A stretch of DNA of 64,000 nt. It comes from Bdellovibrio bacteriovorus (GTDB lineage: Bacteria > Bdellovibrionota > Bdellovibrionia > Bdellovibrionales > Bdellovibrionaceae). The notes under the pieces were generated by a model. It saw only the letters and a list, made by a program, of their open reading frames with translations. It was not told where the DNA came from and made no database searches. The position numbers and the translations under genes are program-made. Positions 1 through 64,000 of this stretch are shown here, piece after piece. The stretch covers positions 2,976,001 to 3,040,000 of the forward strand of contig NZ_CP020946.1 of NCBI RefSeq assembly GCF_002208115.1, read 5' to 3'. Numbering within the stretch: position 1 is the stretch's first letter; each line of letters starts with the position of its first letter.

Positions 1-560
1 GAGATAACCACCGCATCAATGCGTTTTGCGATGCCGTTTTCGTACTGAACTGTCACTTGGGATTTGGCATCCGGGCGCAACCAGTCCACTTTATTGGCTT
101 TGCGAAGAGCGGCAAGGTCTTTCACCAGTTTGTGAGACATTGCGATGCTCAAAGGCATCAGCTCTGGAGTTTCATTGACTGCATAACCGAACATCAGACC
201 CTGGTCGCCCGCGCCCTGATCGTCGGAAAGAGTTTCTTTAACGCCCACGGCGATATCAGGGGACTGCTGGCCCACGGCAATCATCACGCCGCAAGTTTTG
301 TAGTCGAAGCCCTTGTCAGAGTGATCGTAACCAATGCGTTTTACAACTTCACGGGCTACTTCAGAGAAATTAACTTTTGCAGAAGTTGTGATCTCGCCAC
401 CAACAACCACCAAGCCGGTCGTCAGCAGGGTTTCACAGGCAACACGGCCCTTCGGATCCTGTGCCAGGATGGCATCCAGAATACCGTCAGAGATTTGATC
501 GGCCATTTTGTCGGGGTGACCTTCGGAAACAGATTCACTCGTAAACAGGTAGTTTTTCAC
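1..560 (-). CDS. metK: S-adenosylmethionine synthetase (partial, C-terminus off the left edge)
   Basis: MetK makes S-adenosylmethionine from methionine and ATP in the cytosol. About 186 N-terminal codons are present of a family normally near 385 residues. The translation opens [18 protein letters not shown], including the ATP-binding GHPDK segment, and later shows the family motif [12 protein letters not shown], so the fold up to the window edge looks intact. The start is GTG at 560-558; GAGGAA (569-574) sits 8 nt upstream, and the nearby ATG is out of frame. A structured 125-nt leader separates it from the membrane gene upstream. Identification is secure; only the truncation by the window edge limits it. 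Confidence 0.96.
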
Positions 561-568
561 TGCGTTCG

Positions 569-615
569 TTCCTCATTAGGGAATGGTGTTAATGAGCTCG
601 GCCCCCACCGGGACC
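569..615 (-). promoter_or_regulatory. metK leader: two hairpins, one overlapping the ribosome binding site
   Basis: In the transcript of metK two hairpins follow each other. The first (600-615) has a 6-bp GC-rich stem with one G-U pair. The second (572-596) has a perfect 7-bp stem, CTCATTA/TAATGAG, whose 3' arm contains the first half of the GAGGAA Shine-Dalgarno (569-574). Folding would partly hide the ribosome site. I do not recognise a known SAM riboswitch class here. Control of translation is inferred from position only. Confidence 0.4.
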
Positions 616-685
616 ATCCTAAAAAACAGTCAGAATTGAGCTGGAATTTAGCGAGCGGCCAAACTATCAAAAGCACCCGGAGGGG

Positions 686-1303
686 TCAAGAGTCCTTGGG
701 TTTGTGGTGGTAAAAATAGGCAAGCTCCAGGAAAAACACTGTAAAGCCTCCAACCAGGCCAATCAGCCCCAGGCCAATCATGAACTGAGCCAGAGTCCGC
801 CCCAGCTCACTGATAGAGGATTCCGGCACCAGCCCCTTGCTTTGAAGCAGGAACATCAGCAGATAGGCCCCAACCGACAGGAAGGTCCACAGGATTGCAT
901 GTGCCCGGCTGGTCAACAAACCCACGATCAGCGGCAGCACCGCAAACCAGATCAGCGTCGGAGAGAAAAAGCCCCCGGTGAAATAGGAAAATGAAAACTG
1001 AAAGATCATCCCCGAGGTCACCATGGAATAGGCTGCCAGGGACATCGAACGGCTCCAGCGGTAAATCAGCGGAGAAAAGGCATGCATGATTGAACAGGCA
1101 AAACCGATTTGAGCCAAGGTCGGATTTTCCACGAAAAATAAAGAGATGAAGCTGTAGGTCCACATCAGCAGACCGGTCAAAAGGGTGATCAGAACCAGCA
1201 GGCGCCATTTATAATGACGAACATGTTTGTCTTCTTTTACATCCAGGGAAAAGAGGGTGGTCCCCCAAAGAATCTGTTCTTCCTGTTCCAAGTAACATTC
1301 CAA
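686..1303 (-). CDS. Integral membrane protein resembling the sensor module of histidine kinases, without a kinase
   Basis: 205 residues with about six hydrophobic helices (roughly 32-52, 60-80, 85-105, 110-130, 137-155, 175-195). The stretch with FTGGFFSPTLIWFAVLPL followed by a short basic turn resembles the multi-helix input modules found ahead of GGDEF or histidine-kinase domains, but the protein ends after the last helix and no kinase or cyclase gene follows; metK is next. It may be a stand-alone sensor, a remnant of a kinase, or an unrelated membrane protein. The frame opens with TTG just after the T-run of the hpf terminator with no good ribosome site; TTG at 1291, preceded by GGAA, is an alternative. 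Function not assigned. Confidence 0.6.
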   Translation of the reverse strand: MECYLEQEEQILWGTTLFSLDVKEDKHVRHYKWRLLVLITLLTGLLMWTYSFISLFFVENPTLAQIGFACSIMHAFSPLIYRWSRSMSLAAYSMVTSGMIFQFSFSYFTGGFFSPTLIWFAVLPLIVGLLTSRAHAILWTFLSVGAYLLMFLLQSKGLVPESSISELGRTLAQFMIGLGLIGLVGGFTVFFLELAYFYHHKPKDS

Positions 1304-1332
1304 AAATACAAGAGGTGGATAATTCCACCTCC
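1304..1332 (-). terminator. Rho-independent terminator of hpf
   Basis: Perfect 8-bp stem GAGGTGGA/TCCACCTC (1312-1331) with a 4-nt loop, followed on the minus strand by TTGTATTTTT. It lies 37 nt after the hpf stop and directly before the frame of the membrane gene. Confidence 0.8.
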
Positions 1333-1368
1333 TTAGTATAATCGCGGATCAGAAAATTTGCACCTAAA

Positions 1369-1719
1369 TCACGCCGCCTTCTTCCAGCGTGCAAACGTGT
1401 CTTGACGTGCGCCTTTCGTAAGTTCCGGTTTTTTGTGGTCTTTATATTGTTTGTTTGTCTTAAGGAACTGTTTCTCCATTTTTTCGGCACATGCGTCCAC
1501 CGCACCATAAATATCCGGGCCATATGCCGTGGCCTTAAAATACTTCTCGCGAGTGTTCACAGAGATCTCAACACAGAATTCATTTTTAACCTTACTGAAA
1601 TACACGTTGCCGTAACCTTCTTTAAGCAGGAAACGTCCCACCTCGGACATTCTTTCTTCGGTGTACTTTTCCAGGGAATCGGAGTGATCCAGATGCTTAA
1701 AGGTGTAGTTGAGTTTCAT
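1369..1719 (-). CDS. hpf: Ribosome hibernation promoting factor (short HPF/RaiA type)
   Basis: 116 residues, the length of the short Sigma-54-modulation/S30EA family. HPF binds the decoding centre of idle 30S subunits and helps form inactive ribosomes in starvation, which suits a predator that can spend long periods without prey. The N-terminal beta strand MKLNYTFKHLDHSD, the middle FCVEISVNTREKYFKATAYG and the helix DIYGAVDACAEKMEKQFLKTNKQ match the family's beta-alpha-beta-beta-beta-alpha order. The basic tail is short and lacks the dimerisation domain of long HPF. ATG start with AAGGAG 7 nt upstream. In many proteobacteria hpf follows rpoN directly; here rpoN is on the same strand about 2.9 kb upstream with four genes between. 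Confidence 0.92.
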   Translation of the reverse strand: MKLNYTFKHLDHSDSLEKYTEERMSEVGRFLLKEGYGNVYFSKVKNEFCVEISVNTREKYFKATAYGPDIYGAVDACAEKMEKQFLKTNKQYKDHKKPELTKGARQDTFARWKKAA

Positions 1720-1813
1720 GTTTTCTCCTTCTCGGCCCCTTTCAAGGCCTTTGATTTCTTACCTGGACTTCTTATCGGTCCAGCCGGACTAAAGATGAGC
1801 CCTATTTTGAGAC

Positions 1814-2338
1814 TCATTTGGTTTTTCTTTGGGTTAATAGACAGGCCTTAAAAATTTCATCGTCCTGCTTATTATTCAGATATTTGGCAACAGGGCTCAT
1901 GGCGGCAAAAGCCTCTTTGCACTGACCGCGGCTGAATTCGAGCTTTGCGTCGAAATAGGAATCCCGAAGGGCTGCGGGCAGGCGGTCCACCGTTTTCGGC
2001 TCGGCCTCACCACTTTCAATTTTGCGTTTATACTCGCGCAGCGCATCTTCAGACTTGCGGCGCAGCTCCCGGATGTCGGAATACTTGGGTACATGGGAAG
2101 GAATCTTGCGGGAGGTCTCCAGCGCGCCCTCATAGTTGCCGGCTTCAAAATAGCCCTGCGCCTTTTCGTGCAGAGCCGCGACCTCGGCAGGATCCATCTT
2201 GTGTTTTTTGGAGCCAAAGGGGTTGGCAATCAGCCCCAGGGTCAGACCCGTCAGGGCCACGGCATACATGGCGATATTAGCTGGCTTGATCATGGGAAAC
2301 TTATCGGCAATCCCCGACCAAAGATGAGGATTTTCCAT
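1814..2338 (-). CDS. Membrane-anchored protein with TPR-like helices
   Basis: 174 residues. One probable transmembrane helix near 20-42 (NIAMYAVALTGLTLGLIA) is followed by a soluble helical part. Residues about 55-85 read as a TPR-like helix pair (ALHEKAQGYFEAGNYEGALETS), and a second pair may lie near 125-160. The C-terminal part would face one side of the membrane as a small docking module. The ATG at 2338 lies only about 6 nt after the terminator of the preceding nucleosidase gene; ATG at 2293 is an alternative start. No specific function recognised. Confidence 0.6.
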   Translation of the reverse strand: MENPHLWSGIADKFPMIKPANIAMYAVALTGLTLGLIANPFGSKKHKMDPAEVAALHEKAQGYFEAGNYEGALETSRKIPSHVPKYSDIRELRRKSEDALREYKRKIESGEAEPKTVDRLPAALRDSYFDAKLEFSRGQCKEAFAAMSPVAKYLNNKQDDEIFKACLLTQRKTK

Positions 2339-2343
2339 GTTCC

Positions 2344-2373
2344 AAAAAGAGACGGGCCCCTTTCGGAGCCCGC
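2344..2373 (-). terminator. Terminator of the apt-nucleosidase operon
   Basis: On the minus strand an 8-bp GC-rich stem (one G-U pair) closed by a GAAA tetraloop is followed by CTCTTTTT. It begins 6 nt after the stop codon of the nucleosidase gene. Confidence 0.8.
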
Positions 2374-2379
2374 TAAATT

Positions 2380-2961
2380 CTAACTTGGGATGGTCACCAT
2401 TTTTTTATAAAATTCCAGAAGCTTTTTAGCCCCGTGAACCAGATTGGCTTCCCAGTCATTGTGGGCATTGTGATCCGCCCCGTCGGTGATGTATTTCAAA
2501 GAGATCAACTGCACGTTCATTTTGCGACAGACCTTGGCCAGCGCATAACCTTCCATATCCACCAGTTCGCAAGGAACTTTCGGAGTGCCGGTTTCAAAGC
2601 TGTCACCGGTGCCGCACACACCGTGAGAAAGCTCTGGGAAATACGGAATCAGATCAATCGCGCCAGGGAGTGGGTCAAACGGCGTCTCGCCAACCTTGAA
2701 TCCCAAAGGAGAAATGTCCATGTCTCTTTGGACGAAGCTTGAAACCTCGACAAGATCATGGGTTTTAAAACGGGAGCTTCCCGCAGTTCCCAGATTGATC
2801 ATCACTTTGCATTTGGTTTTATGAATCACGTCCATCGCCACCAGCGCGGCATTCACCTTGCCAATGCCAGTGTAAACCACCGGGATATTTTCTTTTTCAA
2901 AGAAGCCCTGGGATTCGCCCGGAAGCGCCATCACCAAAGCCACGTCATTAATATTGAACAA
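2380..2961 (-). CDS. MTA/SAH-type nucleosidase family protein
   Basis: 193 residues of the PNP/UDP (nucleosidase) family, which cleaves the N-glycosidic bond of methylthioadenosine, S-adenosylhomocysteine or a related purine nucleoside in the cytosol. Visible motifs: the opening strand VALVMALPGES with the catalytic-type Glu, NLGTAGS of the ribose pocket, VDMEGYALAKVC (Met-Glu binding the ribose hydroxyls) and the active-site Asp region YITDGADHNAHNDWE. It is shorter than typical MtnN (about 230). TTG start at 2961, with AAGGTGG 7 nt upstream, inside the end of apt. Released adenine could feed directly into Apt. Substrate (MTA/SAH or futalosine) cannot be decided from sequence. Confidence 0.8.
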   Translation of the reverse strand: MFNINDVALVMALPGESQGFFEKENIPVVYTGIGKVNAALVAMDVIHKTKCKVMINLGTAGSSRFKTHDLVEVSSFVQRDMDISPLGFKVGETPFDPLPGAIDLIPYFPELSHGVCGTGDSFETGTPKVPCELVDMEGYALAKVCRKMNVQLISLKYITDGADHNAHNDWEANLVHGAKKLLEFYKKMVTIPS

Positions 2962-3445
2962 GCGAAGCCACCTTTTGATCGTTGTAGGTCATCTTGTTAA
3001 GGAACGTCAGATTGACCAGAACTGCCACCGATTCAACGGAGTACCCGGCAAGCAGGCACAGGTCAATGGCCGCCTGCAAAGTGCCACCCGTAGCCAGGAC
3101 ATCATCCACAATCACCACACGGCCCCTGCCCGGTGGCAGTTCGATTTCAGCCGTGCCGTATTCCAGAGCGTAAGAAACTTTTCGCGTTGGTGGAGGCAGC
3201 TTGCCCGCTTTACGAATAGGCAGGAAACCTTTTTTGTGAGTCGCCGCCATGTGCGCCGCCAGAATAAATCCACGGGATTCAATGCCCGCAAAATAATCAA
3301 CGTGGGTCAGGTCCACGTGTTTCAGAAGATTGTGGGAAACAAAAGTAAGGGCTTCTGCATTTTGCAGCAGAGGTGACATGTCACGGAAGATGATCCCCGG
3401 CTTTGGAAAATCAGGAACATCACGAATCAGGCTCTTTAAATCCAT
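2948..3445 (-). CDS. apt: Adenine phosphoribosyltransferase
   Basis: 165 residues, the usual Apt length. It converts adenine and PRPP to AMP in the cytosol. The PRPP-binding loop VVIVDDVLATGGTL is complete, the hood begins with the typical DVPDFPKPGIIFRDMSPLL, and the flexible-loop ESRGF segment is present. ATG start with GAGGAG 6 nt upstream; that site lies in the 3' arm of a hairpin (3454-3497). The gene overlaps the nucleosidase start by 14 nt, so the two are translationally coupled: nucleosidase yields adenine, Apt recovers it. Confidence 0.95.
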   Translation of the reverse strand: MDLKSLIRDVPDFPKPGIIFRDMSPLLQNAEALTFVSHNLLKHVDLTHVDYFAGIESRGFILAAHMAATHKKGFLPIRKAGKLPPPTRKVSYALEYGTAEIELPPGRGRVVIVDDVLATGGTLQAAIDLCLLAGYSVESVAVLVNLTFLNKMTYNDQKVASLVQY

Positions 3446-3453
3446 GGGGCACT

Positions 3454-3497
3454 CCTCGCAGTTGCTCCCTTATTTTTAAGGGAAACACCGCTGCGAG
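3454..3497 (-). promoter_or_regulatory. Nested hairpin in the apt leader
   Basis: On the minus strand an outer 7-bp stem CTCGCAG/CTGCGAG encloses an inner stem built on CCCTTA/TAAGGG. The 3' arm of the outer stem runs into the apt Shine-Dalgarno GAGGAG. It begins 10 nt after the stop of the upstream solute-binding protein, so it could be a weak terminator, a translational switch, or both. There is no T-run, which argues against a simple terminator. Confidence 0.4.
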
Positions 3498-3507
3498 TAA
3501 AGAAAAT

Positions 3508-4281
3508 CTATTCCACCACCGACGTCACATTCACACTGCGCTGTCCTTCAGGCCCCACCCAGTTTTCCAGGATGCTCCTGTAACCCGCGGAAGCTTTGAG
3601 CATGGAAAGCCCCATTTCAAATTTCTTCATCAGCGCCTTGGTGTCGGGATGTTTTTTTGAGAAGTGCACATAGATGGGCTCTTCGCTCATCTCAATCATG
3701 ATTTTAAAACGATCCCGAAACTCGGGTTTGCTTTTCAGATAATAATAAAAAACATACTCATCAATAGCGACAAAGCCCACACGGCGGGAGTTCAGCATCA
3801 TCAGACTGGTCAGGTCGTTGGCCGTAAAGACCTTGTTGATTTTGGAGTTTTCATCGAACTCAACACCAAAGGGAAAACCATTGGGAAGCGCCACCGTGCG
3901 CCCTTCAAGGTCTTTCACTTTCTGCACCTTCTCCGCAGTTCCCGTGCGCAAACCAACGATCAAACCTTTGCTTTTAAAAAGCGGCTCTTTGGGAAAAAGA
4001 AAATCCGCATCCATTTCTTTGCTGCGAGCCGAATTAAAACAAGCCGCAAATTTTCCACTTTGCGTCTGCGCCAGACAGCGCGGATAAGGCACCTGAACCA
4101 GCTCAATGTCTTCGCCCACATTCTTGAATGCCGCCCGCACAATATCCACGGACATGCCCACAGCACGCCCCTTCTCCCGAAAAGCAAATGGCGGCCAAGA
4201 GTCCTCCACCATCAATTTCAAAGAAGCAGACCAAGCATCAAAGCAAATAAGAATTACTAGCAAGAAACCAAATCGACCCAT
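3508..4281 (-). CDS. Periplasmic solute-binding protein, family 3 (amino-acid type)
   Basis: 257 residues with a signal peptide (MGRFGFLLVILICFDAWSAS). The mature part follows the SBP_bac_3 pattern: LMVEDSWPPFAFREKGRAVGMSVDIVRAAF at the start, the VQVPYPRCLAQTQSGKFAACF hinge region, then the second lobe and a C-terminal helix ending in GYRSILENW. No permease or ATPase is adjacent, so it either serves a remote transporter or is a stand-alone periplasmic sensor, as such orphans often are. ATG start at 4281. Ligand unknown. Confidence 0.8.
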   Translation of the reverse strand: MGRFGFLLVILICFDAWSASLKLMVEDSWPPFAFREKGRAVGMSVDIVRAAFKNVGEDIELVQVPYPRCLAQTQSGKFAACFNSARSKEMDADFLFPKEPLFKSKGLIVGLRTGTAEKVQKVKDLEGRTVALPNGFPFGVEFDENSKINKVFTANDLTSLMMLNSRRVGFVAIDEYVFYYYLKSKPEFRDRFKIMIEMSEEPIYVHFSKKHPDTKALMKKFEMGLSMLKASAGYRSILENWVGPEGQRSVNVTSVVE

Positions 4282-4466
4282 GCCTGCTACTTAACAAAAC
4301 AAGAACCCACAATACACCTTACACTTAAGTAATAACTAAACAATCTCACCGATACTTTCGGAACAAAGCACCAAAAGGCCCCATTCCCCTCCCCACGCGA
4401 AAGCAACACCATACGCAGAGAACTACCTTCTTTGAAAACAAAGGAACACTTCGAACATTAGCATGA

Positions 4467-4595
4467 GGCTTGGGATGAGCTATCCCGGGTCGACTGCGAG
4501 TTCCGCAGCGAGAAATAAAACGACGTAAAACAAGAAGGGGAAAAACGAGCGAGGACTGTCCGAAGCAGACGGCCCGGGATGGCTCATCCCAAGCC
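4467..4595. repeat. Long inverted repeat downstream of rpoN
   Basis: Two 25-nt arms (4467-4491 and 4571-4595) are reverse complements except at two positions, and both exceptions become G-U pairs in plus-strand RNA (A/C mismatches in minus-strand RNA). The 79-nt interior carries a smaller hairpin, CTGCG/CGCAG (4494-4508). The element starts 16 nt beyond the rpoN stop and fills most of the 329-nt gap to the next gene (4282-4610); the rest of that gap (4282-4466) shows nothing I can assign. It resembles an intergenic repeat or a 3'-UTR structure more than a simple terminator. Confidence 0.6.
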
Positions 4596-4610
4596 GTTCT
4601 TCGCAAAAGA

Positions 4611-6047
4611 CTAGAAGTACTTCTTACGCTGAGAAGAAGGAAGAATCTTAAGCATGTCGCGGTATTTGGCCACCGTACGACGCGCAATCTGAATACCTTC
4701 GACCTTCAGCAAATCCACGATCTTTTGATCGGACAATGGATTCTTCGGATCTTCCTTGGCAACCAGATCCTTGATTTTGATTTTCACCGACTCGGAAGCC
4801 AGGGAGTCACCATCCGAAGAGCTGATACCGGAGTTGAAGAAGTATTTCAGTTCGTAGATACCCTGCGGAGTGTGCACGTACTTCGCCGTGGTCACACGGC
4901 TGACTGTGGATTCATGCATGCCGATATCGTTGGCGATATCACGCAGAACCATCGGCTTTAAGTGCTCAGAGCCCTTTTCAAAGAACTCGCGCTGATGCTT
5001 CACGATGGATTCGGTCACCTTGTAGATCGTGCGCTGTCTTTGGTGGATGGACTTGATCAACCAAACGGCAGAACGAAGTTTTTCCTGGATATAATCCTGG
5101 GTCTTGTCGCCGGTGGTTTTGCCACCTTTAAGCATGTTTTTATAGAAATTCGAAATTTTCAAACGCGGCAAACCGTCTTCATTCAAAGACACCACGTAGT
5201 CATCACCGACCTTGTACACGTAAACGTCCGGAGTCACATAGTGCGTGTCACTGCTGACGAAGGCACGACCCGGTTTCGGATCCATCGCATAGATGATTTT
5301 GCAGATTTCCACGATGTCTTCAACGTCGCGGTTCAAAGCTTTGGCGATGGCTTCATAGTTTTTCTTTTCCAGATCCTTCACGTGATTTTTGATCAGCGTG
5401 ACCAGATCATGGGTGTCCTCTTCCATGTGTTTGGCCTGGATCAGCAGACATTCCTGCAGATCTCGCGCCCCCACACCTGGAGGATCAAATTCATGAATCA
5501 GGGTCAGTGTGTCTTCCAGCAGCGCCAGATCCACTTTTTCCTCTTCAGCAATTTGCTCCAGAGGAACTTTGATATAACCGTCATCATCGATGGCGCCGAT
5601 CAGGGCGTCCGCGGCTCTTTCCTCTTCTTCAGAGAAGCCGTTCATTTTAACTTGCCAGTAAAGGTGATCGTGCAGGGTTTGAGACGCCGTGATGACGTTC
5701 TCATAGTTCATGATCTCTTCAGAACCCGCCATGCCGGATTGTGGAGGCTTTTGGTTGGCTTCGATGTAGGATTCCCACTCGAATTCATCCTGCTTTTGTG
5801 GATCCTGAATGTTCTGCTGATCCGGGGTTTCGGAATGCTCAACTTCGTTGGCAGCCTCTTTGGTTCTTTGAAGGTCTTCTTCTTTCAGCGCGGATTCGGC
5901 CTCTTCCAGAATAGGATTTTCTTCCAGCTCGGAGCGCACAGCCGACTCCAACTCCATGCGGGACATCTGCAAAAGCTTGATTGCCTGTTGCAGCTGTGGA
6001 GTGATTACCAGAGACTGGCTCAGGTTCATCGTCTGTCGAAGAGCCAT
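4611..6047 (-). CDS. rpoN: RNA polymerase sigma-54 factor
   Basis: 478 residues, full length. Sigma-54 directs RNA polymerase to -24/-12 promoters that require an AAA+ activator; one such activator lies in this window (41753-42982). Region I is the Gln/Leu-rich start NLSQSLVITPQLQQAIKLLQ; region II is acidic (about 50-110); the core-binding and DNA-binding parts follow, with the helix-turn-helix around MHESTVSRVTTAKYV and the RpoN box ARRTVAKYRD near the C-terminus. ATG start. lptB lies 42 nt upstream on the same strand, the lptB-rpoN order usual in proteobacteria. Confidence 0.97.
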   Translation of the reverse strand: MALRQTMNLSQSLVITPQLQQAIKLLQMSRMELESAVRSELEENPILEEAESALKEEDLQRTKEAANEVEHSETPDQQNIQDPQKQDEFEWESYIEANQKPPQSGMAGSEEIMNYENVITASQTLHDHLYWQVKMNGFSEEEERAADALIGAIDDDGYIKVPLEQIAEEEKVDLALLEDTLTLIHEFDPPGVGARDLQECLLIQAKHMEEDTHDLVTLIKNHVKDLEKKNYEAIAKALNRDVEDIVEICKIIYAMDPKPGRAFVSSDTHYVTPDVYVYKVGDDYVVSLNEDGLPRLKISNFYKNMLKGGKTTGDKTQDYIQEKLRSAVWLIKSIHQRQRTIYKVTESIVKHQREFFEKGSEHLKPMVLRDIANDIGMHESTVSRVTTAKYVHTPQGIYELKYFFNSGISSSDGDSLASESVKIKIKDLVAKEDPKNPLSDQKIVDLLKVEGIQIARRTVAKYRDMLKILPSSQRKKYF

Positions 6048-6089
6048 TAAAATTTCCCTTTCCCAAGAACCGTAACAGCCGGGATGGCT

Positions 6090-6812
6090 TTACAGCTTAA
6101 AGTTTTCGCCGAGATAGAACTTACGTGCCAATTCGGAATTTGCGATTTCATCAGAACTTCCGCTGACCTGAATCTTCCCGTCCTTCAATATATAAGCATA
6201 ATCGCAAATGCCCAAAGTCTCACGCACGTTGTGATCCGTGATCAGAACTCCTATACCTTTGGCCTTAAGTTCGCGGATGATATTCTGGATGTCGGCGACC
6301 GCAATAGGATCGATCCCCGCAAACGGCTCATCCAAAAGAATGAACTTGGGCGACCCAGCTAGAGCACGGGCGATCTCCACACGACGGCGCTCGCCCCCGG
6401 ACAGGGCATAACCATAGCTGTCGCGGATGTGCCCCACGTGGAAGTCCCCAATCAACTGTTCCAGCTTTTCAGAGCGGGACGCCCCGGAATATCCATGAGC
6501 CTCCAGAGCCACGATGATATTTTCAGCCACCGTCAGCTTGCGGAAGATGCTGGGCTCCTGAGCCAGATAACTCAGCCCCACCCGTGCGCGTTTGTACATG
6601 GGTTCTTGGGTGATGTTGGTTTCATCCAGATTGATCGTGCCTGAATCCGGCTGAACCAGACCCACGACCATATAGAATGAAGTGGTCTTACCGGCACCGT
6701 TCGGACCCAGCAGGCCTACAACCTGACCGGATTCGACGGAAAAAGAGGCGCCATCAACGACCTTGCGCTTTTTAAAGGACTTAGAAATGTCTTTGATGGT
6801 GAGCATGCTCAT
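6090..6812 (-). CDS. lptB: LPS export ABC transporter ATP-binding protein
   Basis: 240 residues, typical LptB. It powers extraction of LPS from the inner membrane together with LptF/LptG. Visible: Walker [10 protein letters not shown], signature [16 protein letters not shown], Walker B with catalytic Glu [16 protein letters not shown], and the switch His in ITDHNV. ATG start overlaps the lptC stop by 4 nt (ATGA), indicating translational coupling. The permeases LptF/LptG are not in the window. rpoN follows after 42 nt. Confidence 0.95.
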
Positions 6813-7825
6813 TGATCTTTATTCTCCACCTTCGCACGTACTCGTTCCACTTTAACCTTTTTTCCGCCTTCAAGGAAGACGATTTCCTCGCCCGTCAGTT
6901 CATCGTTATTTTGAATCACTTTTGGACGACCTTTGAACGTGTACTGATTTGCCAGCAGGTCCAGGTTCACACTTTCCGAAGTGGCGAATTTGTCCACGTC
7001 ACTGACACGGACCCCGCCTTTCACGGCCACGGAACTCAGAATATCGGCTCCTTTTCCGTAAAGGAATGAGGCCTCGGGCCCTTCCAGCTTCATGTTATCG
7101 TAATTCATGCGAACAGCCCCCAAAAAGCGGGCCTCGCGGTTTTTACCGCTGAACTCTGCACCGTCGGCGGAAATATCAAAGGTTTTTCCGTCCTTCATTG
7201 GCTTTTGCGCCGTCACCTTGTTCTGAATCAGCATCTTGGATTGCTCAACCAGAACACGCATGCTGGCACCCTTCAGGAACAATCCGGCACCGGAGGAGTC
7301 CCGCGGCCCTTCCATCAGCACCTGCTCAGGGCTGGTGATTTGACGGGTTTTTGACGAATAGAAAATCGAGGGTGTTTTGAAAACATAGCCGTTCTCGGAC
7401 TTGGTCACGACATTGCCGATGACACTCAGATCTTTGGACTTATCGTCAATGGTGCCTTCATCCCCGGTCACCGTGAATTCCAGCTTTTCCTTGTTATAGA
7501 AAAGCACCCGCACCTGTTGTAAAGCCCATTTGCCGCCAGCCTGACTGCCCTCGGCGGAAACAGCAAACAGCTCCCAGTCCCGATTGCCGGACTGGCTTTC
7601 CACCAAGTGCACTCCGCCCATTTTCTGTTCGGCCAGACTGGAGGGACCGGACTCTTCCTTGATACCTTTTTTCTTGCGCTCCTTGGCGGCTTTGTCGCGC
7701 TTTTCAACCCGCTGGCGCAGGGCAACCTCGTCTTCGTGCTCCAGATGCGACGGGAAAATAATAAGAATCTCGACGAACAAAGCGACGAGAAGAGCCAGAA
7801 AAATATAATTCTTATATTTACCCAT
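6809..7825 (-). CDS. lptC: LptC-like LPS transport protein with a C-terminal LptA/OstA-like part
   Basis: About 338 residues against about 190 for Escherichia coli LptC. One N-terminal membrane anchor (about 6-25, [19 protein letters not shown]) is followed by a charged linker and a long beta-strand-rich periplasmic part. The first half reads like LptC (DUF1239: [19 protein letters not shown], then GDEGTID). The second half repeats OstA/LptA-type strands, for example [20 protein letters not shown] and [20 protein letters not shown]. No separate lptA is next to it. I infer a bridge segment covering LptC and part or all of LptA. ATG at 7825 preferred; an in-frame TTG (7834) lies three codons upstream. 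Confidence 0.8.
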
Positions 7826-7895
7826 AGATGACAAGAATCTTAAACCATCAGGGACCCGTGGTCAAAACTTCCGCGTCGGATGCTGTACCGGGATG

Positions 7896-7927
7896 AAAAA
7901 CAAAAAGCCCGGTTTTCACCGGGCTTT
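7896..7927 (-). terminator. Terminator at the end of the gliding-motor operon
   Basis: Stem AAGCCCGGT/ACCGGGCTT with a GAAA loop, followed on the minus strand by TTTGTTTTT. It lies 15 nt after the stop of the last TolR-like gene and separates the long gliding operon from lptC. Confidence 0.85.
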
Positions 7928-7942
7928 CATGTATTTTTATTC

Positions 7943-8533
7943 TTAATTCGAATTCGTTTCCTGCGGAAGCTTGGTCACCGCGAAGTTGATTTCGCCGGCA
8001 CCGGCCTCTGTCACAGTGAACAGAACCTTTTTTACCGTCAGGAAGTCCACGCCTTTGTCGGCCTGAATTGTGACTTTGCTCCAGGCGTTGGGATCCTCTT
8101 CCGCCTCTCCACGAGTGGTTTCAACCACGTCACGGATCTTGTTTTGAAGCTTGCCTTCCTGTTCAGCACGGGATTTCACCAAAGCTTCAGACAAAGTGTC
8201 TTTCAGCTTGGGAATCAGCCACTCTTCCGTGCCTTTGACATCTTCAAAAGTCGCCACCACATCCTTATCCAGCAGAATCTCTTTGCTGGAAATGGTCACA
8301 ACATGGGCGGGCTTCAGCTCGCGCACGCTGGTGGCTTTTGGCAGAACAACTTCCTTCGGGATATAAAGAATTTCACCCGTGGCATTGTAGTTCTGCAGCA
8401 GGAAGATAACCAGAACCGTGAACATGTCGACCATCGCTGTCAAAGACAACAAAGCCGTCACATCACGCTTCCCTTTTCGTTTGCTTAAAATATTGTGATA
8501 ACGATGACGTTCACCAGGTCTGAAGATGGCCAT
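7943..8533 (-). CDS. ExbD/TolR-family motor protein (AglQ/AglS-like)
   Basis: 196 residues. One transmembrane helix near 28-48 (LLSLTAMVDMFTVLVIFLLQ) with the conserved proton-carrying Asp in MVDMF, then a periplasmic domain. ExbD/TolR proteins pair with a MotA/TolQ/ExbB channel to turn proton flow into motion of periplasmic partners. It follows a second TolR-like gene with a 1-nt overlap (TAATG) and a TolQ-like gene, the same one-TolQ/two-TolR set as AglR-AglQ-AglS of Myxococcus gliding. Assignment to that machine rests on the upstream Glt-like genes. ATG start. Confidence 0.85.
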   Translation of the reverse strand: MAIFRPGERHRYHNILSKRKGKRDVTALLSLTAMVDMFTVLVIFLLQNYNATGEILYIPKEVVLPKATSVRELKPAHVVTISSKEILLDKDVVATFEDVKGTEEWLIPKLKDTLSEALVKSRAEQEGKLQNKIRDVVETTRGEAEEDPNAWSKVTIQADKGVDFLTVKKVLFTVTEAGAGEINFAVTKLPQETNSN

Positions 8534-9009
8534 TACTGCGGCCCTCCCGTCGCCACGGATATTGCCGAGAACCCTGCGGTCAGACAGTTATCCATTGCCT
8601 TGATGAGTTGTTCATAGGGGATGACGTCCGCAACCGAAACAATCGCATCCACTTTTTCTGGATACAGCTGCTTCACACGCTGCAGTTGCGCCACCAGACC
8701 CGCTTCATCAAATTGTTCGTTCACCATGGGAAGGCTGATCACTTGTTTCCCAACAGTTAAAACATAACCCATTTCCTTCACATCCACTTTCAGCACCACA
8801 TCGGCGTTTGGTGGCGGTGTCGGATTGGGTTGCGTGTCCGATTTCTTCCCATAGAGGGAACTACCAATTTGAATCATAGACACTTGAGTCCAAACGGCCG
8901 TGATAAGCAGAAACGTGATAAGAACGCTCATCAAGTCGATGAAAGGCACGAGGTTCAGCTCGATATTCTTTTTTCTGCCGCTGGAATCGCCGCTATCTAT
9001 GTGAGCCAT
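8533..9009 (-). CDS. ExbD/TolR-family motor protein (AglQ/AglS-like)
   Basis: 158 residues. N-terminal transmembrane helix (about 18-40, NLVPFIDLMSVLITFLLITA) with the channel-facing Asp in PFIDLMSVL, the best-conserved TolR/ExbD feature, then a periplasmic domain. Together with the adjacent TolQ-like protein it should form a proton-driven inner-membrane motor. It sits 12 nt after the TolQ-like gene and overlaps the next TolR-like gene by 1 nt. ATG start preceded by GAGG. Confidence 0.87.
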   Translation of the reverse strand: MAHIDSGDSSGRKKNIELNLVPFIDLMSVLITFLLITAVWTQVSMIQIGSSLYGKKSDTQPNPTPPPNADVVLKVDVKEMGYVLTVGKQVISLPMVNEQFDEAGLVAQLQRVKQLYPEKVDAIVSVADVIPYEQLIKAMDNCLTAGFSAISVATGGPQ

Positions 9010-9021
9010 TGAAAACCTCTG

Positions 9022-9687
9022 TTAGTCTTTGATTTTTTCTCTGTTTGCAACAACCAGGTTCAACAGACTCATGCTGGTCTCAACCACTTCATTTTCTGTT
9101 TTCTGGATGCGGTGCTGGAACAGACCGTAAGCCACGATGGAGATGATCGCCACCAAAAGACCAAACGCCGTACAGTTCAGGGCGTGGGAAATACCTTTGG
9201 AAAGTTCCAGAGCTTTGGTTGCAGGATCGGCTGCCGCCACCGCACGGAAGGAACCGATCATACCGATGATCGTTCCAAGAAGACCCGCAAGTACGGCCAC
9301 GTTACCGAAGACCGCCAGGAAGGAAGTCCAACCTTCAACTTTTGGCATTTCGCGCATCACTGCTGCATCCATTGCCACTTGCACTTCTTCATCAGGACGC
9401 TTGTTCATGGCCTGAACAAGACCGGCTTTTACTGTATTCGTCAATGGAGCCGGACGAGCATCACAATAGCTGATGGCCTGGCGCAAGTCGCCGGCTACAA
9501 CCATTCTGAAGATCTGGTCAGTGAACTCTTTTTTGTCCACGGCAAGATTTTTAAGCTTCATCATTCTTTCGATGATCACAAAAAGCGCCAGGATGGCGAT
9601 AACTGCGATCACGTACATGACGAAGCCACCCTCAGCGAAAGCACGCTGGATGAAATTCATGTTGTCTACTGTAACTGTTGGGTTCAC
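9022..9687 (-). CDS. MotA/TolQ/ExbB-family proton channel (AglR-like)
   Basis: 221 residues. Three transmembrane helices in TolQ order: about 18-40 (GGFVMYVIAVIAILALFVII), then a pair near 125-150 (FLAVFGNVAVLAGLLGTIIG) and 165-190 (ALNCTAFGLLVAIISIVAYG). The LLGTIIGMIGSF segment after helix 2 is diagnostic of the family. GTG start at 9687 with AGGAGAA upstream. It follows the FHA/TonB-like protein by 28 nt. In Myxococcus the equivalent AglR works with AglQ and AglS as the proton-driven gliding motor; I infer the same role here from gene order. Confidence 0.88.
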   Translation of the reverse strand: MNPTVTVDNMNFIQRAFAEGGFVMYVIAVIAILALFVIIERMMKLKNLAVDKKEFTDQIFRMVVAGDLRQAISYCDARPAPLTNTVKAGLVQAMNKRPDEEVQVAMDAAVMREMPKVEGWTSFLAVFGNVAVLAGLLGTIIGMIGSFRAVAAADPATKALELSKGISHALNCTAFGLLVAIISIVAYGLFQHRIQKTENEVVETSMSLLNLVVANREKIKD

Positions 9688-9715
9688 GGGAAGTTCTCCT
9701 TCTTAAAAACTTTAA

Positions 9716-11839
9716 TTAATTAGCCTGATTCAAAACAAACGGGTACGCCTGTACTTCAGCTGTCATTCCGGTCGGTGGTTCTGGGAACACCCAGCTTGCC
9801 AGACGACGGCGGATACATTCTTCCACACCCGGATTACCCAGAGAGGAATCGACAACTTTCACGTTGCGTGCCTGACCTCGCTCGATGATCTCCCAAGCAA
9901 GAATCACTTTACCTTCCATCTTCTTGCCCTTCTCAAGAGTGTTCAAAGCACGCTCGTAGCAGCTTTTCACCTCGTTAAGTTTAGAGCGGATCACACGACG
10001 GATAGCTTCTTTATCAATGGTAGCGTCGAAGGATTCTTCAGCACCACCGCCTTCGATTGCCACTGTGGTCTTCGAACCGAAGCCCTCAGATGCACCGTAA
10101 GCAGCCTGACCTGACCCACGACCCTTGGTGCCGATTCCGGCGATCCCTTGAGTTGCGGTCCCTTTTCCACCTGCTCCGGCATCCTTGAATTTGGATCCCA
10201 GATCATCACCCGCACGGTCTTCATTGAAGCCCGCAGTTCCGGTCGCCTTGTCGGCCATACCCAGAACCTCACCGGCTCCAGAGTACGCTTTGTCGATGTT
10301 GGCGCGACTGCCCCCGCCACCGAAGGCGCTGAACAGACCCACTTTGGAAAGATCTTTGTTGGAAGACTGAGCATTCGCACCAGCGGTGTTACCCGTTTTG
10401 ATCGCGCCACCCTGACGAGTGGACGTGAACTTCTTGGTACGGTCTTTCGCGTTGGGCTTCGGCGCCACTTCGCTGGCTCTTGCCGCCACCTGGGCACGCT
10501 GAGCCTGCTGTCCGGTCGTTCCTTTTTTCTGTGCTTCCTTGTTCGCATCAGCCACAACCACTTTCTTAGGTGGAGGCGGAGTCGGCGTCGCCACCGGCTG
10601 CGGCGGCGGAGTCGGCGGCACTGGCGGAGGAGGCGTCGGTGTTGGCGTTGGCGCCGGCGGTGGATTTGTGAACACCACCTGGGCAATACGCTGAACCTCT
10701 TCCTGCTTGTTTTCCTGCCAGTCTTTCGGGGTTGTTGCGGAGATATACAGCGCCAGCAAACCCACAATGATCAATGACATCGCCACACCGGTCATTTCTG
10801 AACCGGAAAGCATCATTGGAAGCATCGGAACTGTCGGCGCCTGTGGAACAAAGCGGATGTAAAGGCACAGGTTTCCACCCGGCAGATTCACACACAGCAT
10901 TTCATTCTGATCAACACGCACGCTGTAACCGTTGCCGCCCTTTTGCGCCTTGCCGGATTTGGCAAGGTCTTCCACGTGCTGGATCACGCCGCCAGAGATC
11001 ACCATCTCGGTGTCCATCTCGTTGGTGGTGTTCACACGCAGACCCGCAGACATGTCCAGCAGCGGATAACCGCGCGGCACCAGTCCGTCAGGAAGAGCCA
11101 CAGACAAGTCCCCGCCCGCATTCACGCGGATGGTTTTGTTGCCCTTGAAATGATAAGTCGTAAGGATGCGCTCTTTCCAGGTGACCAGAACCTCGACCGT
11201 CGTGCCTTTGCCCGGCTTCAGGTGCGATTTCAGATTCTGAATCTCGCTTGGAGGAGCGAATGTTTTGCTCTTTTTGGCTTTTTTGTAAGAAGTGCGCTCT
11301 TTGCGGATTTCAGGTTTTACCGGAACCGCAGTCAGAACAGGCTTTTCCTCGGCCTTTGGAGCTTCCACTGGAATACTCGGTGTCACCGCCGGGATCACCG
11401 GAGTGACTTTGATTTCCTCGGTCTTCACCACGGCCGCAGGCGGCATGGATGGTTCCGGCTTTGGCGGAGGTGGTGCTGGCACTTCAGCAACAGGAGCCGC
11501 AGCTTCAGAAGCTGGCGCGCCCGGAACCACTTTAGGTTTCGGCACACCCACAAAGAAGGCAATACGGAAAGGACCCACTTCGATTTCATCGCCAGAAGCG
11601 ATGGCTTCATCCAGAACAGCCTGCCCGTTTTTGAAAGTCCCTTGAGAGGAACCCAAATCACAGACATACCATCCGTTGTCACGAAGTTCGATCAGACAGT
11701 GGATTGGTGAAACTCCGTCGGCATCCAGATCCAGATGCACTTCGGCATTGTGCCCGACCACGATTTGATCCTGATCGAACTGTTTAACACCAACGAGCTG
11801 ATTGTTTTTAAAAATTCTAAATATTAACGGCGATCTCAA
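9716..11839 (-). CDS. FHA domain / TonB-like protein, GltG (PglI/AgmX)-type gliding component
   Basis: 707 residues. N-terminal FHA domain (about 20-95: VGHNAEVHLDLDADGVSPIH, then YVCDLGSSQGTFKNGQ) for phosphothreonine or protein docking in the cytosol; Pro/Ala-rich linker; a soluble beta-rich middle; a transmembrane helix near 350-370 (MTGVAMSLIIVGLLALYIS); a long Pro-rich spacer (about 390-425) and Gly-rich stretch; and a C-terminal TonB-like AgmX/PglI domain (about 610-705) with the conserved VKSCYERAL. This order matches Myxococcus GltG, which links the inner-membrane motor to the outer membrane. TTG start overlaps the stop of the preceding small gene. The motor genes follow directly. Confidence 0.85.
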   Translation of the reverse strand: MRSPLIFRIFKNNQLVGVKQFDQDQIVVGHNAEVHLDLDADGVSPIHCLIELRDNGWYVCDLGSSQGTFKNGQAVLDEAIASGDEIEVGPFRIAFFVGVPKPKVVPGAPASEAAAPVAEVPAPPPPKPEPSMPPAAVVKTEEIKVTPVIPAVTPSIPVEAPKAEEKPVLTAVPVKPEIRKERTSYKKAKKSKTFAPPSEIQNLKSHLKPGKGTTVEVLVTWKERILTTYHFKGNKTIRVNAGGDLSVALPDGLVPRGYPLLDMSAGLRVNTTNEMDTEMVISGGVIQHVEDLAKSGKAQKGGNGYSVRVDQNEMLCVNLPGGNLCLYIRFVPQAPTVPMLPMMLSGSEMTGVAMSLIIVGLLALYISATTPKDWQENKQEEVQRIAQVVFTNPPPAPTPTPTPPPPVPPTPPPQPVATPTPPPPKKVVVADANKEAQKKGTTGQQAQRAQVAARASEVAPKPNAKDRTKKFTSTRQGGAIKTGNTAGANAQSSNKDLSKVGLFSAFGGGGSRANIDKAYSGAGEVLGMADKATGTAGFNEDRAGDDLGSKFKDAGAGGKGTATQGIAGIGTKGRGSGQAAYGASEGFGSKTTVAIEGGGAEESFDATIDKEAIRRVIRSKLNEVKSCYERALNTLEKGKKMEGKVILAWEIIERGQARNVKVVDSSLGNPGVEECIRRRLASWVFPEPPTGMTAEVQAYPFVLNQAN

Positions 11840-12165
11840 TTAGCACCCCGGACCCGCTGGATATCCTCTGTTGTTCGTCTCATCTCGGGTAAAAAGTTTT
11901 CTCTCAACTTGATCAATCTCTTATAGTTGAAGTTTTTCTTCTGAAAGAGATAAAACAGTTCCGGCTTCTGCGTCGACCCTTCAACCAACTCGTCCTCGAA
12001 GTTCAGCGTCGCTTTCTTCTTCGTGGTGGTTGTCGTTGTTGTGGTCGTGGTCGTCGTGGACCGAGAGGATGACTGCGCATGGCTCACTTCGAAAATGAAA
12101 AGTGCGGCCAGCATAATTGTCATGTGTCTTACGTATCGCAACATAGTCCTCACCCGATCCTTCAC
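11836..12165 (-). CDS. Small exported protein with poly-threonine run (position of gltF)
   Basis: About 100-109 residues: a signal peptide (MLRYVRHMTIMLAALFIFEVSHAQ), then SSSR followed by about 13 consecutive Thr codons (12023-12061), then a conserved-looking block containing LNFEDELVEGSTQKPELFYL and a basic C-terminus. It lies between the TPR lipoprotein and the FHA/TonB-like protein, where a small periplasmic Glt protein is found in related clusters; identity with GltF is inferred from position. Start unclear: GTG 12165, GTG 12153 or ATG 12144; the last begins just before the signal peptide core. Confidence 0.65.
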   Translation of the reverse strand: MKDRVRTMLRYVRHMTIMLAALFIFEVSHAQSSSRSTTTTTTTTTTTTKKKATLNFEDELVEGSTQKPELFYLFQKKNFNYKRLIKLRENFLPEMRRTTEDIQRVRGAN

Positions 12166-12166
12166 T

Positions 12167-13012
12167 CTATTTTATCCCAGCTTTCGCCTTATTTTCCAAA
12201 GCAATAATGCGATTACGGCTATCTGCAGGTCCACCTACAAACTTTAGTCTGTTAATGACTTCCAAACCGTCCTGATACTTCTGCATATGATCGACCAGCA
12301 GAATAGCGTAGTTGAACAGAACCTCTTTGTTGTTACCGCTGTCTTTCAGTGCCGCTTTATACATTTCCTCTGCACGGTCCAGTTTCCCCTGAGCCGTCAG
12401 AGCAATTCCATAGTTGTTCAAAACGCGAGGATCACGCACACCCTTACGATAAGCGGTCTCAAGCACAACACCGGCCTTAGCGAAGTCACGCTCCTGAACA
12501 TAGATCGCACCCAGATTTGCTGCCGCCACTGCTTCGTCATTGTTAATGTCCAAAGCCTTGCGGAAGGACTTCACAGCATCACGGCGTTCGTTCTGCGCCA
12601 ACTGGACGATGCCCAGATTGGAGTAAAGCTCTGCTGTTTTGGGGCTGGAGCTGATGGCTTTCCCCAAAAGATAGCGGCACAGATCAAAGCGGCCGCGCTT
12701 ATAGTGATACATCGCCAGGGCATTCAGGGCCCGGGCATCATTCGGGGACTGGGTCAGAATCTGAGTCGACGCCTGATAGATTCTTTCGTCAGACTGGGAT
12801 TTGATCGCCTCATTCAACGCCGCATACTGGGAAGGTGCCGGCGGAGTCACCGGACGAACCGGCTCGACCTTTTCCAGATCCTTAAACTCGTCAACCTCAA
12901 CCTTAGGGGCTTCCGCCACCGCCGTTTTGGTTTCTTCAGGGGTCTCTTTGGTTGGACTGGAAGAACAAGCCGCCAGTGCCAGCAAACTGAAACAAGTGAT
13001 TATTCTTTTCAT
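12167..13012 (-). CDS. TPR lipoprotein (GltE/AglT-like)
   Basis: 281 residues. Lipoprotein signal MKRIITCFSLLALAACSSS with lipobox LAAC, a Pro/Glu-rich linker, then about five TPR repeats (from about 70), for example AELYSNLGIVQLAQNERRDA and PRVLNNYGIALTAQGKLDRA. The layout is that of PilF-like and GltE/AglT proteins, which hold other envelope components. I choose ATG 13012 because it gives a clean lipoprotein signal and overlaps the upstream stop by 1 nt (TAATG); an in-frame ATG five codons upstream is less likely. Confidence 0.83.
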   Translation of the reverse strand: MKRIITCFSLLALAACSSSPTKETPEETKTAVAEAPKVEVDEFKDLEKVEPVRPVTPPAPSQYAALNEAIKSQSDERIYQASTQILTQSPNDARALNALAMYHYKRGRFDLCRYLLGKAISSSPKTAELYSNLGIVQLAQNERRDAVKSFRKALDINNDEAVAAANLGAIYVQERDFAKAGVVLETAYRKGVRDPRVLNNYGIALTAQGKLDRAEEMYKAALKDSGNNKEVLFNYAILLVDHMQKYQDGLEVINRLKFVGGPADSRNRIIALENKAKAGIK

Positions 13013-16000
13013 TATTGACCTATCCAATTCACCAGACGAATGTCAGAGCCCACTTCGCCACCGTTGTAATAACCCTTCGGATCCTTGCTGTTCATAAACT
13101 CGTAAGCAGACTTGAACCCGTCGTTGTACACTTCCAGTTCCAGACCGCGATCCACTGTGGCCTTGTAACTTTCACGAGCCTTGGTGTTGAACGGCTCTGC
13201 GAACTTTTCCACACCGGCTTTGTACTGCTTGGTTTCTTCTGCGTTCAAGCCTGGAGGCAGTGGCGCATTGATGATCGCCTGAGCCATGTTCAGGTTGGCG
13301 GCGCCCAGAATCGAAAGCGAGCTTACGATTTCTTCCGCGCTGTCAAACTTGATCACTTCCGCAAGCTCTCCGGTCAACTTGGTCAGCAGCGCGACTTTTT
13401 TGTCAGCCGCTGCCTTTTGTTTGGCCGGATCTTTAGGGAAGGTCACGGATTTCATCTCTTTGAAAGTGTCCTCTGCTTCAGCCAGCTTGATACGGGCGGC
13501 GTAAGTCGCACCCACACCCTTCTTGTTAGGCGCAAAGCGCTTTTGGATTGCCAAAGTTTTCTGGCGCCATTCCTGGGCTCTGGTCGTCGCTCTTTGACGA
13601 GCCGAAAGCTCACTGACCCAGTAAGCACTTTCAACCACCCGCTCCTGATCACGTCCGCCGGCTTCCACGTATTCCGTGTAGCGGGCAATCGCCGCCCCGG
13701 TCTGACCGGCTTTGCGATGGATCTGGGCCATGCTGAAAACTGCCTCAACGTTGTCGCTGTGTTTTTTGTTCATTTTGGTGAAGTCCGTGTAAGAACGGAT
13801 GGCTTCATCCGATTTACCCAGAGCCTCATACAATACCGCCGCATTGAACATCAGGTTCGGAGCCAGGGAATCAGTTGGATTTTCTTGAGCCGCCTGACGG
13901 TAAAGTTTGGCTGCTTCCTCGAACTGAGCAGAATCCTGATAAAGCTTCGCCAGCAAACGGCGGGCTTTTGGCTTCAATTTATCCGCTGCCGGATCTTTTG
14001 ATGTCAAAACGCCCTGATAAGCCGCGATCGCCGGCGCATTCATGCCTGCACGCTCATAGTTCACGGCCGCATTGAAGTTCGCATTGGCTGCCAGATTGGA
14101 CTTCGGATTTTGTTTCGCGAAGGACTCAAACACCTGCGCACTGTCTGCGTATTTCTTTTCAAGCTCCAGATCCTGCCCGCGTTTGAAGGACGCCTTTTCC
14201 ATCACGCCACGGATGTCCGCGCCCGCTTTGGAGGAAGCAATGCCCGGAACAGCCAGAAGTTCGGCCCCGGTTTTTTCCAATCCCACATAGTCTTTTCTGA
14301 GATTGTAAATATCCAGCAACAAGTTGGCTGAATATTCCGCATATTTGGTGTTCGGATGCTGCTTCACGATGTCACGGAAGTGAGTCGTCGCCTGATCAAA
14401 GTGATTGCTTTGATAGTACAAACGGCCCATACGGAATTTGATTTCCACGGCTTTTTCAGACGTTGGGAACTTTTCCACGTACCACTGACCGGCTTTGATA
14501 AAGCGGTCCACTTTCGGCTCCAAAGGAACCGGATCGGTGGAATTCCCCACGCGTTTTTGCATTTCCTGATCGGACGGGATGCTGCGCTCGACAGACAAGA
14601 TCAAGTTCTGCGCGGCTTTGCCATAGAACTTGCTTTGAGGGGCGTTATCCACCACCCATTTGTACTGCATGGAGGCTTCATCGTATTTGCCCATATCGTA
14701 CAGCAATTCACCGAAGTAGAAGTGCATGTCCGCCACCGTCGCTGAATCCGGGAATTCACGCAGGTACAACTGGTAACCTTCGTAAGCCTGGGATTGCGAA
14801 TACTGGGCACGGGAGTTCTGCGCAGTCTGGTGCTGCTGCAAAACATAGTTGCGCAGCGTGGTTTCACGCAGTTTATAGGAATTTTCAATCAGCTCTTTGT
14901 TGCCTTTATTGGCAGCATACCATGCTCCGGTGGAGTCATAGTCTTTCACCCAGCCGTAAAGCTCGGTTTTAAAGCGCTGCGTGTTCTTCGCATAGAAGTA
15001 GTTTTGCACGATCTGATACTGGTACTCGAAAGCTTTGGGTGCTGTCGGGTTCTGGGAAATCAGAAGTTTGAACACATCACGGGAAGCATCTTTGTTACCG
15101 CGATCAGAATACTGATACGCCAGTCTTTCCAGATAAGGGCTGTAGTTGTTGCCCACAAGGTTCTTGAAGTAGTCCGCCGCCTTGTTTGGATCGCCGCCTT
15201 CCGCATAGAACACCACGATGTCACGCAGGGCCTCGCCCTCAAGACGTGTGCGGTTCACTTTCATACGGCTTGCCAGTTGATCGCCAGTTTCGTTCTTGCC
15301 GGCTTTGATGATGTATTCAAGATACGTCATCGCCTGCTGAACCTTGCCCAGACGGAACAAACACCATGAACCCTTGTACAGGGCAAAGGTGTGCAAACGG
15401 TGTTTCTTTTCCTTGATCAGGAAAGAATATTCTTTATAGGCATTCGCCCATTTTTCATTTTCAAAATAATATTCAGCCAGGGCAAAGTGCGCCTCGCCGA
15501 CAAACTGGGAATTCGGATAGCCGCGGGTCAGTTTTTCATAGTAATCCGCACCTTTTTTTACTTCACCCAGCTCGAAATAGTTGTAACCCAGGAAGAAGAG
15601 CGCCTGGCTCATCTTCTCGTCGCGCGGGAAGTCACGCTGGAACCATTCATAAAGCTGAACGGCTTTTTTGTTGTATTCGCGGGCTTCCGCCGTATCCAGA
15701 CGAGGTTTGGATTTGGTTTTGCCGGCCTGGAACGCACGCAGTTTTGCGTCGTATTCATCCTGTTTGCGGGAATCAATCAGACTGGCTTTTTCAACATACA
15801 GTTCGGCCAGACGCAACCACAGTTCACCGCGGTTCGGGCTGGTTTTGAATTTTTGTGTCAGCTTGTACAGTTCGCGGATCTGCTGATCCAGGACCCGTTC
15901 GTACTCGGCCTGACCGTTGCCGCTGTCTCTTTGCATGATTTCAGAAGAGCGTGGAGGTTTCACGGATTCCAGATTGTAGTTCTGAACATCCTGCTTGAAA

Positions 16001-16212
16001 CCCATGTTCGCTGAAGGCAGTGACGTGTCCGTCTTGGACATCTGCACCCTGCCGCCGCGACTGCCATCGTTGGCCTGGGACAACAGTTCACCGACAGTCT
16101 TTTTCTTGACGGTTTTGGTGGTCTTAACAGTTTTGGTCTGAGCGCCCGCAGTGGACGCCAGAACAAGACTCATAAATCCGGAAACAAGAAGTTGATGCCT
16201 GTTGATTTTCAT
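13012..16212 (-). CDS. Large periplasmic TPR protein (GltD/AgmU-like)
   Basis: 1066 residues, the longest gene of the window. Signal peptide (MKINRHQLLVSGFMSLVLASTAGAQ), a short basic Lys/Thr region, then TPR and Sel1-like helical repeats across nearly the whole length, e.g. QALFFLGYNYFELGEVKKGA and EIKFRMGRLYYQSNHFDQAT. The size, export signal and repeat content agree with AgmU/GltD, the periplasmic scaffold of the Myxococcus gliding machine. ATG start 3 nt after the stop of the GltC-like gene; 1-nt overlap with the lipoprotein gene downstream. Confidence 0.83.
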   Translation of the reverse strand: MKINRHQLLVSGFMSLVLASTAGAQTKTVKTTKTVKKKTVGELLSQANDGSRGGRVQMSKTDTSLPSANMGFKQDVQNYNLESVKPPRSSEIMQRDSGNGQAEYERVLDQQIRELYKLTQKFKTSPNRGELWLRLAELYVEKASLIDSRKQDEYDAKLRAFQAGKTKSKPRLDTAEAREYNKKAVQLYEWFQRDFPRDEKMSQALFFLGYNYFELGEVKKGADYYEKLTRGYPNSQFVGEAHFALAEYYFENEKWANAYKEYSFLIKEKKHRLHTFALYKGSWCLFRLGKVQQAMTYLEYIIKAGKNETGDQLASRMKVNRTRLEGEALRDIVVFYAEGGDPNKAADYFKNLVGNNYSPYLERLAYQYSDRGNKDASRDVFKLLISQNPTAPKAFEYQYQIVQNYFYAKNTQRFKTELYGWVKDYDSTGAWYAANKGNKELIENSYKLRETTLRNYVLQQHQTAQNSRAQYSQSQAYEGYQLYLREFPDSATVADMHFYFGELLYDMGKYDEASMQYKWVVDNAPQSKFYGKAAQNLILSVERSIPSDQEMQKRVGNSTDPVPLEPKVDRFIKAGQWYVEKFPTSEKAVEIKFRMGRLYYQSNHFDQATTHFRDIVKQHPNTKYAEYSANLLLDIYNLRKDYVGLEKTGAELLAVPGIASSKAGADIRGVMEKASFKRGQDLELEKKYADSAQVFESFAKQNPKSNLAANANFNAAVNYERAGMNAPAIAAYQGVLTSKDPAADKLKPKARRLLAKLYQDSAQFEEAAKLYRQAAQENPTDSLAPNLMFNAAVLYEALGKSDEAIRSYTDFTKMNKKHSDNVEAVFSMAQIHRKAGQTGAAIARYTEYVEAGGRDQERVVESAYWVSELSARQRATTRAQEWRQKTLAIQKRFAPNKKGVGATYAARIKLAEAEDTFKEMKSVTFPKDPAKQKAAADKKVALLTKLTGELAEVIKFDSAEEIVSSLSILGAANLNMAQAIINAPLPPGLNAEETKQYKAGVEKFAEPFNTKARESYKATVDRGLELEVYNDGFKSAYEFMNSKDPKGYYNGGEVGSDIRLVNWIGQ

Positions 16213-16215
16213 ACT

Positions 16216-17805
16216 TTACTCGCAGCTCTGTTTTCCAAGGTAGTGGTAGTTTCCAACTTCATCCAGCCAGTACTCACCCTGGAACGGATAGTACTCGTAA
16301 CCGTTTTCGATGTAGAACTTGCGGTTCACGTTTTCATCGATCTGGTCACCGCTGATGTCTTTACCCGCGATTTTCTTTTTGATGCTTTCCTTACGGCCCG
16401 TGATCATCTCGTAACGGATGAATCCGGCCTGTTCGTAAAGATCACGCAGTTCCACACGCATATTCAACAGATGCGCTTTGACCATGTCGCCGATGGCAAA
16501 TTTGGTGTTTTTGCTGCGGTTTGCAAGGATCTTCAGGGAATACTGACCCAGCGGAGAAGCACGGAATGAGGAATTGGATTCCACACGCGCTTTTTCCTGG
16601 TTCAGCTTTTCCAAATAGTGCATCGAACGCTTCACATCCCCCTGATCCAGCACGTTTCTTAGAACGATGTATGGCAGTCGCAGGTTCGCCGACTTGTCCG
16701 TGGTCTTCATCAAGTGGGCTTTTTCGACCTCTGCATAGAAGGTTCCGGCTTCGTTGGAAGATTTCAGGAAGTCGCCGATTTTGGAGCGGACCGGGCCGTA
16801 TGTTTTTTCAAACAGGCTCAGGACCTTTTCCATCTCGTCGTACTTACAGATGTACAGGTATACGATTGAGCGCAAAAGCAAGCTCTCCGGCATATAGAAG
16901 TCTTCGTAATATGCCGAGTGGAGAGTTTGGAAGTTACTCAAAGAGGAACGGAAGCGCGCCGCACGCAGCATCGCCCAGCTCTGCTCAAAGACCGCGTCAT
17001 GCCACATCAAAGTGTCGCGGGGAACCTGGGAGTAAGCTTCCACGGAAGCATCCCAATCCTGCTTTTGATAAAGTGCGCGGGCCAGACCCATTTGTGCCGC
17101 CACTTTGTTCGTGTCCGTCACCGGAGCACGACGGCGGGCATCGAGCATTTTGTTGAAGGTGCCAACAGCCAAAGACGGCTGGTTGGCTTCAAGCTCTGCC
17201 AGACCCTTTGCGTACAACGCCTGGAAGTAATAGCTGCTGGTCGGAGAAACACGACTGAACAGGTCCGCCGCTTTGGCAAATTCGCGGTTGCGCAGACGGA
17301 TCTCCCCCAGACGGAAGTTGATCATGTCGCGCAGATTCGCCGGGAAGTCATTCAAGTCCACACGGGAAATCGCGTAGTTCAGGATCGTGTCATCACCAAG
17401 GGTATCAGCAACAACAGACAGCTTTTCGATGGCCATTTTGGAGTACTTTGGATGCTTCATGCGGATCACATCCACGAACTGGAAGGCGGCCGTCTGATAC
17501 AGTTTCAACTCAACCAGCATGGTGCCCAGGATGTACTTGATCTGCGGACGCTCGGAAGCCAGTTCAGAACGGCGACTGAGCGAGAACAGCGCATTGGCTG
17601 CGGATTCATACTGCCCGCTTTGCGCCATGCGAAGGGCGTTGCTCAGTTGGTTTCTCAGAGTGGCTTCACGGGTGTTCCCCGATACAAGCGGAGCTGCACG
17701 ACGTGCCGGAGCTGGCTGCTTTTTCAGTGTTTTACGCTGTTGGGCATCGCCCACCACCGGAACTGCGATACTTGCGGCAATCAGGAGAGGTAATAATTTC
17801 TTCAT
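16216..17805 (-). CDS. Exported TPR protein (GltC-like)
   Basis: 529 residues with a signal peptide (MKKLLPLLIAASIAVPVVGDAQQ) and a helical TPR-type body (e.g. QIKYILGTMLVELKLYQTAA, SSYYFQALYAKGLAELEANQ). It ends in a Tyr-rich segment (GYEYYPFQGEYWLDEVGNYH) rather than helices. Gene order, after two outer-membrane barrels and before the GltD-like protein, matches the gltA-gltB-gltC arrangement in myxobacteria. ATG start overlaps the preceding barrel stop by 4 nt. Confidence 0.78.
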   Translation of the reverse strand: MKKLLPLLIAASIAVPVVGDAQQRKTLKKQPAPARRAAPLVSGNTREATLRNQLSNALRMAQSGQYESAANALFSLSRRSELASERPQIKYILGTMLVELKLYQTAAFQFVDVIRMKHPKYSKMAIEKLSVVADTLGDDTILNYAISRVDLNDFPANLRDMINFRLGEIRLRNREFAKAADLFSRVSPTSSYYFQALYAKGLAELEANQPSLAVGTFNKMLDARRRAPVTDTNKVAAQMGLARALYQKQDWDASVEAYSQVPRDTLMWHDAVFEQSWAMLRAARFRSSLSNFQTLHSAYYEDFYMPESLLLRSIVYLYICKYDEMEKVLSLFEKTYGPVRSKIGDFLKSSNEAGTFYAEVEKAHLMKTTDKSANLRLPYIVLRNVLDQGDVKRSMHYLEKLNQEKARVESNSSFRASPLGQYSLKILANRSKNTKFAIGDMVKAHLLNMRVELRDLYEQAGFIRYEMITGRKESIKKKIAGKDISGDQIDENVNRKFYIENGYEYYPFQGEYWLDEVGNYHYLGKQSCE

Positions 17806-18602
17806 CGGTAACTAGCCTCCGGGAAGAACCAACTCATACCCACGGTAAGGAAGAGGTTGTTGAAAGAATTTGTCGATCCGTCGATGCCTTTGGCATTGAA
17901 GAAGTTCCAACTGAAATCCCAGCGAACCGCATAGGCTTTGCTCAAGGCAAAAATCTGCCCTGCCGCCAGATGCACAGTACCTGCGCTTTCACCGGACTGG
18001 GTCTCAGTGTTGCCGTAGCCGGCAGACAGGTACAGGTCAAACGGAACGATCGTTTCATTGAACCAGGTCATTTTTCCGTAAACCGGCACATACATCAGAT
18101 CCACACCGATAAAGGATTTTGGATAAACCAGATTCTCGGTGGAAACGCCGTTGATTTCGCGCAGTTCATCAGTCGCCTGACGATTGGAAGTGGTCAGACC
18201 GAAATAGTTCAGTTCCAGACCCCAGCTTTCAGACATAAAGTAGCTGGCTTTCGCCACCCCACCGAATGTCAGGAAGAACGGATCATTCGTCACTGTCGTC
18301 AAACCACCAAACAACTGGAAACGGCCGGTTTTAGGCAGGAAGCGTTTTTGAATGATGGAAATTTCCTGGAAGGGAGCCAAGGTCCCCAGGCCCGAAAAGT
18401 CCGTCAGCGTATTGTCTTTCGGAGCGGTCTCCTGATAAGACGGAGTGGAATCAGAAATGGACGGCTGCTGTCTTGGCGCTTCTTTTTCCAGCTCCAGTTC
18501 GATCACATCCAGTTCGTCACCTTCAGACTGGGCATGACCCAGGCCCGGCACTAGGAGCGCCAGGGACACAATTACCAGAGAAGTGAGTTTTCTGCTTAAC
18601 AT
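17802..18602 (-). CDS. Outer-membrane beta-barrel protein (GltA/GltB-like)
   Basis: 266 residues. Signal peptide (MLSRKLTSLVIVSLALLVPGLGHAQ), an acidic and Pro-rich linker to about residue 75, then alternating amphipathic strands typical of small barrels (FQLFGGLTTVTNDPFFLTFG, FDLYLSAGYGNTETQSGESA). In Myxococcus GltA and GltB are outer-membrane barrels of the gliding complex. This gene follows another barrel by 13 nt and overlaps the GltC-like gene. ATG start with AGGAGC upstream. Confidence 0.75.
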   Translation of the reverse strand: MLSRKLTSLVIVSLALLVPGLGHAQSEGDELDVIELELEKEAPRQQPSISDSTPSYQETAPKDNTLTDFSGLGTLAPFQEISIIQKRFLPKTGRFQLFGGLTTVTNDPFFLTFGGVAKASYFMSESWGLELNYFGLTTSNRQATDELREINGVSTENLVYPKSFIGVDLMYVPVYGKMTWFNETIVPFDLYLSAGYGNTETQSGESAGTVHLAAGQIFALSKAYAVRWDFSWNFFNAKGIDGSTNSFNNLFLTVGMSWFFPEASYR

Positions 18603-18615
18603 CTGTCAGCTCCTC

Positions 18616-19338
18616 TTAGAACAGATAAGACAAACCCACATCCAGGTTTGTAGTGTAGGTTAGACGTTCTTGGAAATCATTGTAATCAGGTTTGGGATCG
18701 CTGGGTTTCAGCGCCCCGTTCAGGAACGGGATCGGAGCCTGGTTGGCATAAAGGCGCAGATCGAAGCGCAGGGCCCATTGCTTGGTGAAATAGAATTTCT
18801 GACCAATACCGACAGCCACCGCCGGGTAAGTCTTGTGCACGAACTTCACCGCCCCCACTGAAGCGGAACCGTAAAGAAGCGTGTTGAACACCAGGGATTT
18901 GGTCAGACTCATTTTTCCGTAGAAGGCCTTCAGGTTGTAATCACCCATGATCGTCATCTCTGGCGACGGGGCACGGCTGAAATCCAGACCGAACTGCTGA
19001 TCCAGTTGATCGGCATAGCTGGAAAGACCTGCGAAATTTTTGGCAATCAAAAGACCCCAGGCATGGGCTTCGCTGGTGTTGTAATAGATACCCAGGCCCA
19101 GCTTTGAAACGTTGGCAATCGGCTCTGTCATCGCATAGCCATAGAAGCCATCGACTTCAAAGCGGCCCGCTGTCACCACGTTGCGGTTTTTCACGCTAAC
19201 GGGTTTGTCGAAAACAGGAAGCACGGATTCCTGTGCCAGTTCCTCTGTCGGAAGGTTCACCACTTCCGCAAAAGCCGCCTTATGCAGCATCAGCGCAAGA
19301 ACTATGATGAGAGCGGCCTTGAAACCATTTTTTAGCAT
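18616..19338 (-). CDS. Outer-membrane beta-barrel protein (GltA/GltB-like)
   Basis: 240 residues. Signal peptide (MLKNGFKAALIIVLALMLHKAAFA), short linker, then barrel strands (e.g. VTAGRFEVDGFYGYAMTEPI, WALRFDLRLYANQAPIP) and the terminal TTNLDVGLSYLF, whose C-terminal Phe is the BAM recognition signature of outer-membrane proteins. It resembles the next gene in layout and is probably a paralogue or partner. ATG start only 3 nt after the kdsC stop, so both are likely on one transcript. Confidence 0.78.
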   Translation of the reverse strand: MLKNGFKAALIIVLALMLHKAAFAEVVNLPTEELAQESVLPVFDKPVSVKNRNVVTAGRFEVDGFYGYAMTEPIANVSKLGLGIYYNTSEAHAWGLLIAKNFAGLSSYADQLDQQFGLDFSRAPSPEMTIMGDYNLKAFYGKMSLTKSLVFNTLLYGSASVGAVKFVHKTYPAVAVGIGQKFYFTKQWALRFDLRLYANQAPIPFLNGALKPSDPKPDYNDFQERLTYTTNLDVGLSYLF

Positions 19339-19341
19339 GTC

Positions 19342-19872
19342 TTACCTACCCGATGAAAATGCACCGTATTTATAGATGTAATCACAAACTTCACGAACAG
19401 CCCCCAAACCACCAGGTCTGCGGGTCACATAATCAGCCACTTCCATAACCTCATCGACAGCCTCTGGAACTGTTGCTCCAAATGCCACCGCTTCAATCAT
19501 GGGAATATCAAAAATGTCATCACCAACATAAGCCATCTCTTCAGGCTTCAGGCCGGATTCCTGCTGCAGTTGCAAGAAAGAGGGCTCTTTGTCGAGAGCA
19601 CCCTCATAGAAATACTGAATACCAAGAGCCTTCACGCGCGCGCGAATGTCCTCTGCCTTACTGCCTGTAATCACTGCTATTTTGTAACCGGATTCCATAA
19701 GACGTTTGATGCCCACGCCATCCCGGATGGAATAAAAGCGGCGCCATTCAGTGCCATCAAACCACACGCGTGTGTCAGTTAATACGCCATCAACGTCGAG
19801 AACCAACATCTTGATATTTTTAAGTTTTGATATTTCTAATGCCACTGAATCATTGTGAAAAATAAAAGACAA
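19342..19872 (-). CDS. kdsC: 3-deoxy-D-manno-octulosonate 8-phosphate phosphatase
   Basis: 176 residues, HAD superfamily C0 type. KdsC removes phosphate from Kdo-8-P to give free Kdo for the LPS inner core. Motif I is MLVLDVDGVLTD, motif II AVITGS, motif III Lys in the GALDKEPSF region, motif IV YVGDDIFDIPMI; the C-terminal RRPGGLGAVREVCDYI is characteristic of KdsC. The other Kdo genes lie at 37.6-41 kb. The frame opens with TTG 19872 without a clear ribosome site; GTG 19845 is an alternative. It lies directly upstream of the gliding operon, 3 nt before the first barrel gene. Confidence 0.93.
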   Translation of the reverse strand: MSFIFHNDSVALEISKLKNIKMLVLDVDGVLTDTRVWFDGTEWRRFYSIRDGVGIKRLMESGYKIAVITGSKAEDIRARVKALGIQYFYEGALDKEPSFLQLQQESGLKPEEMAYVGDDIFDIPMIEAVAFGATVPEAVDEVMEVADYVTRRPGGLGAVREVCDYIYKYGAFSSGR

Positions 19873-19925
19873 TGGAGCAAGTGCCCCACTCTGATACAGG
19901 ACTTAGGGTTGTGTTGATAACACGA

Positions 19926-20348
19926 CTAAGGTCGGGCTGCTTCGAGTTCGTTCACTCGTTGCTGCAAACGGAATAGTTGCTTTTCAAGTTCCTGGACCCT
20001 GACTTTAAGCGCCTCGGTGTCCGCAGAGGCCGAAACCCCCACGGCTTCGCCGCTTAAAAGACCAGCACCCAGTTCGGCACGTTTCAAGTTCAGCTCCTGC
20101 AGCTTTTCCAGATCGGCGTCCTCGACAAAACCATCCTGCGCCTGCTGTGATTTTAAAATCTTGTTCTGATCATGAATCTGACGACTGAGCTGCGCCATCT
20201 GCTGCAGGTTCTGCCAGCTTCCCTGAAGTTTGCCGAAGTTGGGCGGGAATTCACGCGTGATCACCGAAAAAACAATGACAAACATCACGATGGAAATGAA
20301 CAGGCTGCGCAGAATCGAGCCGACAACCTTGACCAGAACGGATTTCAT
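19926..20348 (-). CDS. Single-pass membrane protein with C-terminal coiled coil
   Basis: 140 residues: a transmembrane helix near 10-32 (GSILRSLFISIVMFVIVFSV), then a soluble part with a Gln-rich helix (about 40-70) and a strong heptad pattern at the C-terminus (about 108-138, LKVRVQELEKQLFRLQQRVNELE). A basic N-terminus suggests the coiled coil is periplasmic. ATG start with GGGAG upstream; kdsC follows after about 50 nt, so it may be the first gene of the kdsC-gliding transcript. No family recognised. Confidence 0.65.
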   Translation of the reverse strand: MKSVLVKVVGSILRSLFISIVMFVIVFSVITREFPPNFGKLQGSWQNLQQMAQLSRQIHDQNKILKSQQAQDGFVEDADLEKLQELNLKRAELGAGLLSGEAVGVSASADTEALKVRVQELEKQLFRLQQRVNELEAARP

Positions 20349-20433
20349 GAATTACTCCCGAAATGACATTTGACTCAAAACAGAAGCGGTGGTCAAGTGG
20401 ACGGGTCCAGTAGACATTTTCGGGGGATTTTGA

Positions 20434-21222
20434 ATGAAACGACTTTCGCTTCTTATCACCAGTTGCCTTCTGCTATTGACTTTGGGTTGCACCAAAAAAG
20501 AATCCGGGACCGCCGATACTGTGGCAAAAACTTCCACAAAAAAAGAACTCACAGTTGGAACCGACGCCGCCTACGCCCCGTTTGAAATCGAAAATGCCGA
20601 TAAAACCATCAGCGGCTTTGATATTGAAATCATCCAGGCCATCGCCGCCAAACAAAACCTGATATTGGACATTGTGAACACTCCTTGGGAGGGGTTGTTC
20701 AGTCAGCTAGAATCCGGCGACCGCGACATCCTGATTTCCGCCATCACTATCAATGATGAACGAAAAAAATCCATGGACTTTTCAGAGCCCTACTTCGATG
20801 CCGTCCAACTGATCGCGGTTCCGAATACATCCAAAGTCACAAAGTTTGACGACTTGAAAAAGCTGAAAGTCGGCGTTCAGATCGGAACCACTGGAGATGA
20901 GGTCGTCACTCGCCTTTTGGGCCGCGCCAGCCCGAACATCAAGCGCTTCGAAGGAACTCCCCTGGCACTGCAAGAGCTGATCAATGGAGGAGTGGATGCA
21001 GTGGTGGCGGACAACGGAGTTATCAATAACTTCTTCGCCAACAATCCGAAAGACTTCAGAGTTCTGTCTGATACCAGCTTTTCGAAAGAGCAGTACGGCA
21101 TCGCCGTCAAAAAGGGCAACACTGAACTGCTGAAAAAAATCAATGACGGACTGAGTGCCATCAAAGCAGACGGCACCTACGACACCATCTTCAAAAAATA
21201 CTTCGGAGAAAAGAAGAACTGA
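20434..21222 (+). CDS. Amino-acid ABC transporter substrate-binding lipoprotein
   Basis: 262 residues, SBP_bac_3 family. Lipoprotein signal with lipobox LTLGC, so it is tethered in the envelope rather than free in the periplasm. The mature part begins KKELTVGTDAAYAPFEIEN and contains the family signature GFDIEIIQAIAAKQNL and the hinge AVVADNGVI. It delivers a polar amino acid to the permease and ATPase that follow; stop and next start overlap (TGATG). ATG start; first gene of a three-gene plus-strand operon. Confidence 0.92.
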   Translation: MKRLSLLITSCLLLLTLGCTKKESGTADTVAKTSTKKELTVGTDAAYAPFEIENADKTISGFDIEIIQAIAAKQNLILDIVNTPWEGLFSQLESGDRDILISAITINDERKKSMDFSEPYFDAVQLIAVPNTSKVTKFDDLKKLKVGVQIGTTGDEVVTRLLGRASPNIKRFEGTPLALQELINGGVDAVVADNGVINNFFANNPKDFRVLSDTSFSKEQYGIAVKKGNTELLKKINDGLSAIKADGTYDTIFKKYFGEKKN

Positions 21223-21965
21223 TGTTTTCGTGGTTTCGCACTGACATCATCATCGAATACTGGCCTCTTTTCATGCAGGGGCTTAGCACCACCCTGCAAC
21301 TGACCCTGATCGGAATCTTCTTTGGCACCGTGCTGGGCCTGCTTTTGGGGCTGGGAAAAATCGCCCGGATCGAGCGCGGTCCCTGGCGCTGGCCGGTTCA
21401 GATGTTCGTCCGCCTGCCCTCGCAAATTTACATAGGCTTCTTCCGAGGCACTCCGCTGTTTGTCCAAATCCTGCTGATTCACTTCGCCCTTGTTCCGTTG
21501 CTGATCCATCCCGAGGACGGTCTGCTGATTTCAGGTGACGTGGCTCTGTATTTGAAACGGGAATACGGCGCGCTTATTTCCGGGGCTTTGGCTTTAAGTC
21601 TTAATTCAGCGGCCTATATCGCCGAAATCTTCAGGGCCGGGATTCAGTCGATCGACCGCGGGCAGTTTGAAGCGGCAAGATCTTTGGGCCTTGGCTATTT
21701 TCACACCATGAAGTCCATTATCATTCCGCAGGCATTTCGTCGCATGCTGCCTCCCTTGGGAAATGAAGCCATCACCCTGCTAAAGGATTCTTCGCTGGTG
21801 TCGGCCATCGGTCTGGCGGAACTGGCTTATGCCGCCCGCACGGCCGCCGGGGCTTATGCGCGCTACTGGGAGCCGTATCTGTTCATTTCCGCAATTTATC
21901 TGATCATCACCCTTGCCATGTCCTATGTAGTTCATCGTCTTGAGAAAAGGTACCAATCCGCATGA
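21222..21965 (+). CDS. Polar amino-acid ABC transporter permease
   Basis: 247 residues of the HisM/GlnP family. N-terminal helix region [20 protein letters not shown] is the usual His/Glu/Gln/Arg permease opening; about five transmembrane helices follow, and the cytoplasmic EAA loop reads [20 protein letters not shown]. It would form a homodimeric pore with the ATPase encoded next, whose start overlaps by 4 nt. A loop of about 25 residues ([20 protein letters not shown]) between helices is somewhat longer than usual. Confidence 0.92.
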
Positions 21966-22702
21966 TTCAGATTCAGGCCCTGGATAAATTTTTCGGCAGC
22001 CGCCAGGTTTTAAAAAACGTGTCCTGTGAAATCAAGGACAACGAAGTGGTGTGCGTGATTGGCCCGTCAGGATCTGGCAAAAGCACATTTTTAAGATGCA
22101 TCAATGCCCTGGAAATCGCCCAAGGGGGCACCATCAGGGTCGACGGTTTTGAAGTCACAAATCCAAGTACTGATCTGAACAAGCTGCGCGCCCATGTAGG
22201 CATGGTCTTTCAGCGCTTCAATCTTTTCCCGCACAAAACGGCTTTACAGAACATTATGCTGGCACCCATGAAGGTAAAACATCTTTCAAAGGATGCCGCC
22301 GAAGCCAAGGCCCGGGAACTGCTGGCCCGTGTGGGCCTGGCCGAAAAAGCCGACAGCTACCCGCACGAGCTTTCCGGAGGGCAGCAGCAGCGTGTGGCCA
22401 TTGCCCGGGCGCTGGCCATGGAGCCGCAAGTGATGTTGTTTGATGAACCGACATCGGCTCTGGATCCGGAAATGGTCGGAGAAGTCCTGGACGTGATCAA
22501 GTCGCTGGCGCACAGTGGAAAGACCATGGTGATTGTGACCCACGAGATGGGTTTTGCCCGACAAGTCAGTGATCGCATCCTATTTATGGATGAAGGCCAG
22601 GTCGTCGAGCAAGGGCCGCCGGAGAAAATATTCAACCGCGCCGAGAGTGAAAGAACCAGGACGTTCCTTGGAAAGGTCCTGCGGTTCCACGGAACACCTT
22701 AA
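21962..22702 (+). CDS. Polar amino-acid ABC transporter ATP-binding protein (GlnQ/HisP type)
   Basis: 246 residues. Walker [11 protein letters not shown]-loop [17 protein letters not shown] typical of the amino-acid subfamily, signature [19 protein letters not shown], Walker [20 protein letters not shown] and switch His in [10 protein letters not shown]. Completes the import system of the two preceding genes. Its stop overlaps the convergent phosphatase-like gene by 4 nt, leaving no room for a separate terminator. Confidence 0.94.
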
Positions 22703-23547
22703 TACGTCTCAGGACATATCAGGCTTCTTTCCTCTGCGCTGATTGAGAATTTCACGAGGGGCTTGAAATCTCGAAGTCTTTTTCTAATCGTTTCAAATCC
22801 TTGATTGTTGCCATCGGTATTTTTCATCCAATAGGCATCCACTTTCTCATTGGACCAGCCGCAGAACTGCTTTAAGGCCATTCCCGAAATCAATCCCGAA
22901 GAATGCCAGCCGTTCCAACAATGCGCATAGATGGGCCCGTTTGATTTTCCTTTGATCCGGTCATAGACCATCGCAAGAATCTTTTCGTTCTCGCCGGCCG
23001 CTGCATACTGCTTGTATGTCAGGGTCTGATCCTGATGATCGGTATTCTTGCACTTCACACTTTTTTGCGCGGTGGAAAAATTCTCAGAATACAGATACAC
23101 CGCCGCCGAAAAATCCTCTTTGCACAAATTGTTCAAACCGGTGGCTGGCAACGGATTGGTATTGGATCGTGGCGGGTCAAAATATTTATTATTCGCTCCC
23201 CCACGATACAAAACTCCGTGCAGAACCACCCGAAAATTTCTTGTTCCCCATAGATTCGTATCACCAAGACCTTTGTTGTCAGTGGATTTTTCAGAGGCTG
23301 ATTCAAGCCCGTAGCGAGCTTGAAACTTCTTCACTTCCCGATCCAGACGAAAAATGGAAGGGTCTGTGATTTCCGGCACCGCAGGATTTCCAGTAGCGTT
23401 TTCATCACCAGCTTCGCCGTGAGGAGTCTCAATAGCCGTTGTGGAATTCCCGGTGGACAACGTAGAAACACTGCCCTTGGCACAACCGATCAGATTTGCA
23501 GTCAGAAAACAGAACAAAATGGTTTTTGACAGAGTGGTGTATTTCAT
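22699..23547 (-). CDS. Lipoprotein with a tyrosine-phosphatase-like fold and degenerate P-loop
   Basis: 282 residues. Lipoprotein signal with lipobox LIGC at residue 22, then a Ser/Thr/Gly-rich linker. The C-terminal half carries a phosphatase-like loop: [12 protein letters not shown] (Cys210). Against the family pattern HCxxGxxR(S/T) the catalytic Cys and Gly are kept but the phosphate-binding Arg is Ser. The preceding region ([20 protein letters not shown]) resembles the start of dual-specificity phosphatase domains. It may bind rather than cleave phospho-ligands. I choose ATG 23547 (GAAG 9 nt upstream) over in-frame ATG 23556 and longer frames without a signal. Divergent from the kinase-like gene. 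Confidence 0.7.
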
Positions 23548-23720
23548 AAACGTCATCTTCAAATACTTCTGTCTGTAAACACAAGTTTGCTGGACCAATA
23601 AAATGTGAATGCGAGCCCACAACATCGACATTGGTCTTCTGATCTTGTAAGTATTTTTAATTTTCTTTTCTGGATATAAACAAAGAAGGACCTGAACACT
23701 CCCCCAAATGAGGTAGTTGG

Positions 23721-25085
23721 ATGAAGCTTGCTGCAACTTGCACTTCTGCTGTTTTGTCTGTGTTGGCTCCCGTTTCCGGCGCATTCGCCGTCAATCTTGC
23801 AAACCTTCAAGGCGAAGCGCGCACAGAATATTTATCGCCCTACGGTGTGCGTGAGCTTTGTGTGATCGCCAAGAAATGGCCGGGCGGCGCTTATCGCAGT
23901 GATGACACCGGCAAAGAAAGCACTTTGTGTGGATATGACTTCTATCGCACGATGGGCCTCTGCCCCAAATACAATTCCACCAATCCCGGAGTTCTGCTGA
24001 TTGCCCCCAATGCCCAGTACAGCAAAGAGGCCATTGATGCCTCTGACTGCAACGTCAAAAAAATGGGTGTTAAAACCGAAGCAAAATTCAAACAGACTAT
24101 CACCTGCTCGTACACCCCGTCGATTCTTGCCTATTATCACATGTCACGCATCCTCGGAGGAGTCGGAAGAGTTCCGGTCTCGGTGATTCGCACCATGGAC
24201 TTGAAGGTTCACAGCCAACTGACCAGCAAGGCGGTGCACGCCTTGCGTGATTCAACGGATACTATCGCCGAGGCTTGGCGAAAGCTCGGGGAAATGCATC
24301 TGAACCCCCGCGCCTTTCCCCAGCTCACGGACACCACCTTCACGCAGCTTTACGGCGGACTTTCTGACAACGTGAAGAATGAAAATCTCTATAATGATGT
24401 CAGTGGCCGGGGCCCCTATAACAGTCGCTATCAGCGTTTCCTGAAACAAAAGCCCTTTCAGAAAGTGGCCAGCACCAAAACTCTGGCCCAAATCGCGGGT
24501 TCGGCGGAATTCACCCGGGTTGCTCAGGATGTAATTCAAATGAAAGACGTCGCCGACATGGTTCTGATCGACACCCTGATGAATCAGCAGGACCGCATCG
24601 GAAACATCCATTACAAATTTTACTGGTATTCCATCAATCCTTCCACCCATCGGATTGAACGCGCGAAATCCGAAGCGGAACTGGTGGATGGAAAAATCGT
24701 CGTGCCGCCCGAGGAAAAACGCCAGATGGCCGGACGGGCCGCCGTGGTCTTGAAAGAAATGATATTAAAAGACAACGACTGCGGAGTTATCAAAGACAAT
24801 ATGATGAGAGCCTACAGTGTTCTGGAAAAAGTCCGGCATATGAGCTATCTGACATATCGTTACTTTATGGCTTTTGAAAAATCGCTGGCAAATCCGGCCA
24901 CAAAGGCTTACTTCAAAACAGAACTGCTCTTTACAGACAAGGATTATCGGTCTTTGCAGGACAATGCCGCCAAAGCCAGAGAAATCCTGACCGGCGCCTG
25001 CCGCACAGGTCAGTTGAAGTTTGATCTGGATCTGGAAAATTATCTGCCGGGTGCGCGACCTCCGCTCACCCCTTGCAGCATTTAA
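23721..25085 (+). CDS. Secreted protein with a Fam20C-like kinase signature
   Basis: 454 residues with a signal peptide (MKLAATCTSAVLSVLAPVSGAFA). Residues 134-153 (SILAYYHMSRILGGVGRVPV) follow the helix and strand pattern of Fam20C-type secretory kinases, where the same stretch ends in VPP; 282-292 (LIDTLMNQQDR) aligns with the catalytic loop that reads DFLMGNMDR in animal Fam20C, giving Asp291-Arg292; 349-355 (LKDNDCG) could supply the metal-binding Asp. Ten Cys residues suggest disulfides, fitting an exported protein. Kinase activity is inferred. ATG start with AGG 9 nt upstream. Divergent from the phosphatase-like lipoprotein, sharing a 173-nt control region. Confidence 0.65.
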   Translation: MKLAATCTSAVLSVLAPVSGAFAVNLANLQGEARTEYLSPYGVRELCVIAKKWPGGAYRSDDTGKESTLCGYDFYRTMGLCPKYNSTNPGVLLIAPNAQYSKEAIDASDCNVKKMGVKTEAKFKQTITCSYTPSILAYYHMSRILGGVGRVPVSVIRTMDLKVHSQLTSKAVHALRDSTDTIAEAWRKLGEMHLNPRAFPQLTDTTFTQLYGGLSDNVKNENLYNDVSGRGPYNSRYQRFLKQKPFQKVASTKTLAQIAGSAEFTRVAQDVIQMKDVADMVLIDTLMNQQDRIGNIHYKFYWYSINPSTHRIERAKSEAELVDGKIVVPPEEKRQMAGRAAVVLKEMILKDNDCGVIKDNMMRAYSVLEKVRHMSYLTYRYFMAFEKSLANPATKAYFKTELLFTDKDYRSLQDNAAKAREILTGACRTGQLKFDLDLENYLPGARPPLTPCSI

Positions 25086-25867
25086 AGATACAACGGGCCC
25101 GGGGCTAAAACCTCGGGCATACCCAACAGGGTCGCCATGGAGTTTCCGAACTTCGAGAAAGAACCGCTTTCCAATTCAAAGCGGCGGATCAGATCCACCA
25201 TCCAATAAGGGATCTTCTTTTCGCACTTCAGTTCCAGAATGACATTGCATCCGGGCTCTTCAAAGGACTCCGGATGATCATAGTGACTCAAAAGACGGCC
25301 GTCCGGTCGCACACACCACTCGTTCATCTCCTGATAGCGCAGGTCGCGGTCAAAGGTAACGCGGGCATAGTCATCCACCACCGACAAATAAGCTTTGCGG
25401 CGGTACTGAGTCAGAATCACCGGGCCCACATTATAGCTCATTTTCACTCGCAGATACTCTTCCAGGTTCTGCCGGGAACTTCCCTGAATATGCTCCGGAA
25501 TTTTTCCCCACTCCAGAATTTCCGCCCAATTTTCATCATGAACCAGTGCCCGCTTTTTTCGCACAAATTCACGCAGCTTGTATTTGATTTCAAAAAAGTA
25601 GGGCGGCTTGGGACTGTCGCCATAAGAGCGAATTCGCATATTAAAATTAAAGGCATTGGCCGCTTCTTTGAAACGCAACAGGTACAGGCTGGGTGTATCC
25701 AGATAAAGACTGTTTATGGTGTAGTGTTTGTCGGACGAAACTGTGGAATAGTAGTCCATTTCGCAATAGGTTTCCACAAAGCGCGAGATGGGATCGACAA
25801 GTGCTGCCGGGATCAGATACTTCAGCTCATACCGCTCTAACGCCAGCGGTGAAACCGGGCCGCTCAC
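25082..25867 (-). CDS. VTC-domain polyphosphate polymerase
   Basis: 261 residues made almost wholly of a VTC domain (triphosphate-tunnel family). VTC enzymes build polyphosphate from ATP on the cytosolic face. The tunnel residues are all present: ERYELKY (Glu11, Lys16), MRIR (Arg78, Arg80), FEIK (Glu93, Lys95), YRRK (Arg156-157), RVTFDRDL (Arg169, Asp173), LELK (Glu212, Lys214) and SKF (Lys239). No membrane segment of its own. GTG start overlaps the TolC-like stop (GTGA); last gene of a four-gene coupled operon whose first gene, DUF4956, is the usual membrane partner of bacterial VTC proteins. Confidence 0.88.
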   Translation of the reverse strand: MSGPVSPLALERYELKYLIPAALVDPISRFVETYCEMDYYSTVSSDKHYTINSLYLDTPSLYLLRFKEAANAFNFNMRIRSYGDSPKPPYFFEIKYKLREFVRKKRALVHDENWAEILEWGKIPEHIQGSSRQNLEEYLRVKMSYNVGPVILTQYRRKAYLSVVDDYARVTFDRDLRYQEMNEWCVRPDGRLLSHYDHPESFEEPGCNVILELKCEKKIPYWMVDLIRRFELESGSFSKFGNSMATLLGMPEVLAPGPLYL

Positions 25868-27024
25868 AAGGCCACCACTTTCTGGGATTTACTCAGATGA
25901 TTCTTGGTGGGCTCAGTGGCCAGGCGTTCACTTTCCAGAAGATACTCGACAAACAAAGTTAAAATTTCCTGCTGCTGGCTGAGCAAATCAAGTTCTGTCT
26001 GCTCTTGCAGCAGACGGCCTTCCAGTACCGCTAACGTATCCTGCCCTTTGACCTTCTGGCTTTCCTTCAAGCCCTGACTGGTCATCTTGTAAAGTCCGGC
26101 CAGATTCTGAATTTGATTCTTTAAACTGACCAGTCGGTCCTTGCTGTTTTCGGCTTCCTTTTGCTTCAGAGCTCTTTTCAGAATCAATTCATTCTGTTTT
26201 TGCCGGGAAAGATCATCGGACCCCAGATGGGGCAACTGCAAAGTCAGTTCGACCTTGTAACCGATTTCATCCTCTTTGTGGGTCTGCGACACATCCAGTC
26301 CCTTCACCCATTGATCTTCGCGGCCTCGCAAAATCTCAAGTTCCCGGCTGATGTCCTTGAATTCAGTTTCTGAAATTCGCGCCGTTAAAGAAGCCTCCGG
26401 AGTCGGCAGGCTGCCCACGGCATCCACGACCTCTTGCACACTGATAAGATCAAAGCTTTCCAAAGGGTTTTCTTCCCATTGCGGAACCCAGGATTTTATC
26501 CTTTTTGCTGCAAGCTTGTGTTCCTGGGCAATTCCACTTTCAAGGCGTTTTAACTTGTAAATGTCCCCTTGAGCCCCCAGAAAAGATTTCGTCGTCGTGC
26601 GCCCGGCGCGCAAAGAAAGGCTTTGCGCCTTTAAGTATCCCTCGGACAACTTCATGGAGCTGCTTAACACGGCCATTTTTTGCTGGCTGATTTGGTATGA
26701 GATCAGATTCAGGTAACGCTCATGCAGGGCCCACGCCAAGGAGGCCTCTTGCAGCACCTTTTTTCGGGGTTCCGAATTCGGGCCCAGCTTCCATTCGGGC
26801 CACGAGCGAAACTGAAACTTCAGTCCGACTTCGTATTCATTCTTACTGCCTTCCTGTTCGGCGCTGACAAAGCCTTCCACATTGCGCAAAGGATTGCGCG
26901 AATCGGTCGGACGCATTTCCTCTTGCGAAGTGTAGGTGGTGTCGGCCCACGCCGTCTTTAATACCTGCTCGGGCGTCACCGCAAATGAAGAAAGTCCCCC
27001 CAAAAGGATCCAAGACAAAAGCAT
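25864..27024 (-). CDS. TolC-family outer-membrane channel protein
   Basis: 386 residues. Signal peptide (MLLSWILLGGLSSFAV), then long amphipathic helices in two halves as in TolC: about 100-160 (YLNLISYQISQQKMAVLSSS) and about 270-375 (LILKRALKQKEAENSKDRLV, LLSQQQEILTLFVEYLLESE). Shorter than typical TolC (about 450), so barrel loops may be reduced. It should provide the outer-membrane exit for the HlyD-type adaptor encoded just upstream. ATG 27024 overlaps the adaptor stop (TGATG) with AAAAGGA 7 nt upstream; an in-frame GTG lies one codon earlier. Confidence 0.82.
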   Translation of the reverse strand: MLLSWILLGGLSSFAVTPEQVLKTAWADTTYTSQEEMRPTDSRNPLRNVEGFVSAEQEGSKNEYEVGLKFQFRSWPEWKLGPNSEPRKKVLQEASLAWALHERYLNLISYQISQQKMAVLSSSMKLSEGYLKAQSLSLRAGRTTTKSFLGAQGDIYKLKRLESGIAQEHKLAAKRIKSWVPQWEENPLESFDLISVQEVVDAVGSLPTPEASLTARISETEFKDISRELEILRGREDQWVKGLDVSQTHKEDEIGYKVELTLQLPHLGSDDLSRQKQNELILKRALKQKEAENSKDRLVSLKNQIQNLAGLYKMTSQGLKESQKVKGQDTLAVLEGRLLQEQTELDLLSQQQEILTLFVEYLLESERLATEPTKNHLSKSQKVVAL

Positions 27025-28775
27025 CACGGGGTCCTTTTATCTGCTACAAGACTGACGACGGCATACTGACTGGAACTTTTGCTGTCAAAAACGGCGAACA
27101 TCTGATGAGTGTCGGGATGGAGGGCAAGCCCTTCCAAATGGCGCATGCGGAATTCATGCAACAGTTCGGGGGAAGTCTGTCCAGGGGATATTTTCCAGAT
27201 GGCACTGCAGGAAGCCCCCCGGCAAGAGGAGGCCAGGTAAAACGCACCTCCGTGCTTGATCAGGTCCGTAAGAACCAGTTCAACATCCTGGTGCGGAAGT
27301 TTCATTTCAAAGCGGGCGGCCAGCGTCACCTGAGCGGGCTTCAAAACCCCCTCAAAGGCAGAAGCAAAATCTGACACCTTCAGGATAATCCCTTCGTTGC
27401 GATGAAGTACGGGCCCCTTGAGCGACAGATACAGGTCTTTGTTATCAATGGCATGACCTTCAACTTCAAAGCCTTCTTTAGCCAATTTCAGATCGGCTTC
27501 ATAGACAGCTTTCAACAATGGATCCTGGGAGTTTTTCAACGCCAGCATCAGGGGCTTGCGCAAATCCACATGATGTTCAACGCTGTAGCGCAGTCCGTTG
27601 CGTTTTATCTGAGCAAAAATCTGCCGCTCTTCTTTAAGTTTTCCCTTTTTGGTTGCGGACATGGAGCTTAGCAAATAAAGGGAGTCCCCTTGAACAGAGA
27701 CCGATTCAATATCGGCCATCACCGGCAGGCCGGAAAGCTGAATTTGATGAGGCTGAATCTGCCCCTGTTCATTCATCAGAAAAAGCACCGGCCGATCTTC
27801 GGGATAGTCATCAGACACCAGAACAAATTGTTTCAGCTCAGGCACAAAGACCACGCCGGACATCTCTGGCTTGAAAGTCTCGACAATGTTCAGAGGTATG
27901 TCCATTTCACGCGGATCCTGTTGCTGGGAATCCAGGTTCTGAGCCGCTTCGTCGGCATTGGCCTGACTCAACAGCGACAAGCTCCATTTTTTTTGAACAA
28001 AGACTTTTTCGCCCAACAGGAACTCATTCGTGCGGGGAATCTTGATCACCACCTCACGGCCCCAGGCCGGCAGGGTTTGAATGCGCAACAGTCTTTCCGG
28101 AATCTGCACAATGCGCGAACCGATGCTGACCACCGATCCCCGCACGACTTTGCCTCCGGCTGAACTGACTTCCACCACCTGCCCCACGGACAACGTCGAG
28201 GACAGGTTTTCGTTGATGTAACCATTCACATAAGTGGGATTGAGAGGAACCAAAGTGATCAGTGGCGCAAAAGCCGGAGCCTTTTCACCGTTTTTGAAGT
28301 TCACGGCACCCACGGCGCCATCCACTTCGGCAAATACAAATAGATTCTTCATGCGCCCTTCGATCAAAGCCATTTCCCGGCGGGCGTCTTCAAGTTCAAC
28401 CAACAAAGGATCCGCCGAAGGAGCCAGATGCCCCAGGTCTTTAACCACCCCTGCCAGTTGCTGGCGCAGGTGCATTTCGGCATTGAGTTTGTCATAGCGG
28501 CTTTTCAGAACCCGCAGTTGGGATTCCCACTCTGACTGACCAAGTTCTGCCAGCAAATCGCCTTTGCGAACAATCTGACTGGGAAGCACATAGATGTGTT
28601 TGATTTCAACCGGACTGTCAAAGTTCACCTGGAACTCGCGGGACTCCGCCACGCCCAGAATACTGACCGGATCGGACCCCAGTACCAACCCCAGCACCAA
28701 TACCAGAACCACGGCCACGCTCCAGCAGCCCAATAGAAAACGGTTCTCGGTCCCGACGACGTCAGCTAGTTTCAC
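27024..28775 (-). CDS. HlyD-type membrane-fusion adaptor fused to a DUF3616-like beta-propeller domain
   Basis: 583 residues. One N-terminal membrane helix (about 13-34), then an adaptor module: lipoyl-like half IYVLPSQIVRKGDLLAELGQ, a helical hairpin (about 75-145) and the second half VFAEVDGAVGAVNFKNGEKA plus beta-barrel to about 270. After a Gln/Asp-rich linker a second periplasmic domain (about 300-583) shows DUF3616-type motifs: DIESVSVQGDSLYLLSSMSA, then KKGK, a later FEVEGHAIDNKDLYLSLKGP and HLEGLAL. Such a domain is not normally part of HlyD adaptors. GTG start 1 nt after the DUF4956 stop; overlaps the TolC gene. Confidence 0.82.
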   Translation of the reverse strand: MKLADVVGTENRFLLGCWSVAVVLVLVLGLVLGSDPVSILGVAESREFQVNFDSPVEIKHIYVLPSQIVRKGDLLAELGQSEWESQLRVLKSRYDKLNAEMHLRQQLAGVVKDLGHLAPSADPLLVELEDARREMALIEGRMKNLFVFAEVDGAVGAVNFKNGEKAPAFAPLITLVPLNPTYVNGYINENLSSTLSVGQVVEVSSAGGKVVRGSVVSIGSRIVQIPERLLRIQTLPAWGREVVIKIPRTNEFLLGEKVFVQKKWSLSLLSQANADEAAQNLDSQQQDPREMDIPLNIVETFKPEMSGVVFVPELKQFVLVSDDYPEDRPVLFLMNEQGQIQPHQIQLSGLPVMADIESVSVQGDSLYLLSSMSATKKGKLKEERQIFAQIKRNGLRYSVEHHVDLRKPLMLALKNSQDPLLKAVYEADLKLAKEGFEVEGHAIDNKDLYLSLKGPVLHRNEGIILKVSDFASAFEGVLKPAQVTLAARFEMKLPHQDVELVLTDLIKHGGAFYLASSCRGASCSAIWKISPGQTSPELLHEFRMRHLEGLALHPDTHQMFAVFDSKSSSQYAVVSLVADKRTP

Positions 28776-28776
28776 C

Positions 28777-29460
28777 TTACACCTCGATCACGGATTCTTG
28801 ATTCATAAAGTTCAGGCCGCGCACCGAAGAAATACGCCCCAGTTCTTCAACCAGCTCGGCGGAAGTCTGACGAGGCTTTAAGCGCACCTGATAGGAAAAG
28901 TCCAAACGCTCCCCTTGCCCCATTTCTCTGATCGTGGCCAAGGCAAAGTGGCGGCAGGATTTTCCAAGGACATCTTCCACCTCACGCTGATCCTGACCAG
29001 ATCGGGAAAGATTCAAACGCAAAAGGCCGTCAAACTGAGGCCCGGCAGCGAAAGGGGATTTCTGCAGCACCGTCAAAGCCAGGATAAAACACACCGTTCC
29101 CAGAATCGCGATGCCATAGGCATGAACTCCGGAAGCCAGGCCCACGGCCAACGAGGCAAAAATAAAAAACATGTCGCGAGGGTCTTTGACGTTCGTGCGG
29201 AAGCGAAGCAGGGACAGGGCCCCGATCATCCCGATACCGCGGGCCACGTTGTCACCAATAGCTTGCATGGCAATGGCGATGACAATCGGCAAAAGCACCA
29301 ATCCATGCAGGAAGTTCAAAGAATAAGAAAGCCCTCGGAAGGTCTTTACATAGGCCACGGCCAGGGCCGTCCCCAGGATGAAGCTGAGCAAAAAGGCATA
29401 GATGATCGAAATCCATGTCGGATTGGCGAATGATGAGTTGAGAACTGAAAAATCCAACAT
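28777..29460 (-). CDS. DUF4956 membrane protein, partner of VTC polymerase
   Basis: 227 residues. Four transmembrane helices (about 18-38, 50-68, 78-100 with GIGMIGALSLLRFRT, 108-135), then a cytoplasmic C-terminal domain of about 90 residues. The segment GALSLLRFRTNVKDPRDMFFIF is the DUF4956 hallmark. DUF4956 genes are regularly next to VTC-domain genes in bacteria, suggesting a membrane base or channel for the polymerase; the mechanism is not established. ATG start with GGGGGA upstream; first gene of the operon, with the 271-nt region up to dacB as likely shared control region. Confidence 0.88.
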   Translation of the reverse strand: MLDFSVLNSSFANPTWISIIYAFLLSFILGTALAVAYVKTFRGLSYSLNFLHGLVLLPIVIAIAMQAIGDNVARGIGMIGALSLLRFRTNVKDPRDMFFIFASLAVGLASGVHAYGIAILGTVCFILALTVLQKSPFAAGPQFDGLLRLNLSRSGQDQREVEDVLGKSCRHFALATIREMGQGERLDFSYQVRLKPRQTSAELVEELGRISSVRGLNFMNQESVIEV

Positions 29461-29731
29461 ACTCTTCCCCCGGATGCTTTCTAAGAGACGATCATTGTCA
29501 GTCTTTACCCCTTGATCACAACCAAAATAAAACAGAATGACGAAGACTTAATTGCCCCTTTCCGGTCCGCAATCCCCGACCATGGCAAATGACAAACTGA
29601 CTGCCAATTTCCGTCACTTTAGACGGAAAAGGCCCTATAACACCTCCTCGGCTCTGACTCATTGAAATTGACCCCGGCACGGAATATGAACTCTGCCAGT
29701 CGGTCGCCGAAAAAGCGGCAAAGGAGGACGT

Positions 29732-31042
29732 ATGGCTTCGACATTTAAACTTGGTATTCTGGCAGCTCTGGCTGCACCCGTTTTGATGGCCTCCACGGCC
29801 TCTGCCAAGGTTTATGTCAATTCCGTCTGCCATATGAAGGCCTCCACCGCCGTGAAGGACATCGAGGGCGAAGGCAATCTTCAGAAAAAATACCCGCTGG
29901 CTTCCATTTCCAAAGTCATCACCACCTTGTGGGCGATCGAAAAGCTGGGCGTGGATTATCGCCATAAAACCGTATTGCACCTGACCCCGACAGCCAACGG
30001 CGCCATGGATCTGCATGTGGAAGGCAGTCGTGATCCTATCTTCGGTCGCAACCTCAGCTATTTCCTGATCTCTGAATTGAACCGCATGAAGGTCACAAAA
30101 ATTGAGAACCTGACCTTTGATGAAAACTTCCTTTTGGACTGGCTGGCGGAGGAATCCCCGCGTATTGGCGGCGTGACCCCACGCTATGAAACCATCGAAC
30201 AGCAGGCCGAGGCTGTGATCAAGAATCTGAAAGAGTCTTTCTCCACAGCCATCAATCGTGCGATGTATAACAAGCTTCGCGAAAAAGCCACAAAAGCCAA
30301 AGTCTTTATGCTGGAAAAGCCCACAATTGAAGTGCGCAACATTTCCTTCCTGCCGAAATCCAACTACAAGAAAGACAAATACACCGGCAGCGTGGTCCTG
30401 AAATCCGCTCCACTGCGCACAATCCTGAAGCGCATGAACAACCAGTCCAATAACTATATTGCGGACAACCTGTACTGGAACCTGGGTGGCACAGCGGCCT
30501 TCAACACCTTTGCGGCAGCCACACTGAAAGCTGATCAAAATCAGATCGTATTCCACAATGGTTCCGGCAACAACGAAGGCACGACGGCAAAACCCGTCTA
30601 TAACGAGGCCACTTGTGAAACCATGATCAAGACCTTGTACACGCTGAACAAATCCCTGGAAGCCAAAGGTTACAAGCTGAGTGATGTGCTTTCTGTTGCC
30701 AACAAAGACAATGATTCCACCGTGGATAATTTCGGTGGTAATGCCGCAGGTGCGATGATCGCCAAGACCGGGACCGTGAACAAAGCCAAGACACTGGCAG
30801 GTTCGATTTCCACCAAAGAGGGTGAATTCTATTTCGCGATTCTTTTGCACACCGATATGGATCAAAGCAGTTCCGACCGTGGTGTAGCGGCACAAATGAT
30901 TAAAAATAAAATCAGTCAACTTATCAACAAGCGCTCCGGCCCGAAAGAAATTCAGTACACAGAGATTTTGGCGCTGCCATTTGATCAGGGTTCTTACCTG
31001 ACTGAACAGGAAGCTCCGGTCGTGACCCTTTCCAAGAAGTAA
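29732..31042 (+). CDS. dacB: D-alanyl-D-alanine carboxypeptidase/endopeptidase, PBP4 (DacB) family S13
   Basis: 436 residues with a cleavable signal (MASTFKLGILAALAAPVLMASTASA). All three serine-enzyme motifs are intact: SISK (Ser58 nucleophile, Lys61), SNN (239-241) and KTGT (345-348). It cleaves D-Ala-D-Ala bonds or peptide cross-links in peptidoglycan. It is shorter than Escherichia coli DacB (477), agreeing with what is published for predatory Bdellovibrio, where simplified DacB proteins (from memory Bd0816 and Bd3459) are secreted into prey and round its cell wall. Which of these this is cannot be proven here. ATG start with GGAGG 4 nt upstream. Confidence 0.93.
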   Translation: MASTFKLGILAALAAPVLMASTASAKVYVNSVCHMKASTAVKDIEGEGNLQKKYPLASISKVITTLWAIEKLGVDYRHKTVLHLTPTANGAMDLHVEGSRDPIFGRNLSYFLISELNRMKVTKIENLTFDENFLLDWLAEESPRIGGVTPRYETIEQQAEAVIKNLKESFSTAINRAMYNKLREKATKAKVFMLEKPTIEVRNISFLPKSNYKKDKYTGSVVLKSAPLRTILKRMNNQSNNYIADNLYWNLGGTAAFNTFAAATLKADQNQIVFHNGSGNNEGTTAKPVYNEATCETMIKTLYTLNKSLEAKGYKLSDVLSVANKDNDSTVDNFGGNAAGAMIAKTGTVNKAKTLAGSISTKEGEFYFAILLHTDMDQSSSDRGVAAQMIKNKISQLINKRSGPKEIQYTEILALPFDQGSYLTEQEAPVVTLSKK

Positions 31043-31045
31043 GTT

Positions 31046-31690
31046 TTAAAAGGGGATGCCAATCCCCACTTCGTTCAAAAACACATTGCTCATGATTTTC
31101 AGATCCACCTGCATGTCGCGGCTTTTATACAAAGCCGCAGTCAGGTGGGCAAACGGCATCGGGATCACATCCACGGAATGCCCGTTCACACTGCCCATGA
31201 ATTTCCATTTATAGCTGTCCAGTTCATAGCACTCCCGGTAAGAATACGGACCGAAGCTCGTTTCTTCGCAGGCCATCGGCGTCTGTCGAGCGTAAACTCC
31301 CATGGACCATCCTGCACTGACCCTGTCAGTCAGTTCATAGTTGCGGCCCACCTGAAAAGTTCCGGCCAGATTGTCGTAACAGTCCTTCACCATCGCCGCC
31401 AGAAAGGTGACCCCGGTGGCGGTTTGATATTCCAACCCAACCCCCGGCGTGATCACCGCCGCGCCATTGCCGTCCAGTTTACGGGGCATTTCCACGGACG
31501 CTGTCATCGTGGGCTTGATTCCGTGAACCACGAAAGAGGGCAGCAGCAAGCTGAGTTTTTCCCGGTCCTTCACCTTGGGCATTTTGAAACTGGAACTGCC
31601 CGTTCCCCATTCCGTGCGATCCGTGCTGGCCAGGGTCGGGTTCACAATCAACAAGGTCACAAGACTGACAAGAAGTTTGGCTCCATCCAT
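31046..31690 (-). CDS. Exported protein, probable small outer-membrane barrel
   Basis: 214 residues with a signal peptide (MDGAKLLVSLVTLLIVNPTLA). The mature part alternates short amphipathic strands (e.g. AAVITPGVGLEYQTATGVTF, RVSAGWSMGVYARQTPM), has three Cys, and ends in FLNEVGIGIPF with a terminal aromatic, as outer-membrane barrels do. Convergent with dacB, only 3 nt between the stops. No family recognised; a barrel involved in lipid or envelope modification is possible but unsupported. Confidence 0.6.
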   Translation of the reverse strand: MDGAKLLVSLVTLLIVNPTLASTDRTEWGTGSSSFKMPKVKDREKLSLLLPSFVVHGIKPTMTASVEMPRKLDGNGAAVITPGVGLEYQTATGVTFLAAMVKDCYDNLAGTFQVGRNYELTDRVSAGWSMGVYARQTPMACEETSFGPYSYRECYELDSYKWKFMGSVNGHSVDVIPMPFAHLTAALYKSRDMQVDLKIMSNVFLNEVGIGIPF

Positions 31691-31831
31691 GAGGCCTCCC
31701 TATTAGGATGACACCGGACCCCGGCAGATGGGGAAACCCAACCCCAACAAAGGAATGAATATGGAAAATTTGCATTTGATAAGGGCCTAAAAGCCTCCAT
31801 AATTGAATAAGGACTTCTAATTGGGGATATC

Positions 31832-33943
31832 ATGCGCGTTTTATTCTGGCTGATTCTGGCTTCTTCCTTGGTTCAATGTACGTCTTTGCAAAAAAGTGCG
31901 GACCGTAAAACAGCGGCATCTCGCATGGTGCTGGATAAAAGCGGCTATCTTTATGACCCCTTGGACACCTCCTGCGACGGGTTCCCTCGCCTGCAGGTGG
32001 AAACCATGCCCGGCACCTGTCTGGGGATGGTGATGCCCCGGGATCGCGCCGTGGATCGCAGCAATGACAAAAGCTTTATCAAGCCCCGCACTATTTTACA
32101 GATTGCCGGAACTCAGGATTTTCTGGTCGTCGATATGGGCGGATGGAGCCCGCAGAACGGCCGCCTGTTCCTGCTGACTCGTTCGGGCTCGTCCCCTTAT
32201 GAAATCAAAACTTTAAAATTGAATTTGGAAACGCCCCATGGATTGGCATTGGGACCAGATGGGTATTACTACATCGGTGAACGCACCCGCATTTTCAAAT
32301 TTCATCTGAAAAACAATCAGATCACCGATTGGACTCTGGTGGTGGGAAACCTGGCACGCAAAGAAGGTTACATGCACCCGCTTTCGCAGTTTGTGTTTGA
32401 TCCACGCAACGGGGACCTTTACATCAACTCTGGGTCACCCAGTGATCACTGCGTGGTTCAGGGCACCGGCGCCTATAAATCCTGTCCGGAAGACCAAGCC
32501 CAAGGCAACGGTGCTATCTATCGCATCCCGGCCCAGTTGCTGAAAAACCTTCCTGCAGGTGGCATCAAAAACTATGAAATCACGGCCCTGGGATTACGCA
32601 ACTCCATGGCCATGGCGATTTCTGATAAGGGTTATCTGATTCAAGGGGAAAACAGTCGTGACTTTGCCGAGCTGGAGGAACCTTACGAAGAAATCAACGT
32701 CGTCGATCTGGATAACGGAGTTGGCCGTCATTATGGCTGGCCCTATTGCTATAACTTCCACGCCACTTCGCCTGAATGGCTGTTCCCGGAAAACAAAAAC
32801 CTTCCTATGCACAAACAGTTTAAGAAACCCGTGGACTGCACCCAAACCAACCCTTCCGGTATCGGTGATTATCAGGCCCCGTGGTTACTGATGCCACCAC
32901 ATGTGGCCCCTTTGCACATGGCTTATTATAAGGGCGAGATGTTTGGTGATCTCTTCGGCGATAAGTTGTTGGTTACGTGGCACGGCTATCAACCCACCGG
33001 ACATCGTCTGGTCGCCTACAACGTGGACAGCAATGGTCTGCCCCTGGCGAAAGAATCCAGCTCCACTTTCGGCTTCAATCAAAAAGGTGCCTGCAGCACG
33101 CGCAAGGCCTTTACTCCTCATGGTGGAATGGCCCGTCATGGTTCTTACACCGAAATCATTTCCAAGTGGGACGAAGTCAAAGGCATTCGCCCTAAGGGGG
33201 CTCCGGTGGCCTTCACCGAAGCTTCCGATGGATCCCTGTGGATTGTCGAGGACCGTGAAAACCGCAGCATCGTGCGACTGGCAAGATCAGCCAACGCCAA
33301 TCATCAGGAACCTTGTGACAAAAACGCCGCTGCCGCCAACGATCCCCAAGTGCAGCTTCTGGCGTGGAGATCCGCAGTCAAAGAAAGTCCTGTGCTGGAA
33401 GAAGGCTATCGCAAGGTTCAAACCGAACTGATTCAAAAGCACTGTCTGGGTTGCCACGGCAATATGCAGGCCCAGGACTTCGGCAAGGACCGCTTCAGCA
33501 ATCTCGATTTCCTGGTGAAAAATGAATGGATTCTTCCGGGGAACCTTGAGCGCAGTAAACTGTATGGCAGCGTCGCTCGCGTGGAAGGCTACACGCCGAT
33601 GCCTCCGGCCGACAAAGAACAGATCTTTGGCACTGCCGAAGGTGAACGCGTGAACAAGATCATCGCCGCTTGGGTGAATTCACTTCCAACCGATATCGAC
33701 AGCCGCTACAGCCAGTTCAAGATGGCAGACAAACGAAACATCCGCGCCAAGCCATCCACCAGCGCCACGGTGTGTGGGCAGGTGGCCCAAGGGGACATCG
33801 TGTATTTGGACCCTCGCCCGGCCACCGTGACGGCGGCTGACGGTTACAAATGGAGCCGCATCTATCTGGTGCCTTCTCACAGCCGTCTGTATAAACAAGC
33901 CTGCCCAACACCGGAAGATGGCGTGTACTATATCTCTCGCTAA
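31832..33943 (+). CDS. Lipoprotein fusing a PQQ-dependent sugar-dehydrogenase-like propeller, a cytochrome c and an SH3-like domain
   Basis: 703 residues. Lipobox LVQC near residue 16. Residues about 60-500 resemble soluble aldose/glucose dehydrogenases (GSDH propeller): LGPDGYYYIGERTRIFKF, PRNGDLYINSG, ALGLRNSMAMAISDKG, and NGVGRHYGWPYCYNFHAT. Next a c-type cytochrome with one haem site CLGCH (Cys538, Cys541, His542) and probable Met ligand in GYTPMPPADKEQ. A C-terminal part (about 630-700, RNIRAKPSTSATVCGQVAQG) looks like a bacterial SH3 domain, often binding cell wall. It would oxidise a sugar and pass electrons through its own haem. Dehydrogenase substrate and cofactor are inferred. Confidence 0.78.
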   Translation: MRVLFWLILASSLVQCTSLQKSADRKTAASRMVLDKSGYLYDPLDTSCDGFPRLQVETMPGTCLGMVMPRDRAVDRSNDKSFIKPRTILQIAGTQDFLVVDMGGWSPQNGRLFLLTRSGSSPYEIKTLKLNLETPHGLALGPDGYYYIGERTRIFKFHLKNNQITDWTLVVGNLARKEGYMHPLSQFVFDPRNGDLYINSGSPSDHCVVQGTGAYKSCPEDQAQGNGAIYRIPAQLLKNLPAGGIKNYEITALGLRNSMAMAISDKGYLIQGENSRDFAELEEPYEEINVVDLDNGVGRHYGWPYCYNFHATSPEWLFPENKNLPMHKQFKKPVDCTQTNPSGIGDYQAPWLLMPPHVAPLHMAYYKGEMFGDLFGDKLLVTWHGYQPTGHRLVAYNVDSNGLPLAKESSSTFGFNQKGACSTRKAFTPHGGMARHGSYTEIISKWDEVKGIRPKGAPVAFTEASDGSLWIVEDRENRSIVRLARSANANHQEPCDKNAAAANDPQVQLLAWRSAVKESPVLEEGYRKVQTELIQKHCLGCHGNMQAQDFGKDRFSNLDFLVKNEWILPGNLERSKLYGSVARVEGYTPMPPADKEQIFGTAEGERVNKIIAAWVNSLPTDIDSRYSQFKMADKRNIRAKPSTSATVCGQVAQGDIVYLDPRPATVTAADGYKWSRIYLVPSHSRLYKQACPTPEDGVYYISR

Positions 33944-33950
33944 ATTGGTT

Positions 33951-34000
33951 TTGTAAGAACTGCCCTGCTGTCAAAAAGTCGGACAGTTCTTGCATTACAA
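33951..34000 (+). terminator. Large imperfect hairpin after the dehydrogenase-cytochrome gene
   Basis: TTGTAA...TTACAA and, inside it, GAACTG/CAGTTC form a 50-nt imperfect stem-loop beginning 8 nt after the stop codon. There is no T-run directly after it, so it may protect the mRNA end rather than terminate transcription. Confidence 0.4.
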
Positions 34001-34107
34001 GCTTTCAAGACAAAGCCGTGTAAATCTCGGTATTAGATTCCAAGCTCTAGTTCTGATGGCATCCTTTATGCTCTTCCCCTCCGGATACTGACCGTTCTGG
34101 AGGAATT

Positions 34108-35154
34108 ATGCTTCGCGATTCACATTTGAAAACCCTGCTGATGCTTGCCTGTGTTGGCAGCCTGACTTCTGCCTGCGAAATGAAAAAGAATCTGGATGAT
34201 ATGCACAAGTCCACGGTGGAAATGAATGAAACCACGAAACGCATGGAAGAAAAAACCGGCGAGCTGGATAAAAAATCAGAGTCTTTGGATAATAAAACCG
34301 CAGAGCTTTATGATGCCCTCAGACAGGGTAATGCCGCTCTTCTGCGCAAAGAATTCCTGCAACAGTTGAATGAATCCAAGGAAATGGCGAAAAAGCTCAG
34401 CCTGGGTGTGAAGTACTTCTGGGCTTATGAATTCCAATTGTGGTCGATGCAGGGGCTGGACAACGATCACCGCCGTGAAGAACTGGCATCTTCGGCCGCT
34501 CGTGAATTCATCCGTGAAATTCATGAATATGCCCCGACAGAAGATTTTATCTCTCCGACCTCGGACGACAACCGTGACATGAACCTCCTGGCGTTGGTCA
34601 CAACCCTGCACGAAGTGAATGACAAACAAAAAAACCGTGTCGACCCAAAAGGGATCGAACACATGTCCATGCTGTCTTTGATCGAGCGTGCTTTGAAGCA
34701 AAAAGCCGATCTGGATGCAGGTCGTATTTCCCTGAACGACCTGAAGCCGTCTTCGTATGACCTGCTGGCATTTGAAAGCAAACTTATTCAGATCCTGCAA
34801 GCCCGCCAAAACTTCATCCTGACCATGCTGGTCGCCAAAGCCAGCAACATCGACAAGGGCCTGAAGAACAAAGTGAAGTTGGGTCTTTTGGGCATGAAGT
34901 GGACTTTGGATTTGAGCAAGTACAACGACGTTGAGGTCAACGAAATGACCCGCTATCTGAAGGCCGTGCTGGATACACGTAAAATCCTGAAAGACGCTGA
35001 CTATGAGATCGTGGTGGATGAAACAATTCAGAAAGTCCTGATGAATGGCCAAGTCGCAAATGCAAAAAAACAGGGCTCTGTGCGTACCGCAGCTGAAAGT
35101 CAGATTCTGAACTACATTCAACAGGTCCGCAGCGCCACGGTAAAAACCAAATAG
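34108..35154 (+). CDS. Lipoprotein with N-terminal coiled coil
   Basis: 348 residues. Lipobox LTSAC (Cys near 23) is followed by a strongly heptad-repeating segment (about 28-75: DDMHKSTVEMNETTKRMEEK, then TGELDKKSESLDNKTAELYD), then a mostly helical C-terminal domain. The coiled coil resembles short Lpp-like or phage-fibre repeats and may trimerise. No catalytic motif seen. ATG start with GGAGG 6 nt upstream. It follows a separate hairpin, so it is probably its own unit. Function unknown. Confidence 0.7.
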   Translation: MLRDSHLKTLLMLACVGSLTSACEMKKNLDDMHKSTVEMNETTKRMEEKTGELDKKSESLDNKTAELYDALRQGNAALLRKEFLQQLNESKEMAKKLSLGVKYFWAYEFQLWSMQGLDNDHRREELASSAAREFIREIHEYAPTEDFISPTSDDNRDMNLLALVTTLHEVNDKQKNRVDPKGIEHMSMLSLIERALKQKADLDAGRISLNDLKPSSYDLLAFESKLIQILQARQNFILTMLVAKASNIDKGLKNKVKLGLLGMKWTLDLSKYNDVEVNEMTRYLKAVLDTRKILKDADYEIVVDETIQKVLMNGQVANAKKQGSVRTAAESQILNYIQQVRSATVKTK

Positions 35155-35233
35155 TTGTTTTTCACCACTCTGGACCTCGCGATGATTAAACCCCGCAAGC
35201 AGGAATGGCTCAATAATGCTGCGGAGGTTTCAA

Positions 35234-35404
35234 ATGAAACTCAACCTAATCTACTCCATCACGATGATGCTTTTAATCGCGTTCTCGGTGGCCAAGGCAA
35301 ACGACAAAACTGGGACAACGGTCTCCAAAAAAGATGCGCCCCAGTGCTCTCGCCTTAAGGTGAATAGTCCTGCGGCTCTTCCACGTCCCCTTGATATTCA
35401 CTGA
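35234..35404 (+). CDS. Small secreted peptide or gene remnant
   Basis: 56 residues: a good signal peptide (MKLNLIYSITMMLLIAFSVAKA) followed by only about 34 mature residues with one Cys. ATG start with a strong GCGGAGG 6 nt upstream, which argues that it is translated. Its last 50 nt overlap the end of the convergent peroxiredoxin-like gene, so the C-terminus is antisense to that gene. Either a real small exported protein or the 5' part of a truncated gene. Confidence 0.45.
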   Translation: MKLNLIYSITMMLLIAFSVAKANDKTGTTVSKKDAPQCSRLKVNSPAALPRPLDIH

Positions 35405-35906
35405 TATATTGATAAGTGACTTTCCCGCCGGGCTTCACCACAAGAATCCCACCAAGCTGCGTGGCATCGCCTTGTTCCGGACTCCATCTTTTGGCAACGT
35501 GACCTTGCTCTTTGAGTTTCCTGATTGAACTGAGGCTTTTAAATCCATAGGCCGAAAAAAATCCGCGCTTGAATCCTGCCGCATGAAAGGACTCTAAATT
35601 TGGATCGGTAAACACCCAGGCTCCCTCCAGCCCAAGATCTTCTTTAAAAACTTTGATCATGGTCGGTGAGCCGTTGCCTATAAAGTAGATCTGCGCTCCT
35701 GCTTTTTCATATTTGTCCCGGTTAGCCCAGACATCCTTGGCATGCGCCCGGCAGGCGATACAGGCAAAGTGCCGCAAGAATATAAGAATGGCCGGTGCCT
35801 TCTGCCAAAAAGTTCCCAGCTTGAATTTGTTTTGATCTTCCCCCGTTACAAAAACTTGGGAAAGACGGGAAATATCACAAACAGTATTGGATGATGTTGA
35901 TGCCAT
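35355..35906 (-). CDS. AhpC/TSA-like (PRXL2-type) thioredoxin-fold protein
   Basis: 183 residues, no signal peptide. The thioredoxin-fold core is clear: APAILIFLRHFACIACRAHA with a CxxC pair (Cys near 48 and 51), the middle GAQIYFIGNGSPTMIKVFKE, and GGILVVKPGGKVTYQYIS at the end. These are features of the AhpC/TSA_2 (PRXL2) group of peroxiredoxin-like proteins, proposed to reduce peroxides or prostaglandin-like substrates; the bacterial role is little known. ATG start. Convergent overlap with the small secreted gene. Confidence 0.78.
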   Translation of the reverse strand: MASTSSNTVCDISRLSQVFVTGEDQNKFKLGTFWQKAPAILIFLRHFACIACRAHAKDVWANRDKYEKAGAQIYFIGNGSPTMIKVFKEDLGLEGAWVFTDPNLESFHAAGFKRGFFSAYGFKSLSSIRKLKEQGHVAKRWSPEQGDATQLGGILVVKPGGKVTYQYISEYQGDVEEPQDYSP

Positions 35907-35984
35907 GATCTGTATTTTATTAAAGGGCTGTGGTGAAGTCTAACAAGTGAGAGTCGAGGCTTGAATGTGAGGAAATCAGCCAAA

Positions 35985-36008
35985 GAAAAAGTCTGTAATC
36001 TGACAGAC
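35985..36008 (-). terminator. Terminator of the tRNA-Ala gene
   Basis: GTCTGT/ACAGAC stem (35991-36008) followed on the minus strand by TTTTTC, 38 nt past the tRNA 3' end. Confidence 0.7.
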
Positions 36009-36046
36009 AGAACAACCCGCCTGGCCTTAGCCCGTCAGGTGAAAAA

Positions 36047-36122
36047 TGGTGGAGCCGATCGGGATCGAACCGACGACCTCAACACTGCCAGCGTTGCGCT
36101 CTCCCAGCTGAGCTACGGCCCC
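36047..36122 (-). tRNA. tRNA-Ala, anticodon GGC
   Basis: 76-nt cloverleaf on the minus strand with the CCA end encoded (36047-36049). Acceptor stem GGGGCCG/CGGCTCC pairs with one G-U; D arm GCTC...GAGC; anticodon loop CTGGCAG with GGC, reading GCC; T arm with the GGTTCGATCC consensus. Clear tRNA-Ala. No integrase or duplicated 3' end next to it, so no sign of use as an attachment site. Confidence 0.96.
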
Positions 36123-36165
36123 ACTTATAATGACAAGACAAAATAATAGCCCTAAAATAATTCAA

Positions 36166-36645
36166 ATGAAAAGCCAAAAATTACTCTTTGTCTGCCTGGG
36201 AAATATCTGTCGCTCCCCCACTGCTGAAGCCGTGGCGGCACATCTTATCAAACAACGGGACCTGCCTTGGGTGGTTGATTCCGCAGGAACTTCCGGAGCC
36301 CATGACGGGGAAAAAGCCGATCCGCGCAGCATTCTGCATGGACAACGCCGGGGGTATGAGCTGACAAGCATTTCCCGTGTGGTTCGGGAATCCGACTATT
36401 ATGACTTTGACTGGATTCTGGCGATGGATGCCAGCAACCTTGAAAATCTGCGACAGCGCTGCCCGGACAAAACCTTGCTGACCAAGATTTCTTTGGTCAC
36501 CGATTACTGTTCAGAATTCAAAGTCAAAGGCGTGCCCGATCCCTACTACGGGGGCGTCGACGGTTTTGATCATGTTCTGGATATTCTGGAAGACGCCATC
36601 GAAGGCCTGATAGACAAAGTTCAGGACCGCAGCGACAAGATTTAA
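36166..36645 (+). CDS. Low-molecular-weight protein tyrosine phosphatase
   Basis: 159 residues. N-terminal P-loop VCLGNICRSPTAEA matches CxxxxxR(S/T) with both Cys and Arg; the general-acid loop is VPDPYYGG near residue 125, with its Asp and the Tyr pair. It would remove phosphate from tyrosines or arginines in the cytosol. ATG at 36166 chosen because the family begins immediately before the P-loop strand; an in-frame start 12 codons upstream (36130) would lie 8 nt from the tRNA end. Convergent 4-nt overlap with the GyrI-like gene. Confidence 0.9.
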   Translation: MKSQKLLFVCLGNICRSPTAEAVAAHLIKQRDLPWVVDSAGTSGAHDGEKADPRSILHGQRRGYELTSISRVVRESDYYDFDWILAMDASNLENLRQRCPDKTLLTKISLVTDYCSEFKVKGVPDPYYGGVDGFDHVLDILEDAIEGLIDKVQDRSDKI

Positions 36646-37127
36646 CGCACGGACAAAAACACATCCACCTGGGAGTTTTGAGGATCCGCACTGCGCTGAT
36701 CATAAATCTCAAAGTCTGCCTTGTAGGCGCGCTCAGCTCCCAGGTCCGCTGGGCTCAAACCCCAGATGTGCTGCCAAAGATCTATCACCACATTGGGCAT
36801 CTGCCCCTGCTTCGATGTGAAGGCCGCATATCGGGATGCTGGCAACACTTTCGCGGCCAGGCCCTCTGGAAGATTATCAAAAGAAGAAACCTCTTTGCCA
36901 AGAATGAACGAATACTCGCCGTTCACATCACTTTCATAATCAGTGTAAATTGCGTAAATGGGTCCATCGGCAAGCTGATTCGGGATCTTTTGCATCACCC
37001 CTTCACTGAAAAACTTCTGCCACTGGGAGCCGATTTTTCCATTCCCCTGCATTTCAGCGCGGTTGCTGGTGCGAACGGCAATACCGACAATCTTAATATC
37101 TGCTTTTTGTGTGAATGAATGGGTCAT
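36642..37127 (-). CDS. GyrI-like small-molecule-binding domain protein
   Basis: 161 residues forming a single AraC effector-binding (GyrI-like) domain: KIVGIAVRTSN, IGSQWQKFFSEGV, a central YAIYTDYESDVNGEYSFILG and the terminal YKADFEIYDQ followed by a beta strand. Such stand-alone domains bind hydrophobic or cationic compounds and may act as drug-sequestering or hydrolytic proteins. No DNA-binding part. ATG with GGAG upstream. It follows nothing obvious in operon; the metal-site protein gene lies 16 nt downstream on the same strand, so the two are probably co-transcribed. Confidence 0.82.
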   Translation of the reverse strand: MTHSFTQKADIKIVGIAVRTSNRAEMQGNGKIGSQWQKFFSEGVMQKIPNQLADGPIYAIYTDYESDVNGEYSFILGKEVSSFDNLPEGLAAKVLPASRYAAFTSKQGQMPNVVIDLWQHIWGLSPADLGAERAYKADFEIYDQRSADPQNSQVDVFLSVR

Positions 37128-37143
37128 TGGATCTCCTGGAAAA

Positions 37144-37509
37144 TTACTTGCCGGTGCGGAACTTTTCGAAGTTCTTTTTATTCTCGAAGTAAATCACAGA
37201 ACCATCGGCACGAGCTGCAATCACGGCCGTTGCCTTGTCCACGGACTTTCCTGATACCGGGTCGATGGCCATGCGAGCCGTGGCATCTTCAGCCAGGGTC
37301 TTTTTGCAGTTTTCACAACAGCCATAATAAGTCTTACTTCCCTGCTTAACCGGGATCTGGTCACGCGGGAACACCATATTGGTGACCATGCAGACCTTTT
37401 GATTTGGCACGATCTCCAGTGCTTCGGCGGCGTGTGCCGAGCTGATCATTCCTGCCAAAATGACAAATACACCCATTACAAAGACTAACAGAGATTTCTT
37501 AAGGGACAT
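37144..37509 (-). CDS. Exported Cys-rich protein with a TRASH-like metal site
   Basis: 121 residues with a signal peptide (MSLKKSLLVFVMGVFVILAGMISSAHAA). The mature part has Cys in KVCMVTN and a CCENCKKT cluster in TYYGCCENCKKTLAED, followed by a second DPVSGKSVDKAT segment, the layout of TRASH/YHS-type metal-sensing or metal-carrying domains. It probably binds Cu or Zn in the periplasm. ATG with AGGAG upstream; encoded upstream on the minus strand of neither kdsD nor its operon, which end in a terminator at 37552-37583. Confidence 0.7.
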   Translation of the reverse strand: MSLKKSLLVFVMGVFVILAGMISSAHAAEALEIVPNQKVCMVTNMVFPRDQIPVKQGSKTYYGCCENCKKTLAEDATARMAIDPVSGKSVDKATAVIAARADGSVIYFENKKNFEKFRTGK

Positions 37510-37551
37510 ATCAGACTCCTGCGTTCGGCTTGTTTGCAGATATTAGGATCC

Positions 37552-37583
37552 AAAGCCGCCTTTTGTGACAAATAAAGGCGGCC
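37552..37583 (-). terminator. Terminator-like hairpin after kdsD
   Basis: Nine-bp stem GCCGCCTTT/AAAGGCGGC 8 nt after the kdsD stop. Only a short TTT follows, so termination efficiency is uncertain. It marks the end of the engB-kdsB-pyrG-kdsD operon. Confidence 0.6.
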
Positions 37584-37590
37584 TCATAAA

Positions 37591-38571
37591 TTAACGGACT
37601 TTGGCGCGCAACAGGTCCTGGATGTGCAGGATGCCCACGGGTTTGCGTGGATTTGCGGACTCTTTATCCAGAACGAAGACCATTTGAATCTGGAACTGCT
37701 CCATCACGAACAGGGCTTTTTCCGCCAGTTCATTCGCATCAATGGTTCTTGGATTGGTGGTCATAAGATCCTTGGCAAGACCCGTCAGCGGATCATTGGA
37801 TTTTTCCAGACGGCGACGAATATCACCATCCGTGATCACCCCGACCAAATCACCTTTTTCATCAACGATACCTGCGGCCCCGCGAACATCCTTGTGGGTC
37901 ATGATCGAAAACACCTGGCGAACAGGTGTCTCCAGAGTCACTGTCGGCAAAGCGTCCCCGCCGTGCATGACATCCCGAACGCGGGTCAGAAGGCGATAAC
38001 CAAGGCTTCCGCCCGGATGGAATTCCGCAAAGTCTTCAGAGCTGAAGCCTTTTTCCGCCATCACGGCCATCGCCACCGCATCCCCCATCGCAAGGGTTGC
38101 TGTACTGCTGGCTGTGGGAGCAAGCCCCAGAGGACAAGCCTCTTCTGAAACATGAACGTTCAAAGTGACTTGAGCGGCTTTCGCCAAAGACGATTCTGGT
38201 TTGCCGGTGATTGCGATCAGGGGAATGCCTTTGCGGGAAACAAATCTTAAGATGCCCGCGAACTCAGGGGACTCACCGCCATAAGACAGCGCAATCACCA
38301 CGTCGTTGTTTTCAACAAGTCCCAGATCCCCGTGCGAACTTTCTGCCGGGTGCAGAAACACCGCCGGAGTTCCTGTGGAAGAAAAGGTGCTGGCAAGTTT
38401 TCTGGCGATCTGGCCGGATTTACCCATGCCCGTCAGAACAATTTTACCCTCACAGGCTGTGATCATTTTCACCACTTGTTCGAAAGAGTCACCAAGGCGC
38501 TCTTTCAATGCCAGAATGGCCTGGGCCTCAACCTCTAGAACTTTCAGACCCTGTTGAATAACTTTGGACAT
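37591..38571 (-). CDS. kdsD: Arabinose-5-phosphate isomerase (KdsD/KpsF/GutQ family)
   Basis: 326 residues: SIS domain (about 30-170; TGMGKSGQIARKLASTFSST, HGDLGLVENNDVVIALSYGG) and two CBS domains (about 200-325; VRDVMHGGDALPTVTLETPV, DLMTTNPRTIDANELAEKAL). It turns ribulose-5-phosphate into arabinose-5-phosphate, the first committed step of Kdo synthesis. It is 17 nt after pyrG and ends the operon, which places isomerase, CTP synthase and CMP-Kdo synthetase under one control. ATG start. Confidence 0.93.
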   Translation of the reverse strand: MSKVIQQGLKVLEVEAQAILALKERLGDSFEQVVKMITACEGKIVLTGMGKSGQIARKLASTFSSTGTPAVFLHPAESSHGDLGLVENNDVVIALSYGGESPEFAGILRFVSRKGIPLIAITGKPESSLAKAAQVTLNVHVSEEACPLGLAPTASSTATLAMGDAVAMAVMAEKGFSSEDFAEFHPGGSLGYRLLTRVRDVMHGGDALPTVTLETPVRQVFSIMTHKDVRGAAGIVDEKGDLVGVITDGDIRRRLEKSNDPLTGLAKDLMTTNPRTIDANELAEKALFVMEQFQIQMVFVLDKESANPRKPVGILHIQDLLRAKVR

Positions 38572-38588
38572 ATTCTAACGAACCTTTC

Positions 38589-40992
<2,404 letters not shown>

Positions 40993-40996
<4 letters not shown>

Positions 40997-41595
40997 TCTT
41001 TTACCCAGTTTTCATAGATGTAGTCTTCAACCGCGTCCTGTCCTTCTTTTTTCAGAGAGGACACACCAAACACGGCACTGAGGCCCGAGGCCTTCTTCAC
41101 TTTCGCCACCGCTTGCAGCATCTGACTGCGCGACATTTTGTCGGCTTTGGTCAGCACCACGGCCAGCGGGAAGCCACGACGTTCAGAGAACTCTTTCAAA
41201 AGCTCTTCGTCTTCGGTCCAGGAGCGACGGATGTCCATCACCAGCAACAGTCCACGAAGCTGTTCACGATTCATCAGATAAGTTTCAATCATGCGGTGCC
41301 ATTCACGCATTTCATCACCGGAACGTGCGGCAAAGCCGTAACCCGGCATATCCACCATCACATAGGATTGATCCAGCTCAAAGAAATTGAGCAAACGGGT
41401 TTTCCCCGGTGTGGAGCTGACTTTCGCAATCTTGTTTTTGGTCAGGGCATTGATGAAAGACGACTTTCCGGCATTGGAGCGGCCGGCAATGGCTACTTCA
41501 GCTTTCTTGTGTACAGGGAAGTCCTTTTCCAGAACGGCGCTTTTGATAAATTGAATCGTCTTTGGCATAGCCAAGACTATCAGAGCTCCCCCCAT
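40993..41595 (-). CDS. engB: Ribosome biogenesis GTP-binding protein EngB (YihA/YsxC)
   Basis: About 191-200 residues. TRAFAC GTPase with G1 GRSNAGKSSF, G3 DMPGYGFA, G4 TKAD and the family's SSTPGKTRLLNFF switch I. EngB is essential for 50S subunit maturation in many bacteria. It heads the operon with kdsB, pyrG and kdsD. The frame begins at 41595; the second ATG at 41568 (MPKTIQFIKSAV) matches the usual EngB N-terminus better, but the GGGGGGAG ribosome-like site is then about 17 nt away, so the start is uncertain. Confidence 0.95.
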
Positions 41596-41714
41596 TTCTC
41601 AATTCCGAGAACCTAGTCCGCCCCAGGATAATTTGGCGAGTCGAAAAGCCCGAGCCCCGCTTATATTTGAGCCCAGCCCGGTCAAAGTCTTGAAAGGGTG
41701 GGTCATCGCATTCC

Positions 41715-41737
41715 CCACCACAAAGGTGGACACTTTT
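41715..41737 (+). promoter_or_regulatory. Terminator-like hairpin in the leader of the FHA-sigma54 activator
   Basis: CCACC/GGTGG stem with a 5-nt loop followed by ACACTTTTT, lying 16 nt before the ATG of the activator on the same strand. It looks like a weak intrinsic terminator and could attenuate transcription of that gene. The upstream gene is divergent, so it cannot serve as its terminator. Confidence 0.35.
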
Positions 41738-41752
41738 TAAGCAGGAGACCCC

Positions 41753-42982
41753 ATGTCACAAGCTTTTTTGAAAACAATGGACGAAAACCCCAAAACCCTG
41801 TCTTTGCAGGAATTCGTAACCCTGGGCAAAGACTCTCAGTGCCAGATTCAAGTCCAAGGCGAACAGATCGCCGAACGCCACGCCCGCATCGAAAAGAAAG
41901 ATCAGTCATATTTGATCCGCGACCTGCGCACCCCACAGGGCACCTACGTGAATGACGCCCGCGTGATGGAGGCCTTTCTTCAGGAAGGCGACATCATCCG
42001 TCTGGGAGACCAGGAATTCCTGTTCCTGACTGAGCAGGAAGTCACAACCCCCTTCCCGATCAAAAGCCGCAATGAAGTCTGGAATGAAGAACTCCAGACA
42101 CTTTCCAATGTCGCCAAAACCGAATTCCCCGTCTTGATCCTGGGCCCTTCCGGAACCGGCAAGGATGTCATTGCCCAGGCCCTGCACGAAAACAGCCTGC
42201 GCGACAAGGGCCCGTTTGTCAGTGTGAACTGCAGTGCCCTCAGCGAAACCCTGATTGAAAGTGAACTGTTCGGCCACGTGAAAGGCAGCTTCACCGGTGC
42301 CATCAATGACCGCAAAGGAGCCTTCGAGGCCGCTCGGGGCGGCACGCTGTTCCTGGATGAAATCGGTGATCTTTCCTACAGCCTGCAGGCGAAACTGCTG
42401 CGCGCTTTGGAAAACAACGAAATCCGTCCTGTGGGTGCCGATCGCAATGTGCGCACCGATGTTCGTATCATCGCCGCCACCCACCAGAACCTGTCAGAAA
42501 AAATCCGTGAAGGCCTGTTCCGTTCGGATCTGTATTTCCGTTTGAATGTCGTCTCCGTTGCCCCGCCCGCTTTGGCCTTGCGCATGGAGGATTTTGAGGA
42601 GCTGCTTTACACATTTGCCCGTAAAATGCGTGTGCGTTTTTCTTTTGGCGCCATCGCCCGTATGAAAAAGCATCCATGGCCGGGAAACATTCGTGAACTG
42701 AAAAATCTGGTCAGCCGGGCGGCCGCGCTTTACCCGCGCATTCACATCACTGAAAACCATGTCGAAAAACTGCTGGATAAAACTCTTTTGGAAAAATCCG
42801 AAGAGCGTGTCAGCAACGACATGCCGGTGATTAAGGAAATCGAAAAACAGATGATCATCAAACGCCTGCAGGCGAACAAAGGAAATCAACGAAGAACAGC
42901 GCAGGATTTGGGAATGCCGAAAAGCACCCTGCATGACCGCTTGAAATACTATGACATCGATATCACGAGCTTTAAGGTTTAA
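41753..42982 (+). CDS. Sigma-54-dependent transcriptional activator with N-terminal FHA domain
   Basis: 409 residues. FHA domain at about 20-95 ([20 protein letters not shown], then [14 protein letters not shown]) replaces the usual receiver. AAA+ core: Walker A GPSGTGKD, sigma-54 contact loop GSFTGA, Walker [11 protein letters not shown], and the arginine-finger [12 protein letters not shown]-terminal Fis-type helix-turn-helix [20 protein letters not shown]. It opens promoters read by RpoN (encoded in this window) when its FHA domain binds a phosphothreonine partner; that trigger is known for related FHA activators. ATG with AGGAG upstream. Confidence 0.94.
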
Positions 42983-43955
42983 CGATCGCGGTTTTGATAA
43001 AGATCCGGCGCACATAACCTTTGGTCAGGATCTTGTTCACCTCTTTGCGCAGACGTTCGCAAAGCTCCTGTTTACCCTCCCCTGAGGCTGCCTGATCGAA
43101 AGTCATCTCTTCGATCGTTCTCAGGAACAAGTCTTCCACTTCCGCTTCGCGGTCTTTGATTTCGACAACGACATCAGAGGCCGCGCCTTCCACATAGAAC
43201 TCAAAAGCACCCATGGGGTTGGTCCCGGATTCAGCGGAACGGCGCAGATTCACGACCATTCTTTGCATCAGGAACACGTTCTGAGCCGCGCGGGTGGAAT
43301 CATAGAAGGATTCCACTTCAGTTTTCGGATCGTACTGATACTTTTGCGATGCCCAGTCGGCCATGGAATGAATGAACAGATCCTCGCGCTGGGGGATCAG
43401 CCCCTTCGTGGCCAGACGATACAGGACAACACCGGCCCCGGCCGTGACCACCAGCAAACCCACCAACGCCAGCTTTTTTAGCAACGAGAAAGATTTGAAG
43501 GTCGCCATGAATTCGCCAAGGCCCGCTTTCAACCCTTGAGCGGTTCTTTTTGCCCACGCCAGCAATAGAGGGCCCGCATTCACAATGCGATGACGAAGCT
43601 GTTCTTTGAATTTTCTGAAGCTTAAGCGCATCATCGTGCGCTTCATTTTTACTTTGTAGGAAATGCGCGGAAGGAAAGGCAGAACCTTGAACAGCTTTTT
43701 GCGGAAACCGGTTGCGGACTGCCACAGCTTTTCTTCTTCCGCGAGGGTGTATTCCAGTTCAATGCCTTCTTCATAAATCAGGGCACCACCGGCTTCATCG
43801 GGACCGATTTCATTCAGCGATTGAGCAAACTCGGGGTCTGCTTCCGCCAGCGCAGAGTCCAAGGACTCAAGGGACATCAAGTCTTCAGCTTCCCCTTCCG
43901 GAGCGCCGTCCTTGATCTCTTCCTCTACCTTGGTCGTGTTTTCCTGTTCAGCCAA
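42972..43955 (-). CDS. Single-pass membrane protein with C-terminal FliL-like domain
   Basis: 327 residues from TTG 43955 (GGGGGA 6 nt upstream); longer frames run into the divergent lipoprotein. Acidic N-terminus (about 1-75), a very basic segment (about 90-150), a transmembrane helix near 165-190 ([20 protein letters not shown]) and a periplasmic domain whose end ([20 protein letters not shown], then [19 protein letters not shown]) follows the FliL pattern. FliL supports flagellar stators. The long two-part N-terminus and the lack of flagellar neighbours suggest a different motor or a divergent paralogue. Its 3' end overlaps the activator by 11 nt. Confidence 0.72.
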
Positions 43956-44061
43956 TCGGATTCCCCCAAGACGATTGTAAGGAAGGAACCAAATACGTCG
44001 CAAGAACAATTTATAAACAGAAGTCCATCGGCTAGCATAAAGACTGCAGGAGAGATCTTTG

Positions 44062-44700
44062 ATGAAAGTCCTTGTATCCGTCATTGTGGCCCTGGGGGCC
44101 CTGAGTGGTTGTTCCCACCTTCACCGTTCCGCGGACAGCGGATACGCACCGGCTCCGGAAGATGTCCGCTATAGCGACAACTCCAACCGTGGCGTTTATG
44201 ACCGTCAAACCCGTCAGACAGCTTATGAACTGGGCTTGGACCCGGCTTCATTAAGCAGCCGCGACCTGCAAGCAGTCCGCGACCGCCAGCAACTGCGTCA
44301 GTTGGAAAGAAGCCTTTCCTCCCGCAAAGAGCGCGAACAGTACTCCAAGATCCTGCCTTGGCTTAAAAATGATGCCGAAAAAATCGAGGTTCTTTCCATC
44401 CCTTCCATCGAAGGTCGTCAGGCCTGGGTGAACCGCAACAGTGTGTGGAACCGCTCGCAGGCTCCGCAGGAGGAAATGAAGGGCTTGATTGAATCGCAGG
44501 ACATTGCCGTGGGCATGCCACAGGACTATGTGAAAAGATCCTGGGGGGACCCGATGAGCGTGGAGGTCTCGGGCAATCCGCTTTACAAGAATGAACGCTG
44601 GAAATATCAGAAGTTTGTGTCCGCCCCGGAAGGTTACCGCAAAGAAACACGCTATGTGTACTTTGAAGGCGGACGCGTGGTGGGCTGGGAAACCGAGTAA
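44062..44700 (+). CDS. Lipoprotein of unknown function
   Basis: 212 residues. Lipobox LSGC near residue 17 (MKVLVSVIVALGALSGCSHL). The mature part has a Tyr/Arg-rich linker, a charged helix (about 70-100) and a C-terminal beta domain including GMPQDYVKRSWGDPMSV and YVYFEGGRVVGWE, reminiscent of SmpA/BamE-like small outer-membrane lipoproteins, where a similar G-x-x-x-x-V-x-x-x-W-G-x-P motif occurs. ATG 44062 with AGGAGAG 7 nt upstream. Divergent from the FliL-like gene. Confidence 0.7.
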   Translation: MKVLVSVIVALGALSGCSHLHRSADSGYAPAPEDVRYSDNSNRGVYDRQTRQTAYELGLDPASLSSRDLQAVRDRQQLRQLERSLSSRKEREQYSKILPWLKNDAEKIEVLSIPSIEGRQAWVNRNSVWNRSQAPQEEMKGLIESQDIAVGMPQDYVKRSWGDPMSVEVSGNPLYKNERWKYQKFVSAPEGYRKETRYVYFEGGRVVGWETE

Positions 44701-44724
44701 GACGAAGCCCTAGTGAGCTTCGTC
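44701..44724. terminator. Hairpin between convergent lipoprotein gene and polA
   Basis: Perfect 8-bp stem GACGAAGC/GCTTCGTC with an 8-nt loop immediately after the lipoprotein stop; it includes the last codons and stop of polA. No T-run on either strand. Probably a shared transcript end. Confidence 0.5.
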
Positions 44725-47301
44725 CCAGTTGTTCCCGATCGCATAGTTGACCTTCAACGGCACTCTTAGTTTCATCACATTTTCCATGATGGAAACCAAC
44801 TGAGGGGAATGTTTCTGCAGATTCTCCTCAAAATCCTCAAAGATCAATTCATCGTGCACCTGCAGCAACATGCGCACGGGCACTTTTTCAAAGACCTCAA
44901 TCATTGCCTTTTTCACCAGGTCACTGGCCGTTCCCTGAATCGGGGCATTGATCGCGGCGCGCTCGCCGAACTTTTTCAATGCCATGTTCTTGGATTGAAG
45001 CTCGTCGATGTAACGGCGGCGACCAAACAATGTTTCGACATAACCTTTTTCGTGGGCTGTTTTTACCGTGCCATCAATATATTCGCGCACGTTTTTAAAG
45101 CGGTTGAAATAGCGATCGATAATATCCTTGGCTTCCGTGCGCGAAATACCCAGGTTTTCCGCCAGACCGAAAGCCCCCTGCCCGTAAGCAATACCAAAGT
45201 TCACGGCTTTGGCAGAACGACGGTGTTCAGCAGTCACATCTTTCAAAGGCACCCCGAACACTTCCGCTGCGGTGGCCGCATGAATGTCGAGGTCTTCAGC
45301 AAAGGCTTTGCACAAGTTCGGGTCTTCGGAAATATGCGCCAGGATGCGCAGTTCAATCTGGGAATAGTCCACCGACAAAAGCTTCATGCGCGGAGCCGCG
45401 ATGAACGCCTTGCGCACCTGCTGGCCGCGCGCAGTACGAATTGGAATATTCTGCAAATTCGGCTGCGTGCTGGAAAGTCGGCCCGTGGTGGTCAGGGCCT
45501 GATTAAAGCTCGTGTGCACACGCTCGTCTTTAGGATCAATCATGGTAGGCAAGGCATCGACGTAAGTGGACTTCAGCTTGGACATTTCACGCCATTGCAA
45601 AACCAGTTTTGCAATCCGATGCTCCAGACCCAACAACACTTCTTCGTCTGTGGAATAGCCGGTTTTTGTTTTTTTCCCGGCAGGCAGGCCCAGTTTTTCA
45701 AACAGGATCACGCCCAGCTGTTTCGGGCTTCCGACGTTAAAGGACTCCCCTGCCGCTTCGTGGATTTGTTTTTCGATTTCGGCGATGTCTTTCGCCAGCT
45801 CTTCACTTTGTTTGGCCAAAAGATCCTTGTCGATGCGAACCCCCAGACGCTCCATGGACAAAAGCACACGGGCCAATGGAAGATCCAGTTCCTGATAAAC
45901 CTTTTCACCCTGCACGGTCTGCAACTGGGATTTCAGGGTTGTGGCAAAATTCAATTGAGCATTGTACAGCTGCGATGGTGAAGCCAGATCCGGCAACACA
46001 TCGGCCATAAAGCGAGTGTAGATCTTGGCAAAATCGGAGGTGTCACCGGCTTTCAGCACGTAAGCCGCCAACTGGGAATCCCAGGCCGCCACCGGAGTTT
46101 TCGCTCCGATCTTGTGCCAGAAGAACTTCAGGTCATAGCCATGCCATTGAACTTGGAAAGTGTCGGTCAACTTCCCCAGATATTCGTGATCAGGGACCTG
46201 GATGATCTGGGACTCAGTTCCGATGAAGACTCCACGCATGTCGCTAAAGCCCCAAAGGCTTTGGTGTTCCGCCAGGAAGTCTGCCAGCTCGCGGGTTGTC
46301 ATGCTTTTTTCAGTGAACTGACGCTCTTCTTTGGCAATCACGACGGTTGGCGCAACATCATCAGCAATACTCAATGGCGCGGAGGGGACCGCCGTCTTGA
46401 TCAACGGACCAGCCGGAGCCTCAGGTGTCGACGCCGTCGGAGTCGTGTCTACAGTTCCAAAAAGACTTTTTTCGAAGGATTTAAAATTCAGCTCATGCAG
46501 GAAGGCACGCAGTTCGTCCGCTTTGAACGGCTTCAGTTTGTAGGCCTCAAGGTCATCCGGCATCGGCACGTCACAGGAAATAGTCACCAGCTTTTTGGAC
46601 AGTAGTGCATTGTCTTTGGAGGCAATCAGCTTTTCACGAACGCTTTTGCTTTCAACTTTGTCGATGTTTTCATAGATGTCTTCGACGTGTTTGAACTGCT
46701 CCAAAAGCTTGATAGCGCCTTTTTCCCCGACACCCTTTACGCCCGGAACGTTGTCCGAAGCATCCCCCACAATCGCCAGATAGTCGATAAACTGATCCGG
46801 GCGCACACCCCACTTTTCAAAGACACCTTCGGCGTTGTAGCGAACACCCTTCATCGTGTCGTACAACGTGACGCCGTCTTCGATCAGCTGGCCGAAGTCT
46901 TTATCGCCGCTGACAATGAACACTTCCATGCCATTGCGACGGCTCCATTTAGTCAATGTCCCGATGATGTCATCGGCCTCGAAGGATTCGACTTCAAATG
47001 CGGGAACTCCCAGCAGGTCCGCCAGTCTTTTGATATAAGGGATTTGTTGGGCCAGTTCGTCCGGCATCTCGGTACGGTGAGCTTTGTAGCCATCGTACAT
47101 GGTTTTTCGGAAAGAGGGTTCTTTGCGGTCATAGCAGAAAACCAGATACTCGGGTTTTTCCTCTTTCAGAAGTTTGATCATCATGGAAAGGAAGCCGTAA
47201 ACGGCGTTGACCGGAACTCCGCTTGGAGACGACAGCGAACGAATCGCGTAGAAAGCGCGAAAGAACATGGCACTGACGTCAATAAGGTAGATTTTCTTCA
47301 T
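44710..47301 (-). CDS. polA: DNA polymerase I
   Basis: 863 residues. 5'-3' nuclease (about 1-265: FRAFYAIRSLSSPSGVPVNA, VSGDKDFGQLIEDGVTLYDT), a 3'-5' exonuclease-like middle (about 330-460) and the polymerase with motif A DYSQIELRILAHISED, motif B RRSAKAVNFGIAYGQGAFGL and motif C LLQVHDELIFE. The middle domain has lost the metal-binding DxE of exonuclease motif I (the segment reads LWGFSDMRGVFIG), so proofreading is probably absent, as in Taq and several other polymerases. It fills gaps and removes primers in replication and repair. ATG start with GGAGG 5 nt upstream. Confidence 0.97.
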   Translation of the reverse strand: MKKIYLIDVSAMFFRAFYAIRSLSSPSGVPVNAVYGFLSMMIKLLKEEKPEYLVFCYDRKEPSFRKTMYDGYKAHRTEMPDELAQQIPYIKRLADLLGVPAFEVESFEADDIIGTLTKWSRRNGMEVFIVSGDKDFGQLIEDGVTLYDTMKGVRYNAEGVFEKWGVRPDQFIDYLAIVGDASDNVPGVKGVGEKGAIKLLEQFKHVEDIYENIDKVESKSVREKLIASKDNALLSKKLVTISCDVPMPDDLEAYKLKPFKADELRAFLHELNFKSFEKSLFGTVDTTPTASTPEAPAGPLIKTAVPSAPLSIADDVAPTVVIAKEERQFTEKSMTTRELADFLAEHQSLWGFSDMRGVFIGTESQIIQVPDHEYLGKLTDTFQVQWHGYDLKFFWHKIGAKTPVAAWDSQLAAYVLKAGDTSDFAKIYTRFMADVLPDLASPSQLYNAQLNFATTLKSQLQTVQGEKVYQELDLPLARVLLSMERLGVRIDKDLLAKQSEELAKDIAEIEKQIHEAAGESFNVGSPKQLGVILFEKLGLPAGKKTKTGYSTDEEVLLGLEHRIAKLVLQWREMSKLKSTYVDALPTMIDPKDERVHTSFNQALTTTGRLSSTQPNLQNIPIRTARGQQVRKAFIAAPRMKLLSVDYSQIELRILAHISEDPNLCKAFAEDLDIHAATAAEVFGVPLKDVTAEHRRSAKAVNFGIAYGQGAFGLAENLGISRTEAKDIIDRYFNRFKNVREYIDGTVKTAHEKGYVETLFGRRRYIDELQSKNMALKKFGERAAINAPIQGTASDLVKKAMIEVFEKVPVRMLLQVHDELIFEDFEENLQKHSPQLVSIMENVMKLRVPLKVNYAIGNNWDEAH

Positions 47302-47364
47302 GAGGGCCTCCGGATGTAAACCAAAGGTCTACACCGCACAGGCCTGAATGTCGATGATTGATGC

Positions 47365-47667
47365 CTATTTCAATTCGGCTTTCACGCGAGTGAAATCGAT
47401 TTGTTCCAGGGCATTTTTATCCAGCTCGTTTTCCGCAGCCGGAGTGTATTTGACTTCATCGCTGCAAGCTTCCGCCTGACGAAGAATGATCTCCAGATCG
47501 CCACGGATGGAGGACTCAACGGAACGGCGTCCTTCTTCCCAAGCTTCGATGTCACCAATTGAACAATGCAAACGACGGGCAAGATCGGATCGGCTCCAGC
47601 CCAAACGCAGGCGGAGGTCACGGAGAGATTCTTTATTCCAATCAAGCTGCTGATTATTATCTAGCAT
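47365..47667 (-). CDS. Small helix-turn-helix (XRE-type) protein
   Basis: 100 residues. The N-terminal half is an XRE-type helix-turn-helix: KESLRDLRLRLGWSRSDLAR, then LHCSIGDIEAWEEGRRSVES. The C-terminal half is acidic and may mediate contacts. Probably a transcription regulator or nucleoid-associated factor. The cysteine in the turn (LHCSIGD) is unusual. ATG start. It is 63 nt upstream of polA on the same strand; co-transcription is possible. No target inferred. Confidence 0.75.
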   Translation of the reverse strand: MLDNNQQLDWNKESLRDLRLRLGWSRSDLARRLHCSIGDIEAWEEGRRSVESSIRGDLEIILRQAEACSDEVKYTPAAENELDKNALEQIDFTRVKAELK

Positions 47668-47766
47668 ATAAACCCCTAGGATTACTTCACAAAGTATCCC
47701 TTTATAGAGCAGGAATACTATTTGTATTATACCCGGAAGACACTGGATAATGCGATGAGTTATGGA

Positions 47767-48072
47767 CTATTGCTCTGGGAATACAAAGACGAGATCGTGT
47801 TCGCCCGCCAGATCCAATTTATCGCGAGCCTGGCGCTCAATAAATGAAGGATCCTTAGCCTGCTTAAGCTGACCGGACAAAGCCGCAATGTTCTGACGCG
47901 TCTGCTGGATCTCAAAAGAGATTCTTTCGAAATCACGGTGCAAACCCCACAGACGGAAGGCGTTTCCATTAAGAACGATGGAAACGGAGAAAATCAGCAA
48001 ACAAACCAGCGCCACCTTCGTGGGACTGTTCAGAAATCGACGTAAACCAACTGCAAACTGTGTGTAAGACAT
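47767..48072 (-). CDS. FtsB/DivIC-like septum protein
   Basis: 101 residues. Short basic N-terminus, one transmembrane helix (about 18-38, TKVALVCLLIFSVSIVLNGN), then a coiled coil (about 45-75, FERISFEIQQTRQNIAALSG) and a family-typical end KDPSFIERQARDKLDLAGEHDLVFVFP, which matches the FtsB/DivIC pattern ARExLGxxxPGExVxxxP loosely. It would join FtsL and FtsQ in the divisome; in Bdellovibrio this matters for the multi-septum division of the filament. ATG start. Confidence 0.82.
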   Translation of the reverse strand: MSYTQFAVGLRRFLNSPTKVALVCLLIFSVSIVLNGNAFRLWGLHRDFERISFEIQQTRQNIAALSGQLKQAKDPSFIERQARDKLDLAGEHDLVFVFPEQ

Positions 48073-48226
48073 GAATCCATTCTAGCTATATACCCAGACG
48101 AAGGCTACAGGACTGAAGCCTAGGTCCAGCCTGATCTTTATAGTTTTTATCAATAGTTCTCATATTTAATATCGATTCGATTTATAAGCCAATTTCACCG
48201 ATCTTAGTGAAAGCAAGAGAGGTGTT

Positions 48227-48712
48227 ATGAGAACGTGGGCAGACTATCTAAAAACAGCACAAACCGAAGATCCGGTTTTCGATGCTGTTCGCCAAAACGA
48301 CTACAATCAAGTTATGACTTATCTGAAGAATCTGGGGAATCCCGATCTGAAAAATCACAAGGGTCATTCCCTGCTGATGCTCGCCGCCTATAACGGCCAC
48401 CTTTCCCTGGTCAGCCTGCTGATCTCTTGTCGAGCGGATGTCAATTCGCGTGACAACAGTGGCAATACCATATTGATGGGCGTGGCTTTTAAAGGTCACG
48501 ACAAGGTCGCCCGCCAGTTGTTACGAGCCGGTGCAGACCTGAACGCACGAAATCCGAAAGGACAGACCGCCCTGAGTTTTGCCGAGGCCTTTGGCCGCGA
48601 TGACCTAGTACGCCTGTTCAATGAGCTTCAATCCGAACCCCCTGCCCAAGGATCACGCTTCTGGCGCCGTCTGCAGGCTTTATCCCAATTCTTCATCCCC
48701 GCACGAGGTTAA
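48227..48712 (+). CDS. Ankyrin-repeat protein linked to catalase
   Basis: 161 residues with about three to four ankyrin repeats from residue 20 (e.g. KGHSLLMLAAYNGHLSLVSL, DNSGNTILMGVAFKGHDKVA, NPKGQTALSFAEAFGRDDLV). No signal peptide, so cytosolic. The catalase gene follows after 3 nt. Ankyrin genes sit next to catalase genes in other bacteria (Pseudomonas ankB; Campylobacter Cj1386, reported to help deliver haem to KatA), so a chaperone-like role in catalase maturation is likely. ATG start with GAGAGG 6 nt upstream; the 150-nt leader is AT-rich and probably holds the promoter. Confidence 0.88.
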   Translation: MRTWADYLKTAQTEDPVFDAVRQNDYNQVMTYLKNLGNPDLKNHKGHSLLMLAAYNGHLSLVSLLISCRADVNSRDNSGNTILMGVAFKGHDKVARQLLRAGADLNARNPKGQTALSFAEAFGRDDLVRLFNELQSEPPAQGSRFWRRLQALSQFFIPARG

Positions 48713-48715
48713 TTT

Positions 48716-50149
48716 ATGAAAAAGACACTAACAACATCCGCAGGTATTCCCGTTTCTGAAAATCAGCACAGCCTCACTTCCGGCCCCCGCGGACCGGTGG
48801 CTTTGCAGGACTATCACCTGATTGAAAAACTGGCGCACTTCAACCGCGAGCGCATCCCCGAGCGCGTGGTTCACGCCAAAGGCTCTGGCGCCTATGGTAC
48901 CTTCACCGTCACCCATGACATCACCCGCTTCACGAAAGCGGCGATCTTTTCAAAGATCGGCAAAAAAACGGAAGCTTTCCTGCGCTTTTCCACGGTGGCT
49001 GGTGAAAAGGGTTCTGCCGACACCGAACGCGACCCCCGTGGCTTTGCCTTGAAGTTCTATACCGAAGAAGGCAACTGGGACATTGTCGGCAACAACACGC
49101 CCGTGTTCTTTGAACGTGATCCTTTGAAGTTCCCCGACTTTATCCACTCGCAAAAGCGCGATCCGCAGACGGGATACAAAAACCCGGTACGCATGTGGGA
49201 TTACTGGTCAAAAGCTCCCGAGGCCCTGCACCAGATCACGATCCTATTCAGTGATCGTGGCATCCCGGATGGATATCGTTTTATGAATGGATACGGCAGC
49301 CACACATTCAGCTTTATCAACGACAAGAATGAACGTGTGTGGGTGAAGTTCCATTTCAAATCCATGCAAGGAATCAAAAACCTTTCTGTCGCCAAAGCAA
49401 CCGAGCTGGCGGGATCTGATCCGGATTATGCCGGTCGCGATCTATTCGAGGCGATTGAAAGAAAAGAATTCCCGCGCTGGGCGCTGAAGGTGCAGATCAT
49501 GACCGAACGTCAGGCCGAACAATTCCGCTTTGATCCGTTTGACCTTACCAAGGTGTGGCCGCACAGCGAGTTCCCGTTGATGGATGTGGGGATTCTTGAA
49601 CTGAACAGAAATCCGGAAAACTACTTTGCTGAAGTCGAACAAGCCGCCTTTTCACCAAGCAACGTCCCGCCGGGCGTAGGCTTTTCACCGGACAAGATGC
49701 TGCAAGGACGCCTATTCGCCTATCCGGATGCACAACGCTATCGCCTGGGTGTGAACTATCAGTACCTGCCCGTGAATCGCCCGCATTCGGAAGTAAACAG
49801 CTATCACCGCGACGGCAGCATGAGGTTCGACGGCAACGGCGGAAGACAGGACAACTACGAACCCAATGGCTTTGGCGGGCCCGCACAGAACGAAAGCTTC
49901 AAAGAGCCTGCCCTGAGCTTATCAGGCACGCTGGATCGCCATGATTCCCATAAGGACAATGACGACTTCACGCAAGCCGGAAACTTGTATCGAATGCTCA
50001 GTGAAGAAGAAAAAGACAGATTAACCACAAACATCGCAGGCACGATGAAAACCATTTCAGAGTACCTGCAGACCAAAAACATAGAACACTTCAAAAGATG
50101 CGACCCGGATTATGGCGGCCGCATCGCCGCCAAATTGGGATTAGACTAA
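48716..50149 (+). CDS. katA: Monofunctional haem catalase (small-subunit, clade 3 type)
   Basis: 477 residues, typical of small-subunit catalases. It splits hydrogen peroxide into water and oxygen. Active-site His53 lies in [13 protein letters not shown], the partner Asn in GNNTPVFF, and the haem-ligand Tyr in [14 protein letters not shown]. The proximal helix, [20 protein letters not shown] segment and C-terminal helices are complete. ATG start 3 nt after the ankyrin stop, so the two are translated from one message. Protection against peroxide during growth inside prey is a reasonable role. Confidence 0.97.
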
Positions 50150-50151
50150 CG

Positions 50152-50188
50152 AAAGGGCTCGTTGCACAACTTGCGCAACGGGCCTTTT
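50152..50188. terminator. Bidirectional terminator between katA and the cupin gene
   Basis: AAAGGGCTCGTTGC pairs with GCGCAACGGGCCTTTT apart from small mismatches; the arms end in A- and T-runs, so it can work in both directions. It starts 2 nt after the katA stop and touches the cupin stop. Confidence 0.75.
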
Positions 50189-50564
50189 AACCATAAACGA
50201 CATCGGATTGCTCAAGACGACAACGAATCAGAACGAACTCGGCCACCTCACTGGATTGATTAGAAATAAAATGTGGCAACCCACTTTGTGCCTTAAAGCA
50301 AGCACTGTCACCGACCAGCAAGGTCAGCTCTTCGGAACCTTCCTTAGCAACGACACAGCCTTTGGTAACGAAAACCACTTCATCCGTGGCGTTATGAAAG
50401 TGAGGCGCCGATGAAGCCTTCCCAGGCCCCAATATCTCATGAGAAATAAAAAGCCCCTGAACCCCCAAAGCACCTGAAATCACCGACGACAAGGAAAACT
50501 CCTCACCCGTCTTCGACGACGTCAACTGACGAAAACTTCTATCGGCTAATCTATTTATTTCCAT
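50187..50564 (-). CDS. Cupin-domain protein
   Basis: 125 residues, one cupin barrel. Motif 1: APHFHNATDEVVFVTKGCVV with two His and the Glu-like position; motif 2: GLPHFISNQSSEVAEFVLI with the third His. Such proteins bind a metal and act as dioxygenases, isomerases or sensors; the substrate cannot be told. The metal-binding set looks like H-x-H-x5-E plus H. ATG start. Convergent with katA. Confidence 0.8.
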   Translation of the reverse strand: MEINRLADRSFRQLTSSKTGEEFSLSSVISGALGVQGLFISHEILGPGKASSAPHFHNATDEVVFVTKGCVVAKEGSEELTLLVGDSACFKAQSGLPHFISNQSSEVAEFVLIRCRLEQSDVVYG

Positions 50565-50612
50565 CTAAGTATCCTCAACAAAAAAACTTACGAACACTCC
50601 CTCCCAAAACGC

Positions 50613-50639
50613 AAAAAAGCCCGCCAAAGGCGAGCTTTT
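50613..50639 (-). terminator. Rho-independent terminator downstream of eno
   Basis: AAAAGCTCGCC/GGCGGGCTTTTTT hairpin with a TTT loop and T-run on the minus strand, about 160 nt after the eno stop. The structured element at 50675-50791 lies between stop and terminator, so it is part of the eno 3' UTR. Confidence 0.85.
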
Positions 50640-50674
50640 GAGCCAGTCCCCCAAAGCCACCCCAAAACCAAGGT

Positions 50675-50791
50675 CGCTCAAAAGGGTTCGAATGCAAGGC
50701 GGAGGGTTCTCTCCGAAACGGAGGCGTGCTCCAAGCACGTCGGAGAGAAGGAGAGAGCCCGACAACGAAGTCAGTCGGACCCTTTTCAGCG
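50675..50791. repeat. Highly structured 3'-UTR element of eno
   Basis: Outer arms 50675-50690 and 50776-50791 pair over 16 nt with two exceptions. Inside are a 9-bp stem TTCTCTCCG/CGGAGAGAA (50707-50715/50741-50749) that itself encloses CGTGCT/AGCACG (50725-50730/50734-50739), and a 5-bp stem CCGAC/GTCGG (50759-50763/50774-50778). The result is a multi-branched fold far larger than a terminator. It starts 6 nt past the eno stop. Confidence 0.6.
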
Positions 50792-50796
50792 GCCGC

Positions 50797-52065
50797 CTAT
50801 CGGAAGGCGGCTTTGTCCCAGTATAGGCCCATACCACCCAAGTCTTCTTCGATACGAAGAAGCTGGTTGTACTTCGCCGTTCTTTCACCACGGCACAAGC
50901 TGCCTGTTTTGATCTGATGACAGTTCAAGCCTACAGCCAGATCTGCGATCGTCACATCTTCAGTTTCACCAGAGCGGTGGGACATGATTGTGCGGAATTT
51001 ATTACGTTGAGCCAGGTTCACAGCTTCGTAAGTCTCAGTCAAAGTACCGATTTGGTTTACTTTCACCAACAAAGCATTACCCGCTTTTTTCTCAAGACCC
51101 ATGCGCAGACGTTTTGGATTGGTCACGAACAAATCGTCACCGATCAACTGCATCGTCGAGCCCATTTGAGCTGTGGACTGAACCCAGGAATCCCAGTCGT
51201 CTTCCGCGAAGCCGTCTTCGATGGAAACCAGAGGATATTTCTCTGCCCAGGATTTGTAGATGCCAAGAAGTTCGGTCGGGCTGATGTGACCACCCTGCCA
51301 TTCGTATTTGCCTTCTTTGAACATTTCAGTTGCAGCCACGTCCAACGCCAGGAACACGTTCTGACCTGGATCGTAACCCGCGTCCACGATGGCGTTCATC
51401 AGCAAATCAAGAGCTTCCTGATTGGAGCCCAATTTCGGAGCAAAGCCACCTTCGTCACCTACGGCTGTGGAAAGACCTTTTTTCGCCAGGATCTTTTTCA
51501 AAGTGTGGAAGATCTCAGTACCTGCACGCAGGGACTCAGCGTAAGAGTTGTTCACAGTTGGAACGATCATGAATTCCTGAATGTCCAAACCGTTGTTCGC
51601 GTGCGCGCCCCCGTTGAGAACGTTCATCAATGGAACCGGTAAGCGAGAAGCCTGGGAACCACCAACGTAACGATACAAAGGCAAACGGCAGTCTTGCGCC
51701 GCTGCTTTTGCAACTGCCAAAGACACACCCAGGATTGCATTCGCGCCCAGATTGGATTTGTTTTCAGTGCCGTCGATGTCGCGCAGAATTTTGTCGATGT
51801 AAACCTGCTCAGTTGCCTGAAGGCCCACGATCTCTGGAGCGATTTTTTCGCGAACATTGTCGACAGCTTTGTAAACGCCTTTACCCAGGAAACGGTTTTT
51901 GTCGCCATCGCGAAGCTCGCAAGCTTCGTGCGCGCCAGTGGAGGCACCAGATGGAACTGCTGCGCGGCCGGTGTTGCCGTCAGCCGTTGTAACTTCAACC
52001 TCTACAGTCGGGTTTCCACGGCTGTCCAGGATTTCACGAGAGATGACACTGATGATTTCAGACAT
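50797..52065 (-). CDS. eno: Enolase
   Basis: 422 residues. Converts 2-phosphoglycerate to phosphoenolpyruvate; often also part of the RNA degradosome. The opening [34 protein letters not shown], metal-binding regions [12 protein letters not shown] and [10 protein letters not shown], catalytic Lys in [13 protein letters not shown] and the signature [19 protein letters not shown] are all intact. ATG start with AAGGA upstream; its start overlaps the end of the preceding gene (52058-53083) by 8 nt, so they are probably co-transcribed. Confidence 0.98.
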
Positions 52066-53083
52066 GTTGATTTCCTTCTTTCTCGGCGTTTTTATTCATC
52101 GTTTTCTTAACCAGATCCATGCTTTCAAAGACAGTGCGCGGGTACTGGGTTTTTACAAACTCCCAGTCAACGCGTCTCATGGCCTCTTTCACTGCCGGGG
52201 TCATTTTCCCCTGGGCCGCAAGCATGGTGATCAGTTGCTGGGCGCGCACCATATAGTCATGCAGACGCGCCAGATTCTGACTTAAAACATAGCCCGGAGT
52301 TTCGCTGTCGAAATTCAGGTGGGACAAAGAGCCTTCGTGAGGCAGCAGCGAAGACGCTGCATTCTCTGGCACTTCCGCCTGAACGCCGGTGGCGGACTTC
52401 AGATTCTGTTTTTCAATTGTACGGATTCTTTCCTCAAGGTCACCGACATATTTCTGAAGATCTTCACGCTCACGCTGGGTGCGCTGAAGATCATCGATCA
52501 GACTTTGGAACAAGGCCGGGCTGACCTGATGGCCGACCGATTCACTGAAGATCGAACTTTGCTGGGTCGACCAGTTCAACTGAATGGTGATGCCTTCCCA
52601 GTGACAAACCGCCGCCGGCTGACCGACGTAAACCGGCAGGGACTCGAACGCGGCCTTCAGGTAAGTCGTCACCAGCGGATATTGTTCTGCCGGCAAAGGC
52701 AGATCAAACGAGATGCTGGCTTCATCACGGCGAAGATTTTCAATCGGTGGTTTTGGAGAGATAAAGTAAGAAAGGAACTGCTCAGGCTGGTTAAAGATTT
52801 CCTGAGGATGCGGCATCATGCGCAGAACGCTGTCCAGCACTCCCCACGCACGCAACTCCGGCCCTTCATGTCCCGCACGCTGCAGAATGTTTTCTTCTCG
52901 CTTCAGCGGAAGTCGCAGGACGGTTTCCAGAAAGTTTTCCATTTCAGGCGCAGTCATCCAATAAGACGAGTCTTTGAGCAATTCCATCGGAAGATGGATC
53001 TGCTCATACAGCGGGCTGAGGTCTTCGCCTTGCTGCTCCAGAACGGTTAAAACTGCGTTTGAAATCTTACAACTAAAGTGCAC
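52058..53083 (-). CDS. Conserved protein with a central coiled coil, upstream of eno
   Basis: 341 residues, no signal peptide or membrane helix. N-terminal part (about 1-180) is a mixed fold with a helical start [20 protein letters not shown] resembling the arabinose-binding-like (AraC N-terminal or haem-NO-associated) signal domain; then a coiled coil (about 205-240, [20 protein letters not shown]) and a helical C-terminus ending in basic residues. Possibly a cytosolic signalling or scaffold protein. GTG start at 53083 without a strong ribosome site. Function unknown. Confidence 0.65.
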
Positions 53084-53143
53084 GAAGAAGGTCTTAGCCT
53101 AGTTTTTCCACTCTTTAAACACAAAAAAACGAACGATATTTCA

Positions 53144-53155
53144 CTCTGCGCAGAG
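53144..53155. repeat. Perfect 12-bp palindrome between cpaF and the upstream control region of 52058-53083
   Basis: CTCTGCGCAGAG is self-complementary and overlaps a second small hairpin (CGCAG/CTGCG). It lies about 60 nt upstream of the gene at 52058-53083, where an operator could be. The intergenic stretch 53084-53209 holds nothing else except the terminator-like motif at its right end. Confidence 0.35.
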
Positions 53156-53189
53156 CAGCTGCGTTATAGGATTGACGCGGCGTAGATGT

Positions 53190-53210
53190 AAAAAGTCACC
53201 AGGCACCTTT
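53190..53210 (-). terminator. Possible terminator at the cpaF stop
   Basis: AAAAGGTGCC/TGGTGACTTTTT on the minus strand is a near-palindrome with an A-run and T-run at its ends; the stem contains a mismatch and G-U pairs, and it touches the cpaF stop codon. Confidence 0.4.
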
Positions 53211-54316
53211 TAGGCTACTTTTGCGAATTTGGATTTTGGGAAGGGAAGATTATTGTCGATGATCTCTTCCATGAACGACGGCACGTTGCCTGTGGGCTGG
53301 AGTTTTCCTTCCAGGGTTCCGTCGGGACGGCGTGTTAGACGGGACATTTCAAAGATCGGGATCACGTTGTATGAACCATCCGCACTGAATCCGCGCACTT
53401 CGCTGATTGCTGCGATACGGCGAGATCCGTCCGAAAAACGTGAGACCTGGATAATAATTTCAATCGCCGAAGACACCTGAGAACGCAAAGCCTTCTCACT
53501 GATCTTCGCATCGCCCCCTTGGGCAAGAGCTTCCAAACGCACAATCGCATCTTCCGGCGTGTTGGCGTGGACCGTTCCCATACATCCCTTGTGACCGGTA
53601 TTCATGGCGTTCAGCAGCTCCATGGCTTCACTGGAACGAACCTCCCCGACGATAATTCGGTCGGGACGCAAACGCAGAGCGGACTTCAAAAGATCCTTGA
53701 TCGTGACTTCACCCTTACCCATGGCATCGGCCTGGCGGGTTTCAAACATCACCACATGCTCGTAATCAACCTGCAGCTCGGAGGAGTCTTCAATCACCAT
53801 CACGCGCTGACCTTTCGGAATGCGCGTGCACAAAAGTGAAAGCAATGTTGTTTTACCGGAACCCGTACCACCGCTGACAATGATGTTTTTTCCCAGGAAC
53901 ATGCAGATGTCCAGGAAACGGGCCCCGTCCTCGGTGATCGCACCAAAGCGGATATAGTCAGCAAAAGTGATTTTGTTGTTCGTGAATTTACGAATGGAAA
54001 GTGTCGTGCCCTTGCGAGACATCGGCGGGATCACCGCCGCGATACGGGAACCATCCGGAAGACGCGCGTCCAGACGAGGCGATTCGTCGTCGATACGTCG
54101 ACCCACGCTTTGCGCGATGCTGTTCACCGCCGCACGCAGATCATCCTCTGACGGAAAAGACTCGGAAACCCTTTCGAGCTTACCCTTTCTTTCCACGAAG
54201 ATTTCTTTATGGCCATTGATAAGAATTTCGGACACACCCTTGTCATCCAGGTATTTCGCAACAGGACCGAGATTCTGCTGAATGGTCTGTTTGAAAACGT
54301 TCGACTGGTCAGACAT
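53210..54316 (-). CDS. cpaF: CpaF/TadA-type secretion ATPase
   Basis: 368 residues. Hexameric ATPase of Tad (Flp) pilus or type IV secretion-like systems. N-terminal domain ([40 protein letters not shown]), Walker [19 protein letters not shown], Asp box [13 protein letters not shown], Walker [21 protein letters not shown] and His box [20 protein letters not shown] are complete. ATG with GAGGAAAGG upstream. No tadB/tadC, pilin or secretin gene is next to it, so it works with a remote system or alone. Neighbours upstream on the strand are a cupredoxin-like and a 92-residue protein. Confidence 0.93.
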
Positions 54317-54340
54317 GGGTGCCTTTCCTCAGATAAAAAA

Positions 54341-54853
54341 TTACTTGGATGCCGGCATACGATCAGGCGTTGCCGCATCGGAATAGATGATGAACTTCCC
54401 TTGCACTGCCGTTTCCGGACACTGGTAAGAGAAAATTCCATCTGTTTTTGGCGTCACATGGAAAGTCTTCTGTTCGCCAAACACCGTGTTGTGGTGCTCA
54501 GAGAAAGCATCCAGCACAAAGCTGACGTTCTTTTCCTTGTTGTTCACGTTCACCACGTGAATGCGATAGTTACCGCCCTTTTTCAGGCGCACCTGCGCAG
54601 GAACGAAACCTTTTTCCGTATTCATGATGACGATATCTTGAGTCGGTTCAACCGTATCAAACACCTTGCTGAGAATGTTGACGGACTGATCCTCCTGCAC
54701 GCTGGCCGGCAGGCGGTCTTCATTTTTAACCTTGTTGAATTCTACCTGACGACGGGAGAAGTCCACTTCCCACGCATTCGCGACAGACGAAAGCAACAAC
54801 AGGCAAAGAACCTTAGTGCAACTCTGTGCGATCCTGGAACTCACAAAACTCAC
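54341..54853 (-). CDS. Periplasmic cupredoxin-like protein
   Basis: 170 residues, signal peptide (VSSRIAQSCTKVLCLLLLSSVANA), then a linker and a beta-sandwich: TQDIVIMNTEKGFVPAQVRL, YRIHVVNVNNKEKNVSFVLD, and FSYQCPETAVQGKFIIYSD with a Cys followed by a loop as in cupredoxins. A classical copper ligand set (His/Cys/His/Met) is incomplete: His in the SEHHN segment and Cys are present, the final Met is unclear, so copper binding is uncertain. GTG start with GGAGG 6 nt upstream lies 41 nt inside the preceding gene. It is 24 nt upstream of cpaF. Confidence 0.72.
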   Translation of the reverse strand: MSFVSSRIAQSCTKVLCLLLLSSVANAWEVDFSRRQVEFNKVKNEDRLPASVQEDQSVNILSKVFDTVEPTQDIVIMNTEKGFVPAQVRLKKGGNYRIHVVNVNNKEKNVSFVLDAFSEHHNTVFGEQKTFHVTPKTDGIFSYQCPETAVQGKFIIYSDAATPDRMPASK

Positions 54854-55091
54854 GGGCCACCTCCATAGCGATATAATTCACGGATCTTGGATCCATCATG
54901 TGGAGCTTCTGAACCAGAAGGTCTTTGTCGCCACGGCAGCCGTTGATTGTCTGAAATGCGTCACTCAGGATCTGTGGGTTCGCCATCATCTCGCGTGTGA
55001 CTTCGGACCAATCAAGTTTCAATACAGGGTCGATCGCCCCTACTGTGTAGAGAGCATCGAACACTAATTGCAAATCGCCTTGCAGAAACAT
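54813..55091 (-). CDS. Small conserved-looking protein in the cpaF unit
   Basis: 92 residues, mostly helical, with no signal peptide or membrane helix. Features: MFLQGDLQLVFDALYTVGAI, a Trp-containing turn, and a Cys in INGCRGD. ATG start with GGAGG 6 nt upstream. Its 3' end overlaps the cupredoxin-like gene by 41 nt, and cpaF follows, so three genes probably form one transcript. Family not recognised. Confidence 0.6.
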   Translation of the reverse strand: MFLQGDLQLVFDALYTVGAIDPVLKLDWSEVTREMMANPQILSDAFQTINGCRGDKDLLVQKLHMMDPRSVNYIAMEVAREFCEFQDRTELH

Positions 55092-55215
55092 CGAATCCTC
55101 CTAATTGCTCAAGGGCATCCAGCCCACATGGTGTTTCTATCGGTAGGAGTTCATTAGAACTTGAGTCAATTTGAGGCGATTTTTGAAGACTTGAGGAGAT
55201 CTATCGTTTGACGCT

Positions 55216-55242
55216 GGCCCAGAGTCGAAGCAGACCTGGGCC
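55216..55242 (-). terminator. Strong GC hairpin after the gene at 55261-55878
   Basis: GGCCCAG/CTGGGCC with an extra GTC/GAC step after one bulge, loop GAAGCA, about 20 nt after the stop. No T-run. Part of its loop region (CGAAGCAGAC) is also present in the repeat after rpoN. Confidence 0.5.
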
Positions 55243-55260
55243 CGGTCCGGTCGAGGGAAA

Positions 55261-55878
55261 TTACTGTTCGGAGGCGGCAGATTCTGCCGGTTTTTCAGAC
55301 GGAGTTTCGCTTTTATGGGTCAGAATACTGCCGGCGATCTCAGAAGGAGATGTCGTGTCCTTCATCATGCGCAGCTTTCTTTCACTGATTGCGTCCTTCG
55401 TGACTTCGATTTTTGCGTCACGAATACGCTCTGCAATCTTTCTTTCAAAACCGTCATTTTTCGCATGGGGCTTGATTTCCGCCAGCAAATTCTCGAGGAA
55501 AATGACGTAGGTCACCTGCACCACCGGCTTAAAAGCACGAGGATTCTTCAGGGCGTTGATGGCCTCGTCAGTAAGTTGACTGATCGTTTTTTCCCAGGAC
55601 TCCAACTCATCCAAATTTGAACGCAAAGGAGACACTACTTTCTCGATCATCTCGTCATCATTGGGGCGTGCATACACTGCCTGAAGTGCCTCTTTCAGTG
55701 GCACAGCTTTGCCGCTGGAAGACTTTTTCGATTCTTTAACCTTGTCACTGACCAACTGATTCATCTGATCCAGATCCTTCAGTGCCAATTGAGAATAGTT
55801 AAACAGCAGACCAGCATGCGCCGTTCCGCCAAGAAACATAACCGCGAACATTGTTAAAAGGAAATTTGATTTATTCAT
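55261..55878 (-). CDS. Exported helical protein of unknown function
   Basis: 205 residues. Signal peptide (MNKSNFLLTMFAVMFLGGTAHAG), then mostly helical with charged segments (LALKDLDQMNQLVSDKVKES, NLDELESWEKTISQLTDEAI, FERKIAERIRDAKIEVTKDA). No catalytic motif or Cys. ATG start. Bracketed by the strong hairpin at 55216-55242 downstream, and divergent from the DsbA-like gene. Likely periplasmic. Confidence 0.62.
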   Translation of the reverse strand: MNKSNFLLTMFAVMFLGGTAHAGLLFNYSQLALKDLDQMNQLVSDKVKESKKSSSGKAVPLKEALQAVYARPNDDEMIEKVVSPLRSNLDELESWEKTISQLTDEAINALKNPRAFKPVVQVTYVIFLENLLAEIKPHAKNDGFERKIAERIRDAKIEVTKDAISERKLRMMKDTTSPSEIAGSILTHKSETPSEKPAESAASEQ

Positions 55879-56024
55879 AGAAGTCAGTTTAAAGGGGTCT
55901 CAGAGTGAGACAAGTCCTAATTAGCAGGACCTTGGACCGGGATTTTTTCCTTCCCTCTAAACTGAAAATGATGTCAATATAAAGGGGCTCAAAAAATTAC
56001 AATCATCCATCTTGGAGGAAGACA

Positions 56025-56807
56025 TTGAAAGCACTTAAGTTATTTGGAATTTCAGCACTGGCACTTACATTGGTAAACTGTGCCCCTTCAGCTAAACAAC
56101 TCAAGGAAGCAGTAGAAAAAGATCCGAGCATCGTGTTCGCAGCGATCGAAAAAGATCCAGAGCAATTCATTGAAGTGGTGAACAAAGCCGCTCAAAACGC
56201 TCAACGTAAAGCTCAGGAAAAAGCTGTTGCCGAAGAAGGCAAAAAGCGTGACGACGAATTCAAAAACCCATTGAAACCGGCTATCGAAGAAGGCCGCGTT
56301 ATCTTTGGCCCTAAAGACGCTAAAGTGACTATCATTGAATACTCTGACTTCGAGTGCCCATACTGCGCTAAAGGTCATGCAACTGTTGATGAAGTGATGA
56401 AAGCTTACCCTAAGGACGTTCGCGTTGTTTACAAGCACCTTCCTTTGGATTTCCACCCAATGGCAATGCCTGCAGCTCAGTACTTCGAAGCTATCGCTTT
56501 GCAAGACGCTGCCAAAGCTGAAAAGTTCTACAACCTGGTATTCGAAAACCAAGGTGAGTTGAGAACTAAAAAAGAAGGCGCATTGAAAGATGCCGCTAAA
56601 AAAGCTGGCGCGGACATGGCGAAACTTCAAAAAGATCTTAACTCTGAAGTGGTTAAGAAACGTATCGAAGCTGACATGGAAGAAGCTCGTAAATTCAACT
56701 TCTCCGGTACTCCAGGCTTCCTGATCAACGGCGTTTCCCTGCGTGGCGCTTATCCGTTCGCTGATTTCAAAGAAATCATCGACCGTCACTTGGCTGAAGC
56801 GAAGTAA
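56025..56807 (+). CDS. DsbA-family thiol oxidoreductase lipoprotein
   Basis: 260 residues. Lipoprotein signal with lipobox LVNC (Cys 19), an Ala/Lys-rich helical spacer (about 22-90), then a DsbA/thioredoxin_4 domain: VTIIEYSDFECPYCAKGHAT with the active-site CPYC, and the cis-Pro loop FNFSGTPGFLINGVSL. It would introduce or rearrange disulfides in envelope proteins. Start is TTG at 56025 with a strong GGAGG 7 nt upstream. The gene uses many GCT, CGT, AAA and GAA codons, unlike most neighbours, suggesting high expression. Followed by a good terminator. Confidence 0.88.
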   Translation: MKALKLFGISALALTLVNCAPSAKQLKEAVEKDPSIVFAAIEKDPEQFIEVVNKAAQNAQRKAQEKAVAEEGKKRDDEFKNPLKPAIEEGRVIFGPKDAKVTIIEYSDFECPYCAKGHATVDEVMKAYPKDVRVVYKHLPLDFHPMAMPAAQYFEAIALQDAAKAEKFYNLVFENQGELRTKKEGALKDAAKKAGADMAKLQKDLNSEVVKKRIEADMEEARKFNFSGTPGFLINGVSLRGAYPFADFKEIIDRHLAEAK

Positions 56808-56830
56808 TCTTTTTTAAAGATCGAACTTCA

Positions 56831-56866
56831 AAAACCCACAGTTTGAAAAAACTGTGGGTTTTTTTA
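56831..56866 (+). terminator. Rho-independent terminator of the DsbA-like gene
   Basis: Perfect 10-bp stem AACCCACAGT/ACTGTGGGTT with an 8-nt loop followed by TTTTTATTTG, 25 nt after the stop. Confidence 0.9.
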
Positions 56867-56922
56867 TTTGCGCGGTACAGGTCCAGCCACTAAAGTAATC
56901 GTAACAACACCAAGGAGCTCCT

Positions 56923-57306
56923 ATGAGCGCACACGCAAAGTCCATGATCCTTAAAGCGCAGGACGATCTCGACACCGCCAAGAAGCATTTGTCCGACGAT
57001 ACCCAGCACGATTTGGTGGGCTATAATCTGGCGCAAGCCTGCGAAAAGTTTCTGAAAGCTCTGTGTGAAATGCGCGGCTTGGAATACCCTCACGATGAAG
57101 AGGGGCATGATCTGGACGCTTTGATGCAGGTTTTGGAAGAGGGCAATTTCTCTGCCATTTCCTCCCACGCCGACATTATTGAACTGACCCCTTACAACTC
57201 CCCGAGCGCCCACATCCGCAAAGACGAGCGCCTGGATATGGAAGAGTACATGGGTTACGTTGAAAACTTGAAAAAACTGGTCGGCGAACAACTTCGCCTG
57301 CTGTAG
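56923..57306 (+). CDS. HEPN-domain protein
   Basis: 127 residues, a complete HEPN four-helix domain: SMILKAQDDLDTAKKHLSDD, then the core helix YNLAQACEKFLKALCEMRGL and the closing MEEYMGYVENLKKLVGEQLR. HEPN proteins are commonly toxins with RNase activity paired with an MNT nucleotidyltransferase, but no MNT gene is nearby, and I see no clear R-x4-6-H catalytic motif. It may be a non-toxic HEPN such as those binding nucleotides. ATG with AAGGAG 5 nt upstream. Confidence 0.82.
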   Translation: MSAHAKSMILKAQDDLDTAKKHLSDDTQHDLVGYNLAQACEKFLKALCEMRGLEYPHDEEGHDLDALMQVLEEGNFSAISSHADIIELTPYNSPSAHIRKDERLDMEEYMGYVENLKKLVGEQLRLL

Positions 57307-57309
57307 TCG

Positions 57310-57666
57310 CTATTTTCCGACAGCGCCGCTGGAAGGGGCCTTTTCATCAACTGTGAGAGGCCTTTTTGAGGCGTTGCTAAGCTTCCACTGCCCCCGTTCA
57401 TTTCGCCACAGCACCTGAGTTTCCCCCGCACGCTTCAGCTTTACCATGTAACAGACTTCATTGGCTTCGGCTCTGCGCGGGCGTTCCATCGGCAGACACA
57501 GACGCTGCACTTGGGGGCTGCCGCCATCCTTCAAATACACATAGATGTCTTCACGGGTGTTTTTGGAAAGATCCACCGCGAAGGAATCCAGCACACAACG
57601 CAAGCCCGGACACTTTAACAAAGTATTCAAAGACTTTTGGGCTTCCACCAAAGATAACAACTCCAT
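57310..57666 (-). CDS. Small protein coupled to the exported gene upstream
   Basis: 118 residues with no signal peptide, starting MELLSLVEAQKSLNTLLKCP. Three Cys (about 19, 24, 69) and a basic middle. Its ATG (57666) overlaps the stop of the upstream gene by 1 nt (TAATG), which fixes the start and implies coupled translation. Convergent with the HEPN gene, only 3 nt apart. No family recognised. Confidence 0.6.
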   Translation of the reverse strand: MELLSLVEAQKSLNTLLKCPGLRCVLDSFAVDLSKNTREDIYVYLKDGGSPQVQRLCLPMERPRRAEANEVCYMVKLKRAGETQVLWRNERGQWKLSNASKRPLTVDEKAPSSGAVGK

Positions 57667-58625
57667 TAGCGTGTCCCCTTCCCGCTTTTGCCAGTCGAGG
57701 ATTTGCCGGAAGATGGTTTTCCTCCACCATAAGATCCCACGGGCGCTTTGGCCACCTTTCGGCATTCCGGCGAAAGCACGTATTCATCAAAGGCCGCATA
57801 CCGGGTGTTCAGTTTTGCGCAGGCGTCCGTGTCAGCGGGGCAAGTTTGCCCTTGTTTGGCCAGATTGGCGTTGAACTTGGCTTGCGCTTCTGGCGAGGCC
57901 ATCACGCTGCAATTGAGCCCCTCGTCCCAGCCGGCATCGACATAGTCCGCCCAGCGAAATTCCCTCACTTGAGTCCACTTGCCTTGAGAACAGCGGAAGT
58001 AAGGATTCGGCCCCTCGGCCAAAGCATGATAAAACAAGATTCCCTGATAGTTCGCCATGGCATCGGCATAGGAAATGGTGCCCGTGGATGCCCCGCCCGA
58101 ATAGCCTTTTTCAGATCCCAAACTGGAATGCAGGGCTGTGGACATGCGATAGCCACTTTGACGATAAGGTGTGTAGAACTCAAAACCCTGATCGATGAAG
58201 TGGCCGAATTTATCCGTGCCCACCAACTGGCCGTTTACCTTCACCGTGGAAGCAAGCTTCAAACGGTTGAAAACCCAGCCATTATCCAACACGCCATCAT
58301 AGACCGACTGCTGTGCCGTCATCTCGCGTTTGGCGATTTCGGAATTATCTTCGGCCCAGGACTCCAACGAACCAATAAAGAATCTTGCATCATTCAGATC
58401 GTGAAACAAAATACGCAATTTGCGTGGGTCGCTGCAGGAAATACCTTCAGCACTTGCTTCTGCCTGCAGCTCTTGCAGGCGCTTGTTCATCTCGCGATCA
58501 AAAATTTCAGTGCTGTCGGGAAGACTTTTGTTTCGCCCGGTCAGATTGTCAGTTTCCTTGGCTTGCGCAGAAACCACAAAGACGGAAAGCAGAGTTGGCA
58601 GAAGTACAGAATGCAGAAAGCTCAT
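57666..58625 (-). CDS. Exported protein with Gly/Ser/Lys-rich tail, function unknown
   Basis: 319 residues. Signal peptide (MSFLHSVLLPTLLSVFVVSAQA), a compact domain with conserved-looking aromatic motifs (e.g. LVGTDKFGHFIDQGFEFYTP, SYADAMANYQGILFYHALAE, FRWADYVDAGWDEGLNCSVM), several Cys, and a low-complexity end (SYGGGKPSSGKSSTGKSGKG). The TDKFGHF plus later HALAE suggest a small metal or substrate site, but no enzyme family is recognised. ATG start. The tail may be a surface or binding extension. Confidence 0.65.
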   Translation of the reverse strand: MSFLHSVLLPTLLSVFVVSAQAKETDNLTGRNKSLPDSTEIFDREMNKRLQELQAEASAEGISCSDPRKLRILFHDLNDARFFIGSLESWAEDNSEIAKREMTAQQSVYDGVLDNGWVFNRLKLASTVKVNGQLVGTDKFGHFIDQGFEFYTPYRQSGYRMSTALHSSLGSEKGYSGGASTGTISYADAMANYQGILFYHALAEGPNPYFRCSQGKWTQVREFRWADYVDAGWDEGLNCSVMASPEAQAKFNANLAKQGQTCPADTDACAKLNTRYAAFDEYVLSPECRKVAKAPVGSYGGGKPSSGKSSTGKSGKGTR

Positions 58626-58726
58626 AGGACTTCTTATCGGAGGAACGATAAACTCCTATGAGCGAAAAGAAAAAAGCGAATCAGACTTTCATTTGAAGGC
58701 GCTAAACAGATTTGGCGCCCCCGTTC

Positions 58727-59191
58727 TTACTGCTGCAGGCTTACGACATCTGTGAACAGACCAAGAACTTCCTTGGGCTTTTCGATACGGCTAAAAAGAC
58801 TGTACTTGCGAGCGCAAATAAGCTTCAGCGACGTATCAATGTCTCTGTTCGAAGAATAGATGAACGATTTGGTATAGATTTTTTGAGTCTCCAGATCCAG
58901 GCCCTTGTCATTGTCAACAACACTCACCACCGTAAACTTCAAACCCGCTGGTAATACAATCAAACCCTGAGCATTTACATACTGGCTGTTGCGCAGGTTG
59001 TTTCCCACCAGACTGATGTAGCAGTGGTCATTCTTGTATTGTGTATAGAAAGACTGACTGGAACGGCTGTTCTGAGCATCAAAAGCAATGTCTTTTTTTA
59101 GAACCAGCTGCATCTGCGTCTGAGCCAGAGAAACACTTGAAAGCAGAGAAAGCCCGATAGTGACTGCAAATAAACGAAAAGTGGTAAGCAT
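58727..59191 (-). CDS. Small exported protein of unknown function
   Basis: 154 residues. Signal peptide (MLTTFRLFAVTIGLSLLSSVSLAQ) and a beta-rich mature part (QLVLKKDIAFDAQNSRSSQS, LIVLPAGLKFTVVSVVDNDK). Two Cys (HCYISL, LICARK) could form a disulfide. ATG 59191 chosen for AAAGGA 6 nt upstream and a clean signal peptide; a longer frame starts eight codons earlier. A weak hairpin (58695-58717) follows the stop. Unrecognised family. Confidence 0.62.
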   Translation of the reverse strand: MLTTFRLFAVTIGLSLLSSVSLAQTQMQLVLKKDIAFDAQNSRSSQSFYTQYKNDHCYISLVGNNLRNSQYVNAQGLIVLPAGLKFTVVSVVDNDKGLDLETQKIYTKSFIYSSNRDIDTSLKLICARKYSLFSRIEKPKEVLGLFTDVVSLQQ

Positions 59192-59319
59192 AAACATCCT
59201 TTCTGAAAGGAGCATATGCTTACCACAACTGTTTTGATACTGTCGGACCTATCAATGGGCCCCTTGAGTATTTATAAATTTTCCCTGTTCCCAAATAACG
59301 CCGAAACGCCCCTGAGCGT

Positions 59320-60081
59320 TTATTTAAAGGCGTAAAGAAGGCTGCCACCCTTGATCAGATTGATAACCTTGTCACGGTTGGCTTGAGAAACCGCCGGACA
59401 TCCCCAACTGCGTCCCTGGATCACGTTGGAATCCTGAACATAACTTGCCCCGTGCACAACGATGGCGCGCGAGCGGGCATTGGAGTTCGTCGTGGACAGG
59501 CCATCCAGGCGCAGGGAATAGCCGTTGCTGCCCTGATAGGTCTCTGCCGTTTTATAGAAACCCAATGAAGACGCGTTGGAGCCTTCCACGTTGCTGAACT
59601 TTTCTGCGAAGCCGTCGTGATTGCTGTCAGAGCCTTTGCCGTGAGAAACGTGAACATTCCACACTGCGCCCGTTTTCATGTCGATAAAGTACCAGCGTTT
59701 CTGTGTGGACTTCTGACTGAAATCCAACACTGAGATCACCGCCTGATTTTTGAACTTCGCCTTGTTTTCGTGGAAGTACAAAACTGCTGTTTCCAAAGCC
59801 TTGGTTGGAACAATGTGATTTGGATCCAGGTGCTGATACTGACTTAGCACATCGTCATTCGGGTTGGTCGCGACTGGTGGCGGGGTTTCAGGCTCCACGA
59901 GCCCCGGCGTTTCGGTGCTTGGCAACTCGGTGCCACCCTGAGCAGAGTTTCCATCCGCCGGCTGTTGGGCTGCGGGTTCATTATTAGGGTCATCTGGCAG
60001 AACCGGAATTCCAGGTCCGCAGGCTGCCAGCAGAAGTGTTGTGGAAAGTACTGCGAGTGTTTTAGCGCGTAAGAAAGACAT
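59320..60081 (-). CDS. L,D-transpeptidase-like lipoprotein (YkuD_2 type)
   Basis: 253 residues. Lipobox LAAC (MSFLRAKTLAVLSTTLLLAACGPG), a Pro/Glu/Thr-rich linker to about residue 70, then the catalytic domain with HGASYVQDSNVIQGRSWGCPAV: the catalytic His and Cys of the L,D-transpeptidase fold. Such enzymes make 3-3 cross-links or act as carboxypeptidases on peptidoglycan. Bdellovibrio uses several L,D-transpeptidases on prey walls, so a role in wall modification of predator or prey is plausible. ATG with CGGAGG upstream. Confidence 0.87.
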   Translation of the reverse strand: MSFLRAKTLAVLSTTLLLAACGPGIPVLPDDPNNEPAAQQPADGNSAQGGTELPSTETPGLVEPETPPPVATNPNDDVLSQYQHLDPNHIVPTKALETAVLYFHENKAKFKNQAVISVLDFSQKSTQKRWYFIDMKTGAVWNVHVSHGKGSDSNHDGFAEKFSNVEGSNASSLGFYKTAETYQGSNGYSLRLDGLSTTNSNARSRAIVVHGASYVQDSNVIQGRSWGCPAVSQANRDKVINLIKGGSLLYAFK

Positions 60082-60181
60082 CGTGCCGATCCTCCGTTGG
60101 TTGTTCCCAGAGAAAATCGGTCACTCGTATTTAAAACTTTAAAGACTGTGGAATTGCCTGAATATTTATCAGCGGTTCAGA

Positions 60182-60212
60182 GGGAAAGTGTCAGCTTTTT
60201 TGACACTTTCCC
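60182..60212. repeat. Perfect 12-bp inverted repeat between adh and the L,D-transpeptidase gene
   Basis: GGGAAAGTGTCA (60182-60193) and TGACACTTTCCC (60201-60212) are exact reverse complements separated by 7 nt. On the minus strand there is no T-run after it, so it is either an unusual adh transcript end or an operator about 100 nt upstream of the L,D-transpeptidase start. The rest of the 180-nt gap shows nothing I can assign. Confidence 0.5.
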
Positions 60213-60261
60213 GACCAAAAAACAGGTCCAGAAAAACTGTCGAACAGATGCTCTGCCTGCC

Positions 60262-61308
60262 TTACTTCAGCGAAGCGATGTCGATAACGAAGCGATAGCG
60301 CACGTCGCCCTTCAACATTCTTTCGTAAGCTTCATTGATTTTGTCGATGGCAATCAGTTCAATGTCCGACGTGACACCTTTGGCAGCGCAGAAATCCAGC
60401 ATCTCCTGAGTTTCTGCAATCCCCCCGATCAGAGAGCCCGCAAGACTGCGACGCGCACCAATCAATGGGAAGGCGTGAATGGCCTCTGGCTTGTCAGGTA
60501 CACCCAATAGCACCATCGTGCCATCCCGTTTTAACAACTGCAGGTGCGCCCCCAAGTCAATCGGCGCCGACACCGTGTTGATGATCAGATCAAACTTGCG
60601 ATTGTATTTTTTGAAAGTTTCACTTTCTGAAGTCGCCGCATAGTCATGCGCCCCCAGACGGTGGGCATCATCTTTTTTCTTGTTTGAAGAGCTCAGCACA
60701 GTGACTTCCGCCCCCATTGCAGCCGCCAGCTTCACAGCCATGTGACCAAGGCCTCCCAAGCCCATCACCGCCACTTTGCTGCCCGGGCCCACTTTCCAAT
60801 GACGAAGCGGCGAATAGGTGGTGATTCCTGCGCACAACAAAGGTGCCGCTTTATCCAAAGGAAGTTTGGGTGAAATGCTTAGGACAAAATCCTGATTCAC
60901 CACGATCTGCGTGGAGTACCCGCCTTGGGTGACGGTCTTGCCGTCTTTTTCAAGCGAGTTGTAAGTGCCAACAAAACCGTTTTCACAGTATTGCTCCAGT
61001 CCTTCGTCACAGGAACTGCAGTGACGGCAGGAATCCACCAGACAACCCACGCCGACAGAATCACCGACTTTGAATTTCTTCACGTTGCTGCCGACTTTAA
61101 CGACCTTGCCAACGATTTCATGCCCCGGAACCATCGGGAATTTGGAGCCGCCCCATTCATCACGCACCTGATGCAGGTCCGAGTGACAAACTCCGCAAAA
61201 GTGGATGTCGATCTGGACATCGTCGACGCCAGGATCACGACGCTCAAATTTAAAAGGTTTCAGAGGTTCTTTGGATTGGTATGCGGCGTAGGCATTCACA
61301 GGAATCAT
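60262..61308 (-). CDS. Zinc-dependent alcohol dehydrogenase (YahK/cinnamyl-alcohol type, NAD(P)-dependent)
   Basis: 348 residues of the MDR superfamily. Catalytic Zn site: [11 protein letters not shown] and GHEIVGKV; structural Zn lobe with four Cys in [15 protein letters not shown]; cofactor loop [20 protein letters not shown] followed by SSSNKKKDD, suggesting NADP preference (Ser/Asn/Lys after the strand). It would reduce aldehydes or oxidise alcohols in the cytosol. ATG 61308 with GAAGGAG upstream chosen over a frame 29 codons longer that lacks a ribosome site. Confidence 0.93.
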
Positions 61309-61390
61309 ACGAGTTTCTCCTTCAAGATAATGAGAGGTTAGGCTCGTATTGAGGTCATGACAACCCATGACCCCGAGATTAAAACTTTGG

Positions 61391-61407
61391 CCCACAAAGA
61401 ATGTGGG
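61391..61407 (-). terminator. Terminator of sfsA
   Basis: CCCACA/TGTGGG stem with a 5-nt loop about 12 nt after the sfsA stop, followed on the minus strand by CCAAAGTTTT. Weak T-run but good position. Confidence 0.55.
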
Positions 61408-61418
61408 ACTGCAGGAAA

Positions 61419-62150
61419 CTACATTTTCAGAGGCAGCAGTGTCTCAGACAACTCGACTGATTCCGGAGTCAGATCCAGCACGAAAGGCGACACGCGCAAA
61501 CCTTTTTGATGAGCTTCGCGCAGCAGACGACCATATTCCGGATCAATGTCATCTGCCGGAGAAAATGATCCGCAGTCGTGACGCTGGATTGTGAACACGA
61601 TTTCCGCAGTGTGGCCTTGCTCTATCAACGCCATCAACTCGCGCAAATGCTTTTGTCCGCGCTCGGTCACTGCATCCGGAAACTTCGCCGTGCTATCTTC
61701 AGCCAGGGTGACGTTCTTGACTTCAATGAAGTGCATTTTATCACTGTTGTTTTTCTTTAAGGCAAAATCCAGACGGGTTTCAGCGCTGATTTTATATTCC
61801 GGCTTTACTTCGTCAAAAGCCGCCCAGTGAGCAAAACCGCCCACAACCTCTTTTTTATGGCCGACAACATGATGAAGGGTTTCGCGCACCACGGTGTTCG
61901 GAGTGGCCGTGTTGACCCCCACCCAGGAACCTGTCGGCGACTTGATCATTTCCAGAGTGTATTTCAACTTTCGTTCAGGATTGGTGCTTTCAGAGAACAG
62001 GCAATGCTGGCCGGGATTGTTTACACTTTTTAAACTGCCGGTATTGGGAACGTGGGCGGTCACCTGCTGCCCTTGGAACTCGATATCCGCAAAGAAGCGC
62101 TTATAACGCTTTAGAAAAATACCTTCTTGCAGCTTGCTGTGAAACTTCAT
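61419..62150 (-). CDS. sfsA: Sugar fermentation stimulation protein SfsA
   Basis: 243 residues. The family pattern is complete: [57 protein letters not shown] with Asp/Glu/Lys nuclease-like residues and [21 protein letters not shown]. SfsA was named as a sugar-fermentation regulator in Escherichia coli; the fold (OB plus PD-(D/E)xK-like) points to nucleic-acid binding or cleavage. ATG 62150 chosen ([10 protein letters not shown]); an in-frame TTG six codons earlier is less likely. Single gene with its own terminator. Confidence 0.94.
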
Positions 62151-62410
62151 AGGAACCCCAATCTTCAAGTCAAAACCAACACCCTGAAATTAGTCCCTGA
62201 AAGGGCCTTTTGTCGACCCCTTTCAAAGCCCCCCGCCCCGCCCGCAACCTATTGGAAACCGTGGAAAAATCACACTGTTACGTGGCATCCTGTGACGACT
62301 GATTTTCAATACCGTTTATGCTGCGTGTTATCCCGTGCAAATGCTCTAGGGTGAGTCTAGAACGAGGTGTTTTAGATTTAGATATGAACAACGAAAGGAA
62401 CTCTCGCAAC

Positions 62411-64000
62411 ATGGCAACTGATGTGAAACTGCCCGAGCTTGGAGAAGGCGTTACTGAAGGTGAATTGGTAAAATGGTTGGTAAAACCAGGCGATGCGGTC
62501 AAAGCGGACCAGGCTATCGCGGAAGTATTGACTGACAAAGCAACGGTAGAAGTTCCGTCACCGGTTGCAGGTGTCGTAAAAGATCTTAAATTCAAATCCG
62601 GCGACGTTGTAAAAGTCGGCGCGACGATGATCACTCTTGATGGTGCAGGCGCTGCAAAACCAGCAGCCGCTCAACCGGCAGCAGCAGCTCCGGCTCCAGC
62701 AGCTTCCACTCCAGCTCCGGCTGCAGGTGGCGGTAAGGCACAAGACGTAAAATTGCCTGAACTGGGCGAGGGCGTGACTGAGGGCGAACTGGTTAAATGG
62801 TTGGTAAAACCAGGTGACTCTGTAAAAGCAGATCAGGCGATCGCTGAAGTTCTGACGGACAAAGCGACTGTGGAAGTTCCGACTCCAGTGGCTGGTGTTG
62901 TAAAAGAATTGAAATTCAAATCCGGCGACGTGGTAAAAGTCGGTTCCACCATGATCATCCTTGAGGGTGCAGGTGGTGCCGCGGCTCCGAAAGCGGCTCC
63001 AAGTGCTGGTCCAGTGCAGTCTGCGCCTGCACACTCCGCGGCTCCTGCTGCGAAGGCAGCAGCTCCAGTGGCAACTGCTTCCAGCGACATCTTCCCACCT
63101 GTGGCAGACTCCAAAGTTCTGGCGACTCCGGCGACTCGTCGTCTAGCGCGTGAAATGGGCGTTGATATCAACTCTCTTACCGGAACTGGCCTTGCGGGTC
63201 GCGTGACTCGTGAAGACGTTATGTCCTCCGGTGGTGGCGCAGCTCCGGCAGCAGCGAAAGCGGCTCCAGCAGCAGCGGCTATGTCCATCCCGAAACCAGC
63301 ATACCAAGGCCCGGCAGGCGCAGCGGAAGAGCGCGTTCCTCTGATCGGTATCCGCAAGAAGATCGCTGAAAACATGCAGCGTTCTAAACACGTGATCCCG
63401 CACTTCACCATCATGGATGAAGCGAAAGTGGATGCGATGGTTGCTCTTCGCGAAAGCCTGAAAGAACACGCAGAGAAAAACGGCACGAAGATCACTTACC
63501 TTCCTATCGTTATGAAGGCTTTGATCGCGACGATCCGCGAATTCCCGATGTTCAATGCATCTATCGACGATGCGGCTGGCGAAATCGTTTACAAAAAGTA
63601 CTTCAACCTGGGCTTCGCAGCGGACACTCCAAACGGTCTTGTTGTTCCAGTGATCAAAAACGCGGACCAGAAGTCCATCCTGGAAATCTCCAAAGAGATC
63701 CTGGATCTTTCCAAGCGTGCGCGTGACGGCAAATTGAAACCGGATGAAATGAAGGGTGCAACTATCACTGTGACGAACATCGGTTCTATCGGTGGCACAT
63801 ACGCGACTCCAGTGATCAACCACCCTGAAGTGGCGATCCTGGGCATGTACAAAATCGACGAAAAAGTGGTTCTGAAAAACGGCCAGGTTTCCGCGATTAA
63901 AGTTATGAACTACACAATGACTGCCGATCACCGTTTGATCGACGGCGCTGTCGCTGCAAGATTCCTTGCTGCCTTCATCGGCCGCATCGAAAACCCAGGC
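62411..64000 (+). CDS. 2-oxoacid dehydrogenase E2 (dihydrolipoamide acyltransferase), partial at the right edge
   Basis: 530 codons present; probably about 10 residues missing at the end. Two lipoyl domains (about 3-80 and 111-188) with lipoyl Lys43 and Lys151 in TDKATVEVP, separated by Ala/Pro-rich linkers; peripheral subunit-binding domain (about 236-270, ATPATRRLAREMGVDINSLT); catalytic core with FNLGFAADTPNGLVVPVIKN and the active-site YTMTADHRLIDGAV. It transfers the acyl group from E1 to CoA, most likely in pyruvate dehydrogenase. ATG 62411 with GAAAGGAA upstream; an in-frame ATG at 62384 is weaker. No E1 gene lies upstream. Confidence 0.93.
   Translation, partial: MATDVKLPELGEGVTEGELVKWLVKPGDAVKADQAIAEVLTDKATVEVPSPVAGVVKDLKFKSGDVVKVGATMITLDGAGAAKPAAAQPAAAAPAPAASTPAPAAGGGKAQDVKLPELGEGVTEGELVKWLVKPGDSVKADQAIAEVLTDKATVEVPTPVAGVVKELKFKSGDVVKVGSTMIILEGAGGAAAPKAAPSAGPVQSAPAHSAAPAAKAAAPVATASSDIFPPVADSKVLATPATRRLAREMGVDINSLTGTGLAGRVTREDVMSSGGGAAPAAAKAAPAAAAMSIPKPAYQGPAGAAEERVPLIGIRKKIAENMQRSKHVIPHFTIMDEAKVDAMVALRESLKEHAEKNGTKITYLPIVMKALIATIREFPMFNASIDDAAGEIVYKKYFNLGFAADTPNGLVVPVIKNADQKSILEISKEILDLSKRARDGKLKPDEMKGATITVTNIGSIGGTYATPVINHPEVAILGMYKIDEKVVLKNGQVSAIKVMNYTMTADHRLIDGAVAARFLAAFIGRIENPG

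Follow-up and report, generated by a model that had tools for sequence, protein, structure and literature searches.

The window analyzed here, a stretch of 64,000 nucleotides from Bdellovibrio bacteriovorus, carries on its minus strand (25082–29460) four ORFs encoding, in this order, a DUF4956 membrane protein, a HlyD-type adaptor, a TolC-like channel, and a VTC-domain protein. ORFs, Pfam matches, and predicted folds agree on this composition, which an earlier note had read from the sequence. The genes are spaced by +1, −4, and −4 nt; the second value becomes −1 if the channel gene starts at an ATG one codon inside its GTG. The near-zero spacing previously given (+1, −1, −4) is therefore retained, its −1 applying only to the alternative start. 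The ORFs of the locus include no ABC, MFS, or RND pump gene, and the absence of an ABC or RND pump remarked on earlier thus stands for the operon itself. Compared with the near relatives L031, L033, and L032, the four genes of the window have dN/dS values of 0.009 to 0.062, pairs with saturated dS being omitted. All four are under strong purifying selection. Together with a gene order recurring in dozens of genomes, these values argue against a chance arrangement, and it is well supported that the four genes act as a unit.

Proteins encoded at the locus and flanking genes

The first gene (28777–29460, minus strand) encodes a DUF4956 protein of 227 aa (Pfam PF16316, 54.6 bits versus a cutoff of 30.6) with hydropathy peaks at residues 17–35, 50–68, and 114–132. 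Two arginines, R86 and R88, are invariant among 16 DUF4956 proteins from both locus types. As the eukaryotic VTC channel is lined with basic residues (PMC9911596), this conservation would, by analogy, be compatible with the handling of a polyanion by DUF4956, without being a proof of it.

The adaptor gene (27024–28775, minus strand) has a GTG start and encodes 583 aa, with a modest Pfam match to HlyD_3 (26.2 bits versus a cutoff of 22.2). In the AlphaFold model (pLDDT 83.5, pTM 0.53), a membrane helix at residues 9–33 is followed by a barrel-sandwich with a short hairpin and by a beta-barrel, the predicted features of a HlyD-type adaptor. This body, about residues 35–262 (27990–28673, minus strand), matches MacA, EmrA, and MexA in Foldseek searches, and its sequence profile also points to MacA and EmrA. 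The C-terminal part, about residues 282–581 (27033–27932, minus strand), is predicted to form a periplasmic beta-propeller, an extra domain overlooked in the earlier note. According to VIA-align, it best matches the C-domain of YjiK (Z 20.2, rmsd 3.3, 223 aligned residues), and other propellers are matched as well. Weak Pfam matches of this region to DUF3616 and DUF6910 are superseded by the fold result. The propeller resembles apyrase/SCAN in fold only, and we do not claim nucleotidase activity for it. Judged by their length, the Bacteroidota adaptors described below have no propeller. Several VTC-adjacent adaptors of Bdellovibrionota (L047/L211, L204, and L205), 280–345 aa long, also apparently lack it. 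The propeller may be dispensable for the partnership with VTC; a broken frame in L204 and L205 may be involved instead.

The third gene (25864–27027, minus strand; 387 aa) has no Pfam match, and a sequence search with a TolC-like profile retrieved no PDB relative. Its AlphaFold model (mean pLDDT 83.2) contains two repeats of a beta-hairpin and long helices and matches TolC, OprM, and CusC in Foldseek with E values down to 2.6e-12 at about 8–14% identity. The protein is assigned to the TolC family of outer-membrane channels by predicted fold alone.

The last gene (25082–25867, minus strand) encodes a VTC-domain protein of 261 aa (Pfam PF09359, 177 bits versus a cutoff of 23) without membrane segment. 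In a PDB profile search, yeast Vtc4 is the closest match (E 1.4e-22), ahead of Vtc2 and Vtc3. Tunnel residues were mapped to Vtc4 through this profile alignment. Twelve positions (R12, K16, R78, R80, E93, K95, K104, R157, R169, E212, K214, and K239) are invariant among 28 Bdellovibrionota VTC proteins, in line with the earlier statement that the tunnel is intact, and R106 is kept in at least 90% of the 28. The R-x-E-x-K pattern also occurs in the Bacteroidota VTC proteins inspected. Since its closest match is the catalytic Vtc4 and its tunnel residues are conserved, the VTC protein is probably a polyphosphate polymerase. The same genome also encodes PPK1.

A divergent intergenic region of 271 bp (29461–29731) separates the operon from the orthologue of Bd0816 (29732–31042, plus strand), which lies outside the operon and matches PDB entry 5cer (Bd0816) with an E value of 4.3e-253, ahead of Bd3459. 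Bd0816 is a DD-endopeptidase/carboxypeptidase acting on prey peptidoglycan, a prey-rounding enzyme. Bd0816 is specifically upregulated 15–30 minutes into prey invasion (PMC3276566), by 5.9-fold (PMC2797640). Conservation of the divergent region extends to the nearest relatives, L031 and L033; because the neighbor was seen in these alone, its linkage is only a lead toward a role in predation. Divergence from a gene expressed during invasion opens such a role to testing. We found no mention of the HD100 locus tags Bd0812–Bd0815 in the literature searched, and the main text of a 2025 predation proteome does not name Bd0811–Bd0815. Farther out in the window, a long minus-strand ORF (22699–23784) overlaps the start of a plus-strand gene at 23721 and has a weak, sub-threshold match to tyrosine phosphatases (17 bits versus a cutoff of 27). 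A plus-strand gene (31832–33943) encodes a lipoprotein-like protein of 703 aa with a glucose/sorbosone dehydrogenase domain and weaker cytochrome-c-like and SH3-like matches.

Distribution in Bdellovibrionota and Bacteroidota

Of the 144 genomes surveyed from the class, 37 contain VTC. The neighborhoods of VTC and adaptor genes repeatedly show DUF4956, adaptor, TolC, and VTC in this order, most of the genes lying only a few bases apart. Among the 37 adaptor loci of the phylum, VTC lies downstream in 32, the contig end cuts four, and VTC is absent from one (L198), so that 32 of the 33 uncut loci have it. At two of the adaptor loci (L205 and L206), the TolC profile does not recognize the gene that lies between those for adaptor and VTC. 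In the genus, 15 of 24 genomes have both adaptor and VTC and eight have neither; the single mismatch (G019) has a contig that stops inside TolC. Adaptor and VTC are thus present or absent together within the genus, and the linkage across other bdellovibrios, on which the earlier proposal had been made to depend, is borne out. As the operon is absent from eight of the 24 genomes, the lifestyle of the genus does not depend on it.

Three unusual arrangements were encountered in these surveys. A 357-aa ORF (L069:7795–8868, genome G118) matches the adaptor body and the C-terminal part of VTC, with TolC missing in between; it reflects a deletion, a gene fusion, or an error of assembly, and was left out of the counts. 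At two Bdellovibrionota loci (L058:4341–8558 and L059:4182–8528), the DUF4956 gene overlaps another whose match to CYTH, a tunnel enzyme, is below threshold; VTC and an arylsulfotransferase-like gene lie divergently to this pair. Finally, at L061:7999–12301 and L062:7673–12235, VTC and DUF4956 have as neighbor a gene encoding about 750 aa. The L061 gene matches MMPL, a small RND-type transporter, and that of L062 is alike in length and place. It is possible that this MMPL-like gene is a pump partner of the VTC–DUF4956 pair at these loci.

By an adaptor profile scan of GTDB contigs and genome surveys, we identified DUF4956–adaptor–TolC triads in Bacteroidota as well: in 52 of 398 genomes sampled from one order (13%) and in nine of 395 sampled from the class to which that order belongs. 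At 50 such loci, TolC follows the adaptor in all cases and DUF4956 precedes it in 47. Conversely, VTC is adjacent to none of the 50 triads, a difference from Bdellovibrionota with a Fisher p of about 3e-22 when related genomes are counted as independent. It occurs somewhere in 19 of the 48 triad-bearing genomes searched, many of them incomplete, and most triad-bearing Bacteroidota seem to manage without it.

Clustering of the genes around the triads revealed CotH as the only neighbor family recurring at a fixed place. Regulator-like, ABC-like, and one more family, as read from their sequences, recur at scattered places; neither a pump family nor another biosynthetic gene recurs next to the triad. 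At 16 Bacteroidota triad loci, CotH is encoded on the same strand no more than 6 kb away, and in genome G169 the sole CotH found adjoins the triad. All 15 triad-linked CotH proteins analyzed (14 loci) carry a lamin-tail domain, and 14 of the 15 a type IX secretion sorting domain. At six Bacteroidota loci with VTC and DUF4956 and without adaptor and TolC, the proteins occupying the place of CotH carry a membrane segment at the N terminus and neither lamin-tail nor type IX domain. One of them has a lipobox-like cysteine, and that of L134 has no significant CotH match. This CotH variant had been overlooked in the earlier note. A pattern suggests itself, noticed post hoc in few loci of a lineage where many CotH may carry such tails: an inner-membrane CotH goes with the lack of adaptor and TolC, and a surface-secreted CotH with their presence. 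It would fit the hypothesis that a phosphoryl donor is supplied to the compartment of the partner.

In quick, midpoint-rooted trees, triad adaptors from the two phyla group together, separate from RND-linked adaptors (SH-aLRT 100), and the DUF4956 proteins of the triads form one clade apart from those of VTC–CotH loci (support 99). The RND-linked adaptors (L084–L110) came from the adaptor scan and lie beside genes of RND length, two of which were read directly; given these neighbors and their separate tree group, they were set apart from the triads. According to the adaptor grouping and the DUF4956 clade, the module was apparently inherited as a whole, DUF4956 being the inner-membrane member that stays constant.

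A candidate envelope-spanning conduit and its alternatives

We hold with moderate confidence that the triad is a tripartite conduit built on DUF4956 instead of a known pump, that VTC feeds it in Bdellovibrionota, and that polyphosphate is probably brought to the surface. The cytosolic VTC protein would make polyphosphate from ATP, as suggested by its homology to Vtc4 and its conserved tunnel residues. DUF4956, to judge from its near-invariant linkage and co-inheritance, would be the inner-membrane element in place of a pump, and the folds of the two other proteins suggest that the adaptor would span the periplasm and TolC open the outer membrane. We infer that polyphosphate is the cargo; it would reach the cell surface or the exterior, much as the eukaryotic VTC feeds polyphosphate into its own membrane channel. 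In yeast VTC, synthesis is coupled to translocation through the channel (PMC9911596), and by analogy the polymer could be moved by the growth of the chain and its discharge. The constant part would be the DUF4956–adaptor–TolC triad, with VTC as partner in Bdellovibrionota and surface CotH as a frequent one in Bacteroidota.

The earlier proposal of a trans-envelope polyphosphate operon is supported in its composition, its intact VTC tunnel, its linkage, and the lack of a pump in the operon, as well as by an adaptor group distinct from RND-linked adaptors. The idea that polymerization itself pushes the polymer out has evidence against it as a general model: the Bacteroidota triads have no adjacent VTC, and often none is detected in the genome. 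As VTC is not obligatory there, its polymerization is not the driving force in every case, and the absence of adjacent VTC at all 50 loci means that polyphosphate may not be the cargo of the Bacteroidota triads.

These same triads without VTC favor the view that the triad exports another cargo, such as a polysaccharide, lipid, nucleotide, or small molecule, and that VTC is a cytosolic regulator or energizer that makes or binds polyphosphate without its export. Elsewhere, VTC–DUF4956 loci have polysaccharide-type genes nearby (L064 and L066) or lie in pel clusters (PMC7112168), which points in the same direction. However, nearly every Bdellovibrionota triad has VTC in its operon and loses it only together with the other genes, and the triad has no other biosynthetic gene as a recurrent neighbor; we regard this explanation as possible and rather doubtful. 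It is unlikely that adaptor and TolC serve an ABC, RND, or MFS pump encoded elsewhere, with DUF4956 as an MgtC-type accessory or regulator. MacA, EmrA, and MexA, whose folds the adaptor body shares, all serve known pumps, and DUF4956 has a sub-threshold match to MgtC (25.2 bits versus a cutoff of 31.4). Against this, DUF4956 stands directly before the adaptor in 47/50 Bacteroidota loci and nearly all Bdellovibrionota loci, no pump family recurs next to the adaptor, and the adaptor group is distinct from that of RND-linked adaptors.

The enzyme itself might be a phosphohydrolase or another tunnel enzyme, the operon then handling phosphate compounds otherwise. Its acidic residue E14, a threonine at the Vtc4 equivalent, matches Glu-4 of the hydrolytic tunnel enzyme AtTTM3, which belongs to the hydrolytic second metal site (PMC4641920), and we found no characterized bacterial VTC protein in the literature searched. 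The remainder of the AtTTM3 acidic patch is not seen, however: in the alignment, Glu-2 and Glu-171 correspond to R12 and K214, the residue types that the polymerase also has there. Moreover, the catalytic lysine K458 of Vtc4 has a counterpart in K239, and R78, R80, and E212 correspond to Vtc4 R264, R266, and E426, the mutation of which inactivates yeast VTC (PMC9911596). A hydrolase therefore appears distinctly improbable.

DUF4956 also partners VTC at loci that lack adaptor and TolC. With the conduit as the preferred reading, a broader proposal, which we advance tentatively, is that DUF4956 could be the core of an unrecognized class of trans-envelope transporters for polyphosphate or another phosphoryl donor. 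VTC would feed DUF4956 where present; the path would end with DUF4956 at the inner membrane where CotH is anchored there, and adaptor and TolC would lengthen it where a CotH kinase or the product acts at the cell surface. If true, this would add a further tripartite kind beside those of ABC, RND, and MFS pumps, and a supply line carrying phosphate energy outward. DUF4956 is little mentioned in the portions of the literature covered by our search, where no tie to an adaptor or TolC was found; it now gains a testable role.

Comparison with known systems

The set VTC–DUF4956–CotH is known already: these are accessory genes of Gram-positive pel clusters, in which VTC was called a poly-phosphate polymerase (PMC7112168). 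The trio also occurs in other Bdellovibrionota and in Bacteroidota. The operon shares with the pel clusters the association of VTC with DUF4956. However, pel clusters have no adaptor or TolC, the whole genome of the window has no CotH, and the DUF4956 of the triads belongs to a separate clade. The composition DUF4956–adaptor–TolC–VTC is undescribed in the open-access journal literature searched, in agreement with the earlier note, which knew of no such system.

With the HlyD/MacA/EmrA–TolC export systems of ABC, MFS, and RND type, the operon shares the adaptor body and the TolC fold. It differs from them by the lack of a pump gene, by DUF4956 in the pump position, by a separate adaptor group, and by the extra propeller. 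The triad would therefore be a tripartite system, present in two phyla, whose inner-membrane part is of no known pump type. The likeness to the yeast VTC complex (Vtc1/Vtc3/Vtc4) lies in the Vtc4-related tunnel polymerase domain and in the pairing of a polymerase with a membrane protein; the coupling of synthesis and translocation would be a shared principle (PMC9911596). Unlike yeast VTC, the operon has a single inner-membrane partner of another family, DUF4956 instead of the VTC membrane domain, has no SPX domain, and adds two parts spanning periplasm and outer membrane.

Surface polyphosphate on a Gram-negative bacterium would be the same end product as in the gonococcal polyphosphate pseudo-capsule. 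The gonococcal polymer depends on PPK1 and PPK2, not on VTC, and other, unnamed gene products may aid its translocation across the outer membrane (PMC10237660, 2023). The presence of the operon in Bdellovibrio, which is amenable to gene deletion, makes the passage of polyphosphate across this membrane directly testable.
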